DNA from: Meiothermus sp. | GTDB taxonomy: Bacteria > Deinococcota > Deinococci > Deinococcales > Thermaceae | Reading direction: 5' to 3' | DNA length: 64,000 nucleotides | Assembly (NCBI RefSeq): GCF_026004115.1 | Contig: NZ_BPIM01000001.1 | Coordinates: 1,054,001-1,118,000, forward strand | In this document: piece after piece, positions 1 through 64,000 of the stretch | Numbering within the stretch: the first letter of the stretch is position 1 | Layout: the number at the start of each line of letters is the position of its first letter | Notes under the pieces: generated by a model | What the model was told of the DNA's origin: nothing | The model's database searches: none | What the model saw: the letters and a program-made list of their open reading frames with translations, nothing else | Translations under genes and position numbers: made by a program

Positions 1-9631: not shown

Positions 9632-11272
9632 ATGAAGAGAACCGCCATTGTGATTGGGTCGGGTATTGGAGGGCTGGCGATGGGCATACGCCTGCAAAGC
9701 CTGGGCTTCGATACCACCATCGTAGAAAAACTGGACGGCCCCGGTGGGCGGGCCTATGTCAAACACGTAGACGGCTTTACCTTCGATATGGGGCCTACCG
9801 TTATTACCGTGCCGCACTTCATCGAGGAGCTTTTTAGCCTCGAGCGCGGCCAGTCCAACCTGCACCTGCCCGATTTTCCCCCCGGGGTGCTGGGCGAGGA
9901 CAAGCGCATCCGGGAGGGCATCTCGGGGGGGCCCCAAACCAGCAAGTACGTGCAAATTATCCCCATCCTGCCTTTTTATCGTATCTACTTCGACGACGGC
10001 ACCTTCTTCGACTACGACGGCGACCCCGAAAACACCCGCCGCCAGGTAGCGGCCCTGGGCGAGCCGGGCGACCTCGAGGGGTACGAGCGTTTCCATGCCG
10101 ACGCCAGAGCGATTTTTGAGCGGGGCTTCCTCGAACTGGGCTACACCCACTTTGGCGACCTGGGCACCATGCTGCGGGTAATTCCCGACCTGCTGCGCCT
10201 GGACGCCGTGCGCACCCTGTTCAGCTTTGCCAGCAAGTATTTCAAATCGCCCAAGTTGCGCCAGGTCTTTAGCTTCGAGACCCTTTTGGTAGGGGGCAAC
10301 CCCTTGAGCGTACCGGCCATCTACGCCATGATTCACTTTGTAGAAAAAACCTGGGGCATCCACTTTGCGCTGGGGGGTACGGGGGCTTTGGTGCGGGCCT
10401 TTGTGCAGAAGTTCGAGGAACTCGGCGGCATCATGCGCTACAATGCCGAGGTCGGGAAAATCAACGTAGTGCGCGAGGGCAACAAAAAAATTGCCAAGGG
10501 CATCACCCTGGCCGACGGCACCGTGCTGCACGCCGATATTGTGGTCTCGAACGCCGACTACGCCAACACCTACCTGAAACTGATTGAGCCCCAGTACCGC
10601 TTCTGGCAGTCGGATCTGGTGGTGAAGAACCGCCCCCAGAGCATGTCGCTGGTGGTGATCTACTTTGGCTTCCGGGCCGACGGCCGCGAAGGCCAGAAGC
10701 TGCGCCACCACAACATCGTCCTGGGGCCCCGCTACGAGGAGCTCTTGAAGGACATCTTTGGGCGCAAGGTGCTGGCCAGGGACTTCAGCCAGTACCTGCA
10801 CATCCCCACCCTCACCGACCCCAGCCTGGCCCCGCCCGGCCACCACGCGGCCTACACCCTGATTCCCGTACCCCACAACGGCAGCAAGCTGGACTGGGAC
10901 TTGCTGGGCGAGCCGTTTGTGAACAAGGTGCTCCGGTTCCTGGACGAGCGCGGCTACCTGCCGGGGCTGATGGAGCGCCTGGTGCACAAGAGCTTCATCA
11001 CCCCGGACTACTTCGAGCACACCCTGAATAGTTACCTGGGCAACGCCTTTGGGCCGGAGCCCATCCTGGCCCAGTCGGCTTTCTTCCGGCCCCACAACAA
11101 GAGCGAGGACATCACCAATCTTTACCTGGTAGGGGCAGGCGTCCAGCCTGGCGCGGGCACCCCCAGCGTAATGATGTCGGCCAAGATGACCGCACGGCTA
11201 ATCGCGCAGGATTTTGGGATTGTGAGTAAGGTCAAGGAAAATCAATTCATACAAGAACCTGTGGGCGTTTAG
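9632..11272 (+). CDS. crtI: CrtI-type phytoene desaturase / carotenoid FAD oxidoreductase
   Basis: A 546-residue FAD enzyme of the CrtI family, which introduces double bases into phytoene or related carotenoids. The N-terminus has [20 protein letters not shown], the flavin motif [11 protein letters not shown] and the family string DMGPTVIT. The C-terminal signature [21 protein letters not shown] is diagnostic. The start is ATG 9632, directly before the Rossmann strand; a TTG upstream would add 12 unconserved residues. Thermaceae are pigmented by carotenoids, so the role fits, but no crtB or other carotenoid gene is adjacent, and CrtI versus CrtD/CrtO-like specificity is not decidable here. 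Confidence 0.85.
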
Positions 11273-11284
11273 TATGGGATTGTA

Positions 11285-11938
11285 ATGAATTTTGAAGATC
11301 TTTTGACGTCAGCTAAAAGCACTGTGCGAATACTCGGGAAGCCCTGGGATAAACGCCTCGAGGTCATCCTAAGCTATTGCTGGCAAAGTCCTAAACAAGG
11401 AGCATTTCCCAAAATTGGGAGGCTCAGTCTACTCGAGAATACCAGTGCTTACCTGGAGCGTTACATTGAACGATATTTTCAAGCTCAAGAGCAAAAGTTA
11501 TACCTGCGAGAAGTAAAAACCAGTGCGGATCCTGCCTTGGGCGTCATCCTTGGGGCATTTGCTAAGGTGGAGAACTTACCAAAGGCTACAGAACACCACC
11601 GCATTTCCATGGCCGCTGAGAACCTGCTGGGTGAATTGTTGGAACGCTACATTGCCGAGCGCCTCGAGCCGTATGGCTGGGTCTGGTGCGCCGGTAACAC
11701 TGTCCGATCGGTTGATTTTCTTCGCCAAGACCTCAGTATTGCGCTGCAGATTAAGAACCGGGACAACAGCGAAAACAGTTCCTCTTCGGCTATTCGTGCG
11801 GGAACGAACATCCAGAAGTGGTTTCGCATTTACTCAAAAACTGGCAAAACCAACTGGGAAAACTTTCCTTTTGGGGAAGGTCTGAGCGAGGAAGATTTTC
11901 ACAGGTATATCCAAAATTACGCAAAAAGCCTAAAATAA
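11285..11938 (+). CDS. SinI-like type II restriction endonuclease
   Basis: A 217-residue protein whose C-terminal half resembles the SinI/AvaII group of type II nucleases (recognition GGWCC). The helix MAAENLLGELLERYIA is followed by WCAGNTVRSVDF (Asp144), LQIKNRDNSENSSSSAIR (Lys157) and GTNIQKWFR. The nuclease core reads D...QxK rather than D...ExK. It lies 12 bp after the desaturase gene and 4 bp before a cytosine-5 methyltransferase, a compact type II pair. The coding sequence is less GC-rich than the neighbours, consistent with transfer. Family assignment is from memory of conserved strings; target GGWCC is inference. Confidence 0.68.
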   Translation: MNFEDLLTSAKSTVRILGKPWDKRLEVILSYCWQSPKQGAFPKIGRLSLLENTSAYLERYIERYFQAQEQKLYLREVKTSADPALGVILGAFAKVENLPKATEHHRISMAAENLLGELLERYIAERLEPYGWVWCAGNTVRSVDFLRQDLSIALQIKNRDNSENSSSSAIRAGTNIQKWFRIYSKTGKTNWENFPFGEGLSEEDFHRYIQNYAKSLK

Positions 11939-11942
11939 TAGC

Positions 11943-13088
11943 ATGCATCGCTTATCGCATATTTCTCTGTTCTCGGGGGCGATGGGTTTGGACTTAGGCT
12001 TGGAGCAAGCAGGTTTTGAAACGCGGGCCTTTGTTGAACTTGACCCCATGGCTCACTTAACTATTTACCATAATCTAGATCGCCTCGGTAGGAAGGCAGT
12101 GGTTTTTGAAGACGTAACGCAAGTAACCGCTAAAGATTTGCTAGATGCAACAAATTTACAAGTTGGTGAAGTCACGCTGGTTTCAGGTGGGCCTCCTTGC
12201 CAGCCCTTCAGCACCGCTGGTCGCCGTACAGCCATACAAGATCCAAGAGGTAGCTTATTCCGTGATTTTGTTCGCCTCATCGAAGGCATTCGACCGCGTT
12301 TTTTTGTGATGGAAAATGTGCGGGGTTTACTCTCAGCAGCCATACGCCACCGTCCTATTGCACAACGAGGTAAGGAAGCCCGTCCGTTGGAACCCGACGA
12401 GTTACCAGGTTCAGCTTTTCAAGTCATTTTAGACGAGTTTACTCGCCTCGGTTACACCTATGTATATGGTCTCCTTAACGCTGCAAATTATGGCGTACCG
12501 CAGATACGCGAACGAGTAATTATCATCGGAAGTCGCGATCACGAGCCGATTGCTCTACCCAAACCTACTCACAGCCAGAGCGGATTAGGGCTTCCAAGGT
12601 GGCGTACTCTAAGAGAAGCCCTCGCAAACCTACGCGACCCCGAGCCCCTATTTCCACCTTATCCCGATTCGCGCTTGCGATTCCTTCGGCTGATCCCTGA
12701 AGGTGGTAACTGGCGAAACTTGCCGCGTGAACTGCTTCCAGAAGCCATGGGAGGGGCGCTTGGCTCCGCTGGAGGGAAGGTAGGCTTCTATCGTCGCTTA
12801 GCCTGGGATAAACCGTCTCCTACAATCACAACAAGCCCTGCTCAAAAAGCCACCGATATGTGCCATCCTACTGAATTACGGCCCATTAGCGTCCGTGAGG
12901 CTGCGCGTATTCAGGGGTTTCCTGACGACTGGATTTTTTGTGGCTCGATGACCGATCAGTACCGCCAAATTGGAAATGCTGTTCCTCCATGCTTAGGAAA
13001 AGCTATTGGGGATTCCATAATTGCAACCATCAAGGGAGAGCATAAATCTACTGCTATTCAGGCTGGACTGTTTGAGCTGGCAAGTTAA
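11943..13088 (+). CDS. DNA cytosine-5 methyltransferase of the second restriction-modification pair
   Basis: A 381-residue C5 methyltransferase with the motifs in canonical order: SAM-binding FSGAMGLDLG (10-19), catalytic GGPPCQPFS with Cys86, ENVRG (124-128), PQIRERVIIIG, a target-recognition region (about 200-290), and GNAVPP (344-349). Cys86 attacks C6 of the target cytosine, allowing methyl transfer to C5. The gene follows the SinI-like nuclease by four bases and presumably protects the same sites. No controller (C) protein gene is present, so timing of nuclease expression must be handled otherwise. Confidence 0.93.
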   Translation: MHRLSHISLFSGAMGLDLGLEQAGFETRAFVELDPMAHLTIYHNLDRLGRKAVVFEDVTQVTAKDLLDATNLQVGEVTLVSGGPPCQPFSTAGRRTAIQDPRGSLFRDFVRLIEGIRPRFFVMENVRGLLSAAIRHRPIAQRGKEARPLEPDELPGSAFQVILDEFTRLGYTYVYGLLNAANYGVPQIRERVIIIGSRDHEPIALPKPTHSQSGLGLPRWRTLREALANLRDPEPLFPPYPDSRLRFLRLIPEGGNWRNLPRELLPEAMGGALGSAGGKVGFYRRLAWDKPSPTITTSPAQKATDMCHPTELRPISVREAARIQGFPDDWIFCGSMTDQYRQIGNAVPPCLGKAIGDSIIATIKGEHKSTAIQAGLFELAS

Positions 13089-13242
13089 ACCGCATGCTCA
13101 ACTTTCCTAAATAAAACCTAAGCATCCAGATGAATTAACACGGGGTAAAAACGTGACCAGCACGTAATTCGCACTATATCTCTTCTTAGACTTCTAACCG
13201 TTGACGCCCAAAGAATGGATTGCGACGAAAGGGGTGTCAACC

Positions 13243-14118
13243 ATGCAAAACCTGGGTTCGGGCAAATGGCTTTTAGCGCTGGCAGGTGCGCTGCTGCTCG
13301 CGGCTTGTGGCAGCCCCAGCAACTCCACACCCTCCGCAACACCCATCAGCGAAAACATGTCGGTGGAAGAGGCCCGCTCCGTGAGCAACAACCTCGAGCT
13401 CCAGGGCCGGGCCCCTGAGCAGCAAGTGGTCTTCGACTTTAGCGGCAAGGTGGAAGAAGGCCCCAGCAAGGACACCACCCTGATGGGCAAATTGACCCTC
13501 GAGCTCAAGCCGGTAGGGGGCGGCCACTTTGTATTTATGGGCGCACTGACCGGCACCAACCTGAATGTGCCGGCCAAAGGGGTGCTGACCCGTGGGGGGC
13601 GCATCTACATCTTCTTCGAGGTGGACAAGGCCAATAATTTGCTGATTATCGGCACCGGTAAGCGCGAGGCGGGCGGGGTGTTCAAGGGCCCGTTTGTGGG
13701 GCCTGCCGCCGGCGACCGGGGCAGTTGGACGGCCACGCCCGTATCGGGGCCGACCCCCATGCCCACCCCCCAGCCGCAAAAGCTCAGCTACGACTTTAGT
13801 GGGCTGGTGGAGGATGGCCCGGCCAAGGGGACAAAGCTGGAAGGCAGGCTCAACCTGGAAGTCCGGCTCAAGGAAGGCTACGGACGCTTGGAGGGCAAGC
13901 TGGTACTGGCCGATGGCAGCGAGATTCCGGTCAAGGGCGCCCTGGCCGGCGACAAGAAGGTGTTTGTCATCTTTGACCTGGGCAAGGGCGGGCGCATTGT
14001 GGGCGAGGGCGACGTCCAGGCCGACAAGAGCATCCAGGGCCCTTTTATCCTAGTGCAGCAAGAGAATGGGCGCACCAGCCTGAGCCAAGGCTCCTGGACG
14101 GCCATGCCGATTCCTTAG
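13243..14118 (+). CDS. Lipoprotein with two tandem copies of an uncharacterised domain
   Basis: A 291-residue exported lipoprotein. The signal peptide ends in the lipobox LLLAAC with Cys22 as the lipidated residue, followed by a Ser/Thr/Pro-rich linker. Two homologous domains of about 105 residues follow, each starting with a DFSG(K/L)VE(E/D)GP motif and ending GSWTA(T/M)P; they are separated by a proline-rich linker (PTPMPTPQPQ). Each looks all-beta. The start is ATG 13243, with aaagggg upstream as ribosome-binding site. I do not recognise the domain. The 154-bp gap from the methyltransferase gene suggests its own promoter. Confidence 0.82.
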   Translation: MQNLGSGKWLLALAGALLLAACGSPSNSTPSATPISENMSVEEARSVSNNLELQGRAPEQQVVFDFSGKVEEGPSKDTTLMGKLTLELKPVGGGHFVFMGALTGTNLNVPAKGVLTRGGRIYIFFEVDKANNLLIIGTGKREAGGVFKGPFVGPAAGDRGSWTATPVSGPTPMPTPQPQKLSYDFSGLVEDGPAKGTKLEGRLNLEVRLKEGYGRLEGKLVLADGSEIPVKGALAGDKKVFVIFDLGKGGRIVGEGDVQADKSIQGPFILVQQENGRTSLSQGSWTAMPIP

Positions 14119-14141
14119 AGATTGAGGAAGTTAGTGCACAA

Positions 14142-14166
14142 CGGCTCGAGGTTCTGCCTCGAGCCG
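14142..14166. terminator. Hairpin between converging genes
   Basis: A perfect 10-bp inverted repeat CGGCTCGAGG/CCTCGAGCCG with a 5-nt loop lies between the converging lipoprotein and secreted-protein genes. There is no T-tract on either side, so it may be a processing or blocking hairpin rather than a classic terminator. Confidence 0.55.
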
Positions 14167-14176
14167 CCTGCTTGGG

Positions 14177-15025
14177 CTACCGGGGGGCAACGACCTCGAA
14201 CGTCGCCGGCGAAACCACCAGGGTGCAGGCTTTGATCAGCACCTTGTTGACCGTGGCCCCTCCGCCAAAGTCCAGGCTCCGCTCATTGCAGGCGCTGGCC
14301 CCGGCATAGCCCTGAAGCGAACCCGCCACCCAGCCACCCCCCGAGCCGGCCAGCGAGCCATCGGGGGGAATGCGCCGCGACACGCTGCCAGGGTTGGCAA
14401 TCAGGTGGGCCAGGGGGGTCTGAGCCGGATTGGTACGGCTAGGGTACAGCTTCAGCGAGCCGTAGTCCGGGGCGCGGTCGATGGCATAGGCCGGGGCCAT
14501 CTCGAACGACCACTCGACCGCCCCAAGGCGAAGCGGGTTGGGCAGGTTCAGGCGGTAGGGCGCGGGATAGGCCAGCGTCCAGCGGGGCTGGCTGTAGAGG
14601 TCATCTGCCGATACGTACGTGGGGAAAAAGCGAGGGTCGAAAAAAGCGTACCAGTTGATCCAGGTCTCGAACAGGGATTCCGTGGGCACCTGCTTCAGGG
14701 CGTAGGAGGGGCCAAAGCGGTTGGAAAGCTCCTGGAGCGGCATCCCGTTGAAGGCAATGCGTTGGATGGGGTCGAGGCCGTTGCGCTCGCGGTCGTACCA
14801 GGCCGTGGCATAGATGAAGTTGGGCCTGCGCCAGTCGGTGCTCTGGCCGGGGTTCACCACCCAGACCCTAGTGGACTGGAGCACCGCAATATAGGCCTGC
14901 CCCTCAATCACCGTGGGGTGGTTGCTCACCAGAAAATTGAGGATTCGATCCTGATCGGTAAAAGGAGCCGTCTGAGCTAGGGCCAGGCCAAACAAAAAGG
15001 CACACGCTGCCAAGGACTTTTTCAT
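14177..15025 (-). CDS. Secreted protein of unknown function
   Basis: A 282-residue protein with a clear signal peptide (MKKSLAACAFLFGLALAQ, cleavage probably after ALA). The mature part is rich in aromatic residues and proline, with no transmembrane segment and no catalytic signature I recognise. A C-terminal glycine-rich stretch (GSLAGSGGGW) is followed by a segment with two cysteines about 20 residues apart that could form a disulphide. ATG 15025 is preferred to 15031 because it gives a standard MKK signal start. It is transcribed away from ilvA toward the hairpin at 14142. Function cannot be assigned. Confidence 0.75.
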   Translation of the reverse strand: MKKSLAACAFLFGLALAQTAPFTDQDRILNFLVSNHPTVIEGQAYIAVLQSTRVWVVNPGQSTDWRRPNFIYATAWYDRERNGLDPIQRIAFNGMPLQELSNRFGPSYALKQVPTESLFETWINWYAFFDPRFFPTYVSADDLYSQPRWTLAYPAPYRLNLPNPLRLGAVEWSFEMAPAYAIDRAPDYGSLKLYPSRTNPAQTPLAHLIANPGSVSRRIPPDGSLAGSGGGWVAGSLQGYAGASACNERSLDFGGGATVNKVLIKACTLVVSPATFEVVAPR

Positions 15026-15083
15026 ACCCATACTGTACGCGACCGAACGTCACCCAAACGTCATCGGGAAAACTGGCCGACCT

Positions 15084-16316
15084 TCAATCCGGCCAATCGC
15101 CCACGTTTTCGCGCTCGACTGCGTAGCCGGCTCGCTCGAGGCCCACCACCACCTCGTCGCCGTGGGCCGCATCGCGCACCTCGAGCACCAGCTCCACCCC
15201 CACCTTGCCCAGGGGGGCCAGCCAGAGGGCCCGGCGGTGAAAGATGTCGATGATGTTGGCCCCGGCCCCCGCCACCAGGTCGACCACCCGGGCCAGGGCC
15301 CCCGGGCGGTCTATGACGGCCAGCTTCAGGAGCAGGTAGCGCCCCTGCCGCACCATGACCTGCTCGATCACGCGGGAGAGCAGGTTGCCGTCGATGTTGC
15401 CCCCGCAGAGCACCGTGGCCACGGTCTGCCCGGTCTGGGTGGGCACCTTGCCGGCCAGGATGGCCCCCATCCCGGCGGCCCCGGCCCCCTCCACCACCAG
15501 CTTGAGGTTCTGGGCGCAGTGGGCAATTCCTCGGGCGATTTCGTCGTCGGTGACCTCGACCACCTGGTCTACGTACTGCCGGATGAGGGGCAGGGTCAGG
15601 TCGCCGGGGCGCTTGACCGCGATGCCATCGGCGATGGTCTGGGCCACCGGCACGCTGACCGGCTCCCCGGCCTTGAGCGAGAGGTTGACCGGTGCACAGC
15701 CCACCGCCTGCACCCCCACCAGGCGGGTCTGGGGGCGCAGGCTCTTGACCGCTACGGCAATGCCCCCCATCAGGCCTCCCCCACCGATGGGCACCACCAG
15801 CACGTCCAGGTCGGGCAGGGCTTCCAGGAGCTCGAGGCCAATGGTGCCCTGGCCAGCGATGATTTTTTCGTCGTTGAAGGCGTGGACGTAGGTGTAGCCG
15901 TGCTGCTGCTGGAGTTCGTGGGCGTGGGCCACCGCATCATCGAAGCTGGTGCCGTACAAGACCACCTCGGCCCCCAGACGGCGGGTCGCCACAATCTTGG
16001 TCAGGGGGGCGTGCTGGGGCATCACGATCACCGAGCGGATGCCCTGCATGGCCGCAGCCAGGGCCACCCCCTGGGCGTGGTTGCCCGCCGAAGGGGCAAT
16101 CACTCCCCGGGCTTTTTCTTCCGGGGTGAGGGCGGCTATTTTGTGGTAGGCTCCGCGAATCTTGAAGGAGCCGCTTTTTTGCAGGCTTTCAGCCTTCACC
16201 CACAGCCGCACCCCAAGCTCTTCGGAAGCCAGGGGGTCGGGCAGGGTGGGAGTGGGCGCGATAATCCCGCGGATCACTTCGCGGGCGGCCCGGATGTCCT
16301 CGAGTCGAACAGTCAT
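15084..16316 (-). CDS. ilvA: Threonine dehydratase (ammonia-lyase) with ACT-like C-terminal domain
   Basis: A 410-residue PLP enzyme converting threonine to 2-oxobutyrate and ammonia, the entry to isoleucine synthesis. The PLP lysine is Lys52 in SGSFKIRGAYHK, the phosphate-binding loop is IGGGGLMGGI (about 176-185), and PSAGNHAQGVA is present. The last ~75 residues (LLLKLAVIDRPGALARVVDLV) form an ACT-type domain; this length matches the short, single-ACT forms. ATG 16316 sits inside a duplicated 23-bp unit and may be translated from a nearly leaderless mRNA. Biosynthetic versus catabolic role cannot be fixed from sequence. Confidence 0.92.
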   Translation of the reverse strand: MTVRLEDIRAAREVIRGIIAPTPTLPDPLASEELGVRLWVKAESLQKSGSFKIRGAYHKIAALTPEEKARGVIAPSAGNHAQGVALAAAMQGIRSVIVMPQHAPLTKIVATRRLGAEVVLYGTSFDDAVAHAHELQQQHGYTYVHAFNDEKIIAGQGTIGLELLEALPDLDVLVVPIGGGGLMGGIAVAVKSLRPQTRLVGVQAVGCAPVNLSLKAGEPVSVPVAQTIADGIAVKRPGDLTLPLIRQYVDQVVEVTDDEIARGIAHCAQNLKLVVEGAGAAGMGAILAGKVPTQTGQTVATVLCGGNIDGNLLSRVIEQVMVRQGRYLLLKLAVIDRPGALARVVDLVAGAGANIIDIFHRRALWLAPLGKVGVELVLEVRDAAHGDEVVVGLERAGYAVERENVGDWPD

Positions 16317-16356
16317 GTGGTGATTGTATCGCTAGTCATGTGGTGATTGTATCGCT
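16311..16356 (-). repeat. Exact 23-bp tandem duplication carrying the ilvA -10 and start codon
   Basis: 16311-16333 and 16334-16356 are identical. In the gene's direction each unit contains TACAAT, seven bases later an ATG. The gene-proximal TACAAT is a good -10 for a leaderless or near-leaderless ilvA mRNA; the distal TACAAT falls exactly 17 nt upstream of it, in the -35 position. The distal ATG opens an 8-codon frame (MTSDTITT) whose TGA overlaps the ilvA ATG. Confidence 0.75.
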
Positions 16357-16474
16357 AGTGGTCTGGCAACCAAGAATTCAGTATGCACTTCAGTGACTCC
16401 CAAATTAGCCGCACATCGCAATTATGGGCAATCATCGGGCTCCAAAACATGCCGTAAAACAAGTTACCAGTGCA

Positions 16475-17698
16475 CTAGAGCAAGCGGGCAACCTCACCAA
16501 AGGGAAAAGCGCCGGACTCGAGCCCCCCCGGGGCCACCACCCACAGGGTGGGGAGTTGCGGGGCCTCTGGGGGAAAGTCGCCGTAGCCGTCGGTCAGATA
16601 CACACACACCCCTTCCGACTGGCGACCTATGCGGTCAAAAAACGGGCGGAAATCGGTGCCGCCGCCCCCCTGGGGCGGGGGGATTTCGTCGCCCGGCTGC
16701 AGCACATAGGGGCCGTATAGGGCAGCATCGGCGTAGAAGAGCTGGGCCGTGAGGTGCGGGTAGGCCCCCAGGATGCCCTGTACCTCGCCCAGAAAGCGTT
16801 GGATGAGGATATCGTCCACTGAACCCGAGGTATCCACAGCGATGTATACCGGCAGACGCTCGCCCTCGAGGGTCTCCAGGTACCAGCCCCGCCCCACGTG
16901 GCGGCGGTCGTAGCCGGCAAAGTCGGTGGGGGTGCGCACCAGAAACCGCCACAGCAGGGTTTTCCAGTCCAGTTCTGGCGGCTGCAAAAGTCCAAAAGCC
17001 CGCTCGAGGCCCGCTGGCAGACTGCCCTTGCCCTGGCTACGGGCAACGGCCTGGGCCTGCTGGATGGCTTTCTTCCAGTGCTTCTCGATTGCGGCCTTCT
17101 CGGCCTCGCACAGGGCGTCGCTGCCCAGGCGCTTTTTGCCGCGGAACAGCTTACCCTTGTCCTTTGGCTGGCCTTGACCCTCTTTTGCCTCAGCACCTTC
17201 GGACTTTGCATCGTTTGGGGGGGCCTCGAGCAAATCCAGTACCACCGGCTCTTGTGGCCTGGGCAACAGAGCGTAGACCTCCTCAACGGCGCGGTGCTCG
17301 AGCTCGGTGTTGCGCAGATGCCCCTCCGGCAGGCCGAAGCCGTTGTGCAGCAGGATGCCATTGACCACAATGTCTGCGGCAATGTTCCAGCGCTCCGGGT
17401 CGCGGTGCGAGCGGCGGGTCACGTGCAGCAGAGCAGCGTGCAGGACCTCGTGCAGCAGCACCCCATCGAAGTGCTCGTCGGAAAGGGCCGCCATGAAGCG
17501 GGGGTTGTAGAAAACGTCGCGCCCATCGGTGGCTGCGGTGGGGAGTTCCAGGCTGGGCCGGTAGTGGGCAAAGAGGGCCAGGGTGGCCAAAAAGGGCGAG
17601 CGCTTGCGCAGGCGAAACAGGCTGGCGCTGATACGGCGGTCGAGCACGGGCGGTGCAGTGGGAATCCGGGATGGAGGGTTCTTTTCGACTTCGGACAT
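16475..17698 (-). CDS. DUF2201-type putative metallopeptidase with VWA-like domain
   Basis: A 407-residue two-domain protein. The N-terminal part has a metallopeptidase-like motif LLHEVLHAALLH (HEVLH 83-87) as in DUF2201. A charged linker rich in Lys/Glu/Gly follows (about 160-225). The C-terminal part is a VWA-like fold with a MIDAS-type DTSGS (289-293), GGTDFRPFF and LTDGYGD. ATG 17698 is chosen because GAGGTTGAA precedes it. It is the last gene of a unit with an AAA+ ATPase and an LRV-repeat protein. MoxR-type ATPases habitually work with VWA proteins as chaperone- or metal-insertion-like pairs, which is the likely logic here. The biological target is unknown. Confidence 0.82.
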   Translation of the reverse strand: MSEVEKNPPSRIPTAPPVLDRRISASLFRLRKRSPFLATLALFAHYRPSLELPTAATDGRDVFYNPRFMAALSDEHFDGVLLHEVLHAALLHVTRRSHRDPERWNIAADIVVNGILLHNGFGLPEGHLRNTELEHRAVEEVYALLPRPQEPVVLDLLEAPPNDAKSEGAEAKEGQGQPKDKGKLFRGKKRLGSDALCEAEKAAIEKHWKKAIQQAQAVARSQGKGSLPAGLERAFGLLQPPELDWKTLLWRFLVRTPTDFAGYDRRHVGRGWYLETLEGERLPVYIAVDTSGSVDDILIQRFLGEVQGILGAYPHLTAQLFYADAALYGPYVLQPGDEIPPPQGGGGTDFRPFFDRIGRQSEGVCVYLTDGYGDFPPEAPQLPTLWVVAPGGLESGAFPFGEVARLL

Positions 17699-17723
17699 TT
17701 CAACCTCGCGCAAGTCGTCTGGA

Positions 17724-20399
17724 TTATGAACCGCCAGCCCTCGATCTTAGACGCTCTACGGCCCTGTTCCGCACCAGTCGGTTGCCGTCCTGGGCCAAGC
17801 GCTCCAGCACTGTGGCGGGCGTATTGGGGTTCTGGGCCACCGCGTAGCGCACCAGCCACTCCGGGGCAGCCCAGTGGCGCACCTTGGATAACTCCTGCGC
17901 AGGGATGTGAGGCCCGGCCAGGGCCACCGCGCGGTTCAAAGCAAAGGGCGACCTCGAGGCGGCCAGCGCCAGCCGGGCGCGGTACACCGCCAGGGTCTGG
18001 GGGTCGAGGTGGGGGTTCTGCAGGGCTGCGAGGCGCACGTTTTCGTCTGTATCCCGCAGCAGAACACCCAGGGTAGCCTGGGGGGTCTGGGGGTGCTGGG
18101 CCACGGCCTGGCGCACATCCCGGTCGGCGTCCTGGGCCAGAATGGCCAGCATTTCGGGGCCGAGGGCCGGGTTCCTGGCCAGCGCCTGCCGCACCGTCCA
18201 CTCGCCGTCGAAGAGCAGGTCTTGCAAAGTCGAGGGCGGCGTGGCCGGGTTTTGTGCAGCCAGGGTGCGGCCCCAGACACCCTGCTGGGCCAGTTGCTGC
18301 AAGAACCGGCCTTCCAGGCCCGGATCGAGGGCCTCGGCCCGGCGGTACTGCGCCACCAGGTCGGCCGGGGCACGGGGGTGGGCCTGAGCCGCTTGCCGTA
18401 CCTGCTCGTCGGGGTCGGCCAGCAGTCTGTGCAGGGCGGGCACGGGGGTGAGGGGGTGCTCGGCTACCCGCAGCCGAATGTCCTGCGGGTCGTCGTTGGC
18501 CAGACGCCCCAAAATTTCTGCGGTCACCTGCGGGTGCATCAGCACCGCCCGCCGCACATCGGCATCGGGGTCTTGCGAGAGCAAAAACAGCAGGTCGCGG
18601 TTCACACCCGGGTTGGAGGCCAGGGCTTGGCGCACCCGCCAGTCGGGATCCTGGGCCAGGACGCTCTGGGTATGAAAAGGGGTCAAGGGGTGCTGGGCAG
18701 CCAGGCGTCGGGCCCACTCGTTGCCTTGGGCCAGCCTGTCCAGCAGTGCTGGCGGCAGGGGCTCTGCGAGTTTAGCTCTTCGGAAAAACTCCACCAAACC
18801 CATTTCCACCTGCGGTTCCAGACCTTCAAGAAGCAAACGCAAGGCCCCTTCCGGCACCCGGGGGTGGTCGGCTACGGCCTGGCGTACGTCGCGGTCGGGG
18901 TCCTGGGCCAGTTGGTACAGTACCTCGACAGGGGTGGAGGGGCGGGCCGCTACCGCCTGGCGCACCCGCCAGTGGTCGTCCTGGGCTAGTTGTAAAACCA
19001 CCGGCAGGGGGGTCTGGGCGTTCTGGGCCACCTGGGCCCGCACGTCGGGCTGCTCGTCGTGGGCCAGGGCTTGCAGGCTTTCCGGCGGGGTAAAGGGGTG
19101 TACCGCCACCGCCTGTCGCACGTCGGGATCGGTATCGGCGGCCATGGCGGCCAGGGTGGCGGCAGGGGTATGGGGGTGGCGGGCCACTGCCAGACGGGCG
19201 AGCCAGTCGGGGTCGGTGTGGTAGCGGTGTAAGAACTGCACCGGGGCGTGGGGATGGGCCAGGGCTAGCCGCCGGGTGTGCGCACCCAAGGCGGCCAGGC
19301 GCTGGAGTTCCTGGGGCGAGAGCCGGGGGTCGTGGGATTGAAGCTGCTCTAAGAACCGGCGCATTTGCGAGGGGAGGGCAGGGTTTTGGGCTGCAGCCTG
19401 CCGCACCTCTTCGGATTCATCTGCCAGGAGGCGCTCGAGCAGCCCCGCGGGGCACCGGGGGTTGGCGGCCACCGCCTGTCGTACCTCCCGGTCGCCGTCC
19501 TGGGCCAGCGTCTCGAGCCAGGCCACAGGCAGGCCCGGGTTGCCAGCCGCGGCGATGCGCACCCGCCAGTCGTCGTCGGTGGTCAGGCGCTCCAGTAGCG
19601 AGGGCGGGGTTTGGGGGTGCCGGGCCACCAGCGCACGCACCCAGGGGGTGGCCTGAACCAGGGTCTCCAGGGGCATCTCCACCGGAAGCCCGGCCTCCAG
19701 CCGCTCCACCCAGTTCAGGGTCTGGTGGGGGGTAGCCGGATGCTGGCGGGCCGCTTTGCGTACCGTCTCCTCTTCATCGAGCAGGAAGGCTTCCAGCACC
19801 GCTTTAGGCAGGTCGGCCTGTTCCAGGAGGGCTAAGCGCAGGCCGGGGTCGGGCTCGAGGGCCAGGCGCGGGGCCAGCCAGGCCGGGGTCATGCCCAGCA
19901 GCACCATCTGTCGCAGCTCGAGGTAGTCCATGTCCGCTTCGCACCAACCCAGGGCCGCCTCCAGGGGCTCGCTTTCGAAGCCCACGTGCAGCCGGGCCGC
20001 CTCGGCCACCCCCGGCAGGGCATGATCGGTTAGGGCCTCTACAAGCTCGAGGGGCGCCTGTGGATTGCGCAGCACGCTGAGCACAGCACCATAGTCGCCC
20101 TCCCGCACCGCCCAGCGCAGGAAATGCGAGGAAGCCTCGGGGCTGCCCAGCAAGCGCAGACGGGCATATCCTGGAAGCTCGGCCAGCCAGTTGGCATTCA
20201 CCAGCAAGAACAGATCCAGCACCGGGTTGCCCAGCACTGCTTCGGGAAAGTGCACCGCCAGCCGCCAAAGCACCGCTTCGGGGGTATTGGGGTTAGCCGC
20301 CACCGCACGGCGGATTTCGGCTTCGGGCCGAGCGGCCAGAGCCCGCAGCCGCTCGGGCGGGGTCTGGGGGTTCTGGGCTTCTTCAAGCAAGGCCTTCAT
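17724..20399 (-). CDS. Large LRV (leucine-rich repeat variant) repeat protein
   Basis: An 891-residue solenoid built from about two dozen ~24-residue repeats of the pattern LAxDxDxxVRxAVAxNPxTP, the signature of the LRV family first noted beside the Azotobacter nif genes. The four-cysteine iron-sulfur segment of that protein is not visible here. Repeats cover almost the whole length; a less regular segment at about 50-180 and one near 540-560 may be hinges. No signal peptide or membrane span is seen, so it is cytoplasmic. It lies between a MoxR-like ATPase gene (49 bp upstream) and the DUF2201/VWA gene (25 bp downstream), and probably acts as the adaptor or scaffold of that pair. ATG 20399 is used; GTG 20405 is possible. 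Confidence 0.85.
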   Translation of the reverse strand: MKALLEEAQNPQTPPERLRALAARPEAEIRRAVAANPNTPEAVLWRLAVHFPEAVLGNPVLDLFLLVNANWLAELPGYARLRLLGSPEASSHFLRWAVREGDYGAVLSVLRNPQAPLELVEALTDHALPGVAEAARLHVGFESEPLEAALGWCEADMDYLELRQMVLLGMTPAWLAPRLALEPDPGLRLALLEQADLPKAVLEAFLLDEEETVRKAARQHPATPHQTLNWVERLEAGLPVEMPLETLVQATPWVRALVARHPQTPPSLLERLTTDDDWRVRIAAAGNPGLPVAWLETLAQDGDREVRQAVAANPRCPAGLLERLLADESEEVRQAAAQNPALPSQMRRFLEQLQSHDPRLSPQELQRLAALGAHTRRLALAHPHAPVQFLHRYHTDPDWLARLAVARHPHTPAATLAAMAADTDPDVRQAVAVHPFTPPESLQALAHDEQPDVRAQVAQNAQTPLPVVLQLAQDDHWRVRQAVAARPSTPVEVLYQLAQDPDRDVRQAVADHPRVPEGALRLLLEGLEPQVEMGLVEFFRRAKLAEPLPPALLDRLAQGNEWARRLAAQHPLTPFHTQSVLAQDPDWRVRQALASNPGVNRDLLFLLSQDPDADVRRAVLMHPQVTAEILGRLANDDPQDIRLRVAEHPLTPVPALHRLLADPDEQVRQAAQAHPRAPADLVAQYRRAEALDPGLEGRFLQQLAQQGVWGRTLAAQNPATPPSTLQDLLFDGEWTVRQALARNPALGPEMLAILAQDADRDVRQAVAQHPQTPQATLGVLLRDTDENVRLAALQNPHLDPQTLAVYRARLALAASRSPFALNRAVALAGPHIPAQELSKVRHWAAPEWLVRYAVAQNPNTPATVLERLAQDGNRLVRNRAVERLRSRAGGS

Positions 20400-20448
20400 A
20401 CGCACTTCGATTCCACCCCACAGGGCCTTCGGGGCTATCCCCCGCCGC

Positions 20449-21444
20449 TCAGCCCAGTACCAGTTCCCGGTAATCCTCGAGGTAGGCCCGCAGGCGGGGC
20501 TCTTCGTGTATCAGCAGGGCAAACTCTCCCACCCCGTGCTGCTTTAGCCGCGTATACAGGTCGGACACCAGTAGCTGTACCCATTCTGTGGGGGCCACCT
20601 CGACCATCCAGCGGAAGGCGTTCAGGGCCTGGCGGGCGCTTTCGGCGCGAAAGGCCAGCCCCATCGTGAGGGCATAGCGGGCCGAGGGTTCCTCGGGGAA
20701 AGGGGGGCTGGCCTGGCCGTGCAGAATTTCGCTCAGCTCGGGCAGCGCCCGGTAGACCTGCTCGTAGGCCGCGAGTTCGGCAGCAGCAGCCTCGCCCACC
20801 ACCGGGGCGATGTCGAGCCCAGCCTTGAGCAAATGTGAGGCCATCTCCCAGCTCCGGGGACTGGGCCAGGCCGGGCTTTTGGCGTCCATCTGGTGCAACA
20901 GGGCCGGGCGAAAGGCCAGGAAAGCCAGAATGCGCTCGTCAATACCAACCTGCAAGCCATAGGCCTTGAAGCTCTCGTAGTTTGGGGCGACCTCGAGATG
21001 AATGAAGCGGTTGGCCAGCGGGGCCGGCATATCAAACACCGCTGCGCGGTCTTCCTTGCGGTTGCCCGCCGCCCAGACAAACCAGCCCTCCGGCAGCTCA
21101 TACGAGCCCACCTTGCGGTCGAGGATGAGCTGCTGGGCCATGCCCTGCATGGTCGGGGGGGCCATGTTGAGCTCGTCCAGGAACAAAATACCCTCACCCT
21201 CCCGGGGCAAAAACTCGGGCGGATACCACCGTGAAACCCCGTCCAGGGGCACCGGCAGCCCGCGCAGGTCGGTGGGGGCCAGTTGCGAGAGGCGCAAGTC
21301 AATAAAGCCAAGCCCATACTTGCGGGCGGTCTGCGCCACGATGGAGGATTTCCCTACCCCCGGCGGCCCCCATAGCATGGTGGCAATCTGTATACGATGC
21401 TCAATTAGACCCGAAAGGTACTGGGCAAGTTCGGTAGGGCTCAC
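20449..21444 (-). CDS. MoxR-like AAA+ ATPase
   Basis: A 331-residue AAA+ protein of the dynein-related/MoxR type (AAA_5). Walker A is WGPPGVGKSS (25-34), Walker B ILFLDELN (86-93), and a sensor-1 asparagine occurs in VWAAGNRKED; PLANRFIHLEV is the arginine-finger region. The remainder is a helical lid. The start is GTG 21444. It heads a compact unit with the LRV and DUF2201/VWA proteins; the ATPase probably remodels a substrate presented by the VWA partner. The family relationship is firm; the job of this particular trio is not known to me. Confidence 0.87.
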   Translation of the reverse strand: MSPTELAQYLSGLIEHRIQIATMLWGPPGVGKSSIVAQTARKYGLGFIDLRLSQLAPTDLRGLPVPLDGVSRWYPPEFLPREGEGILFLDELNMAPPTMQGMAQQLILDRKVGSYELPEGWFVWAAGNRKEDRAAVFDMPAPLANRFIHLEVAPNYESFKAYGLQVGIDERILAFLAFRPALLHQMDAKSPAWPSPRSWEMASHLLKAGLDIAPVVGEAAAAELAAYEQVYRALPELSEILHGQASPPFPEEPSARYALTMGLAFRAESARQALNAFRWMVEVAPTEWVQLLVSDLYTRLKQHGVGEFALLIHEEPRLRAYLEDYRELVLG

Positions 21445-21538
21445 GCGCCCAGTGTGGGGGATGCGGGGGCGAACTTTGTAGGCAAATGAACATTCGGGCC
21501 TGGTTAAATTTGCGCTAAAGAAAATATCCCCTGTGGCC

Positions 21539-22012
21539 TTAGGGCTTGCCCCACCTCGAGAACGGGTGCACCACCAGATTGGCGTTCAGGTAGCGGGGGT
21601 CGCGGGTCACCTCCTCCCCCACCCAGTCGGGCAGCTCGAGGGGTTGGTCGGGGGACTTTAGCTCCACCTCGGCCACCACCAGCCCCAGGTTTTCACCCGC
21701 AAACTCATCTACCTCCCAGACCCGTCCGCGGTATTCGATGCGGTAGCGGGTTTTCTCGATGAGGGGCCGCAGGCAAAGTTGCTCGAGCAGTTCCTGGGCC
21801 TCGGCCAGCGGGAGGGGGTACTCGTACTCGAGACGGGTTAACCCCTGGGCCTGGCCCTTGATGGTCAGGTAAGCCTGATCGCCTGCAATCCGCACCCGCA
21901 CAGTGCGGGCCTCCTGGCGGCACAAATAGCCCTGGCGGTACAGCACGCCCACCGCCCCCGGCTTCCAGTCTGAAGAGCGAACCAGGAATTTGCGCTCGGT
22001 TTCGGAGCCCAT
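21539..22012 (-). CDS. CYTH-domain phosphohydrolase
   Basis: A 157-residue CYTH protein (CyaB/thiamine triphosphatase fold). The signature ExExK is seen in ETERKFLV near the N-terminus, followed by the alternating charged strands of the triphosphate tunnel: RVRIAG, LTIKG, LEYEYPL, TRYRIEY, WEVDEF and VVAEVELKS. Bacterial members usually hydrolyse inorganic triphosphate or short polyphosphate with divalent metal; some make cAMP, which cannot be excluded. It lies 63 bp downstream of bshA on the same strand, possibly in one transcript. Confidence 0.85.
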   Translation of the reverse strand: MGSETERKFLVRSSDWKPGAVGVLYRQGYLCRQEARTVRVRIAGDQAYLTIKGQAQGLTRLEYEYPLPLAEAQELLEQLCLRPLIEKTRYRIEYRGRVWEVDEFAGENLGLVVAEVELKSPDQPLELPDWVGEEVTRDPRYLNANLVVHPFSRWGKP

Positions 22013-22075
22013 ACCCCATTGTATGGGCTGAATTCGCAGGCTTTGTTGCTGGAAGCCGCGCTATTTTCCCACCGC

Positions 22076-23341
22076 TTAAACCTCGAGGGTCTTCTCGTAG
22101 ACCTCCAGATACCGGGGCAGCACCACCTCGGGCCGGAAACGCTCGATGGCCCGTGTGCGGGCGGCCTCGCCCATGTTGCGGCGGCGGGTGCGGCTCGTGA
22201 GGATTTCCAGGCTGGCCTCGAGCATCCCCTGCACATCGCCCATCGGGCGCAAAAAGCCGGTTCGGCCCTCCTCAATGAGTTCGGGTAGCCCCCCCACCCG
22301 GCTCGCCACCACCGGCACGCCACTGGCCATAGCCTCCAGGGCCACCAGTCCAAAGGACTCCTGCTCGGAGGGCAGCAAAAAAAGGTCGGCCACGCTCATG
22401 AACTTCTCAATGGTGGGGGTAGACTCCAAAAACTGTACCCGTCCGGCTATCTCGAGGTCGTGGGCCAGCTCGATGGCTTCCTGCCGCAAGGGCCCCTCGC
22501 CAATCATGAGCATCCGCGCGGGCATCCGCTCCACAATGCCGGCAAATACCCGCAAAGCATCCAGCGGGCGCTTGACCGCGCGGAAGTTCGAAACGTGCAT
22601 TACGATGGCCTCTTCCGGCTGGGCAAAACGGGCCCGGTAGGCTGGATCGCGGTTGGGCTTGAAGCGCTCGGGATCCACCCAGTTGTAGATCACTTCAATC
22701 TCGCGCTCCACCCCCAGTTTGCGGTGGGTGTCGTGAGCCAGCGAGTGGGAGACCGCCGTCACCGCGTCCGAGGTGCGCACAGCGTGCTGGGTGGTTTTGG
22801 CAAAGGCCGGTTCAGGCCCGATCAGGGTCACGTCGGTGCCGTGCAGGGTGGTCACGACCTTGATATCCAGCCCCATGTCGCGGGCCAGAATGGCGCTGGT
22901 GGCGTGGGGAATGGCGTAGTGGGCATGCACCAGTTCAATCTTGAAGCGCTCGATGAGCTCAGCGATGGAGTTTGCGGCAGTGAGCGGGGTCAGGGGTTCC
23001 TGGAACAGGGGATAATCGGCGCTCAAAATTTGATGAAAATGCAGCGAACCCGCCCTCAGGGGTCGCTTGAGCAACCCCAGCCAGCGGGCCACGCTCTGCC
23101 TGGAGGCCTGGAATATGCGGCCCAGCCCACCTACCGGATCCTGGCCCATCGAGATGGGGCCCGCACCCAGCAGGTTGCTGCTCAGGCCCAGCTGGCTCAG
23201 CCTCTCTTCGGTCAGGCGAAAGGGCCGCTCGGTGGCCACCACATGCACCCGGTGTCCCAGCCCCGCCAGGGCCAGCGCCAGCTCGGTAGCCACCACCCCC
23301 GAACCCCCTGCGCTGGCATGGCAAAGAATCGCTATGTTCAT
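22076..23341 (-). CDS. bshA: N-acetyl-alpha-D-glucosaminyl L-malate synthase (bacillithiol synthesis)
   Basis: A 421-residue GT4 glycosyltransferase of the GT-B fold. The start MNIAILCHASAGGSGVVATEL and the strings HVHYAIPHA-like (VHAHYAIPHATSA), TTLHGTDVTLIG, VSHSL and YNWVDPERFKP are characteristic of BshA, which joins UDP-GlcNAc to L-malate in the first step of bacillithiol synthesis. The C-terminal donor site LPSEQESFGLVALEAMASG is intact. It is about 45 residues longer than typical BshA, owing to an insertion at about 70-110 (GRIFQASRQSVARWLGLLKR). GGGAGG-like SD (gggaggttgt) precedes ATG 23341. Bacillithiol is the main low-molecular thiol of Deinococcota. Confidence 0.88.
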   Translation of the reverse strand: MNIAILCHASAGGSGVVATELALALAGLGHRVHVVATERPFRLTEERLSQLGLSSNLLGAGPISMGQDPVGGLGRIFQASRQSVARWLGLLKRPLRAGSLHFHQILSADYPLFQEPLTPLTAANSIAELIERFKIELVHAHYAIPHATSAILARDMGLDIKVVTTLHGTDVTLIGPEPAFAKTTQHAVRTSDAVTAVSHSLAHDTHRKLGVEREIEVIYNWVDPERFKPNRDPAYRARFAQPEEAIVMHVSNFRAVKRPLDALRVFAGIVERMPARMLMIGEGPLRQEAIELAHDLEIAGRVQFLESTPTIEKFMSVADLFLLPSEQESFGLVALEAMASGVPVVASRVGGLPELIEEGRTGFLRPMGDVQGMLEASLEILTSRTRRRNMGEAARTRAIERFRPEVVLPRYLEVYEKTLEV

Positions 23342-23518
23342 ACAACCTCCCTTCGTGCGGCCTCGAGATCCGGACGACAATGGCCGATGCCTCTGCCCAG
23401 AAGCATGTTTCCATACTGAGCGTGCCCGGTCAGCACAGCTTCAGATTTTGGGATCGACTCCTGGGGGCGTGTCCAGGCTAAAACATAAAAATGAGAAACG
23501 GGCTAAAAGCCAGCTTAA

Positions 23519-23728
23519 GAAAACCTAAAGGAACGGGGCTACGTGGTGCGCATGAGCCAGCCCCACCGCCACTACGTGGGGATTTGTATTGGCATCTATA
23601 ACCCCCAGGGCCAGAAGGTAGGTCAGGTCTCTCGTACCGAAAACGAAGAGTATTTGTTTGTGGCCACCCACAGCAAAAAGGTCTTCTACGCTCTGCGCTC
23701 GAGGGAGGCGGGGCGGCTGGCAGGCTAG
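23519..23728 (+). pseudogene. C-terminal relic of a D12-class DNA methyltransferase
   Basis: A 69-residue frame with no proper start (a TAA precedes it directly) reads LKERGYVVRMSQPHRHYVG, then GIYNPQGQKVGQVSRTEN and EYLFVATHSKKVFYALR. This aligns throughout with the last ~85 residues of the intact methyltransferase at 5082-6164 (LKDWGYVARLTRQHQRYVG and following). The relic is GC-rich like the host genome, unlike the intact gene, so it derives from a different, longer-resident member of the family. The rest of that gene and its nuclease are gone. Its TAG overlaps the stop of the converging gene at 23725. Confidence 0.8.
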
Positions 23729-25248
23729 GGTCTGGGAAACAGGGCCAGCCCACTCACCACCGGGCGAACCCCCAGCAGGCCCCCGTTCGGGTTCTTGAGC
23801 TGTCCTTTCACCCATAGTTGCGCCGAGCCGCCACCATCCATGCGAATGGCCCCCCAGAAACCCAGTTCCTGCAAAGTGCGGGCCAGCGCCTCGGGGCGCA
23901 TGGGCTCGGTCACGATGAAGTAAAGCGCGCCCTCCTGCGTCCAGGCCACCGCCGACTGCGCTGCCACTGCCTCCACCGGGGCGCGGTCGCGGAAGGGTTC
24001 GGCGTTGGGGCTAAAAACATTGACCCCGCCCTGGATGAGCAGGGGGCCCGCTTCCAGGGCGTGGCTCACGGGCGGCTCGAGGCCCACCAAAAGCCGAAGT
24101 GTTTCGCCGGTGCGGGCCAGGGGCTCTTCGGCCGGGAAGCTCAGCGCCCAGAAGCCCTCGGGGAGTTCGTAGGGGGCAGGGTAGGTAGCAACAATCTGTT
24201 CGCCCTGCACCAGGTGAATGTTCTCGCCCGCCCGCCCCACCGGCCCCGGCAGGGTGTGCACGGTGTAGCGGGCCCGGGCCAGGTTGAGCCCCACCCGCAA
24301 CGTGCGCCCATCGGCCAGCTGCACCGAGGCCGTAAAGCGGGGCAGGCCGGCAAATACATTGTTGTCCTGCCAGAACAAGGCACTGCGCCCGTAGGGAAAA
24401 CTGAGGGGCACCCCACCCCGCACCCACAGGCCGATGGGGGTGCCGGTGCGGCCATCGAAATAGCCCCCGTTCAAGAGGGCCAGCGCCCCGGGGGCCATCT
24501 CCGGCAGCGCCCGGCGCTCGCCAGGGCGGCCTACGGGCTCCATGCGCCAGCGCCCCGGCTGGGCCTGAAGCCAGTAAACCCGCACCGGCTCGGGCGTCCA
24601 GGCCCACAGCTCTCGGTAACGGAAACCGGGCTCTACGGTCTCCTCGCGCTCGGGCTCGAGGTAGTACACATCAAGCACGTAGCGGCGGGGGTTCTCAAGC
24701 ACAAAGCTGCGATAGCGGTAGAGGCGGCCCAGCGGGGCTTGCAGGGTCAGGCGGGTGCTCTGCACCTCGTAGCTAGCCAATACCTCCACCCCCGCAGGCC
24801 GCAGGCCCTCGAGGCCCGGCAAAAAGTAAGGCAGACTTAGCTCCAGGCGGCCCGGATAGGGTGCTAAGTCGGAAGGCGCAGGCAGCACGGCGTCGCCCTC
24901 GGGCAGATCCAGCACCAGGCGCAAGCGGCTGGCGTCCGCGGAAAAACGCACCCGCGCCTCCGGGGCAGTTATCAGGCCCACCGCGCGGATTACTTCTATG
25001 GGCAACAGCATCCCCTGGGGCGGGGGAAGGCCGGCCTCCAGCGGGGGGGCCCAGCCAATCCCTTCTACGTAGGTAAAACTTAGCTCAGCTTTGCGAAAGG
25101 TGAGGGCACCATTTTCCTGCGTGACACTGAGCCCCAACCTGTTTGCCGGGAGCATCGGGTTTCCCGCTGGGGGGGTCTGGGCGTAAACCATTGCCCAGGG
25201 CACAGCCAGTATTATCAGCCAGCGCAGCATGGTTTTATTCCAAACCAT
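23725..25248 (-). CDS. Exported phosphodiester glycosidase (NAGPA)-family protein
   Basis: A 507-residue protein with a signal peptide (MLRWLIILAVPWAMVYAQ). The C-terminal half matches the NAGPA / phosphodiester-glycosidase domain: ALLNGGYFDGRTGTPIGLWV, then VAWTQEGALYFIV and the diagnostic AIRMDGGGSAQLWVKG. The N-terminal half (about 30-230) is a beta-rich region resembling copper amine oxidase-like or AMIN-type cell wall modules (LLPIEVIRAVGL, RFSADASRLRLVLDLP). A cell-envelope polysaccharide or wall role is likely. The start may be 25248 or ATG 25230; neither has a strong ribosome-binding site. It converges on the methyltransferase relic. Confidence 0.78.
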   Translation of the reverse strand: MVWNKTMLRWLIILAVPWAMVYAQTPPAGNPMLPANRLGLSVTQENGALTFRKAELSFTYVEGIGWAPPLEAGLPPPQGMLLPIEVIRAVGLITAPEARVRFSADASRLRLVLDLPEGDAVLPAPSDLAPYPGRLELSLPYFLPGLEGLRPAGVEVLASYEVQSTRLTLQAPLGRLYRYRSFVLENPRRYVLDVYYLEPEREETVEPGFRYRELWAWTPEPVRVYWLQAQPGRWRMEPVGRPGERRALPEMAPGALALLNGGYFDGRTGTPIGLWVRGGVPLSFPYGRSALFWQDNNVFAGLPRFTASVQLADGRTLRVGLNLARARYTVHTLPGPVGRAGENIHLVQGEQIVATYPAPYELPEGFWALSFPAEEPLARTGETLRLLVGLEPPVSHALEAGPLLIQGGVNVFSPNAEPFRDRAPVEAVAAQSAVAWTQEGALYFIVTEPMRPEALARTLQELGFWGAIRMDGGGSAQLWVKGQLKNPNGGLLGVRPVVSGLALFPRP

Positions 25249-25377
25249 ATCTATACCTGCAAAAATGGGTAAAGGCTCAATCGTTGTTGAGGAGAGCCAG
25301 CATCCTGGCCACCAAGTTTTAGTCCGATGCGGACGAAAGCGGTACAGCCAGCAATAACCTCACGGGCCAGAATTGAG

Positions 25378-27156
25378 TCAGCTTTCTACCAGCCAGTCCT
25401 GTTCTGGACACACAAAAGTATCGTCCAACCGCTGAAGCCGGGCTGCCAGCAGGGGCACCTTGTCGAGTTCGTAGTGGTAGAAGTAGCGGGCAGCTTCCAG
25501 CTTCCCCCGGTAAAAAGCCCCTTCCTTCCCTACCGACTTCTGCGCCTGTTGCAGCCACAGCCAGGCCAGGGTCACGGTACCAAAAAGCTCCAGATAGGCA
25601 AATGCGTTGGCAAAGGCCCGTTCTACCTCGCCCTGGGCTGCTTTGTTCAACAAATGCTGGGTGACTTCGGTGGTGGTCTTGAGCGCTTGCTCGAGCTCGC
25701 GCGCATACCCGCACAGGCTGCTGTGCGCCTGGCAGGCCCGGATGGTCTCTTCAATGGCCCCTGCCCACAGCCGAAAGCCCGCCCCACCCTCCATCCCCAC
25801 CTTGCGGGCCAGCAGATCGAGGGCCTGGATGCCGTTGGTACCCTCATGGATGGCGTTCAGCCGGTTGTCACGGTAGAACTGCTCCACGTTGTAGTCGCGG
25901 GTGTAGCCATAGCCCCCATGAACCTGGATGGCCAGCTCGTTGGCTTTAATTCCAAGCTCGCTCACCCAACCTTTGACCACCGGGGTCAGCACCTCCAGCA
26001 GCAGGTGCGCCTGTTGAGCGGCTTCTGGAGTGGGGGCAGTGCGCTCTTCATCTACCAGCCGGGCCGCGTACAAGCACAGGTGCAACGAGCCTTCGGCGTA
26101 GGCTTTTTGCGCCAGCAACATGCGCCGCACGTCGGGGTGCTGGATGATGGGCACGGCCGGGCTGGCCGGGTTTTTGTCGTGCATACGGCGGCCCTGGGTA
26201 CGCTCCTGGGCGTATTCCAGGGCGTGCAGGTAACCCGTATAGGCCAGCGCCATGGCCCCCATGCCCACCCCAATGCGGGCCTCGTTCATCATGGTGAACA
26301 TATAGGAGAGGCCCTGGTGCGGTGCACCCACCAGCTCACCTACCGCGTCCTCGAGGCTGAGCAAACAGTTGGGAATGCCCCGGTAGCCCATCTTGTGGTT
26401 GAGACCGGCCACCTTGACCCCGTTGCGTCGCCCCAGGCTACCGCCGTCGTTCACCAGGTACTTGGGCACAATGAAGAGCGAGATCCCCTTAACCCCTGGA
26501 GGCCCGCCGGGAATCTTGGCCAGCACCAGGTGCACGATGTTCTCCGAAACCTCGTGGTCGCCCCCGGAAATCCACATCTTGGAGCCGTTGAGCCGGTAGG
26601 TGCCGTCGGGCTGGGGTTCGGCGCGGGTCAGGATATCGGTCAGGGAAGAACCGGCGTGGGGCTCGGAGAGGCACATGGTGCCAAAGAAGCGGCCTTCCAG
26701 TTGGGGCAGCAGGTATTTTTTTTGTTGGGAAGGCGAGCCATACTTCCGGAGCACGTTGGCATTGCCCGCCGTCAGCAAGGCAAAGCTGGCGGTGGCAATG
26801 TTGGCCGCCTTGAAAAAAGCCCCGTAAGCCGTGGAGATCACGTAGGGCAGTTGGATGCCGCCCAGCTCGTAGTCGTGGGTTGCGGCAAACAGGCCCGCCT
26901 GGCGGTAGGCCTCGAGGGCCGCCTTGACCTCGGGGTTGGTGTGGACTTTTTCGCCATCGAAGTACGGCTCTTGCTGGTCGTTTTTCTTGTTGTGGGTGGC
27001 GAAGTGTTCGGTGGCAATCTTGTAGGCCACATCCAGAATGTCCTTGAAGGTCTGGCGGCTGTGGTCGCGGTAGCGTTCGCGTTGGGTCAGGGCCTCGACC
27101 TCCAGCACTTCGTACAGCAGGAACTCGAGGTCGCGCCGGGAGATGAGCTTGTCCAT
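25378..27156 (-). CDS. Acyl-CoA dehydrogenase, long form
   Basis: A 592-residue flavoprotein of the acyl-CoA dehydrogenase superfamily. Motifs include MCLSEPHAGSSLTDI (FAD/substrate loop), KMWISGGDHEV, QVHGGYGYTRDYNVEQFYRDNR and IHEGTNGIQALDLLARK, whose Glu is at the catalytic-base position. Beyond the usual ~390-residue core there is an extra C-terminal helical domain of about 130 residues, as in the DmdC/AidB-like and long-chain forms. It is the last gene after lysZ on the same strand, but separated by 109 bp. Chain-length preference cannot be read from sequence. Confidence 0.9.
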   Translation of the reverse strand: MDKLISRRDLEFLLYEVLEVEALTQRERYRDHSRQTFKDILDVAYKIATEHFATHNKKNDQQEPYFDGEKVHTNPEVKAALEAYRQAGLFAATHDYELGGIQLPYVISTAYGAFFKAANIATASFALLTAGNANVLRKYGSPSQQKKYLLPQLEGRFFGTMCLSEPHAGSSLTDILTRAEPQPDGTYRLNGSKMWISGGDHEVSENIVHLVLAKIPGGPPGVKGISLFIVPKYLVNDGGSLGRRNGVKVAGLNHKMGYRGIPNCLLSLEDAVGELVGAPHQGLSYMFTMMNEARIGVGMGAMALAYTGYLHALEYAQERTQGRRMHDKNPASPAVPIIQHPDVRRMLLAQKAYAEGSLHLCLYAARLVDEERTAPTPEAAQQAHLLLEVLTPVVKGWVSELGIKANELAIQVHGGYGYTRDYNVEQFYRDNRLNAIHEGTNGIQALDLLARKVGMEGGAGFRLWAGAIEETIRACQAHSSLCGYARELEQALKTTTEVTQHLLNKAAQGEVERAFANAFAYLELFGTVTLAWLWLQQAQKSVGKEGAFYRGKLEAARYFYHYELDKVPLLAARLQRLDDTFVCPEQDWLVES

Positions 27157-27265
27157 AATGCTGCGATTTTACCCAACCTCAACCGGGCCGCTGACCCAGA
27201 TCACACCCCCACCCCCCGAGCGCTGTGGGGGTCTCTATTAGCGGTTGAGCACGCAGGTTCGAAGT

Positions 27266-28075
27266 CTACCGCACCACCGTACCGGCCCCCGCCAGGGCAG
27301 CTGAAATCGGATTTTCGATTCGGGCATCGCCAAAGACCACCCGGCCCACCCCGCCCTGCACCGCTTCCACTGCACCCAGCACCTTTTTTTTCATGCGCCC
27401 CTGGGCCACGCTCATGTACTGCGGGTCGTTCACCCGGGCCGCGGGAATTTCGCGGATCAGACTCGACTCATCCGGAAAGTTGGCCAAAAGGCCCGGAATA
27501 TTGGACAAAAGCAGCAAGGCTTCGGCTTTGAACGCCGTAGCCAGCATGGCCGCCGCCGTGTCGCCGTCGGTGTTGATGGCCTCGCCCTGGTAGGACACCG
27601 CTGGCGGGGTGAGCACCGGCAGATAGCCCGCCTCCAGGAGCAGGCTTAGCAAGGCGGTGTTCACCTTTTCCACCGAACCCGTGTAGTCGCCCCGGTGAAC
27701 CTTGATTTTGCCGTTCTCGAGGTACTTGACCGCCTCCTTGCGCTTGCCCTCGAAGATGCGGCCATCGAGCCCCGAGAGTCCCACTGCGTTCACGCCCTCC
27801 CGCTGCAACAGCTCTACGATGCGCTTATTGACCAGGCCGCAGTAAACCATCTCGAAAATTTCCAGGGTCTTGCGGTCGGTAAGGCGGCTGGTCAGGCCGC
27901 CCGGGTGGGTCAAAAACTGCGGGGGGTGGCCCAGCGCCTCGGCGATTTTGTTGGTCTCGCTGCTGCCGCCGTGAACTAGAATCAGCCTCTGGCCTGCTTT
28001 CCAGCGCTGCGCTGCGTCCTTGGCCACGGCCTCGTAGTTGATGCCTTCCGAACCCCCTACCTTTACCACAATCAT
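27266..28075 (-). CDS. lysZ: [LysW]-L-2-aminoadipate 6-kinase
   Basis: A 269-residue amino acid kinase related to acetylglutamate kinase. It begins MIVVKVGGSEG, has LVHGGSSETNKIAEALG and NTDGDTAAAMLA, and ends with RMKKKVLGAVEAV. In the alpha-aminoadipate pathway it phosphorylates the side-chain carboxylate of aminoadipate while this is tethered to the carrier protein LysW. Clustering with lysX, lysW and lysY supports LysZ rather than ArgB; in this lineage the same set may also serve arginine-type substrates. The start is ATG 28075. Confidence 0.9.
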   Translation of the reverse strand: MIVVKVGGSEGINYEAVAKDAAQRWKAGQRLILVHGGSSETNKIAEALGHPPQFLTHPGGLTSRLTDRKTLEIFEMVYCGLVNKRIVELLQREGVNAVGLSGLDGRIFEGKRKEAVKYLENGKIKVHRGDYTGSVEKVNTALLSLLLEAGYLPVLTPPAVSYQGEAINTDGDTAAAMLATAFKAEALLLLSNIPGLLANFPDESSLIREIPAARVNDPQYMSVAQGRMKKKVLGAVEAVQGGVGRVVFGDARIENPISAALAGAGTVVR

Positions 28076-28096
28076 CGGCCAACCTCTAGCCAGCCA

Positions 28097-28540
28097 TCAT
28101 ACCGATTTTTTGTACACATCGGGGAAATGCCGCTCCATGAAGCGCTCAGGAACCGCCAGTGGCCGGAAGCCAAAGCGGGCATACAGGCTGTGGGCGTCGC
28201 GGGTAGCCAGCATCCAGCGTCGCAAGCCCTGGAGTTCGGGGTGGGCCAGGATCACTTCCATCAGCCACTTGCCCAGCCCAGCCCCTCGGTGGGCTTTCAG
28301 CATGTACACATCGGCCAGATAGGCAAAAGTGGCCCGGTCGGTAACCAGCCGCGCCCAGCCTATCGGTTCCTCGCCCCGGTAGATTCCAAAAGCCAGCGAG
28401 TTCTGGAAGGCTCTGGCCACCACTTCCAGGGGAATCCCCGGCGACCAGTACGCCTCGTGGGAAAGATGGTGATGCATTAGGGCCAGGTCAAGCCTGGCAA
28501 AATCGGTGCTGATGGTGTACTCGCCTTTTTGCCACTCCAC
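28097..28540 (-). CDS. GNAT-family N-acetyltransferase
   Basis: A 147-residue GNAT protein. The acetyl-CoA site is seen in LADVYMLKAHRGAGLGKWLME (R/Q-x-x-G-x-G/A as RGAGLG), and the C-terminal SLYARFGFRPL is the usual beta-strand end of the fold. The first 20 residues (ISTDFARLDLALMHHHLS) match a widespread group of small acetyltransferases next to metabolic genes. It lies between the NTPase gene (4 bp) and lysZ (21 bp), so it is cotranscribed with lysine genes. Its substrate is unknown; a link to lysine synthesis is possible but not shown. Confidence 0.85.
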   Translation of the reverse strand: MEWQKGEYTISTDFARLDLALMHHHLSHEAYWSPGIPLEVVARAFQNSLAFGIYRGEEPIGWARLVTDRATFAYLADVYMLKAHRGAGLGKWLMEVILAHPELQGLRRWMLATRDAHSLYARFGFRPLAVPERFMERHFPDVYKKSV

Positions 28541-28544
28541 CTTT

Positions 28545-29069
28545 CTACTCTAGCGGATAGAGTTCCGGGCGCAAGAAAGGGGGTAGGGCCAGCTCTATGG
28601 TGTGCCGCCAAAACTCCACCCGTTCGACGCGGGAAAGGGTCAGGATACCAACCGCCCCACTGCCCTTTTTGGTATCTTTTTGGCCCATCAGGTCGTCCAT
28701 CACCAGGCCCAATTCCTGCCCCCCACGCAGCCGCTCCCCCACCACCGGCGGCAGCAAAACCGAGCCCCCCCGGGCCATCCCCCTGCGCCCGTCGGCCCGC
28801 AGCACCACTGCAATATTGAAAAGCCAGCTCCCGTAGGTGTTGAATTCCACCCCAGCTTCCAGCCCCAACCCCCAGCTTGCTCCCGGCTGGGCCAGGGCCG
28901 CTTTGGCTCGGTTTTCTGCTCCCAAAAAAGTTTCTTCGTAGCCAATCGGCTGGTCAGGCACTCCACTGGGCACCTCCACACCGCGAATTTCAAGCTCAGG
29001 GAAAAGCTCTGCAAACACCAGACGAACGGGCTCGAGTTTGGCCGGGTTGGTACTGCCGACGACTAACAT
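28545..29069 (-). CDS. yjjX: Inosine/xanthosine triphosphatase (YjjX family)
   Basis: A 174-residue non-canonical purine NTPase. The start VVGSTNPAKLEPVR, the middle PIGYEETFLGAENRAKAAL and GLGLEAGVEF are diagnostic; the enzyme removes ITP and XTP from the pool. ATG 29069 is chosen because it gives the family N-terminus and lies five bases after the lysY stop; the open frame upstream overlaps lysY. It sits inside the lysine cluster, apparently as a passenger. Confidence 0.87.
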   Translation of the reverse strand: MLVVGSTNPAKLEPVRLVFAELFPELEIRGVEVPSGVPDQPIGYEETFLGAENRAKAALAQPGASWGLGLEAGVEFNTYGSWLFNIAVVLRADGRRGMARGGSVLLPPVVGERLRGGQELGLVMDDLMGQKDTKKGSGAVGILTLSRVERVEFWRHTIELALPPFLRPELYPLE

Positions 29070-29073
29070 GGCC

Positions 29074-30126
<1,053 letters not shown>

Positions 30127-30150
30127 CTAGAATACCCGATAAGCACCCCT

Positions 30151-30717
30151 ATGCAAACCGGCAGATTCTCCTACGTGGTCGGCTTTGACGACTTTCCCTT
30201 CGAGCGCTTACACCGGGGCAACGTGCGGGTGGTGGGGGTGGTGTACAACAGGCTGCGGCTGGAAGGGGTGTTGAGCGGCCAGGTTCGGCGGGACGGACGC
30301 AACAGCACCCGCGTTCTGACCGGGCTCATCCAGCACTCCAAGTTCTACCCCAGCCTGCAACTGGTGCTGCTGCAGGGCATTGCCCTGGGCGGGTTCAACG
30401 TGGTGGATATCCGGGCCTTATCGGAAAACCTGGGCCTGCCGGTGCTGGTGGTCTCGAGGCGCAAGCCCAATCTTGCCACCATCGAGGCCGCCCTCCGCAA
30501 AGTGCGCGGTGGCAAGCAGAAATGGGCGCTGATTCAGAAGGCTGGGGCTATCGAGCACGTGGCTGGCGTCTACGTGCAACGTGCCGGGCTGAGCGTAAAG
30601 CAAGCCGAGCAGGTTATCCGGCGCCTGGCGGTGCACTCCCGCATCCCCGAGCCCCTGCGGGCCGCCCACCTGATTGCAGGCGGCCTTGCCACAGGGCAGA
30701 GCCGGGCTCGGCCCTGA
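30151..30717 (+). CDS. DUF99 family protein
   Basis: A 188-residue protein matching the DUF99/UPF0215 family, known mainly from archaea and some thermophilic bacteria and thought to be distantly related to endonuclease V. Characteristic segments are VGFDDFPFER at the N-terminus, VVGVVYNRLRLEGVLSGQV, LQGIALGGFNVVDI, and LVVSRRKPN; the last ~40 residues are helical. The start is ATG 30151. It is the only plus-strand gene in the lysine cluster, wedged between lysY and lysX with 36 bp and 13 bp spacing. Its function has not been established as far as I know. Confidence 0.85.
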   Translation: MQTGRFSYVVGFDDFPFERLHRGNVRVVGVVYNRLRLEGVLSGQVRRDGRNSTRVLTGLIQHSKFYPSLQLVLLQGIALGGFNVVDIRALSENLGLPVLVVSRRKPNLATIEAALRKVRGGKQKWALIQKAGAIEHVAGVYVQRAGLSVKQAEQVIRRLAVHSRIPEPLRAAHLIAGGLATGQSRARP

Positions 30718-30730
30718 GCTACCGGCACTT

Positions 30731-31576
30731 CTAATGAAGCCACAGACTCCAGGCATACTCCAGAATTTTGCCCGGGATGTCCACGCCGGTGGTGCTTACC
30801 GAGTTCTTGAACTCCATGGTGTGGTTGACCTCGTTCACCAACAGGCCCCGGGGCGACTCGAAGAGATCAATGGCCACCACCCCGCCCCCCACGGCTTTGG
30901 CCGCGCGCACGGCCAGGTCGGCCAGCTCAGGGGTCACTTCGCACCTGGAGGCCTTGCCGCCGCGGGCGGTGTTGGTAATCCAGTGGGCCGAGCTGCGGTA
31001 GATGGCCCCAATGCAGGTATCCCCCACCACGAAGGCCCGGATGTCGCGGCCCCCTTTCTCTACCAGTTCCTGCACGTAGTAGAGCTGGTGCTGGTAGCCC
31101 CCCAGCACCTCCTTGTGCTCGATTACCGTTTCGGCGGCGTCGCGGTCGCGGATGAGCGAGAGCAGGCGGCCCCAGCTTCCCACCACCGGCTTCATCACCA
31201 CCGGATAGCCCATTTCTTCGATAAGCTTGAGGGCCTCCTCGGCCTCGGTGGCCAGGGCGGTTTTGGGCTGGGGCACCCCGTGGGCCTCGAGGGCACAGCT
31301 CGTGGCCCACTTATCACCACAAACCTCGATGACCTCCGGCGCGTTCACCACCGGAATCCCCAGGCTTTTTAAGTAGCGCGAGACCGCCAGGCCTTTGCTC
31401 TGGGAGACCAGGCGCTCCACCGCACAGGTGATGCCCTCGAGTTCCGGTGGGCGCTCTCCCAAGCGCATGGGCAGTTGCTTGGCATAGATTTTCTTGAAGG
31501 GAATGCCCAGCCCCTCGGCGGCCCGGAAGAGCATCTCCTCGTCGGGGCGGATACGGTCGTAGAGAATGGCTAGCAT
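30731..31576 (-). CDS. lysX: Alpha-aminoadipate-LysW ligase
   Basis: A 281-residue ATP-grasp ligase of the RimK group. It starts [13 protein letters not shown], has the ATP-binding [18 protein letters not shown] and the metal-binding end [13 protein letters not shown]. LysX couples the C-terminal Glu of LysW to the alpha-amino group of aminoadipate, protecting it for the following steps. lysW lies upstream on the same strand but is separated from lysX by 219 bp containing repeat copy B, an unusual gap for partners that normally sit together. Confidence 0.95.
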
Positions 31577-31590
31577 ATTAGTCTCAAGTC

Positions 31591-31717
31591 ATAACAGATT
31601 CGGTTAGTTCGGCGCCGGATGGCGGCGAACTAACCCGACCGAAGGAAGTGCTCTAGGATTCAAAAAGATAGCCTCTGAGGGTCTTTGGTTTGGATGATTA
31701 TCTTTTTGAATCCGGTT
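31591..31717 (+). repeat. Intergenic palindromic repeat, copy B
   Basis: A 127-bp copy with partly decayed ends (taacag at the left, ccggttt at the right). Hairpin 1 uses a different sequence from copies C, D and F (GTTCGGCGCC against GGCGGCGAAC) but still pairs. Hairpin 2 is GGATTCAAAAAGATAG with TTATCTTTTTGAATCC. It lies between lysW and lysX in the lysine operon. An additional 8-bp inverted repeat AGGTCGCA/TGCGACCT occurs just beyond it (about 31729-31767). Confidence 0.85.
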
Positions 31718-31795
31718 TCGCAAGACAAAGGTCGCAGGTGCGCTATACAGCAAGAGACATGCGACCTGAGACCCGCGACGCGCTGGAAAGCAGCG

Positions 31796-31960
31796 CTATT
31801 CGCCCCAGTCCTCCGCTTCTTCGGGCGCGGCTTGCAGCCTGAGGGGCTCCAACCCCACCACCTCGAGCTCCGCTCCACAGGTATCGCAGACCACCAGCTC
31901 GCCTAGCTCGGGGTTCTCCAGTTCAATCGGGCTTCCACACTCTACACATTCGACTGTCAT
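31796..31960 (-). CDS. lysW: Lysine biosynthesis amino-group carrier protein LysW
   Basis: A 54-residue acidic carrier protein, too short for many gene callers. Two zinc-binding CxxC motifs are present (CVEC and CDTC) in the frame IELENPELGELVVCDTCGAELEVVG; the C-terminus EAEDWGE carries the conserved terminal Glu to which LysX attaches aminoadipate. The SD is aaggag, five bases before the ATG. The match to Thermus LysW is close along the whole length. It is the hub that presents intermediates to LysX, LysZ, LysY, LysJ and LysK; the latter two are not in this window. Confidence 0.95.
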   Translation of the reverse strand: MTVECVECGSPIELENPELGELVVCDTCGAELEVVGLEPLRLQAAPEEAEDWGE

Positions 31961-32019
31961 GGTTTCTCCTTGGGTTGGTTGATTGCTATGCCTAAAGCGC
32001 CTGGCTTTCGGCTATCAGC

Positions 32020-32340
32020 CTAGTATCGTTCGGCATCTTCTTCGTCCTCGTCCAGTTCCGACCAGTCGGGCGCGAAGCGGTGGCCGCACTCCGGGCAGAT
32101 TGCCTCTTCCTCGCCTTCCCCCACTTCAAAGGTCAGGCCGCACTCGGGGCAGTCTACAAAAAGCCCCTCCTCCCCCTCTTCAATGACCACCACCTCGAGG
32201 GGATCGGCAGAGAGAATCTGCAAAAAGGCCCCACAGGACTCGCACTCAAAGTAGTCGTCGGGGGTCAGTTCCTCCAGGTCTTCGCTGGCGAGGTAGTTGG
32301 GCTCGCCGCACACCGGGCAGATCACTTCCAGGTCTTCCAT
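32020..32340 (-). CDS. Double zinc-ribbon protein, possible LysW paralogue
   Basis: A 106-residue very acidic protein with four CxxC pairs. The first half (ICPVCGEPNYLASEDLEEL, then CESCGAFLQILSADPLEVV) follows the LysW pattern CxxC...CxxCGAxLxxxxxDPL. The second half (DCPECGLTFEV, ICPECGHRFAPDW) is a second ribbon, ending in a Glu/Asp-rich tail ELDEDEEDAERY. It lies between lysU (20 bp) and lysW (59 bp). It does not end in EDWGE, so it may not carry substrates like LysW; a chaperone, adaptor or metal-sensing role is conceivable. No function is known to me. Confidence 0.72.
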   Translation of the reverse strand: MEDLEVICPVCGEPNYLASEDLEELTPDDYFECESCGAFLQILSADPLEVVVIEEGEEGLFVDCPECGLTFEVGEGEEEAICPECGHRFAPDWSELDEDEEDAERY

Positions 32341-32360
32341 AAATCCTCAACCCCACCAGT

Positions 32361-32864
32361 CTACCCCTCGGCGCTTTCCCCGGGAAACCGCCCGTACTTG
32401 CGGTAGTACTCCAGAATGCTCCCTTCCTTCAGGGCTTCCAGCAAAAAAGCAGGCGGGGGCCTGAGTCGGAAGGTTTCTGCTCCGCGCCGCAAAAGGCCCT
32501 GCTCGAAGTCCAGCTCTACTTCATCGCCGTCCTGCAAAGCATTCACCACCTCCGGGGCCTCAAAGGGCATGATGCCCAGGTTGACCAGGTTGCGGTAGAA
32601 GATGCGGGCGTAGCTCTTGGCAATGATGGCCTTCAGGCCCAGTTTGCGCAAGGCCTCTGGGGCGTACTCGCGGGAAGAGCCCAGGCCGGTGTTTTTGCCA
32701 CAGACCAGGATGTCCCCCGGGCGATAGTTCGGCGCAAAATCGGGGCGAAAGTGGGCAAAGGCATAGGTGTGAAACTTGTCTTCCCCCACCATGAAGGGCG
32801 CGTACTTGCCGGGAAGGATATCGTCGGTGTTGATGGCGTCGCCAAATTTCCAGACCCTGGGCAT
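32361..32864 (-). CDS. lysU: Homoaconitate hydratase small subunit
   Basis: A 167-residue swivel-domain subunit of the aconitase superfamily. The start MPRVWKFGDAINTDDILPG, the CGKNTGLGSSREYAPEAL loop and ARIFYRNLVNLGIMPFEA are conserved between homoaconitase and isopropylmalate isomerase small subunits. With LysT it isomerises homocitrate to homoisocitrate. ATG 32864 overlaps the TAA of the DinB-like gene (TAATG), indicating coupling. Assignment to lysine rather than leucine synthesis rests on gene context. Confidence 0.9.
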   Translation of the reverse strand: MPRVWKFGDAINTDDILPGKYAPFMVGEDKFHTYAFAHFRPDFAPNYRPGDILVCGKNTGLGSSREYAPEALRKLGLKAIIAKSYARIFYRNLVNLGIMPFEAPEVVNALQDGDEVELDFEQGLLRRGAETFRLRPPPAFLLEALKEGSILEYYRKYGRFPGESAEG

Positions 32865-33418
32865 TATTTCCACTTCCTTTCGTTCCAGTAATCGGGGTGG
32901 TCTACCGCAAACACATCGGGCGTTAACAGCCCAAGCTGCCGGGCCAACCCGTAAAGTTGCCCCCGGTGGTGCACCTCATCCTGATAGGCGTGCTGCAGCA
33001 GCAGCCAGCCGCGCATCCCTTCGTGCCAGGGGTTGTCGGTAGCGAAGTCGCTCAGGCGGGAAGCCGGCGCCTCCAGGGCCCAGGTTCGCATCCGTTTTTG
33101 AACATCCTCCAGCCAGTGGTGGAGCGTCTCGAGCCTGTGGATGGTCAGATGCTTGTGTAGCTCCCAGTCGGCGTCGGGGCTCTCTTCCAGGGTTCCTTTG
33201 GGCTCCCACTGTTGCAAAAGCAGACCCCGAGCCGCATAGAACTGGTGCGCCCCGATGTGATGGAACATCTCCCCCACCGTCCTCGAGCCCGGCCACAGGG
33301 TGCGCCGCAAATCCGCTTCTGAGAAGCAGCCGAGCAGCTTCAGCGTGACCATCCGCACCCCGTCCCAGTGGTCGAGGAAGCGCTCGAGGGTAGTGTAAAC
33401 GGTTGCAACGCCGGTCAT
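32864..33418 (-). CDS. DinB-family protein
   Basis: A 184-residue four-helix protein of the DinB/YfiT group. The putative metal-binding histidines are in MFHHIGAHQFYAARG and, near the C-terminus, AYQDEVHHRGQLYGLARQLG. The superfamily includes thiol-dependent transferases that use bacillithiol or mycothiol, which is notable since bshA is present at 22 kb. It is inserted between lysT (14 bp) and lysU (overlap by the TAATG), where Thermus has the two subunits adjacent. Its role in the lysine operon is unknown. Confidence 0.85.
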   Translation of the reverse strand: MTGVATVYTTLERFLDHWDGVRMVTLKLLGCFSEADLRRTLWPGSRTVGEMFHHIGAHQFYAARGLLLQQWEPKGTLEESPDADWELHKHLTIHRLETLHHWLEDVQKRMRTWALEAPASRLSDFATDNPWHEGMRGWLLLQHAYQDEVHHRGQLYGLARQLGLLTPDVFAVDHPDYWNERKWK

Positions 33419-33432
33419 CTTGCCCCCCGAGC

Positions 33433-34677
33433 CTAACCCCCCAACAGTTCCTCCGGCGTGGTGATGTACCCTGCCACCGCCGTAGCCGCTGCCACCCGGG
33501 GCGAAGCCAGATAAATTTCGGCATCCGCCGCCCCCATGCGGCCCCTAAAGTTGCGGTTGGAAGTGCTCACACACACCTCGCCCGGGGCCAGCACGCCCTG
33601 GTGGCGGCCCATACAGGGCCCGCAGCCAGGAGTACCCAGGGTCGCGCCCGCTTGCAACAGGGTGAGCAGAGTGCCGTCGGCGGTGGCCTCCTCGAGCACC
33701 TGCGAGGAAGCCGGAATAATGAGCATGCGAACCCCCGGCGCCACCTTGCGGCCCTTCAGAATTTCGGCCACCTGGTGCAGGTCGTCGAGCCGCCCGTTGG
33801 TACAGGTGCCCACAAAAACTTGGTCTACCTTCTTGCCCTTGACCTTGGCCACATCTTCCACGTTGTCCACGTAAAAGGGCACCGAGACGCGGGGGGTGAG
33901 GCTTGTGAGGTCAATTTCGACTTCCTTAGCGTAGACCGCCCCCTTGTCGGGGTAGAGCCAGTCGGGCACCGCGTAGAGTTCAAGAATCTCGCCGCTAGGC
34001 ACCACCAGCCCGCACTTGGCCCCGGCTTCCACGGTCAGGTTGGCCAGGGTGAGGCGCTGACTGCGGGAAAGGGATTCGGCCCCGTCCAGAAGGTGCATCT
34101 CGATGCTCATGTAGGTCGCCCCGTCGGCGGTGAGGACGCGGATCATCTCGAGGGCCGCGTCCTTGGCCGTGGCGCCGGGGGCCAGCGAGCCCCTGAAGGT
34201 TACCTTGACCGTCTCGGGCACCCGCAGCCAGGTGCGCCCGGAGGCTGCCGCCAGTGCGATGTCGGTAGCCCCCATCCCGCTGCCAAAGCAGGCAATCCCG
34301 CCGTAGGTGGTGGAGTGCGAGTCCGAGCCCAGCACAATGCCCCCCGGTAGGGCCAGCCGCTCCTCCACCAGAACCTGGTGGCAGATGCCCCGCCCCACAT
34401 CAAACACCCGGCAGCCGTGGCGGTTGCCCCACTCGCGGATTTCTTTTTGGGCCTTGGCCACCTCCACATTGGCCGCCGGGGCCACGTGGTCTATCACGAT
34501 GGAGACTTTCTCGGGGAAGCGCGGGGTGGCCCCAAGCTGCTCCAGCCGCTTGAAAAAGCTACCGGCAATGGAGTCCACTACCATCACCTGGTCTACCTCC
34601 ACCACCACCAGTTCGCCCGCCCGCACCGCGCGGCCCGCTCGTTTGGAAAGGATTTTTTCAGCTAAAGTCAGGTACAC
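33433..34677 (-). CDS. lysT: Homoaconitate hydratase large subunit
   Basis: A 414-residue [4Fe-4S] hydro-lyase. Conserved elements are GSDSHSTTYGGIACFGSGMGATD, the first cluster Cys in VGTCTNGRLDDL, and the pair in GTPGCGPCMGRHQGV. The length and the start MYLTLAEKILSKRAGR match the archaeal/thermophile class that handles homoaconitate. It works with LysU. The start MYLT follows tcctatcaggaggtcggcgt-type sequence on the minus strand with a clear AGGAGG SD; the initiation codon is GTG at 34677. Confidence 0.92.
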   Translation of the reverse strand: MYLTLAEKILSKRAGRAVRAGELVVVEVDQVMVVDSIAGSFFKRLEQLGATPRFPEKVSIVIDHVAPAANVEVAKAQKEIREWGNRHGCRVFDVGRGICHQVLVEERLALPGGIVLGSDSHSTTYGGIACFGSGMGATDIALAAASGRTWLRVPETVKVTFRGSLAPGATAKDAALEMIRVLTADGATYMSIEMHLLDGAESLSRSQRLTLANLTVEAGAKCGLVVPSGEILELYAVPDWLYPDKGAVYAKEVEIDLTSLTPRVSVPFYVDNVEDVAKVKGKKVDQVFVGTCTNGRLDDLHQVAEILKGRKVAPGVRMLIIPASSQVLEEATADGTLLTLLQAGATLGTPGCGPCMGRHQGVLAPGEVCVSTSNRNFRGRMGAADAEIYLASPRVAAATAVAGYITTPEELLGG

Positions 34678-34707
34678 GCCGACCTCCTATCAGGCGCCTC
34701 TATACGA

Positions 34708-34846
34708 ATGAAACCACGCGGCAGCACACCGTGGTTGTGTTTGCTGAACCACCGTCCCAATTCGTAGCGGTGAGTTGCCCACGTGAACCTCGCGCGAAAT
34801 TCTTAAGCACATCGGCATCTCGGTGGATGAATATCAAAAGCTCTGA
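34708..34846 (+). pseudogene. Decayed HicA/YcfA-like toxin fragment
   Basis: In the 175-bp space between lysT and the homocitrate synthase gene, the plus strand ends with a frame reading REILKHIGISVDEYQKL then TGA (34844-34846), which resembles the C-terminus of HicA/YcfA mRNA interferases (xxRxILRxAGISVxEF). Upstream in the same frame ELPT precedes an in-frame TGA where the family has Gly-Thr. Further upstream HTVVVFAEPPSQFVAV is in another frame. At least one stop and one or two frameshifts are therefore present. This is a weak but consistent relic; the N-terminal half is not recognisable. Confidence 0.4.
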
Positions 34847-34852
34847 CATATC

Positions 34853-36088
34853 TTAGTCCAGGTTCTCCAGCCGTGCGTTGGGCACTTCCTCGGGCAGGGT
34901 ATGGCGAGAAAGGCCTTGAACCTCGGCAATCTCGAGCAAAAGTTCCTCAGGCTTCTTGCTGCGTCCAATCTCGGCGGTGCGAGCCTTGAACTCCTGGGCA
35001 ATCAGCCTGGCCTGCTCCTTGCTGATTACAAAGTTCTCCACTTCCTTCAAATAGTAGTAGATCAGATGCCAGCCTGAAAGCGGGCCCAAGAGAAGCTGAT
35101 TTTTGTCCACCCCAAAGTCGTGCAGGCTGTGGGCCTCGTAAACTTTTTTCTCGTTCAGTACTGCTTTCTGATGCACCCCGGCCGTATGGGTGCGGTTGGT
35201 GAGCGAAACCGGCTCAGTATAGGGCACCAGGGTGCCCAGAATCGAGGCCATCAAAACGTTCAAGGGGTAGCACTGGCTGAGGTTGTACTGCGAGGCGATT
35301 TCGGGGTAGCGCTTGGACAGGTTGAACAGCACGCCCGTAACCGAGGGAATCCCGGAACGCTCGGCCAGGCCCCAGATGGAAGCGTCCACGTAGCGCACCC
35401 CCGCCCGCACGGCGGCATTCACATTCGCCAGGGCCAGGCCCCGGTCGTTGTGGAAGTGGCATTCGAGGCTCACCGTGGGATATCGCTCTTGCAACCGGGT
35501 AACTACGGCCACCACATCCTCGGGCTCGGCGATGCCCACGGTATCGGGCATGCCCAGGGTATTCACGTAGGGGTACACCGCATCGTAAAGGCAAAAAACG
35601 TCCTCGAGCGGGGTGCGAAAGGCATCCTCGGCGCTGAAGCGGATATACAGGTCGGGGTAGGCCTGGCGGGTAGCTCGGATCACCTCTCGGGCCAGCGTCA
35701 CCGATTCTTCCAGGCTTTTCTGCGCGTTGTACTGCTGGGCCAGGGGTGAAACCCCCAGGTACAGGTTCAGCCCGTTGCAACCGGCCTCCAGCGCTTTTTC
35801 GATGTCCAGTGGATTGGTACGGCAGTGGCCCAAAAAGCGCAGCGGCTTGTCGGTGAGCGTTCGGGCATGGGCAATGAGCTCGCGCACGTCCTCCGCCTCG
35901 GCCTCTCCCACCACAGGCGAGAAGAACTCGAAGTGCGTCACGCCCAGCTCAATCAGACCTACCAGCAATTGCTTTTTCTCCTCGAGGGTAAAGCGGTACT
36001 TCTCGGTGTCGAACAAAAGTGGTGACTGCTGACCATCGCGGAAGGTGGTGTCCACGATTTCAATACGGGAGTGGGTAGGCTCTGGCAT
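34853..36088 (-). CDS. Homocitrate synthase family enzyme (first gene of lysine operon)
   Basis: A 411-residue DRE-TIM metallolyase. It has VDTTFRDGQQSP near the N-terminus, FSAEDAFRTPLEDV, ECHFHNDRGLALANVNAAV (the HxH metal site) and THTAGVHQKAVL. Condensation of 2-oxoglutarate with acetyl-CoA to homocitrate starts the alpha-aminoadipate route. The sequence is noticeably unlike the classic Thermus homocitrate synthase (which begins with DSTLREGEQF) and could be a divergent type; context of lysT/U supports the call. ATG 36088 is chosen because AAGGA lies seven bases upstream, between the attenuator T-run and the start. Expression is controlled by the leader at 36101-36241. Confidence 0.83.
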   Translation of the reverse strand: MPEPTHSRIEIVDTTFRDGQQSPLLFDTEKYRFTLEEKKQLLVGLIELGVTHFEFFSPVVGEAEAEDVRELIAHARTLTDKPLRFLGHCRTNPLDIEKALEAGCNGLNLYLGVSPLAQQYNAQKSLEESVTLAREVIRATRQAYPDLYIRFSAEDAFRTPLEDVFCLYDAVYPYVNTLGMPDTVGIAEPEDVVAVVTRLQERYPTVSLECHFHNDRGLALANVNAAVRAGVRYVDASIWGLAERSGIPSVTGVLFNLSKRYPEIASQYNLSQCYPLNVLMASILGTLVPYTEPVSLTNRTHTAGVHQKAVLNEKKVYEAHSLHDFGVDKNQLLLGPLSGWHLIYYYLKEVENFVISKEQARLIAQEFKARTAEIGRSKKPEELLLEIAEVQGLSRHTLPEEVPNARLENLD

Positions 36089-36100
36089 AACATCCTTCAT

Positions 36101-36130
36101 AAAAAAAATCGCCCGCAAGCAGGTGCGGGC
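36101..36130 (-). terminator. Attenuator terminator of the lysine operon
   Basis: On the minus strand a 7-bp stem GCCCGCA/TGCGGGC with a 6-nt loop is followed after two bases by eight T residues, ending 13 nt before the homocitrate synthase start codon. Upstream GCCGGG (in the leader peptide gene) can pair with CCCGGC just before and overlapping the stem's 5' side, a plausible antiterminator. Confidence 0.82.
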
Positions 36131-36156
36131 CGGGATACGCAGCTGCGCGGACTAGC

Positions 36157-36201
36157 TCAGACTAGCCCCCCGGCACTGGGTTTTTTTGCACTTACGATCA
36201 T
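36157..36201 (-). CDS. Lysine operon leader peptide with tandem Lys codons
   Basis: A 14-codon frame encoding MIVSAKKPSAGGLV, ending in TGA 26 nt before the attenuator stem. The two Lys codons (AAA AAA) are adjacent. The ATG lies about 10 nt after the -10 box, so the transcript should be almost leaderless, a start mode that Thermus tolerates well. Leader-peptide attenuation of the lysine cluster has been described for Thermus thermophilus, and this arrangement matches that mechanism: when charged tRNA-Lys is scarce the ribosome would stall at the AAA pair and favour the antiterminator. Sequence and spacing are seen; regulation here is inferred. Confidence 0.75.
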   Translation of the reverse strand: MIVSAKKPSAGGLV

Positions 36202-36211
36202 CACTGGCAGA

Positions 36212-36241
36212 AGTGTACGGGTGGTATACCGTGCTTGTCAA
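36212..36241 (-). promoter_or_regulatory. Promoter of the lysine operon
   Basis: Perfect TTGACA (36236-36241), 18-nt spacer, TACACT (36212-36217) on the minus strand. The likely transcription start is an A or G near 36204-36206, about four bases before the leader peptide ATG. The -10 equals that of the 16S promoter. Confidence 0.8.
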
Positions 36242-36273
36242 GGTTGGTGTGGTTTAAGGTTTGTGCCCTCTTG

Positions 36274-36398
36274 TACCAGATTCGGTTAGTTCGTCACTAA
36301 ACAGTGACGAACTAACCCGACTGAAAGGAGTGCTCTAGGATTCAAAAAGATAGCCTCTGGATTTTTTTGTTTGAATGACTATCTTTTTAAATCCGGTA
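36274..36398 (+). repeat. Intergenic palindromic repeat, copy C
   Basis: A 125-bp short-form copy with intact TACC...GGTA ends. Hairpin 1 pairs GGTTAGTTCGTCACT with AGTGACGAACTAACC-type sequence; hairpin 2 pairs GATTCAAAAAGATAG with CTATCTTTTTAAATC (one mismatch). It lies between the CHAT gene and the lysine promoter, 33 bp upstream of the -35. Confidence 0.9.
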
Positions 36399-36421
36399 TT
36401 ATTCGGTTGGATCAGACTGCC

Positions 36422-39268
36422 CTATATGTGTACAGTGCGGTGCGGATCCCCCGTAGCCGTAAACGCCGACCAGAAGTAGGGGTTGGGATACTCCCGGCGC
36501 AACACCAGTTGGGCCTCGCGCAGGGCCGTAGCCACCGTCATCCCCGCCCGCAGGTTGGTATAAAAGGTGGTCATGAACCTGGCGGTAGCATCGTCGCGTA
36601 CCGGCCACAAGCTGGCAATCAAGCAGGGCGCACCTGCATAAAGGAATCCCCGCGCCAGACCCATCAGTTCGTCGCCGCTGGTTTGCTTGGCCAGACCCGT
36701 CTCGCAGGCCGAGAGCACCACCAACTCGGCCCCCAGGCGCAGGTTATAGAGATCGCGGGCCGCCAGCCAGCCGTCGGTCATACGCAGCCCGGAAAACATA
36801 GGGTTGTCGGGGCGGAAAGCCCCGTGGGTGGCGATGTGCAAGACCTCGGCCTGGGGTGCGGCCGCAAAGAAGTTTTGTAGTGTGGCCGCCTCACCCACAA
36901 ACTTGTGGGGGGTCTGGGCAATCTGGCTGATCTGTTCCACTTCGAGGGTAGCCTGGGGAATGTTTTCGATAGGCACGCCAAAAGCCACCAGCGAGCCGGG
37001 GTCGTGCCGAACACGTTTACGGCACAAGGCGTACACCGCCGCGCTGGGCGAGAGGGAAAGCTCTGCACGGTCGAGTAGGTATTGTTCGCCATCATATAAA
37101 GCTGCAAAAGGCACCGCGTGGAGTATCCCGTGCGGGACGATAATGAGGGGCTGGCCGGAGAGTTGGAGCGGGAGGGGTTCGATGAGTAGCTGGTAAAGGG
37201 CATGGAGTTGGTCGTCTACCGAGCGCTTGAGGGCTTCCTCACCATATATCTTCAGCATTATGCCGCCTTGAGCGACCCGGCTGAGAAAGAACTCGAGCTG
37301 TTCGACGTGCTGCTGAACCTGCTCGAGGGTGCCCAGCCCCCGTACCGCCTCGACGCGACCCCCGTCCACCACAAAGGCCATCAGACCCTCGCGGGTATGG
37401 AAGTACTCGAGCAGGGTGGTGCCGGGCTCCAAGGTTTGCTGCAGTTCGTGCAGGCGAAGCTCCTGCACCTGTTCGACCATGACGATTTCGGGCTGGAGGC
37501 GCTCAAGCTCGCGGATGAGCTGTGTGACCCGCTCCTCCAGAGCCACCATTTTTTCCCAGTTGTTGCCACGGATTCCCGTTGCCGCTTCGGCTTCTACCGC
37601 CAGGAAGTGCTGGTTGAGCTCCTGGCGCGCCTGGGCGAGTTCCTGTTGCAAGCGTTCAACCTCGGGGTCGGCTGAGCTGCGCGGGCTTTCGCCGCCACGG
37701 GCCAGCAGGTCTACCAGGGCCCGCGACTTGGCGCGTTCGGCATATTCGAAGGCTTCACGGGAGTGCTTTGTGTCCAGAAGCAAGTTCACCAGGTCGCCGT
37801 AGACCTCCAGCTTATCGCCCAGGTAAGCCGACTTGAACTCGTCCACGCTGAGGCTGGCCCGCACGCCCTCGAGGCGCTCGATGGCGCGTTTGAAGTGCAG
37901 TTCGGCGGCCTGGGTGCGGTTCTCCAGCAGGGCCATCTGACCGCGCAGGCGTTCGATGCGGATGGTGAGGTCGGGGATGCCCAGCCCCACGGCCAGTGAG
38001 GCGGCCTCTTCCAGGCAGCGCTTGGCCTCCGGGCGGTTGCCCAGCTCCAGCAGGGCTTCGGCCATCACGCTCAGGCCCAGGGCCTTGGCTGAGGGCACCT
38101 CGCTCAGGGCCTCAATGGCCCGACCCGCTATCAGCACAGCCTGCTCGAGGGCGGCCATCTGGCCCTGGCGGCCCGATTCCAAAAACAACGAGGCCACCGA
38201 AACATCTACCAGTGCCGCCTGGATGGCGTTTTGCAGGGACAACCAGCCCTCCCGCGCCCGTTCCAGGGTCTGGCGGGCTTCCTCGAGTCTGCCCTGCTTG
38301 GCCTGGGCGCCCCCCAGGGTGGTCAGGGCCTCGGCCTGCTCCATCTGCATACCCCGCGCCGCAAAAACCTCCACCAGTTCCTGAGAGAGCTTGCGGGCTT
38401 CCGACAGCAGGTTTAGATCGAGGTGGATGCGGGCCTCCTCGAGCTGGGCAAAGGCCGCGTTGGGGTTGCCATTGAGCCTGCCATACATGGCCCGCACCCG
38501 GCTCAAAAGATCCAGGGCCTGGTTCAGTCGGCCTTCCTTTCGGTAAAGCAGGGCCAGATTCACGCTGTTGCCGATAAAGTCTTCGGTCAGGTTGTGGGTA
38601 CGAAAAATGTCCAGGGCGGTCTGGTAATGGGCCACCGCCTCGCGGTAGCGATCCTGGGCCTCGTAAATCAGGGCCAGGTTGCCGTGGGCCTTACCCTGGC
38701 CTACCACATCCCCCACCCTCGAGAGTTGTTCCAGCGCATTCTTGATGGCGCTCTCGGCCTCGAGCATCCGCCCTGAGCGGTAGTGAATGATGCCAATGTT
38801 GATGCTCACCAATGCTGCATCGCGAAACAGCCCCAGCCCCATAAAGGCCTCGCGGGTTTTTTCCGCCAGGGCCAGGGCTCCGCTCATGTCGCCCATAACC
38901 GCCAGGGCCTGGATCTGCCGCATTCCAGCGCGGGTCGCGTCTTCCTCGTATCCCAGGCTTTGCAGCCCCTTGCGGGCTTCTTCATAGACGGGGATAGACT
39001 CGGCAAAATTGCCGCGTACCGTCAGGCCTACCGCATAGGCCCACAGGGCCAGCGGGCGGGCCCTGGCGTCGTGGACATGGGCTGCGACTTCTACAGCCCG
39101 TTCCCCTGCCAGCAAGGCCCTGGCGGTATCCACGTCTTTTTGACGGTCTACTTCCGCCTTGAGAACCTCGATTAATTCAATCGCTGGCATGGTCTGCTGT
39201 AAACGCGCCTGCCTTTTGGCTGGATCAGGCTCGTCCATCAGATACCGGGCCAGGTCAATGGTATTCAT
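36422..39268 (-). CDS. TPR-CHAT caspase-like protease
   Basis: A 948-residue cytoplasmic protein. Residues ~60-500 are tetratricopeptide repeats (for example HGNLALIYEAQDRYREAVAHYQTAL), followed by a coiled region (~540-620, rich in Glu/Gln). The C-terminal ~300 residues form a CHAT domain (caspase HetF associated with TPRs). The catalytic dyad is His815 in LHIATHGAF and Cys855 in VVLSACETGLA; the terminal motif NPYFWSAFTATGD is also typical. CHAT proteases cleave specific protein partners when triggered through their TPR part; relatives include CRISPR-linked Craspase and bacterial death-type effectors. It is the last gene of a block with a GGDEF protein, two small proteins and a subtilase. 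A GTAAAC-N12-GTTTAC inverted repeat (39304-39327) precedes it. Confidence 0.9.
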   Translation of the reverse strand: MNTIDLARYLMDEPDPAKRQARLQQTMPAIELIEVLKAEVDRQKDVDTARALLAGERAVEVAAHVHDARARPLALWAYAVGLTVRGNFAESIPVYEEARKGLQSLGYEEDATRAGMRQIQALAVMGDMSGALALAEKTREAFMGLGLFRDAALVSINIGIIHYRSGRMLEAESAIKNALEQLSRVGDVVGQGKAHGNLALIYEAQDRYREAVAHYQTALDIFRTHNLTEDFIGNSVNLALLYRKEGRLNQALDLLSRVRAMYGRLNGNPNAAFAQLEEARIHLDLNLLSEARKLSQELVEVFAARGMQMEQAEALTTLGGAQAKQGRLEEARQTLERAREGWLSLQNAIQAALVDVSVASLFLESGRQGQMAALEQAVLIAGRAIEALSEVPSAKALGLSVMAEALLELGNRPEAKRCLEEAASLAVGLGIPDLTIRIERLRGQMALLENRTQAAELHFKRAIERLEGVRASLSVDEFKSAYLGDKLEVYGDLVNLLLDTKHSREAFEYAERAKSRALVDLLARGGESPRSSADPEVERLQQELAQARQELNQHFLAVEAEAATGIRGNNWEKMVALEERVTQLIRELERLQPEIVMVEQVQELRLHELQQTLEPGTTLLEYFHTREGLMAFVVDGGRVEAVRGLGTLEQVQQHVEQLEFFLSRVAQGGIMLKIYGEEALKRSVDDQLHALYQLLIEPLPLQLSGQPLIIVPHGILHAVPFAALYDGEQYLLDRAELSLSPSAAVYALCRKRVRHDPGSLVAFGVPIENIPQATLEVEQISQIAQTPHKFVGEAATLQNFFAAAPQAEVLHIATHGAFRPDNPMFSGLRMTDGWLAARDLYNLRLGAELVVLSACETGLAKQTSGDELMGLARGFLYAGAPCLIASLWPVRDDATARFMTTFYTNLRAGMTVATALREAQLVLRREYPNPYFWSAFTATGDPHRTVHI

Positions 39269-39335
39269 AGCCGCAACGTCCCAATCTTAAGGGGAATTGC
39301 TACGTAAACACAATTTTGGCGGTTTACACACAGGC

Positions 39336-41375
39336 TCAAGCGGCTGAATCTTCGCTCAGGAAGCCCCTGATAGAAAGCAAGGCCTCTACCACCACGGGGT
39401 CGAAACGCTGCCGGGCTTCTTTGGTAATATCTTCCAGGGCTTCTTCGATGCTGCGAGCAGCCCGACCTTCCACGGGTTGTACCGCGGCTGTAAATTGCCT
39501 GGCCACTTGCAGTACGCGGGCAGCCCTGGGAATTGGTTCACCCGACCAGCCCAGCGGTTGATCCCTTCCATCCCAGTGGCTCTGAACAAACATCAGCACC
39601 CGTGCGGCTTCGCGCAGCAACCCATCGGGCATCTGCACATCCGGGGAGCTTTCTATTTCGCCCAGGGCCATTTGCAGCAGGTAGCAACTGGCGTGCAAGA
39701 CCTGTTGTTCTTCTGGCCCCATGCTCAGCGCCTGGGCCAGCCGGTTTGCAAGGCGGAATAGGGGCGTGTTGAGTTGAATAAATTGCTCCTGCCCCTGGGG
39801 AAACAGGGGGGTGCGGCCCTTACGCAAGGCCTTGTCCTTGTACATCTGGTCGTCGGCAATGCGCCACAGGTTCTGGATATCCGATACATCGGTGGGATAG
39901 ACCGCATAGCCCAGGCTGACCTTCAGAAAAGTGCTATCTGAAACGCGAATTTCCTCCAACAGTGCGCGGTAGCGCTCTGCCGTGCGGAGCGGGTTGAGGG
40001 TGCTGGAACCCTCGATGATCAGAGCAAATTCGTCGCCCCCCAGGCGGTAGGCCCGGTCACCAGCCCGGGCCCTCGAGCGCAGCACCCCACCCAGCCGCAC
40101 CAACACATGATCGGCGTGTACGTGGCCGTAGGTATCGTTAATGGCTTTGAAGCCGTCCAGGTCGAGCAGCACCAGCACCACCACCCGGCCATTGGCCCGG
40201 TGGGTGAGCTTTTCCAGGTCGCGCTCAAAGGCCCGGCGGTTGCCCAGCCCGGTCAGGGGGTCGGTGTAGGCGGCCCAGGCCAACTCTCGCCGCAAAGTCC
40301 ACTCGACCCGCACCACCCCAATGGCTGCCGCCATATCGCTGAGGAGTTCCTGGGTCTGGGCATCGGGCAGCCAGTGTTGTTGGGTGCTGAAGAGCAACAA
40401 GGCGCTGGCTTCGCTACTCTGCCGCAGGATGGGCAGGATAAACAGGCTGCGCAGCCCTGCTTCCACCAGCTCAGGGCGGTGGGCAGGATACAGGTCGTAG
40501 CGGGGAATGCCCACCTGTTGACCGCCACGCAGGCGTTCGCCCAACTGGCGGGTAATGGCTGCTTCTACGGGCAGCCCCGAACCCCAGCCTGCCTGAGCAA
40601 TGGTGCGAATGGCGTGCCCTTCGAAGGTAATCAGGCGGGCTCCTTCCGCCCCAGAAAGGCGGGTGGCTTCCTCGAGGGCGTCCTGCAAGCCCAGCTCGAG
40701 CGGCTGCTCGTGCGAGACCCGTAGCAAGGCATTAATCGCCGATAGCCACAGCGACTGGCGCTCTGCCGCTTCGCGCAAATACACCTCGCGCAGGATCGGC
40801 GCCACGCCTGCCATGTACTGGCTGACCCAGTCAACTTCAGCCTGGCCCAGGGAACGGGCCGGAGCATACAGGTGCAGTAGCGCCCACACCTGCCGACTGG
40901 CCACCAGCGGCAGGGTCAGGTTGACCGCAGGCTCATGGGTGGGGGCTTGCAGCCGGAAGGGCAGGGCACTGAAAACCCGGTTCAAGAAATGCTCTTCGCG
41001 ATCTAAATGCGCTTTTCCGCCCAACCAACCCTCTGGCGAACCCAGATAGGCCGTCTTGAGCGAGGACTCCACTACCGCTTCGATCCCCTCGAGGGCAGCC
41101 TGTGGCACCCCGCGAAAAGCCTGCAAGCCAAAGTGGTTTTGACCATCCCGTACCCACAAAAAAGCCTGTTCAACCCCTGGCAGTTCGCGCAACAGTTCCT
41201 CTAATCCCCACTCGAATGCCTGGTTAGCGCCAGCCGAGAGCAATCGCTCAATCAGTTGGGTAGAAATTGTCTGTAGTGGTACGGGCCGGCCAGGTTTGGA
41301 CTCCGAGGACAATCGAGCCAAGCGCAAACGACGGGGGGGGCGATCTTGAGGCATGTCAACACTCTCTAAATACAT
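39336..41375 (-). CDS. GAF-GAF-GGDEF diguanylate cyclase with a degenerate HD-GYP tail
   Basis: A ~679-residue soluble signalling protein. Two GAF-like sensor domains (about 40-205 and 215-365) precede a GGDEF domain with intact GGDEF (446-450) and an RAGD inhibitory I-site exactly five residues before it, so it should make c-di-GMP with product inhibition. The final ~150 residues follow the HD-GYP outline (QSHWDGRDQPLGWSGEPIPRAAR, then RFDPVVVEAL), but the HD metal ligands and the GYP triad are lost, so phosphodiesterase activity is unlikely. Start: ATG 41375, or ATG 41354 with GAGAG upstream. It lies between a small protein gene (30 bp) and the CHAT gene (67 bp). Confidence 0.87.
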   Translation of the reverse strand: MYLESVDMPQDRPPRRLRLARLSSESKPGRPVPLQTISTQLIERLLSAGANQAFEWGLEELLRELPGVEQAFLWVRDGQNHFGLQAFRGVPQAALEGIEAVVESSLKTAYLGSPEGWLGGKAHLDREEHFLNRVFSALPFRLQAPTHEPAVNLTLPLVASRQVWALLHLYAPARSLGQAEVDWVSQYMAGVAPILREVYLREAAERQSLWLSAINALLRVSHEQPLELGLQDALEEATRLSGAEGARLITFEGHAIRTIAQAGWGSGLPVEAAITRQLGERLRGGQQVGIPRYDLYPAHRPELVEAGLRSLFILPILRQSSEASALLLFSTQQHWLPDAQTQELLSDMAAAIGVVRVEWTLRRELAWAAYTDPLTGLGNRRAFERDLEKLTHRANGRVVVLVLLDLDGFKAINDTYGHVHADHVLVRLGGVLRSRARAGDRAYRLGGDEFALIIEGSSTLNPLRTAERYRALLEEIRVSDSTFLKVSLGYAVYPTDVSDIQNLWRIADDQMYKDKALRKGRTPLFPQGQEQFIQLNTPLFRLANRLAQALSMGPEEQQVLHASCYLLQMALGEIESSPDVQMPDGLLREAARVLMFVQSHWDGRDQPLGWSGEPIPRAARVLQVARQFTAAVQPVEGRAARSIEEALEDITKEARQRFDPVVVEALLSIRGFLSEDSAA

Positions 41376-41405
41376 TTCTGAATTAAATCCTGCCAAAATC
41401 CCTTA

Positions 41406-41774
41406 TTAATACACGTCTACCGAGCGCACCACAAACTGCTGCTCACCCAGGTTCATCTCGAGGTGGTAAACCCCCGTGGTAGGCACCGGCAGACGAAACA
41501 TGCCCGATGCACAGAGCTCCACTTCTTGCAACAAGCCCCCATCGCAGGCCATCAAGCGGGCCAGGCCGTTGCTCTGGGTAGGTGTTACCAGCTTGCCAAT
41601 CAAGAGCGGTTCGGTTCCCTCGACCTTGAGGCTCAGGTCAAGGTAGTGGTTGTCCACCTTATACAGCCTGCTCCACGATCCGCTCAGGCTGTGATTGCGC
41701 ACAGCGCTCAGGGCATTGCGCGAATCCATGACCAGGATGGCTTCGCGGCGGGTGGGTGTTTTATCGGTAATCAC
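41406..41774 (-). CDS. Small beta-rich protein A of the CHAT/subtilase locus
   Basis: A 122-residue protein with GTG start and a very good SD (aaaggag). It is paralogous to the product of 42116-42487: shared elements are EAILVMDSRN, the tryptophan block SWSRLYKV, YLDLSLK, a GxLxxP strand region, GMFRLPVPTTGVYHLEM and a C-terminal VRSVDVY. The fold looks like a small beta sandwich without signal peptide. I do not recognise a named family, though comparable ~120-residue proteins ending in FRL...GxYxLxL seem to accompany CHAT-TPR genes elsewhere (recollection only). A 341-bp space upstream contains a hairpin and a 16-bp motif shared with the subtilase gene. Confidence 0.75.
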   Translation of the reverse strand: MITDKTPTRREAILVMDSRNALSAVRNHSLSGSWSRLYKVDNHYLDLSLKVEGTEPLLIGKLVTPTQSNGLARLMACDGGLLQEVELCASGMFRLPVPTTGVYHLEMNLGEQQFVVRSVDVY

Positions 41775-41845
41775 AGTATTCTCCTTTGTATGACTGCGCC
41801 TAGTATCTAGACTTCACAATAAGCAAACCCTCGAGCGCTGGGGGT

Positions 41846-41861
41846 GCAAATAACCGTTACG
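41846..41861 (-). promoter_or_regulatory. Shared 16-bp motif upstream of small protein A
   Basis: gcaaataaccgttacg (plus strand) ends 72 bp before the GTG start at 41774. The identical 16 bases occur 71 bp before the subtilase start at 44284. The core TAACGGTTA is a dyad (TAAC-G-GTTA). The surrounding sequence is not conserved. A common activator or sigma factor site is the simplest reading. Confidence 0.65.
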
Positions 41862-42072
41862 TGGGACAAAACTGCTTAATCCAACCCCCCAATTCGTTAT
41901 GTTTTTTGTGCAGTGAACAGGCCACCGAAAAGCCAGCGGATCTATGCCCATCCAAATCTTTAGATAGAAGTTTTTTGTGGAAATCTCCAAAGAATGCTGG
42001 ACCTGATAGCAAACACCCTTCTAGAAATCGCTTTGTCGGTTGGGGCAGGCCAGGCCCGGCTCAGATAAACAA

Positions 42073-42099
42073 CATTGCACGGGTTCAACCCGTGCAATG
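42073..42099 (-). terminator. Perfect palindrome after small protein B gene
   Basis: A 13-bp inverted repeat CATTGCACGGGTT/AACCCGTGCAATG with a single-base centre follows the stop at 42116. On the minus strand it is followed by TTGTTT, a weak T-run. It probably ends or attenuates the subtilase-small protein B transcript. Confidence 0.6.
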
Positions 42100-42115
42100 C
42101 TGGCATCAAGGCAAC

Positions 42116-42487
42116 CTATAGCACTTCCAGACCTCGCACCCAAAAGGTCTCTTCACCCAAATCAAACTCCAACACATGATCACCCTTCTCCTGAACACTC
42201 AGGCGAAAGGTGCCATACTCGTTGACGAGGCTACGGTTGCTCCCACCTGGCCCGTGCAGCACAACGCTCAGCGTTACCGGCTTGTGTGCCTCGGCAATCA
42301 CCTGCCCCACCAGCACAGCATCCCTGCCCTCGGGCCTAAGCGACAAATCCAGGTACATATCCCCGGCCTTGTAGAGTCTGCTCCAGGCAGAATGAAAAGG
42401 CTGGTGACGCACAGCGCTGGTAGGTGTGTTCCGGGAGTCCATGATCAGGATGGCTTCTTTATAGGGCATCGGGTTGTGTAAAATCAT
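42116..42487 (-). CDS. Small beta-rich protein B of the CHAT/subtilase locus
   Basis: A 123-residue paralogue of the protein at 41406-41774. Common positions include EAILIMDSRN, AVRHQPFHSAWSRLYKAG, YLDLSLRPEG, LVGQVI, GTFRLSVQEKGDHVLEF and the terminal WVRGLEVL. The central part differs more. There is no export signal. It follows the subtilase gene by nine bases and must be cotranscribed with it. Two versions placed in two transcription units under the same motif suggest they pair with different partners, B with the subtilase and A with the GGDEF/CHAT proteins. This pairing is inference. Confidence 0.75.
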   Translation of the reverse strand: MILHNPMPYKEAILIMDSRNTPTSAVRHQPFHSAWSRLYKAGDMYLDLSLRPEGRDAVLVGQVIAEAHKPVTLSVVLHGPGGSNRSLVNEYGTFRLSVQEKGDHVLEFDLGEETFWVRGLEVL

Positions 42488-42496
42488 GGCTCTTCC

Positions 42497-44284
42497 TCAC
42501 TTGCGGGTAACGGTGATCAGGTCAGCAAAGGCGGCTTGCCAGCCCGCCGTCTTGCGTATGAAAACTACGGCGCTGGTGTTATTGGCCCCGGTCTTGAAAT
42601 CTACCGAACGCTGAACCCAGTCGGTGCTTCCAACTGCCGGTACACCCACCTCTGACCTGCCAAAATTTCTTGCTCCCAGCAATAAGGATTCACCCGAGCC
42701 ATCCACCTTGAGCCAGGCTGTAAGGGTGTAGGTGGTGTTGGGAGCCAGGCCGGTGATGGTTTGCTCTAAACTACCCGTACCGCTAATGCGCGCACTATTG
42801 GCTCCGGCAATAAAATCGCCAAACCGGCTATCCCGGCCTATCGAGACAGGGCCGCTGGTAGTCCAGTTGGCAAAACTCCCCGACTCGAAGCTGCCGTTGC
42901 GCACGAAGTCCAGCGTACCGGTATTGGAAGCTGGGGAAAAGCCCGGCAAGCTGCGCAGGAAGCGCTCAACATCCAGACGGCCCGCGCCGTGGCACCAAAG
43001 CCCGCCCTGGCCATCCGGCACGCTGCACCAGCTCGAGTTGGCCCGGTACAGGTTGTACCAGAGGCTCCGCAGCTCCAGGCTGGTTTCGTAATAATATTTC
43101 AAGTCATTACGTATCCAAATGGCTGTGGTCTCGCTATAGGCCAGGGCCAGCGCTCCAGCCACGAGGGGGGCGGCAAAGGAAGTGCCCCGAAACTTGGCCG
43201 TGCGATTGCCGGGGTAGTAACTGGACACATCGTTACCGGGTGCCCAGGTGAACACATCTGCGCCAAAGGAAGAGAATTTAGAGAGCTTGTCATCGCTATC
43301 CACGCTCCCCACCCCAATAACATTGCTCAACCACCAGCCCCAGCGACCCGGATAGGTAATTTCGTTTTTTTTCCCCTGATTACCAGCCGAGGTCACCACC
43401 CAGACCCCCCTGGAGCCTGCAAAATTGATGGCATCCACCAACGGTTGGTACCATTCAAAGGCCCCTAGCGATAGGTTGATAATCTTTACACCCACATTCA
43501 CCGCGTGGTTAATGGCCAGAATCACATCATCCAGATCGCCTTGACCGTTGCTGTTCAGTACGCGAATGGGCAGGATGGTGGCCTTGGGTGCTACTTGCAA
43601 AATTAGTCCTGCAACGGCGGTGCCATGACCATAAGCGCTGCCACCCGTGGGCTCCATAGGGTTGTTGTCGTTCTCAATAAAATCACGCCACTCGCTGCTG
43701 GGCGCCAGGCGACCCACAAAACCGGGGTGGGCAGTATCTACACCGGTATCCACCACCGCCACCTTGACCCCCTCGCCAAACTTCCGGGCGATGGCATGGG
43801 CCTGGGGCAGCCTAATCTGCATGAAGACCGCGTTGTTTTCGTCCGGCATGGAGGGTAGATTGGTTCCGCCGTCCCAGCTATTCCATCCCCCGGCCCAACT
43901 GTTGAAACCCCCAGCCCAGCTATTGAACCCACCCACCCAAGATTTAAAACCATTGGCTTGGGTGGTAGGGGCACTCAAAGTGCCGTTGGCCGTGGACTGC
44001 ACCGAAACCCCCCTGGACATCAGTGCGGCATGCTCTGCAGTGCTCAGTTTCAGGTGGGCGATGCCCGGGTCGGGGTACCACGAAAGGATCGCGCCGCCGT
44101 ATTTCTGCAGGGTGGCTTCCTGGGTATCGCTGGCCCCAATCTTGACGGTAATGATGTAGCCAGGGTCGGTCGCACCCGCCGGCATACCTTCATTCAGCCC
44201 ACCACAAGCCGCGAGCAGCAAGGCTAAAACAAATAAAGCCCCGATGCGCGCCCTGCCGATTGATCCTGTTAGCGTATCCTTCAC
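42497..44284 (-). CDS. Subtilisin-like serine protease lipoprotein with C-terminal carbohydrate-binding-like domain
   Basis: A 595-residue exported S8 protease. The lipobox LLLAAC places the lipidated Cys at 27. A propeptide-like region (45-105) is followed by a Trp/Gly repeat, four units of about seven residues (SWVGGFN, SWAGGFN, SWAGGWN, SWDGG; 115-140). The catalytic triad is complete: Asp179 (VAVVDTGVD), His220 (AYGHGTAVAG), Ser369 (GTSFAAPLVAG), with Asn302 for the oxyanion hole. The last ~130 residues (NGSFESGSFANWTTSG) resemble a CBM4/9-type beta sandwich. The start is GTG 44284 with GGAGGTG upstream. It heads the locus that ends with the CHAT protease; whether the two proteases act in one pathway is an open question. 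Confidence 0.9.
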   Translation of the reverse strand: MKDTLTGSIGRARIGALFVLALLLAACGGLNEGMPAGATDPGYIITVKIGASDTQEATLQKYGGAILSWYPDPGIAHLKLSTAEHAALMSRGVSVQSTANGTLSAPTTQANGFKSWVGGFNSWAGGFNSWAGGWNSWDGGTNLPSMPDENNAVFMQIRLPQAHAIARKFGEGVKVAVVDTGVDTAHPGFVGRLAPSSEWRDFIENDNNPMEPTGGSAYGHGTAVAGLILQVAPKATILPIRVLNSNGQGDLDDVILAINHAVNVGVKIINLSLGAFEWYQPLVDAINFAGSRGVWVVTSAGNQGKKNEITYPGRWGWWLSNVIGVGSVDSDDKLSKFSSFGADVFTWAPGNDVSSYYPGNRTAKFRGTSFAAPLVAGALALAYSETTAIWIRNDLKYYYETSLELRSLWYNLYRANSSWCSVPDGQGGLWCHGAGRLDVERFLRSLPGFSPASNTGTLDFVRNGSFESGSFANWTTSGPVSIGRDSRFGDFIAGANSARISGTGSLEQTITGLAPNTTYTLTAWLKVDGSGESLLLGARNFGRSEVGVPAVGSTDWVQRSVDFKTGANNTSAVVFIRKTAGWQAAFADLITVTRK

Positions 44285-44354
44285 TCCGGTTCACCTCCAC
44301 GCGACACTGCCTTACTGAGGGCCAGCATGCATGAAGGGATACGCCCACCTAACC

Positions 44355-44370
44355 GCAAATAACCGTTACG
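44355..44370 (-). promoter_or_regulatory. Shared 16-bp motif upstream of the subtilase gene
   Basis: Same gcaaataaccgttacg as at 41846-41861, here 71 bp before the GTG start. The 287-bp interval 44285-44571 toward the Rieske gene holds nothing else I can name. Confidence 0.65.
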
Positions 44371-44571
44371 GAGCTTTAGAAACTCAAAAGCAGGACAATT
44401 AAAGACTTATTTTGCCGTTGCAGTCTGGGTTTGGGCAGATAACGCCAAGCCCACACAAACCTCTTTAAAAAACATCTCGCGCTTACCACCATTGCGCCTC
44501 ACGGCGTGGTGTAACCGGCACAGCAAACCCCACTGTACCGAGTATTCGCGGGAACCGCTTTGGGCCTGGCG

Positions 44572-44874
44572 TCAAACCTCTAACCAGACCTGCCCCTCTT
44601 CTAATCTAACTTTATAAGCCTTAACCGGGCGCGGCGCGGGCAGGGTGGCCTTGCCGGTGCGCAGGTTGAAGCGGGCCCCGTGCCGGGTGCACTGGATGGT
44701 ATCGCCCTCTACCGGACCATCGGAGAGTGGGTTTTTGTCGTGGGTGCAGATGTCCGATATGGCAAAAACTTCCTCGCCGGTGTAGAGCAACAGCACCGGG
44801 GTTTTCTCGCCCTGTACCTTCACCACCAGGCGGCCATTTTCGAACTGCTCCAGGGTAGCAACAGGAATCCACAT
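44572..44874 (-). CDS. Rieske-type [2Fe-2S] ferredoxin
   Basis: A 100-residue soluble Rieske protein. The cluster ligands are visible as ICTHDKNPLS and CTRHGARF (CxH...CxxH). It resembles ferredoxin components of non-haem dioxygenases and the small Rieske proteins that follow suf genes in several lineages. ATG 44874 is chosen since the upstream extension overlaps a repeat-like intergenic sequence and is not conserved in the family. It lies 78 bp after sufD, probably in the same transcript, suggesting electron supply or cluster transfer in Fe-S assembly. Confidence 0.87.
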   Translation of the reverse strand: MWIPVATLEQFENGRLVVKVQGEKTPVLLLYTGEEVFAISDICTHDKNPLSDGPVEGDTIQCTRHGARFNLRTGKATLPAPRPVKAYKVRLEEGQVWLEV

Positions 44875-44952
44875 AGCGAAGCTGAAAGCTAGAGGCCAGA
44901 GGCCGAAGGCCAAAAGTACTGGGCTTTTTAGCTTTCGGCCTTCAGCTCTAGG

Positions 44953-46287
44953 CTATACCCTTACCTTTTCCTCGATGATGCTCTCGATGTACTGCCGCAG
45001 CGGCTCGAGGGGGATACGGGTGAGCACATCGGTCATGTGGCCCTTCACCAGAATTTGCTGGGCCATGTGGCGGGGTAGACCGCGGCTCATGAGGTAGAAA
45101 AGTTCTTCCGGGGCTACGGGCGCGGTAGAAGAGCCGTGCGAGCACTTAACGTCGTTGGCCCCGATCTCGAGCTGCGGTACACTATCGCTGCGGGCGTCCT
45201 CCGACAAGAGCAGGTTGCGGTTGGTCTGGTAGGCATCGGTTTTCTGGGCCCCTTGCTCTACCTTGATCAGGCCTGCGTACACCGTACGGCTCTGATCCTT
45301 GGCCGCGCCTTTGTAGAGCACATCGGAGTAGGCATGATCGGCTACGTGGTGTTGCAGGGTGTAGTGGTCTACGTGTTCGTGGCCGGTAGTAAAGTACAGC
45401 CCGAGCATCTCAGAGGACGAACCCGGCCCCAGCATCTCCGACTGCACCTCGGCCCGGCTGATGGTCGCCCCCATGTTCACCACCAGGTCATTGAGGGCGG
45501 CATCGCGCGCTAGGTGAGCCCGCTGGCGGTGGAAGTGATAGAAACCCTGGCCCAGCAGTTGGATGTGCGCGTGGCGCACCTTGGCTCCGTTGCCCACGAT
45601 GATTTCGGTGGAGGAGGTATTGACGGAAGGGGCTACCTTGGCGGGCGAGATGTACTCCTCGATGTAGACGGCCTGGCTGTTTACGTCGCCCACAATCAGG
45701 GTGCGTGAGCCCGAAAGCTTGCCACCCTCCAGGTACTTAAAGACCCCGATGGGCTTATCAAACTCCACGTTCTTGGGGATGTAAAGGAATACTCCGTGGG
45801 TGAATAGAGCCGCGTTCAGGGCGGGAATCTTGGAGTTCTCGGGACGGTTTTTTTGCGTGCCCACCAGGTCGCTCCAGTTGACCGCCTTGAAGAGGTTCTC
45901 CTCCACCAGCCTGGGGTGCTGGGCTATGGCCTCGTGCAGGCTGGTGAAGATAACGCCCTGCTGGCGGTATGCCTCGGGCAACTCGACGTGCACCAGGTCG
46001 GCCCCTACAAAGACCGCGTATCCCGAGAGCTGGGCCTGGGCCAGACGCTCCTGTACCGCCTGGGGAATGGCCGAGACCCGGCCAGTGGGGAGCTCTAAGG
46101 CCAGCTCCTCGAAGGGCACCTCGGTGATGTCGGTGTACTTCCACTCCTCGGTGTGGGTGGTGGGGTAGGGCAGCCCGGCAAAGGTCTCCCAGGCTTCCAG
46201 GCGCTTGGCCCGGAGCCAGTCGGGTTCATTCAGCTTGCTGGAGACCTGCAACACCAGGTCACGCGAGAGGTTTGAGGTCAGTTCCAT
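44953..46287 (-). CDS. sufD: Fe-S cluster assembly protein SufD
   Basis: A 444-residue scaffold-complex subunit. The N-terminal helical region (EWKYTDITEVPFEEL) leads into the beta-helix core shared with SufB, with VNTSSTEIIVGNGAKVRHAHIQ and SEDARSDSVPQLEIGANDVKCSHGSS, the latter containing the conserved Cys/His of the SufB-SufD interface. With SufB and SufC it forms the SufBC2D complex that assembles Fe-S clusters. Its ATG overlaps the sufB stop (TAATG). Confidence 0.93.
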   Translation of the reverse strand: MELTSNLSRDLVLQVSSKLNEPDWLRAKRLEAWETFAGLPYPTTHTEEWKYTDITEVPFEELALELPTGRVSAIPQAVQERLAQAQLSGYAVFVGADLVHVELPEAYRQQGVIFTSLHEAIAQHPRLVEENLFKAVNWSDLVGTQKNRPENSKIPALNAALFTHGVFLYIPKNVEFDKPIGVFKYLEGGKLSGSRTLIVGDVNSQAVYIEEYISPAKVAPSVNTSSTEIIVGNGAKVRHAHIQLLGQGFYHFHRQRAHLARDAALNDLVVNMGATISRAEVQSEMLGPGSSSEMLGLYFTTGHEHVDHYTLQHHVADHAYSDVLYKGAAKDQSRTVYAGLIKVEQGAQKTDAYQTNRNLLLSEDARSDSVPQLEIGANDVKCSHGSSTAPVAPEELFYLMSRGLPRHMAQQILVKGHMTDVLTRIPLEPLRQYIESIIEEKVRV

Positions 46288-47696
46288 TAGCCCACCGACC
46301 CTTCCATCTCGAGCTCAATCAAGCGGTTTAGCTCAACGGCGTACTCGAGGGGCAGCTCCTTGGCTACCGGCTCGATGAAGCCCCGCACAATCAGGGCGGC
46401 AGCTTCGTCCTCGGGCAGCCCCCGGCTTTGCAGGTAGAAGATCTGTTCATCGTTGAGGCGGCTCACGGTCGCCTCGTGGCCCACGGTGGCGGTGTCGTCC
46501 TCGATCTCCATGTAGGGGTAGGTGTCGGTGCGGGACTCCTCGTTGATCAGGAGCGCGTCGCACTCCACATTCACCTTCACGTGCTTGGCCCCTTCGTACA
46601 CCTTAATCAGCCCGCGGTAGCTGCTGCGGCCCGAGCCCTTGGAGATGCTCTTGGACACGATGCTGCCGCCTGTGTTAGAGGCCGCAAAAATCAGCTTGCC
46701 CCCGGCGTCCTGGTGCTGGCCAGTGTTGGCAAAGGCAATCGAGAGGATGTCCGAGCGAGCCCCCTCCTCGACCAGGTAGCTGCTGGGGTACTTCATGGTC
46801 ACCTTGGAGCCCAGGTTGCCGTCCAGCCACATATGGTAGGCGTCCTTCTTAACCAGGGCCCGCTGGGTAACCAGGTTGTACATGTTGTGCGACCAGTTCT
46901 GGATGGTGGTGTAGCGGCTACGGGCGCCCTGGTTCACCACAATCTCGATCACGCCAGAGTGGAATGAGTCGGTGGTGTAGGTGGGGGCGGTGCAGCCCTC
47001 GATGTAGTGCATATCGGCACCCTCGTCCACCACAATGATGGTGCGCTCGAACTGGCCCAGCTCAGCGGTATTGACCCGGAAGTAAGCTTGCAAGGGCAGG
47101 TCTACCTTGACCCCCTTGGGCACATACACAAAGCTCCCGCCCGACCAGACCGCCGAGTTGAGGGCGGCGTACTTGTTGTCCTCGGGGGGAATGACGGTAG
47201 CAAAGTACTCGCGGAAGAGGTCTTCGTGGTGCTTGAGCCCTTCCTCGATGGAGACGAAGATGACCCCCAGGCGCTGCAGCTCTTCTTTTACCTGATGGTA
47301 AACCATCTCGGAGTCGTACTGTGCGCCCACCCCGGCCAGCACCTTGCGCTCGGCCTCGGGGATGCCCAGTTTTTCGTAGGTGCGGCGAATCTCCTCGGGC
47401 ACTTCTTCCCAGCTACGGGCGTCGCGCTTTTCGGTGGGCTTGGCGTAGAAGTAGATCTCGTCCATGTTGAGCCCGGAGAGATCGGCCCCCCAGGTCGGCA
47501 CCGGCTTAGACTGGTAGATTTCCAGGGCCTTCAAACGGAACTCGAGCATCCAGGCGGGCTCGTCCTTATGGTAGCTGATGGCCTCCACCACGCGCCGCGA
47601 GAGGCCTTTTTCGGCTTTCCAAACGGGCTTTACTTCGTCCACAAAGCCGTACTTGTATTCATTACCAATGTCTTCAACGACCAGGTTATCTGACAT
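46287..47696 (-). CDS. sufB: Fe-S cluster assembly protein SufB
   Basis: A 469-residue core scaffold protein. Typical strings are GVGAQYDSEMVYH, LNSAVWSGGSFVYVPKGVKV, YIEGCTAPTYTTDSFHSGVIEI and KGSGRSSYRGLIKV. The conserved Cys near the C-terminus lies in KVNVECDALLINEESRTDTYPY. ATG 47696 is chosen because it gives the family start MSDNLVVEDIG; the upstream frame is unconserved. sufC precedes it by 51 bp. Confidence 0.95.
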   Translation of the reverse strand: MSDNLVVEDIGNEYKYGFVDEVKPVWKAEKGLSRRVVEAISYHKDEPAWMLEFRLKALEIYQSKPVPTWGADLSGLNMDEIYFYAKPTEKRDARSWEEVPEEIRRTYEKLGIPEAERKVLAGVGAQYDSEMVYHQVKEELQRLGVIFVSIEEGLKHHEDLFREYFATVIPPEDNKYAALNSAVWSGGSFVYVPKGVKVDLPLQAYFRVNTAELGQFERTIIVVDEGADMHYIEGCTAPTYTTDSFHSGVIEIVVNQGARSRYTTIQNWSHNMYNLVTQRALVKKDAYHMWLDGNLGSKVTMKYPSSYLVEEGARSDILSIAFANTGQHQDAGGKLIFAASNTGGSIVSKSISKGSGRSSYRGLIKVYEGAKHVKVNVECDALLINEESRTDTYPYMEIEDDTATVGHEATVSRLNDEQIFYLQSRGLPEDEAAALIVRGFIEPVAKELPLEYAVELNRLIELEMEGSVG

Positions 47697-47747
47697 TTGC
47701 ACTCCCTTCATGTCGAACCGATGGCCTATAGCCAGTGCCACTGGCTT

Positions 47748-48503
47748 TTAGCCCGTTACTGCCAATTCCTTCACCCAGTCGTAGCCCTGCTCCTCGAGCT
47801 TCAGCGCCAGTTCGGGGCCGCCCGAGGTCACGATGCGGCCATCAATCATCACGTGCACTGCATCCGGCACAATGTAGTTCAGCAAGCGCTGGTAGTGGGT
47901 AATCAGCAGCGCGCCAAAGTTGGGGCCACGCATGGCGTTCACGCCCTTGGCCACCACCTTCAAGGCGTCGATGTCCAGACCGGAATCGGTCTCGTCCATG
48001 ATGGCATAGGTGGGCTCCAGAACCATCATGTGCATGATCTCGTTGCGCTTCTTCTCGCCCCCGGAAAAGCCATCGTTGAGATAGCGGGTCAGAATGCTCT
48101 CGTCCCACTCGAGGGTCTGCAAGGCCTTTTGCAGCTTGCCGTAAAACTCCATCATGTTCACTTCGCCGCCCTTTTTGGCCTGTAAAGCCAGGCGCAGGAA
48201 GTTGGCGTTGGAAACCCCCGGCACTTCAACCGGATACTGGAAAGCCAGGAACAACCCCTTGCGGGCCCGCTCGTCGGCTTCCATCTCCAGGATGCTCTCA
48301 CCGTCCATAAGGATGTCGCCCTTGGTGATTTCGTAGCTGGGGTCGCCGGCGATGATTTTGCCCAGGGTGCTTTTACCTGCTCCGTTGGGCCCCATGATGG
48401 CGTGTACCTGGCCCTTGGGTAGGATTAGATTAACCCCGTTAAGGATGGTCTCGCCATCCACAATTTTGGCGTGCAGGTTGCGGATTTCCAGTTGGTTTAC
48501 CAT
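47748..48503 (-). CDS. sufC: Fe-S cluster assembly ATPase SufC
   Basis: A 251-residue ABC-type ATPase. Walker A is GPNGAGKST (38-46), the signature loop [11 protein letters not shown], Walker [14 protein letters not shown] and switch LITHYQR. The ETDSGLD motif is typical of SufC. It drives conformational change of SufB-SufD. It is the first gene of the suf operon; ATG 48503 follows aaggggag. sufS and sufU/E are not adjacent. Confidence 0.95.
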
Positions 48504-48533
48504 GCTTCTCCCCTTGTACGTGTTTGACTGTAT

Positions 48534-48564
48534 CTTACTGCGAATCGCTCGCAATAAGAGTATA
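48534..48564 (-). promoter_or_regulatory. suf promoter -10 with adjacent palindromic operator
   Basis: On the minus strand the -10 TATACT (48559-48564) is followed at once by CTTATTGCGA-N5-TCGCAGTAAG (48534-48558), an inverted repeat with one mismatch. Its position over the transcription start suggests a repressor, such as an IscR/SufR-type Fe-S sensor. No good -35 is seen at 17 nt. A further small dyad TTATT-TC-AATAA lies at 48570-48581. Confidence 0.6.
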
Positions 48565-48696
48565 GGTTCTTATTTCAATAATGTATAGTAGTTTAGTCGG
48601 GATTCTGATTGCCCAGGTTACAAATTAACCTCTATAGATGGGGGTTGCCGGACTTGTAAGCTGACGCCATGGCATTCCTCGACTTGTTCCATTTGA

Positions 48697-48821
48697 TACC
48701 AGATTCGGTTAGTTCGTCACTCTTCAGTGACGAACTAACCCGACTAAAAGGAGTGCTCTAGGATTCAAAAAGATAGCCTCTGGACTTTTTGATTTGAATG
48801 ACTATCTTTTTGAATCCGGTA
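48697..48821 (+). repeat. Intergenic palindromic repeat, copy D
   Basis: A 125-bp short-form copy nearly identical to copies C and F, with intact ends. It lies in the 440-bp interval between sufC and ppsR. The rest of that interval (48565-48696, 48822-48943) shows only the suf promoter region and no other recognisable feature. Confidence 0.9.
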
Positions 48822-48943
48822 TGATTCATCCCCGGCACGACTCAGCGCGCCATATCCCGAGCCATCACGCCGAGCTGAGCAACAAAATCAACCCAATTTT
48901 TCCATCTTCGGGCAAAACAGCACAGGTGGAGATTTGGTTGGTA

Positions 48944-49759
48944 TCAGCCGATTTTACGCTTTAGACCAGCACTTTGAACTATGTTGGTGGCGATTTCCTC
49001 TATAGAAGCGCTGGTGGTGTCGAAATACTGAATCCCCACCCGCTTGAAAAGCAGCTCGGCCCGCCGCACCTCGTACTCACACTGCTCCATAGAGGCATAC
49101 TGGCTGTTTGGCTTGCGCTGGGTGCGAATCTGATGCAGTCGGGCAGGGTTGATGGTCAGGCCAAAAATTTTGTCTTTATACGCCTTGACCGGCTCAGGCA
49201 GGGTATCGCGCTCGAAATCGTCCTCGGCCAGCGGGTAGTTAGCAGCCCGCAGCCCATACTGCAAGCCCAAAAACAAACACGTAGGCGTCTTGCCAGCCCG
49301 GCTGACCCCGATCAGGATCACGTCGGCCATCTGGTAATGCCGATCCCCCAGGCCATCATCGGTGGCAAGCACAAAATCTACTGCATCAATGCGGGTAAAA
49401 TAGCTATTATCGCTCACGCTGTGCAGCCGACCCACCCGGCCCGTGGGGGGCTGACCGAGCTCGCGTTCCAATTCCCCCAAGTAGGTACGAAAAAGGTCAA
49501 AATGCAGGGCTGGGGCTGTTTTGAGCTGGTCATTTAACACTGGATTGGCCAGGGTCGAAAACACAATAGGGCGTACCTGCTCACGTTCGAAAATTGAATT
49601 GATTTCGTACACCAGGCCATAAACCTCTTCTTCGGTATCTGTGAAAGGCCGCGTTACATAGCGAAACCGCACGGCTTCAAACTGGGCCAAAAGACTCCGC
49701 GCCACCGACTCCGCCGTTAAGCCCGTATGGTCTGAGACAATAAAAACTGTTCGCTCCAT
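48944..49759 (-). CDS. ppsR: PEP synthase regulatory protein (bifunctional kinase/phosphorylase)
   Basis: A 271-residue DUF299/PSRP protein. The start MERTVFIVSDHTGLTAESVA and the P-loop-like GVSRAGKTPTCLFLG are diagnostic. The enzyme uses ADP to phosphorylate, and phosphate to reactivate, a Thr next to the catalytic His of PEP synthase. Its target ppsA is the divergent neighbour, which carries the expected GGRTCH site. ATG 49759 is used; upstream residues are not conserved. Confidence 0.92.
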   Translation of the reverse strand: MERTVFIVSDHTGLTAESVARSLLAQFEAVRFRYVTRPFTDTEEEVYGLVYEINSIFEREQVRPIVFSTLANPVLNDQLKTAPALHFDLFRTYLGELERELGQPPTGRVGRLHSVSDNSYFTRIDAVDFVLATDDGLGDRHYQMADVILIGVSRAGKTPTCLFLGLQYGLRAANYPLAEDDFERDTLPEPVKAYKDKIFGLTINPARLHQIRTQRKPNSQYASMEQCEYEVRRAELLFKRVGIQYFDTTSASIEEIATNIVQSAGLKRKIG

Positions 49760-49801
49760 AGCACGCTCCCGCAGCTCATCCCAATAACAGTGTAGTTTAT
49801 G

Positions 49802-49821
49802 TGTGTAGCGCATGCTACACA
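49802..49821. promoter_or_regulatory. Perfect 20-bp palindrome between ppsR and ppsA
   Basis: TGTGTAGCGCATGCTACACA is an 8-bp inverted repeat with a 4-base palindromic centre, 42 bp from the ppsR start and 85 bp from the ppsA start. The TGTG...CACA ends resemble CRP/FNR-family sites. It is the only strong dyad in the divergent promoter region and could control both genes. Confidence 0.6.
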
Positions 49822-49906
49822 GAACTCTGGAACATACCTACACCAAAACCAGCTACTCCCCATTGCCCACAGGCCAAACTACCATCAACAGCAACGAGGT
49901 GTGTTT

Positions 49907-52276
<2,370 letters not shown>

Positions 52277-52335
52277 AAAGCTTTCAGGGCTTTGCTGTGG
52301 ATAACCTGGTATTAAAGGGTGTCAAGCCGCGGGAT

Positions 52336-52352
52336 GGCCAGAAGACCTGGCC
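52336..52352. terminator. Hairpin between converging ppsA and gpsA
   Basis: GGCCAG/CTGGCC with a 5-nt loop touches the gpsA stop codon. No T-run on either strand, so termination activity is uncertain. Confidence 0.4.
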
Positions 52353-53395
52353 TACTCCGGCTTGGCCTCCCGCCCCATCAAGCGGGAGAGTTCTTCTAGC
52401 GGGTCGCTTTTCAGGTAAATGACCCGGTAGACCGCCTCGGTGATGGGCAGGTCGGCCCCGGTATCCTGATCCCAGGCGTGCAGGGCCCTCACGGTGTAGA
52501 TGCCCTCCACCACAGACTTTTGGGCTTCCAGGTGGGCCAGGGTTTCTCCTCTTACAATCCGCTCTCCAGCGCTGCGGTTGCGCGAAAGGGGGCTGCTGGC
52601 CGTGGCAATCAGGTCGCCCAGGCCCGAGAGACCCATAAAGGTGCTCTCCTTGGCCCCCTGGGCCATCCCGAACTTGATGATTTCGCGCAGGCCCCTTGTA
52701 ATCAAGGCTGCTTTGGCGTTGTCTCCGAGCTTTAACCCGTCTACCATACCTGCTGCCAGGGCAATAACGTTTTTGAGGGCCCCCCCCAGTTCCACGCCAA
52801 TCAGATCCGAAGAGGTATAGACCCGGAAACTGGGGCCACTGAAAACTTGCTGTACCTGCTGGGCAAAATCAGGGTCTTTGGCAGCCACCACAGCGGTTGC
52901 AGGCAGGAAGCGTGCTATCTCTTCGGCCAGGTTGGGGCCGGATAGAGCGGCTACCTGGGTTACGCCCGTTACCTCTTCCACCACCTGGCTCATGCGCAGC
53001 AGGTGGTGATCGGTGAAGTGCAAACCCTTGATCACAGAAAGATAGGCGCTGGCTTTGGGCAGGCGGCCCAGGGTTTCCCGCAGGGCCTTGGAGGGAACGG
53101 CCACAACAGCAAATTGGGCTTGATGCAAAGCTTCTTCGGCATCGGCAGTCGGGTACAGCGATTCGGGAAAGCGAGCCCCGGGCAGGTACTCGAGGTTCTG
53201 CCGCTCGGCCCGCATGGCCTCGGCGTGTTCGGGCCGACGGGCCCAAAGATGAACCGGAAGCCCCTTGGAGGCAACCAGCAAGGCCAGCGCGGTTCCCCAG
53301 GACCCCGCACCCAGCACAGCAACGGGGCGCCTGCTTCCTTTGTCCGCTATGAGCGGCTCAGTCTGTGCGATGGTAATGGTAGATGTGAGGGACAT
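52352..53395 (-). CDS. gpsA: Glycerol-3-phosphate dehydrogenase [NAD(P)+]
   Basis: A 347-residue enzyme reducing dihydroxyacetone phosphate to sn-glycerol 3-phosphate for phospholipid synthesis. It has the Rossmann motif VAVLGAGSWGTALALL (starting near residue 25), VIKGLHF, LSGPNLAEEI, and the C-terminal signature GVELGGALKNVIALAAGMVDGLKLGDN with the catalytic Lys. The first ~24 residues are an unusual N-terminal extension; a later start cannot be excluded. Confidence 0.94.
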   Translation of the reverse strand: MSLTSTITIAQTEPLIADKGSRRPVAVLGAGSWGTALALLVASKGLPVHLWARRPEHAEAMRAERQNLEYLPGARFPESLYPTADAEEALHQAQFAVVAVPSKALRETLGRLPKASAYLSVIKGLHFTDHHLLRMSQVVEEVTGVTQVAALSGPNLAEEIARFLPATAVVAAKDPDFAQQVQQVFSGPSFRVYTSSDLIGVELGGALKNVIALAAGMVDGLKLGDNAKAALITRGLREIIKFGMAQGAKESTFMGLSGLGDLIATASSPLSRNRSAGERIVRGETLAHLEAQKSVVEGIYTVRALHAWDQDTGADLPITEAVYRVIYLKSDPLEELSRLMGREAKPE

Positions 53396-53491
53396 AGCTC
53401 AGCAAAACAGTGCGTCCTCAGCTACACAATGTACGGTCTGCATACCCCGGCCCCGGCAAACATAACACGATAGGCTCCCCCAGGAAGCGCC

Positions 53492-54553
53492 CTAAGGCCG
53501 CATGAGAACCAGGATCGAGAAGGCCTCGTACCAAGCGCCCATCAGCAAAAAGAACCCCCCCAGATAAACCGTAAGCCCCAGAGCCCGCAAGCCCGCCCGG
53601 TAGCCTTCGCCGCGCAGGGTCTTGAGCATTAGAACCATGCCGCCAAAAGTGGCCAGGATGTAGGCTTGCAGCTCCACCACAATGGTAGGGAGGTGCAGCA
53701 GATAGTTGGCCAGGGGCAGGGCCACCGGACTCAGGGCAAAGCCCAGCACGAAATACCGCATGGCGTTAAAGAGCAAGGCCGGAATGCCCAGGAAAAGCCC
53801 CGGTACGGCAGTGGTCAGGACAAGTCCATTGGTTAAGTTCCAGTAAAAAATTACGAGGGCCAGACCCAAGACCCCCCCGCCCAAAGCGCTGCCAAGACCA
53901 ATCTGCTCGAGGGCGCCTCCGACCAGCTCCTGCATAAGCCGCACAAGTTCGGGGTTGGCATAAGCCACCAACCCCCCCAGGGCAAACAGGCCGTAGAGGC
54001 CCCCGTTGATGCCCAGGTACAAGCCCCGGTACTGGCGCACCAAAGCCCAGCCTTCGACCCACCAGCGGGCCAGGGCGTTGCGGCCCCGCAGGGCCAAAAG
54101 CCAGCCCAGCGAGAGGGCCACAAACAGTACCCAGGCTATCGGGTTCTTGAGCCAGCCCGGTAGCAACCCGCCTTCCGGGGCAAAGCCAATCCGAGTGACC
54201 TCGCCGTCCCGGATGACCACCCGCACCTCCCCACCGCGCCCGGCTACCGTAGCCGGAAACTTAACGATGGTTCCGCGGGGGGTGGAATCTTCCAGGGGCG
54301 CGTTGAGGTTGACCGATAGGTCGCGGGGAACCGGCGGAAAAGCCAGGCTGCGCTCGAGCAGCCGGATGGCCTCTTCGGTTGGCTTGCCAAGCGCTTGTGA
54401 GGGGTCCACCTGGTATTTGCCAGCCTGCCAGTCTTGTACAGCCTGACGGGCAATCTCCAGGTTGGACTGGGCCAGCGCCGATCCGAATAGCGCCCAAACC
54501 ACAAGCAGCCACTTTCCGGCCCGGCTGAACAGGTGCGAAGGTGAACGCAACAT
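53492..54553 (-). CDS. Exported multi-pass membrane protein, possibly SpoIIM/DUF95-like
   Basis: A 353-residue protein with a signal peptide (WLLVVWALFGSALAQ), an extracytoplasmic domain of about 110 residues, then about six transmembrane helices from residue ~130. The block FYWNLTNGLVLTTAVPGLFLGIPALLFNAMRYFVLGFAL recalls the core of the SpoIIM/DUF95 family (N-x-x-NG...G). The extracytoplasmic part has RGTIVKFPATVAGRGGEVRVVI and is not recognised. It lies 24 bp upstream of nothing on its own strand but follows pyrE (54578) by 24 bp, so it may be cotranscribed with it. Function unknown. Confidence 0.6.
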   Translation of the reverse strand: MLRSPSHLFSRAGKWLLVVWALFGSALAQSNLEIARQAVQDWQAGKYQVDPSQALGKPTEEAIRLLERSLAFPPVPRDLSVNLNAPLEDSTPRGTIVKFPATVAGRGGEVRVVIRDGEVTRIGFAPEGGLLPGWLKNPIAWVLFVALSLGWLLALRGRNALARWWVEGWALVRQYRGLYLGINGGLYGLFALGGLVAYANPELVRLMQELVGGALEQIGLGSALGGGVLGLALVIFYWNLTNGLVLTTAVPGLFLGIPALLFNAMRYFVLGFALSPVALPLANYLLHLPTIVVELQAYILATFGGMVLMLKTLRGEGYRAGLRALGLTVYLGGFFLLMGAWYEAFSILVLMRP

Positions 54554-54577
54554 ATGCCCTTAGCCTACCAAGTCTGG

Positions 54578-55138
54578 CTAGACTTCCTGTAAGCGCTCTC
54601 CCCGTTGGCACAGCGGGCAGGCCTCGGGGGCGTAGGTCGGAAAGTCGAGCTGTACCAGCGAGCGGTAGGGCACGCTAAACTCGGCCCGGCCTGCGCTTCG
54701 GTCCACGATGGCCCCCACCGCCACGCAGTGGGCCCCTTTAGACTCGGCGGCCTGGATGGCCTTCTGCACCGAGCCTCCGGTGGTAACCACGTCCTCCACG
54801 GCCAGAAATCGCTCACCCGGGTGAATGGTGAGGCCCTCGCGCACCTGCATGCCCCCCTGGCCGTCCTTTTCGGCAAAGAGGGCCCGCACACCCAGGGCCT
54901 TGGCGGTCACAAAGGCAAGGATGACACCCCCCATGGCCGGGCCGATAACAAACTGAATATCCAAATCGTCGAACAGCTCCCCCAGCGCTTGCCCCACGGC
55001 CTCTGCGTAAAGGGGATGTTGTAACAGGGTGGTGGACTGCAGAAACTTAGGCGAGTGCCGGCCTGAGCGCAGTAAAAAATGCCCCTCCAACAGGGCGCCG
55101 GTTTCTTTATAGAGGCTCAGAACGTCCACAGCCCCCAT
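54578..55138 (-). CDS. pyrE: Orotate phosphoribosyltransferase
   Basis: A 186-residue type I phosphoribosyltransferase converting orotate and PRPP to OMP. The PRPP loop is ERFLAVEDVVTTGGSVQKAI, and the N-terminal GHFLLRSGRHSPKFLQ is the orotate-specific start. The C-terminus has a CPLC pair. No other pyr gene is adjacent. It is divergent from the P-loop gene, 30 bp apart, so the promoters overlap. Confidence 0.93.
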   Translation of the reverse strand: MGAVDVLSLYKETGALLEGHFLLRSGRHSPKFLQSTTLLQHPLYAEAVGQALGELFDDLDIQFVIGPAMGGVILAFVTAKALGVRALFAEKDGQGGMQVREGLTIHPGERFLAVEDVVTTGGSVQKAIQAAESKGAHCVAVGAIVDRSAGRAEFSVPYRSLVQLDFPTYAPEACPLCQRGERLQEV

Positions 55139-55168
55139 GCTACCCGACTCGGCTTACACTAAAGCAGC

Positions 55169-55915
55169 ATGAACGAGCACTTCCCCAACACCAAGCTGTA
55201 CCTGCCGGGCGAAGATGCCCCGGAAAAGACCCGCCAGCTAACCCAAATGCCCCTCCTGATCCTGGTCGGCCTGACCGGCGTGGGCAAAACCAGCCTTATC
55301 CAGGCCCTGAACTACCCCACCCTGCCCGACCGACGGGAACTCGTGGATCGCTACGTTTTTCCCTTGTATGGCTATGCTCCTGACCAACCGCTAGACCGCA
55401 GCGAACGGTTCGCCCTGACCCGGCGCTTTCGCCAGGAGCACCCCGGCGGGGTGGCGGAAATCCTGGCCCACAGCCGTGCCTTGCCTACCTGGCCCTTGCT
55501 CTTCGATGGCTTGCGCGGCGAGGAAGAAGTCCGTTTTGCCCTGGAACACCTTCCCCTGAGCTACTTTGTGGTGCTCGAGGCCCGTGACCTGACCCGACTC
55601 TCGCGCCTGCTGACCCGGGGGGACGCCTTCGACCGGGTTCAGGTAGACCGGAGCGACCGGGCCGCCCTGCATACGCTGGCCCAGGAGGTTTTAAGCGAGG
55701 GGGAGCTCGAGCAAGCTCTGAGCTGGAACGTTCCTATGCATGAACTCACCGCCAAGCTCAGGATTGTGGCTGAGGAGCGCAAAAACTACAACCCCGATGG
55801 CACCCGCCGAGCCCTCCAGGGCACACCTCGAGCCCTATTTCTGAATACCGAAACCCTGAGCCTGGCCGAAGAGGCGGCGGCCATTCGGGCCTTTGTGGAG
55901 CAAGTCCATGCCTAG
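55169..55915 (+). CDS. P-loop NTPase of unknown function
   Basis: A 248-residue protein with Walker A GLTGVGKTSLIQAL near residue 35. Downstream are PLLFDGLRGEEEVRFAL, where LLFDG may be the Walker B strand, and VVLEARDLTRLSRLLTRGDAFDRV, resembling an adenylate-kinase-like lid. No domain fusion or membrane span. The stop overlaps the start of the enolase-superfamily gene by eight bases, so the two are translationally linked. It is not a family I can name. Confidence 0.75.
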   Translation: MNEHFPNTKLYLPGEDAPEKTRQLTQMPLLILVGLTGVGKTSLIQALNYPTLPDRRELVDRYVFPLYGYAPDQPLDRSERFALTRRFRQEHPGGVAEILAHSRALPTWPLLFDGLRGEEEVRFALEHLPLSYFVVLEARDLTRLSRLLTRGDAFDRVQVDRSDRAALHTLAQEVLSEGELEQALSWNVPMHELTAKLRIVAEERKNYNPDGTRRALQGTPRALFLNTETLSLAEEAAAIRAFVEQVHA

Positions 55916-56987
55916 CATCAAGCGCATTACACCCCGTCCGTTCCGGCTGCCCCTCAGGGGTACGCTGCGCTGGGGACGGGCCTCGGAGCTTGCCGCCCTG
56001 GAGCACGTGCTGCTCGAGATCGAGCTTTCCGACGGCTCGGTAGGCCGCGCCGAGATTCCCCCCCGCCCCACCATCTACGGCGAGACCTTGGGAACCATCC
56101 TGGCTGCACTGGACTATCTTTCCCCGCAGTTGGTGGGCCTCGAGGTCGAGGATACCGAGGCCATCCAGCAGGTGCTGAACAACTTTCCCAGCAACCTCAC
56201 TGCCAAAGCGGGGCTGGACATCGCCTTGTGGGAGGCTTGGGCCCAGAGCGAAGGGCAGACCCTCTGGCAGGTCTTTGAGCCCCACCACCCCCGGGTACAG
56301 GTCAGCTACATCCTGGGGATCGCCGACGAGGCCGAGATGCTGGCCGATGCAAGGGCGGTCTACCAGGCCGGGGTACGGGTGCTTAAGGTGAAGGTAGGCC
56401 GGGATCTGGAGGGCGACCTAGCCCGCATAGCCGCTCTCAAATGGCATTTCCCAGACGCAGCCCTTTATGCCGATGCCAACGAGACCCTCTCCCCCCAGGA
56501 GGCCGAGGGATACTTGCAAAAGTGGGCCGAGGCCGGGCTTCTGTACGTAGAAGAACCTCTGCCCATCGCCGAGGTGCTGGCCCGCAAGCGCCTGCACAAA
56601 GCGGCCATTCTGCCCATTATCGCCGACGACTCGGCCTTTACCCTGCGCGACCTGTGGCGCGAGGCCCAGCTCGATACCTACGACATTCTGAACCTCAAAC
56701 CGGCCCGCACCGGCTACACCCAGACCCTGCAGATGCTGGCCCTAAACCGCGCCGAGAGCAAGAAAGCCATGGTGGGGTCGCAGGCTTTGTCCAGCTTTGG
56801 GGCCTATCAGACCGCGCTGATGGCCTTCCAGGAAGGGGTGACGGAGCCCTGTGAGCTGGCTTTTCACCTCAAAGCCGAAGGCGGATTTTGCAGCTTCCCT
56901 CCGCTCAAGGACGGGTGGCTATACTGGGAAGACCTAGCCCAGTGCCGCTTCGACCCCCAGGCTTTTGAGCCCTACACCCTGAACTAG
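55908..56987 (+). CDS. Enolase-superfamily enzyme of the muconate-lactonizing/OSBS/epimerase subgroup
   Basis: A 359-residue enzyme with the subgroup's catalytic pattern: LKVKVGRD (KxK general base), ADANETL (metal Asp), LYVEEPL (metal Glu), IIADDSAF (metal Asp) and NLKPARTGYTQ (second Lys). Metal-assisted proton abstraction alpha to a carboxylate is certain; the substrate is not. O-succinylbenzoate synthase (menC), N-acyl amino acid racemase and dipeptide epimerase all fit. No menaquinone gene is nearby to decide it. ATG 55908 overlaps the preceding stop. Confidence 0.85.
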   Translation: MPSIKRITPRPFRLPLRGTLRWGRASELAALEHVLLEIELSDGSVGRAEIPPRPTIYGETLGTILAALDYLSPQLVGLEVEDTEAIQQVLNNFPSNLTAKAGLDIALWEAWAQSEGQTLWQVFEPHHPRVQVSYILGIADEAEMLADARAVYQAGVRVLKVKVGRDLEGDLARIAALKWHFPDAALYADANETLSPQEAEGYLQKWAEAGLLYVEEPLPIAEVLARKRLHKAAILPIIADDSAFTLRDLWREAQLDTYDILNLKPARTGYTQTLQMLALNRAESKKAMVGSQALSSFGAYQTALMAFQEGVTEPCELAFHLKAEGGFCSFPPLKDGWLYWEDLAQCRFDPQAFEPYTLN

Positions 56988-56995
56988 CAATTTTT

Positions 56996-57493
56996 ATGAC
57001 CCCCATCCTGCTACCCGAACGGATTGTTCAGGTGTTGCGGGTGATCTGCCCCATCCTGAATGATGGCCAGGTGGAATGGGCGGTGAGCGGCAGTCTGGCC
57101 CTGGCGCTGCACGGGTTACCGGTAGTACCCAAGGACATCGACCTCCAAACCGACCGCGTGGGGGCCGAGCAGGTGGCCCGGTTGCTGGTGGAGTACCTGG
57201 TCTATCCCCCCGGAATGCACCTGGGGGTTCGGCTGGTGCGCTCGTATCTGGCCCAGTTTAAGATTCATGACATCGTGGTCGAGACCATGGGCAACCTAGA
57301 ATTCCAAAGCCCCGATGGGCGCTGGAAGCCTGCCCCCGACTTCCGGCATAAAAGAACAACGGTGGATTACCTGGGCCTTTGTATCCCGGTGGTTTCGCTG
57401 GAATTCTTGCTGGCTTTCTACGCCCAGCTCCAGCGCCCGGGCCGGGTAGCCCTCATTGAGGCCAGACTCAAAACCACAGCGGGGGAGGGCTAG
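56996..57493 (+). CDS. Nucleotidyltransferase-like protein
   Basis: A 165-residue protein with the nucleotidyltransferase-fold pattern GSLALALHGLPVVPKDIDLQTD (G-S...D-x-D, residues ~31-52). The third acidic residue may be in IHDIVVETMG. Such stand-alone folds include DUF/MNT-type and aminoglycoside-type transferases. It lies eight bases after the enolase-superfamily gene. Its stop converges with, and overlaps by four bases, the stop of the acetyltransferase on the other strand. Function unknown. Confidence 0.7.
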   Translation: MTPILLPERIVQVLRVICPILNDGQVEWAVSGSLALALHGLPVVPKDIDLQTDRVGAEQVARLLVEYLVYPPGMHLGVRLVRSYLAQFKIHDIVVETMGNLEFQSPDGRWKPAPDFRHKRTTVDYLGLCIPVVSLEFLLAFYAQLQRPGRVALIEARLKTTAGEG

Positions 57494-58359
57494 TAGAGTT
57501 CCAGGGCATAGGTGACGACCGCACTGGTTTGCCTGAACCCCAGGCGTTTGTAGAGGGCCTGGGCGGCTTTCTCGTGGTCGTGGGCGCGCACCTGCAAGCT
57601 CTGGATTTGCGGGTTGCTAAACGCCCACTCGGCGGCAGCACCTAAAAGCGCCCGGCCCAGCCCTTTCCCCCGGGCCTCCGGCACCACCCCAATGTAGGCA
57701 ATCTCGGCCTGGGTGTCGTCGAGCTCGAGCTCGGCCATGCCCACCGGTGCCTGGCCCTGTTCGGCGTAGGCCATGAAGAGCTCCACTTCCGCGCCCAGGA
57801 AGTGCTGGCGCAGCTCTTCGTCGGTCCAGTGCAGGCGCAGGCTCCAGCCATCGTCGGCCCGGCTGTAGAGGTCGCGGTAGACCTGGGGGTCGCAGGGTTC
57901 GGCCAGCTCAATCTTGTAGCCGGGAGGCACCGGATACGACAGATCGGTGCGGCCTATGGCGAAGAAGTAGGTGGTGTGCTCGGCAGAAAAGCCCACCTGT
58001 TCCAGCAGGTCTCGAGCGTAGCGGTTGCGGGCCTCGGGGAAAGCATACAGGGTGGGATACCCCTCCTGGCGGGCTTTTTTGACCAGGTGCTCCAGAAGGG
58101 CTTTGCCATCGCCCGCACGGATGATGGGGCCCTCGAGGGCCACCCCGTCCCAGAAGGGCACCAGGGCCCCATACCCCTGCACCCGGCCCGCCTCGAGCCA
58201 GACCCAGGCCTTTTCATCCTCTCCGGCCATTACTTCCCACCACAAGCCTTCAGGGGTACGCGCCTCGGGCGCTAACGAGCGGCGCTCCGGAGCTTCATCC
58301 ATCCAGCAAAGCAGCTCGGCAAGCTGGGAAAGGTGGGTTTGCGCTACGGGCCGGTTCAT
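57490..58359 (-). CDS. Tandem GNAT acetyltransferase
   Basis: A 289-residue protein with two GNAT-like halves. The N-terminal half (about 1-135) is diverged and lacks a clear acetyl-CoA loop. The C-terminal half has IAYIGVVPEARGKGLGRALLGAAAEWA with the canonical RGKGLG pyrophosphate loop and AQALYKRLGFRQT. The layout resembles mycothiol synthase-type double GNATs, but this organism uses bacillithiol, so that exact role is unlikely. ATG 58359 is chosen from the end of similarity; upstream frame is unrelated. Confidence 0.82.
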   Translation of the reverse strand: MNRPVAQTHLSQLAELLCWMDEAPERRSLAPEARTPEGLWWEVMAGEDEKAWVWLEAGRVQGYGALVPFWDGVALEGPIIRAGDGKALLEHLVKKARQEGYPTLYAFPEARNRYARDLLEQVGFSAEHTTYFFAIGRTDLSYPVPPGYKIELAEPCDPQVYRDLYSRADDGWSLRLHWTDEELRQHFLGAEVELFMAYAEQGQAPVGMAELELDDTQAEIAYIGVVPEARGKGLGRALLGAAAEWAFSNPQIQSLQVRAHDHEKAAQALYKRLGFRQTSAVVTYALELY

Positions 58360-58515
58360 CGTGCCTTCCTTTGCAGTAAGGGCGCTCAGACACGAGGCTT
58401 GTCTTAGGGCGCCCAAAAGGCGGTCTTCCAAGCCCGAAGGATAAGCGAAAGCGAAAACCACCCTGGTTAACCGTATTGTACAACGCCGGTTTCTGTTAGA
58501 ATCTTGCGAAACATA

Positions 58516-59403
58516 ATGAGCGGTTTCACTACCTTCGTCATCAACCCGGCGGCAGGGCGTGGGCGGGTGGGCCAGATGTTGCGGCGGCTCGAGACCGCCA
58601 TTCGCCAGCACGCCCGGTCTTCCGACATAGAAATCACCATCACCCAGGCCCCAGGACACGGCATCGAGGTAGCCCGCAGCGCCCCTGCAGGCAGCCGGGT
58701 GGTTGCGGTGGGGGGCGACGGAACCGTGCACGAGGTGGTGCGTGGAATTGCTGGCTCGGACAAGGCCCTGGGGGTTGTGCCCATCGGCAGCGGCAACGAC
58801 TTCGCCCGCATGGTGGGCCTGCACCGGCTGGGCCTGGAGGCCGCCCTGCAGACCGCCCTGCATGGGGGTATCCATACCATAGACCTGGGCCTGGTCAACA
58901 ACCAGCCCTATGGGGCCAGCTTAGGCATTGGCTTCGATGCGGCGGTGGCCCGCAAGGCCCTCTCGGCCCCTACCTTTCTGCGAGGAATGCCCCGCTATTT
59001 GTACTCTATTTTTGGTGTGCTCAAGGAACTGGAGCTGCCCACCCTCGAGCTCATCCAAAACGGCCAGACCGTCTATCAGGGCCCTAGCTTGCTGGTAGCC
59101 CTGATGAACGCCTCGACCTATGGGGGAGGTATTCCCATCGTGCCCGACGCCGTACCCACAGACGGCCTCATTTCGGCGGCGGTAGCCGGCGAGTTCAGCC
59201 GCCTGGGGGTGGTGGGGATTCTGCCCCGGCTCATTCTGGGACGACACGTGCACCACCCCCGGCTGCACTTCTTCCGGGGTGCCGAGTTCACGGCCCGCTT
59301 CGACCGTCCCGTCCCCGCCCATTCCGACGGCGAGCTTATTGAACCTGCCACCGAGTACCGCGTACACATGGTTCCGGGGGGCTTGAAGGTAATCCAGCCG
59401 TAA
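58516..59403 (+). CDS. Diacylglycerol/lipid kinase family protein
   Basis: A 295-residue DAGK catalytic-domain protein. NPAAGRGRVGQML (nucleotide site), VAVGGDGTVHEVVRG (the GGDGT motif) and PIGSGNDFARMVGL are all conserved, as is the C-terminal AHSDGELI. The enzyme probably phosphorylates a lipid such as diacylglycerol; YegS- and DgkB-like members cannot be separated here. ATG 58516 is used. Confidence 0.9.
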   Translation: MSGFTTFVINPAAGRGRVGQMLRRLETAIRQHARSSDIEITITQAPGHGIEVARSAPAGSRVVAVGGDGTVHEVVRGIAGSDKALGVVPIGSGNDFARMVGLHRLGLEAALQTALHGGIHTIDLGLVNNQPYGASLGIGFDAAVARKALSAPTFLRGMPRYLYSIFGVLKELELPTLELIQNGQTVYQGPSLLVALMNASTYGGGIPIVPDAVPTDGLISAAVAGEFSRLGVVGILPRLILGRHVHHPRLHFFRGAEFTARFDRPVPAHSDGELIEPATEYRVHMVPGGLKVIQP

Positions 59404-59540
59404 TTCTGCCAAGTTTCAGTAAAATTAGTGTTGTTGATAACAGCTCAACCGGTGACATATAACCAACCCTCCATACCGACCCCCTGGTACATTGGAAATA
59501 CATAGGGCTTGGAGCCTCTTATGAAAGGATTGGACATTCG

Positions 59541-61535
59541 GTGAACGAGGTTAGTTGGAAGCTATTTGCGCCGCTCTCAATTGAAGGGGCTACGCTCTTG
59601 ATCGAACATCAGGATTTGCCTTCCGGCATGGCCGTACGCCTGGGGGGGGTCGGGGGCGTGGTGCTCAAACCTCAGGAAGCCCAGGAACTCTTGCTCAACC
59701 TGCTCACCGGCGAATCCTGGGTGAGCAGTCGCCTGGTCTGGGCGGCCCCTCGGCTGCACATCGGGCAAAAAGGCTACAACCTGAGCGAACGGGCCAAGCT
59801 GGCCCTGATCGAAGCGCTACAGTCGCTATTGGTGGAATCCCAGGGCGTAGCGGTCAACCCCATGCCCAAGGAAACCTGGCAGCGCTCGCTCCTGGAAATC
59901 ACCCAGCAACGCTTTACCAGCGTGGAGGAAGCCCTGCCCAAGCTGGGGGAGGTTCTGATTTCCCTGGGCTTCAAGGGCATCTGTTTGTGGCTACGCGACA
60001 GCAACGAACGCACCCTTAAACTGGTCGGGCAGTACCCCGAAGCCTCCCCACCCGAAGATCTCCTGCCCGAGCGACACGCCGTATATTTCCAGGTGTTGGA
60101 GCGCAACCTGCTCATTGCCGCTGACGATGCCCGCCAGGACGCCCGCATGACCGAACTGCGTGACATCCTGGTAAGCCGGGGTCTGGGCGCGGTCTTGCAG
60201 GTGGTCTTCCACGGCGAAAGTGGTCTGCGTGGGGTCATGTGGATCGAAAGCATCCAGCCCCGCAAATGGAGCAACGCCGATGAGACCCTGGCCCTGGCCC
60301 TGGCTCAGGTCATCGAGCGCATACTGCGCCCCCTTAAAGACGACCTCAAAATCCAGACCCCTGAGCGCAAGTCGCTGGCGGTTAAGCGCAGCGAGTTTGA
60401 ACTCAACCTGGCCCAAGCCCTCTCGCTGGCCCAGCGGCACGGGCGCTCACTGGCCCTTATGCGCATCCGAATCGAGGGCATGAACAAGGCCCAGACCGAG
60501 CAGGCCGCCCGCGAAATTGCCTATACCCTGCGCCAGAGCGACTCACTCGCGTACCTGGGCGACCAGGGTTTTGCCCTGCTGCTTTCCGAGGTGCGCTGGA
60601 CGGCGGGGGCCAGCCGGGTGGCCCATCGCTTGCTGGGCCGCCTGCGGGCCGCACTGTCAGGCCTGAAGGTGGGCATTGGCATCGCCATGTTTCCCCAGGA
60701 CGCCACCTCGGTGGAGGGGCTGTGGAATCAAGCCGAACAAGCCTGCCAGAAGGCCCTCGAGACCGGCGGCGGCATCCGCCTCCTGACCCCCGGCGCCACC
60801 GAGCTACAAGAGGCCCTCTCGCAAGACGGCCTGACCCTGCACTTCCAGCCGGTTTTCAACCTGAGCGACCTCGAGCTCGTAGCCGTGGAGGCCCTGGCCC
60901 GCTGGCCCAAACCCAAGGGGCTGCACCAGGCCGGCGAGTTTCTGCCCCTGGCCGAGCAGGTCGGTCTGATGAGCGCCCAGGATCGCTGGGCCCTCGACAA
61001 GGTGCTCGACCAGGCCGCCCTCTGGAAGCCCTCCGGGGTCAACGCCCGCTTCAGCGTGAACATCTCCTCTGAAACCCTGATAGACCCCAACTTCCCCACC
61101 GTGTTACAGGAGATGTTCTCAGCTAAGCGCCTGCCCACCGACATCATCATCCTCGAGCTGCGTGAGGAGGCCATTCTGAGCGACCTCGAGACCGCCAGCC
61201 GCAGCCTCGAGATCCTCAAGCACCTGGGGGTCTCTATCGCCCTCGACAACTTTGGCACCAACCCCCTCCCGCTCACCCAGCTCAAACGCCTGCCGCTGGA
61301 CTGGATCAAGCTCAACCCGGCCTTATCGGCCTCGGAAAACGCCCCGCTGGCTAAAGCGGCCATTGACATGGTGCACGCTGTCGGCACTAAAGCAGTCGCT
61401 AAGGGCTTAGAAGAGCAGTCCCAGCTCACCCGCATGAAGGAGCTCGGCGCCGACTACGGCCAGGGCCATATCCTGGGCTGGCCCGTCCCCGCCGAGGATC
61501 TGGGGGCCCTGCTGGTGTGGGGCATTGGTACCTGA
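59541..61535 (+). CDS. GAF-(degenerate GGDEF)-EAL protein, probably impaired catalytically
   Basis: A 664-residue soluble protein: N-terminal unknown region (1-110), a GAF-like domain (about 115-270), a GGDEF fold and a C-terminal EAL domain (about 420-655). The GGDEF signature is replaced by LGDQGF, so cyclase activity is unlikely. In the EAL part the opening EALARW, FSVNISSETL and LELREEA are present. Loop 6 DDFGTG has become LDNFGTNPLP, and the AEGVE motif has become AKGLEE, so c-di-GMP hydrolysis is doubtful and a binding/effector role likely. The GTG start at 59541 overlaps the TGA of an upstream 7-codon frame (ATG 59521), permitting coupling. Confidence 0.83.
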   Translation: MNEVSWKLFAPLSIEGATLLIEHQDLPSGMAVRLGGVGGVVLKPQEAQELLLNLLTGESWVSSRLVWAAPRLHIGQKGYNLSERAKLALIEALQSLLVESQGVAVNPMPKETWQRSLLEITQQRFTSVEEALPKLGEVLISLGFKGICLWLRDSNERTLKLVGQYPEASPPEDLLPERHAVYFQVLERNLLIAADDARQDARMTELRDILVSRGLGAVLQVVFHGESGLRGVMWIESIQPRKWSNADETLALALAQVIERILRPLKDDLKIQTPERKSLAVKRSEFELNLAQALSLAQRHGRSLALMRIRIEGMNKAQTEQAAREIAYTLRQSDSLAYLGDQGFALLLSEVRWTAGASRVAHRLLGRLRAALSGLKVGIGIAMFPQDATSVEGLWNQAEQACQKALETGGGIRLLTPGATELQEALSQDGLTLHFQPVFNLSDLELVAVEALARWPKPKGLHQAGEFLPLAEQVGLMSAQDRWALDKVLDQAALWKPSGVNARFSVNISSETLIDPNFPTVLQEMFSAKRLPTDIIILELREEAILSDLETASRSLEILKHLGVSIALDNFGTNPLPLTQLKRLPLDWIKLNPALSASENAPLAKAAIDMVHAVGTKAVAKGLEEQSQLTRMKELGADYGQGHILGWPVPAEDLGALLVWGIGT

Positions 61536-61555
61536 TATCTGCTACCATTGACGTT

Positions 61556-61828
61556 GTGACCGAAGGTGCGGTGCTGGTGCTGCGGCTGCTGCTATGGCTG
61601 CTGCCCGGCCTCCTGATGTTTCTGGCCGTGCGCGGTTTTCTGGCCGGGCGCCGCCGCGTGGCCCTGGGCCTGTTGATAGGTGGGGTGTTGGCCGCCCTGC
61701 TGGTCAAGCCCTTTGCGGTAGGTTTTGCCTTTTGGGTGATCGGTGGCCTGGCCGGACTGGGCGGGGGACGCAACCCCAAATATGCCCGCGAGCTGCGCGA
61801 GCGTATCGAAGAACAGCAAAGGCGTTAA
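61556..61828 (+). CDS. Small two-helix membrane protein
   Basis: A 90-residue protein with two transmembrane helices (LRLLLWLLPGLLMFLAV and a longer hydrophobic stretch 35-62), ending in a charged tail (NPKYARELRERIEEQQRR). The start is GTG 61556, 20 bp after the EAL gene's stop, so probably cotranscribed with it. The 336-bp interval that follows contains repeat copy E and a short AAAGCC-type motif. Function unknown. Confidence 0.68.
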   Translation: MTEGAVLVLRLLLWLLPGLLMFLAVRGFLAGRRRVALGLLIGGVLAALLVKPFAVGFAFWVIGGLAGLGGGRNPKYARELRERIEEQQRR

Positions 61829-61961
61829 GGTCGCGAATTTGACTTTTCTCCCCATAAATCTTGCCAAAAGCCCAAAGCCGAAGGCCGATAGCACCTACCG
61901 TTGCTCCGAGGCCCAAAGGTGATCGGGCGCCCGACCTGGACATGAGGGCACGCTATACTGA

Positions 61962-62155
61962 TACCAGATTCGGTCAGTTCGGCGCCAAAGTGTGACGAAC
62001 TAACAGGGCCGAAGTCATCCGCGTAGCGGAGGGCGTAAGCCCCTTTGGAAGGGAGCCGCTTTTTTCGCCGACCGACAGGGAGGGGTGTGCTCCAGGATTC
62101 AAAAAGACAGCCTCTGGTGTTTTTGGTTTTGTAAAGTGTCTTTTTGAATCCGGTA
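61962..62155 (+). repeat. Intergenic palindromic repeat, copy E (194 bp, intermediate form)
   Basis: Ends TACC...GGTA intact. One 38-bp-type unit plus the adjoining segment seen in copy A are inserted in the middle. Hairpin 1 is chimaeric: its left arm (GTTCGGCGCC) matches copy B while its right arm (GTGACGAACTAAC) matches copies C, D and F, so pairing is broken at the tip. Its end lies nine bases before the rlmN start, so its second hairpin will be in the rlmN leader or just behind its promoter. Confidence 0.88.
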
Positions 62156-62164
62156 TAAAGCGTT

Positions 62165-63190
62165 ATGGCACTGCAAGACAAAACCTCGCTGCTTTCCCTG
62201 CCCATCGAGGCGCTTCCGGGCGAGGGCTACCGCCGACAGCAACTAGCGGGCTGGCTCTACGATAAAGGTGCCCGCCAGTGGGACGAGATGACCGACCTGC
62301 CCCGGGCCCTCCGCAGCGAGTGGGCCGAGCGCTTCCGCATCTCGGAGTTTGCCGAGGTAATGCCCTACCCAAGCCAGGACGGCTCGGTAAAGTACCTTTA
62401 TACCCTGCTCGACGGTCAGAAAACCGAGGCCGTCTATATGCCCTACCAAAACCGCAAGACCCTCTGCATTTCCAGCATGGTGGGCTGCCCGGCAGGCTGC
62501 ACCTTCTGCGCGACCGGCAGGATGGGCTTTGGGCGCAACCTTACGGCGGCGGAGATCGTGGACCAGATTTTGTTCACCGCTCACCACCAGGGCCACGCCC
62601 CCCGCGAAATTCGCAATGTGGTGCTGATGGGCATGGGCGAGCCGCTTCTGAACGTGGATAACGTGTTTGCCGCCATCGGGCGAATGCTGCACCCCCAGGG
62701 GCTGGCCATGAGCCCGCGCCGCATTACCCTTTCCACCGTGGGGATTCCGCGGGGTATCTACAAACTGGCCGAGTCGGGGCTGGGGGTGCGCCTGGCCCTA
62801 TCGCTCCACGCCCCCGACGACGAAACCCGTCAGCAGATCATCCCCACCGCACACCGCTACCGCATCGCCGAAATTATGGACGCCGTGCGGCACTACTACG
62901 CCCAGACCGGCCGACGGGTCACGCTGGAATACACCCTGCTGCGGGGCGTCAACGACCACGACTGGCAGGCCCGTGCGCTGGGGGGGCTCTTCAAAGGCCT
63001 CAGCGTACACATGAACCTGATTCCCTGGAACCCCTGGGAGGGCGCCCCCCACCAGGGCACCCCCAAAGCGCAGATTCTCAAGTTTGCGGCTACCTTGGAG
63101 CAGCAGGGCATCCCTACCTCGGTGCGCTGGAGCCGGGGGCGGGATGTAGGAGCCGCCTGTGGGCAACTCACCCTGCAACAACCTGCCTGA
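62165..63190 (+). CDS. rlmN: 23S rRNA (adenine(2503)-C2)-methyltransferase / tRNA A37 methylase
   Basis: A 341-residue radical SAM enzyme methylating C2 of A2503 in 23S rRNA (and A37 in some tRNAs). The [4Fe-4S] motif is CPAGCTFC (Cys 108, 112, 115). VVLMGMGEPLLNVDNV and the resolving Cys of GAACGQL (Cys332) are present. The leader peptide-like N-terminus is short. ATG 62165 follows repeat copy E by nine bases; there is no obvious SD. Confidence 0.95.
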   Translation: MALQDKTSLLSLPIEALPGEGYRRQQLAGWLYDKGARQWDEMTDLPRALRSEWAERFRISEFAEVMPYPSQDGSVKYLYTLLDGQKTEAVYMPYQNRKTLCISSMVGCPAGCTFCATGRMGFGRNLTAAEIVDQILFTAHHQGHAPREIRNVVLMGMGEPLLNVDNVFAAIGRMLHPQGLAMSPRRITLSTVGIPRGIYKLAESGLGVRLALSLHAPDDETRQQIIPTAHRYRIAEIMDAVRHYYAQTGRRVTLEYTLLRGVNDHDWQARALGGLFKGLSVHMNLIPWNPWEGAPHQGTPKAQILKFAATLEQQGIPTSVRWSRGRDVGAACGQLTLQQPA

Positions 63191-63280
63191 AATATGCCGC
63201 AAGTCGCATATCGCAGGCCCACCTGCTTCGAGCTTTTTGACACCTCGAGCGAAGCTTGAAAAGAGCCAATCCCAGGTTTA

Positions 63281-63405
63281 TACCAGATTCGGTTAGTTCG
63301 TCACTGTTTAGTGACGAACTAACCCGACTGAAAGGAGTGCTCTAGGATTCAAAAAGATAGCCTCTGGACTTTTTGATTTGAATGACTATCTTTTTGAATC
63401 CGGTA
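63281..63405 (+). repeat. Intergenic palindromic repeat, copy F
   Basis: A 125-bp short form, intact ends, differing from copies C and D at only a few positions, mostly in the hairpin 1 loop (tgttta here, taaaca in C, tcttca in D). It lies between rlmN and the FKBP gene, 49 bp before the FKBP start. Confidence 0.9.
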
Positions 63406-63453
63406 TTACTCCCCTAACGGCTTTCAGGCAAAACCCATACAATGGGCGGCGGT

Positions 63454-63945
63454 ATGAACCGAAACTTCATTCTTATTGCCGTTGCAGTGCTGGCCCTGCT
63501 GGGTGTGGGTGCGTATCTGCTTTTGGGGCAACGCTCCGGTGGTCAGGCCAGCGTGGGCAACGGCACCCTATGCACCAACCAGCCCCCTGCCGCCACCGGC
63601 CTCTCCAACGAGGGCATTACCGCCCTGCGCATCGAAGACCTCAAGGAAGGCAGCGGCCCCCAGGCCATCACCTCCAACACCGTGCGCATGCAGTACATTG
63701 GGCGTTTGGTGGACGGCAAGCAGTTTGACACCTCCTGCCAGCCGGGCCGCACCCCCTTCGAGTTCACCCTGGGGGCCGGTCAGGTAATCCCGGGTTGGGA
63801 CTCGGGCATTGTGGGGATGCGTGTGGGCGGTCAGCGCCGTCTGATTATCCCCGCCAACCTGGCCTATGGCGACCGCAGCCCCAGCCCGGACATTCCGCCC
63901 AACTCGGCCCTGATTTTTGACGTGGAGCTGCTGGAAATCAAGTAG
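63454..63945 (+). CDS. Membrane-anchored FKBP-type peptidyl-prolyl isomerase
   Basis: A 163-residue protein with an N-terminal membrane anchor (residues ~4-24, ILIAVAVLALLGVGAYLLL), a short linker containing Cys, and a complete FKBP domain: VRMQYIGRLVDGKQFDTS, PFEFTLGAGQVIPGWDSGIVGMRVGGQRRL, and PPNSALIFDVELLEI. It would assist folding of exported proteins at the membrane's outer face. ATG 63454 is preferred to 63442 (GTG/ATG MGGG) because the anchor starts there. The last 55 bases of the window show nothing recognisable. Confidence 0.92.
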   Translation: MNRNFILIAVAVLALLGVGAYLLLGQRSGGQASVGNGTLCTNQPPAATGLSNEGITALRIEDLKEGSGPQAITSNTVRMQYIGRLVDGKQFDTSCQPGRTPFEFTLGAGQVIPGWDSGIVGMRVGGQRRLIIPANLAYGDRSPSPDIPPNSALIFDVELLEIK

Positions 63946-64000
63946 CCGAGGCCTTTAGCAAGCCGGGCTGACCCCCCGTTCGCAAAAGACGCAAGTATAC

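Follow-up and report, generated by a model that had tools for sequence, protein, structure and literature searches.

Three genes lie close together on the minus strand of the window, by which we mean the whole stretch of 64,000 nucleotides of Meiothermus sp. (contig NZ_BPIM01000001.1) that was analysed, and they are transcribed in the order MoxR, LRV and DUF2201 (Table 1). They encode a MoxR-type AAA+ ATPase, a leucine-rich repeat variant (LRV) protein, and a protein in which a putative metallopeptidase domain (DUF2201_N) is joined to a VWA-like domain (DUF2201). The open reading frames and the spacing of 25 to 49 bp given in the original prediction are correct with the ATG codons at 20399 and 17698 as starts, which leave 49 bp between MoxR and LRV and 25 bp between LRV and DUF2201. 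The sequence GAGG stands 5' of the ATG of the DUF2201 gene, and a promoter scan gave nothing above chance. According to Pfam, the trio is flanked upstream by a CYTH protein gene and downstream by the gene of a threonine-dehydratase-type PLP enzyme that includes an ACT domain. A search against NCBIfam was uninformative for the MoxR, LRV and DUF2201 proteins. In comparisons with close relatives, dN/dS was 0.04-0.14 for MoxR, 0.16-0.24 for DUF2201 and highest, at 0.20-0.37, for LRV. Because these values are well below 1, which indicates purifying selection, the three reading frames are real, selected genes.

Table 1. Positions of the genes and motifs of the trio in the window, and of the LRV protein on the Synechocystis plasmid pSYSA
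Feature	Position	Strand	Basis
MoxR-type AAA+ ATPase, 331 aa, GTG start, transcribed first	20449..21444	-	Pfam AAA_5 and AAA; conserved motifs
Walker A, GPPGVGKS, residues 26-33	21346..21369	-	Translation; conserved in relatives
Walker B acidic pair, D90 E91	21172..21177	-	Invariant in 29 relatives
LRV protein, ~890 residues from ATG	17724..20399	-	Pfam LRV and LRV_2
DUF2201_N putative metallopeptidase and DUF2201 VWA-like protein, 407 residues, ATG at 17698	16475..17698	-	Pfam
Predicted zinc site HEVLHxxxxH...NxAxD (H83, E84, H87, H92, N105, D109)	17372..17452	-	Alignment
MIDAS motif DTSGS (D289-S293)	16820..16834	-	Invariant in 53 sequences
LRV protein WP_011153692 of pSYSA and the MoxR-DUF2201 pair close to it	L179 5267-7183 and 11353-13631

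Motifs and predicted folds of the three proteins

The ATPase matches the Pfam families AAA_5 and AAA, both above the curated cut-offs, and its homologues carry the annotation 'MoxR family ATPase'. Across 29 MoxR relatives from several phyla, G26, P28, G29, G31 and K32 of Walker A are invariant, as are the Walker B pair, N128 and R146, the last two being assigned as sensor 1 and arginine finger, respectively, by position and not by structure. The nearest solved relatives of the ATPase by sequence are the midasins (E 4e-9). MoxR ATPases act together with VWA proteins that bear a metal ion-dependent adhesion site (MIDAS) to remodel client proteins, as in NorQD and RavA-ViaA, and midasin does so in eukaryotes.

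The DUF2201 protein scored 140.1 bits against DUF2201_N (PF13203; gathering score 23.2) and 64.1 bits against DUF2201 (PF09967; gathering score 26.4). In 53 DUF2201 relatives, H83, H87, H92 and D109 of the predicted zinc site are invariant, and so are the MIDAS residues D289, S291, S293, T348 and D370. The Walker A and B motifs, HEVLH and DTSGS, which had been noticed at this one locus, are thereby found conserved in alignments of 29 MoxR and 53 DUF2201 proteins. At the level of sequence, the protein has the HExxH motif plus a further ligand by which zinc metallopeptidases are recognized, with H92 and D109 as candidates for the third ligand. E84 is replaced in just two of the 53 relatives, by Q in L159 and by L in L066, and because these two lack the catalytic glutamate, proteolysis may be dispensable in some lineages. 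In the structural model (pLDDT 83), the N-terminal domain is helical and bears the HExxH helix, and the C-terminal domain is a VWA domain that matches solved VWA structures over residues 280-407 with a Z score of ~13. Foldseek matches include the MIDAS structures of Rea1/MDN1 (midasin); all of these structural matches concern the VWA part alone. A sequence search of the PDB with the DUF2201 profile gave no significant match (nothing at E <0.6).

The LRV protein scored 262.9 bits against LRV (PF01816), a family of tandem repeats of 24-26 residues, over 17 stretches and 132.8 bits against LRV_2, both above the cut-offs. We count approximately 20 clear repeat units and several weaker ones, 28 candidates in total, for which the 'about two dozen' originally suggested is a fair figure. 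In the AlphaFold2 model (pLDDT 91.5) the protein is predicted to be helical from end to end and to form a single continuous alpha-solenoid, and its best Foldseek matches are the solenoids of the PP2A scaffold, karyopherin and CAND1, which indicate general architecture only. LRV is the fastest-evolving of the three genes, with, for example, 64-72% identity where MoxR is at 88-91%. Among Meiothermus orthologues its ends are best conserved (0.77-0.79 vs ~0.6 elsewhere), and within the repeat positions 9, 12, 15, 16, 19, 20 and 23 are variable. LRV repeats from different phyla align out of register. All LRV matches in the window genome (G000) fall within this one protein.

The trio in the order of the window and in other Deinococcota

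In the window's order, 61 genomes were examined, of which 27 match DUF2201_N and 24 match LRV. Both occur in 22 genomes, DUF2201 only in five, LRV only in two and neither in 32 (Fisher p 8e-10, not corrected for kinship). Besides Meiothermus, three genera from another family keep the order MoxR-LRV-DUF2201, with LRV identity down to 35%; the locus of one relative is ordered LRV-MoxR-DUF2201 instead. Several Meiothermus species share the chromosomal location of the trio, which is flanked by the CYTH and threonine-dehydratase genes or adjoins the latter; this indicates that the trio is vertically inherited in this genus. LRV is present at every sufficiently complete close Deinococcota locus except that of G022, a genome placed on the tree in the same genus as Calidithermus roseus, where the locus is rearranged and holds LRV fragments only. 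Two further genomes, G016 and G012, were considered as having LRV-free loci and rejected, both having short LRV genes upstream of MoxR. In G055, an LRV_2 match just below the threshold lies downstream.

A short LRV gene together with MoxR and DUF2201 is found in G016, in G012 and on plasmid pTHEOS01 of Thermus oshimai, and in G016 and pTHEOS01 this trio is followed by an unknown gene of approximately 740 residues and then by a UvrD-type helicase gene. The five genes (short LRV, MoxR, DUF2201, the unknown protein of ~740 aa and a helicase that is UvrD/GajB-like) form a cassette in pTHEOS01 (L174 5036-13139) and in L056, which is a candidate mobile or defence cassette.

DUF2201 loci across bacterial phyla

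We then scanned one genome per GTDB species with the DUF2201 alignment as query and analysed the 80 nearest loci among the matches listed, in which LRV was called by a local profile that started from the window's repeats and went through two rounds of refinement. Outside Meiothermus, most DUF2201 genes of these loci have a MoxR homologue next to them, usually at 53-63% identity, and in a few loci where MoxR was missed as a separate gene call it is found by BLAST. LRV genes are present at 44 of the 80 nearest loci; of the 47 loci flanked on each side by 5 kb or more, 26 have one. Counted in genes from DUF2201, position -2, just upstream of MoxR, is taken by LRV in 28 of 58 cases and position -1 in 11 of 22, and LRV is absent from positions +4 to +7; genes were called by a greedy longest-ORF rule, and exact offsets are approximate in GC-rich loci. 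The LRV-positive loci among the nearest 80 belong to seven phyla: Deinococcota, Cyanobacteriota, Chloroflexota, Armatimonadota, Myxococcota, Pseudomonadota and Verrucomicrobiota. In the six phyla besides Deinococcota the gene order differs from that of the window. LRV was confirmed by Pfam in all ten proteins chosen from several phyla for this check.

Ten distant genomes were searched whole. In six of them (G064, G065, G067, G068, G069 and G070) every LRV match is at the locus; of the remaining four, Herpetosiphon has one LRV match elsewhere and the three cyanobacteria have more. At least two LRV gene calls, some of them fragments, are present at 19 of the 80 nearest loci, and LRV genes at the loci range from approximately 100 to 1449 aa, fragments included. 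In Synechocystis sp. PCC 6803, a MoxR-DUF2201 pair (WP_011153698 and WP_011153697, respectively) is on plasmid pSYSA. The LRV protein WP_011153692, annotated as hypothetical, is encoded approximately 4 kb away, and the local profile recognizes 19 LRV units in it (E 1e-111). The MoxR, DUF2201 and LRV genes of pSYSA lie between the CRISPR type I-D genes cas1d/cas2 and toxin-antitoxin genes.

LRV is absent from 21 of the 47 well-flanked loci, which have MoxR-DUF2201 or DUF2201 without it, and the LRV-free loci include those of Anaerolineae, of Prochlorococcus and of one Nostocales clade, three groups in which the MoxR-DUF2201 pair clearly occurs without LRV. Other Pfam-tested neighbours at LRV-free loci are mostly unrelated enzymes. 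On a tree of 97 DUF2201 proteins, LRV presence required 13 changes, compared with a mean of 24.9 and a minimum of 19 in 300 shuffles, a count that is approximate on a quick tree with long branches. These values indicate that LRV presence is heritable, with repeated gains or losses, and because LRV-free clades exist we regard MoxR-DUF2201 as the core and LRV as a frequent, heritable but non-obligatory third part. The idea of the trio as a unit holds in that the trio recurs in at least seven phyla, but LRV is not obligatory to it; the proposed neighbourhood survey did not find LRV absent from most relatives, the outcome that had been named as refuting the idea.

Some other genes and domains recur near these proteins. 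A pentapeptide-repeat gene directly follows DUF2201 in the four LRV-free Nostocales loci checked (L113, L127, L129 and L131). The Nostoc loci L098, L099 and L104 retain LRV, and in L099 a pentapeptide protein and a WD40 protein are encoded between DUF2201 and LRV. In Limnohabitans and in an Acaryochloridaceae genome, LRV proteins encoded beside MoxR/DUF2201 or DUF2201 are fused to a WGR domain (L171 3488-7834 and 10197-12071; L103 808-2796). DUF2201 matches recur on plasmids of Burkholderia and Rhodococcus; on a Burkholderia anthina plasmid (L177 513-1721), a distant DUF2201 protein (33% identity) is encoded directly before VirB-type conjugation genes.

Comparison with known MoxR-VWA systems

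RavA-ViaA, NorQ-NorD and CbbQ-CbbO resemble the window in that a MoxR AAA+ hexamer, which for the window ATPase is expected by analogy, works with a MIDAS-bearing VWA partner to remodel a client complex. To our knowledge, none of these three systems has a metallopeptidase domain or an LRV partner. Midasin (Rea1/MDN1) is likewise an AAA+-MIDAS machine and pulls on its clients; unlike the window proteins, it is a single giant eukaryotic chain with neither protease nor LRV. The E. coli cluster yehF-yehI-yehL-yehM-yehP-yehQ encodes a MoxR protein (YehL) and a VWA protein (YehP) with a WGR protein (YehF) nearby, recalling the two LRV-WGR proteins of Limnohabitans. As single comparisons, however, YehL and YehP match the window proteins at E 0.004 and 0.027, the VWA family is VWA_CoxE and not DUF2201, and there is no LRV match; the yeh cluster was rejected as a homologous core for its too weak similarity. 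MoxR-VWA maturation pairs are also treated in a further source (PMC10585395).

A two-part core of the same layout has been described for the group 2.2 jumbo phages, in which a MoxR AAA+ protein is encoded beside a vWA protein with an N-terminal metallopeptidase and virion assembly has been proposed as the function (Iyer et al. 2021, PMC7824862). The window likewise has MoxR next to a vWA domain fused to an N-terminal metallopeptidase, and the placing of both pairs in one family rests on the homology of DUF2201 to phage proteins. DUF2201 matches were found in 311 phage records (H31-H45 and 296 more), some of them adjoining MoxR, and the best of these reach no more than 35% identity with the window protein. 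Unlike for the window trio, an LRV partner is not mentioned by the authors for the jumbo-phage pair (PMC7824862), and no LRV partner is annotated in the cyanophage stretch inspected. Several phage DUF2201 homologues are annotated 'HNH endonuclease', which is probably a mis-annotation.

In the MoxR-vWA ternary conflict systems, the third part is VMAP, iSTAND, FtsH or a beta-propeller on the vWA protein and is the proposed sensor (Kaur et al. 2020, PMC7159879). These systems and the window trio have in common a MoxR protein, a vWA protein and a third protein that defines the system, with peptidases among the parts. In the window, by contrast, an LRV solenoid takes the third place and goes unmentioned in PMC7159879, the vWA domain is C-terminal and the metallopeptidase N-terminal, unlike in the Kaur systems, and the accessory effector variability of those systems was not seen in the window lineage. 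Links of MoxR-vWA systems with CRISPR loci and with hypermutated sensors have also been described (PMC10910872, PMC10907252). As the original prediction supposed, we found no account of a MoxR-LRV-DUF2201 trio in the open-access literature (subscription journals were outside the scope of the search), and the trio is thus an apparently undescribed MoxR-VWA system with a new third component.

A proposed mechanism and its rivals

We tentatively propose that the trio forms one ATP-driven machine in which the LRV protein would deliver a chosen protein for cleavage or remodelling, a reading that we consider slightly short of probable. As in NorQ-NorD, RavA-ViaA and midasin, a hexameric MoxR AAA+ ring would engage the MIDAS of the DUF2201 protein. 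The LRV solenoid would serve as an adaptor, its variable surface capturing a particular protein target and its more conserved ends docking on the ATPase/VWA core. ATP hydrolysis would then present or unfold the target at the DUF2201_N active site, resulting in limited, target-specific cleavage or remodelling. The target could be a cellular complex or a protein of an invader. Loci with several LRV genes may have several specificities, and LRV-free loci might use another adaptor (a repeat protein, for example a pentapeptide protein) or act directly on the target. The conserved trio, the positional peak of LRV, its co-occurrence with DUF2201, its confinement to this locus in the window genome and in six of the ten distant ones, its heritability, its fast evolution, its better-conserved ends and variable repeat positions, the multi-LRV arrays, the intact motifs and the midasin matches of the ATPase and of the VWA domain all speak for such a machine, and the fast evolution, the predicted solenoid fold and the multi-copy arrays are consistent with LRV as the substrate recogniser that the original prediction proposed. 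Against the adaptor reading, variable surfaces and slower-evolving ends are usual in any repeat protein, and against a machine of which LRV is a part stand the well-flanked loci that lack it.

The main rival to this adaptor machine holds that LRV is the client: a MoxR-DUF2201 maturation pair, like NorQD and CbbQO, would fold, process or load the solenoid, and pairs without LRV would serve other clients. In known MoxR-VWA systems the client gene commonly adjoins the MoxR and VWA genes, and the confinement of all LRV matches to the pair's locus in the window genome and in six of the ten distant genomes is as expected for a dedicated client. We nevertheless think this reading possible but unlikely, in view of the further LRV genes that some cyanobacteria have elsewhere and of the faster evolution and the variable number and length of LRV, which are unusual for a single dedicated client. 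That the trio is instead an anti-invader (conflict) system, in which LRV would sense an invader protein, MoxR would transduce the signal and the DUF2201 protease would be the effector, is suggested by the CRISPR and toxin-antitoxin surroundings of the genes on pSYSA, a plasmid described as specialised for defence (PMC9978351), by the unknown gene and the UvrD/GajB-like helicase gene that follow the trio of pTHEOS01, and by the peptidase-linked vWA and sensor layout known from iSTAND ternary systems (PMC12839542). We consider this improbable, however, since the Meiothermus trio keeps one chromosomal place between housekeeping genes in several species, and some defence genes are expected by chance on plasmids and in cyanobacteria. 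PADLOC likewise has no model that matches LRV or DUF2201, and its one match to the ATPase, IetA, is weak (E 0.026); the third components VMAP, iSTAND, FtsH and beta-propeller are absent from the trio, in which Pfam finds only LRV/HEAT-type repeats or DUF2201 in these positions and the LRV model is all-helical.

The LRV protein of Azotobacter vinelandii has a [4Fe-4S] cluster in a Cys-ligated iron-sulphur domain, which favours yet another reading, namely scaffolding or metallocentre assembly, with LRV carrying a cofactor or subunits and the DUF2201 metalloprotein helping to insert the metal. MoxR-VWA pairs put metals into cNOR (PMC9976466). The window LRV protein, however, has just Cys155 and Cys318 and therefore lacks a four-Cys cluster site, so that an iron-sulphur LRV of the Azotobacter type is unsupported and metallocentre assembly very improbable. 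Coincidental neighbourhood of the three genes has nothing in its favour beyond the existence of LRV-free pairs and is scarcely credible given the seven phyla, the positional peak, the phyletic co-occurrence and the conserved order; we exclude it because several Deinococcota keep the order of the window and six further phyla have the three genes in different orders.

If LRV is indeed the adaptor, the trio might exemplify a widespread, undescribed class of adaptor-programmed AAA+ metalloproteases in which LRV solenoids, interchangeable and fast-evolving, would select the target protein, directed at invaders in some lineages, and thus a bacterial counterpart of solenoid-adaptor-directed proteolysis; we regard this wider proposal as doubtful. 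The poorly understood LRV family gains a candidate functional partner in the MoxR-metallopeptidase pair, and MoxR-VWA systems gain a class of third component built on a programmable-looking alpha-solenoid. MoxR, DUF2201 and an LRV gene are all found on pSYSA of Synechocystis sp. PCC 6803, so that simple deletions in this model organism could put the idea to the test.

Other genes in the window

Approximately 3.4 kb from the trio, the plus strand of the window (11285-13088) encodes a type II restriction-modification pair: a restriction endonuclease of the SinI type (Pfam RE_SinI) and, after it, a C-5 cytosine methyltransferase. The pair is at the same place in the Meiothermus relatives L042, L045 and L051; in L041 and L043 it was not detected between the corresponding flanking genes. 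At 15 kb from the trio, a 948-residue TPR-CHAT protein of the caspase-like peptidase family is encoded on the minus strand (36422-39268); TPR-CHAT proteins have elsewhere been linked to MoxR-vWA conflict systems.
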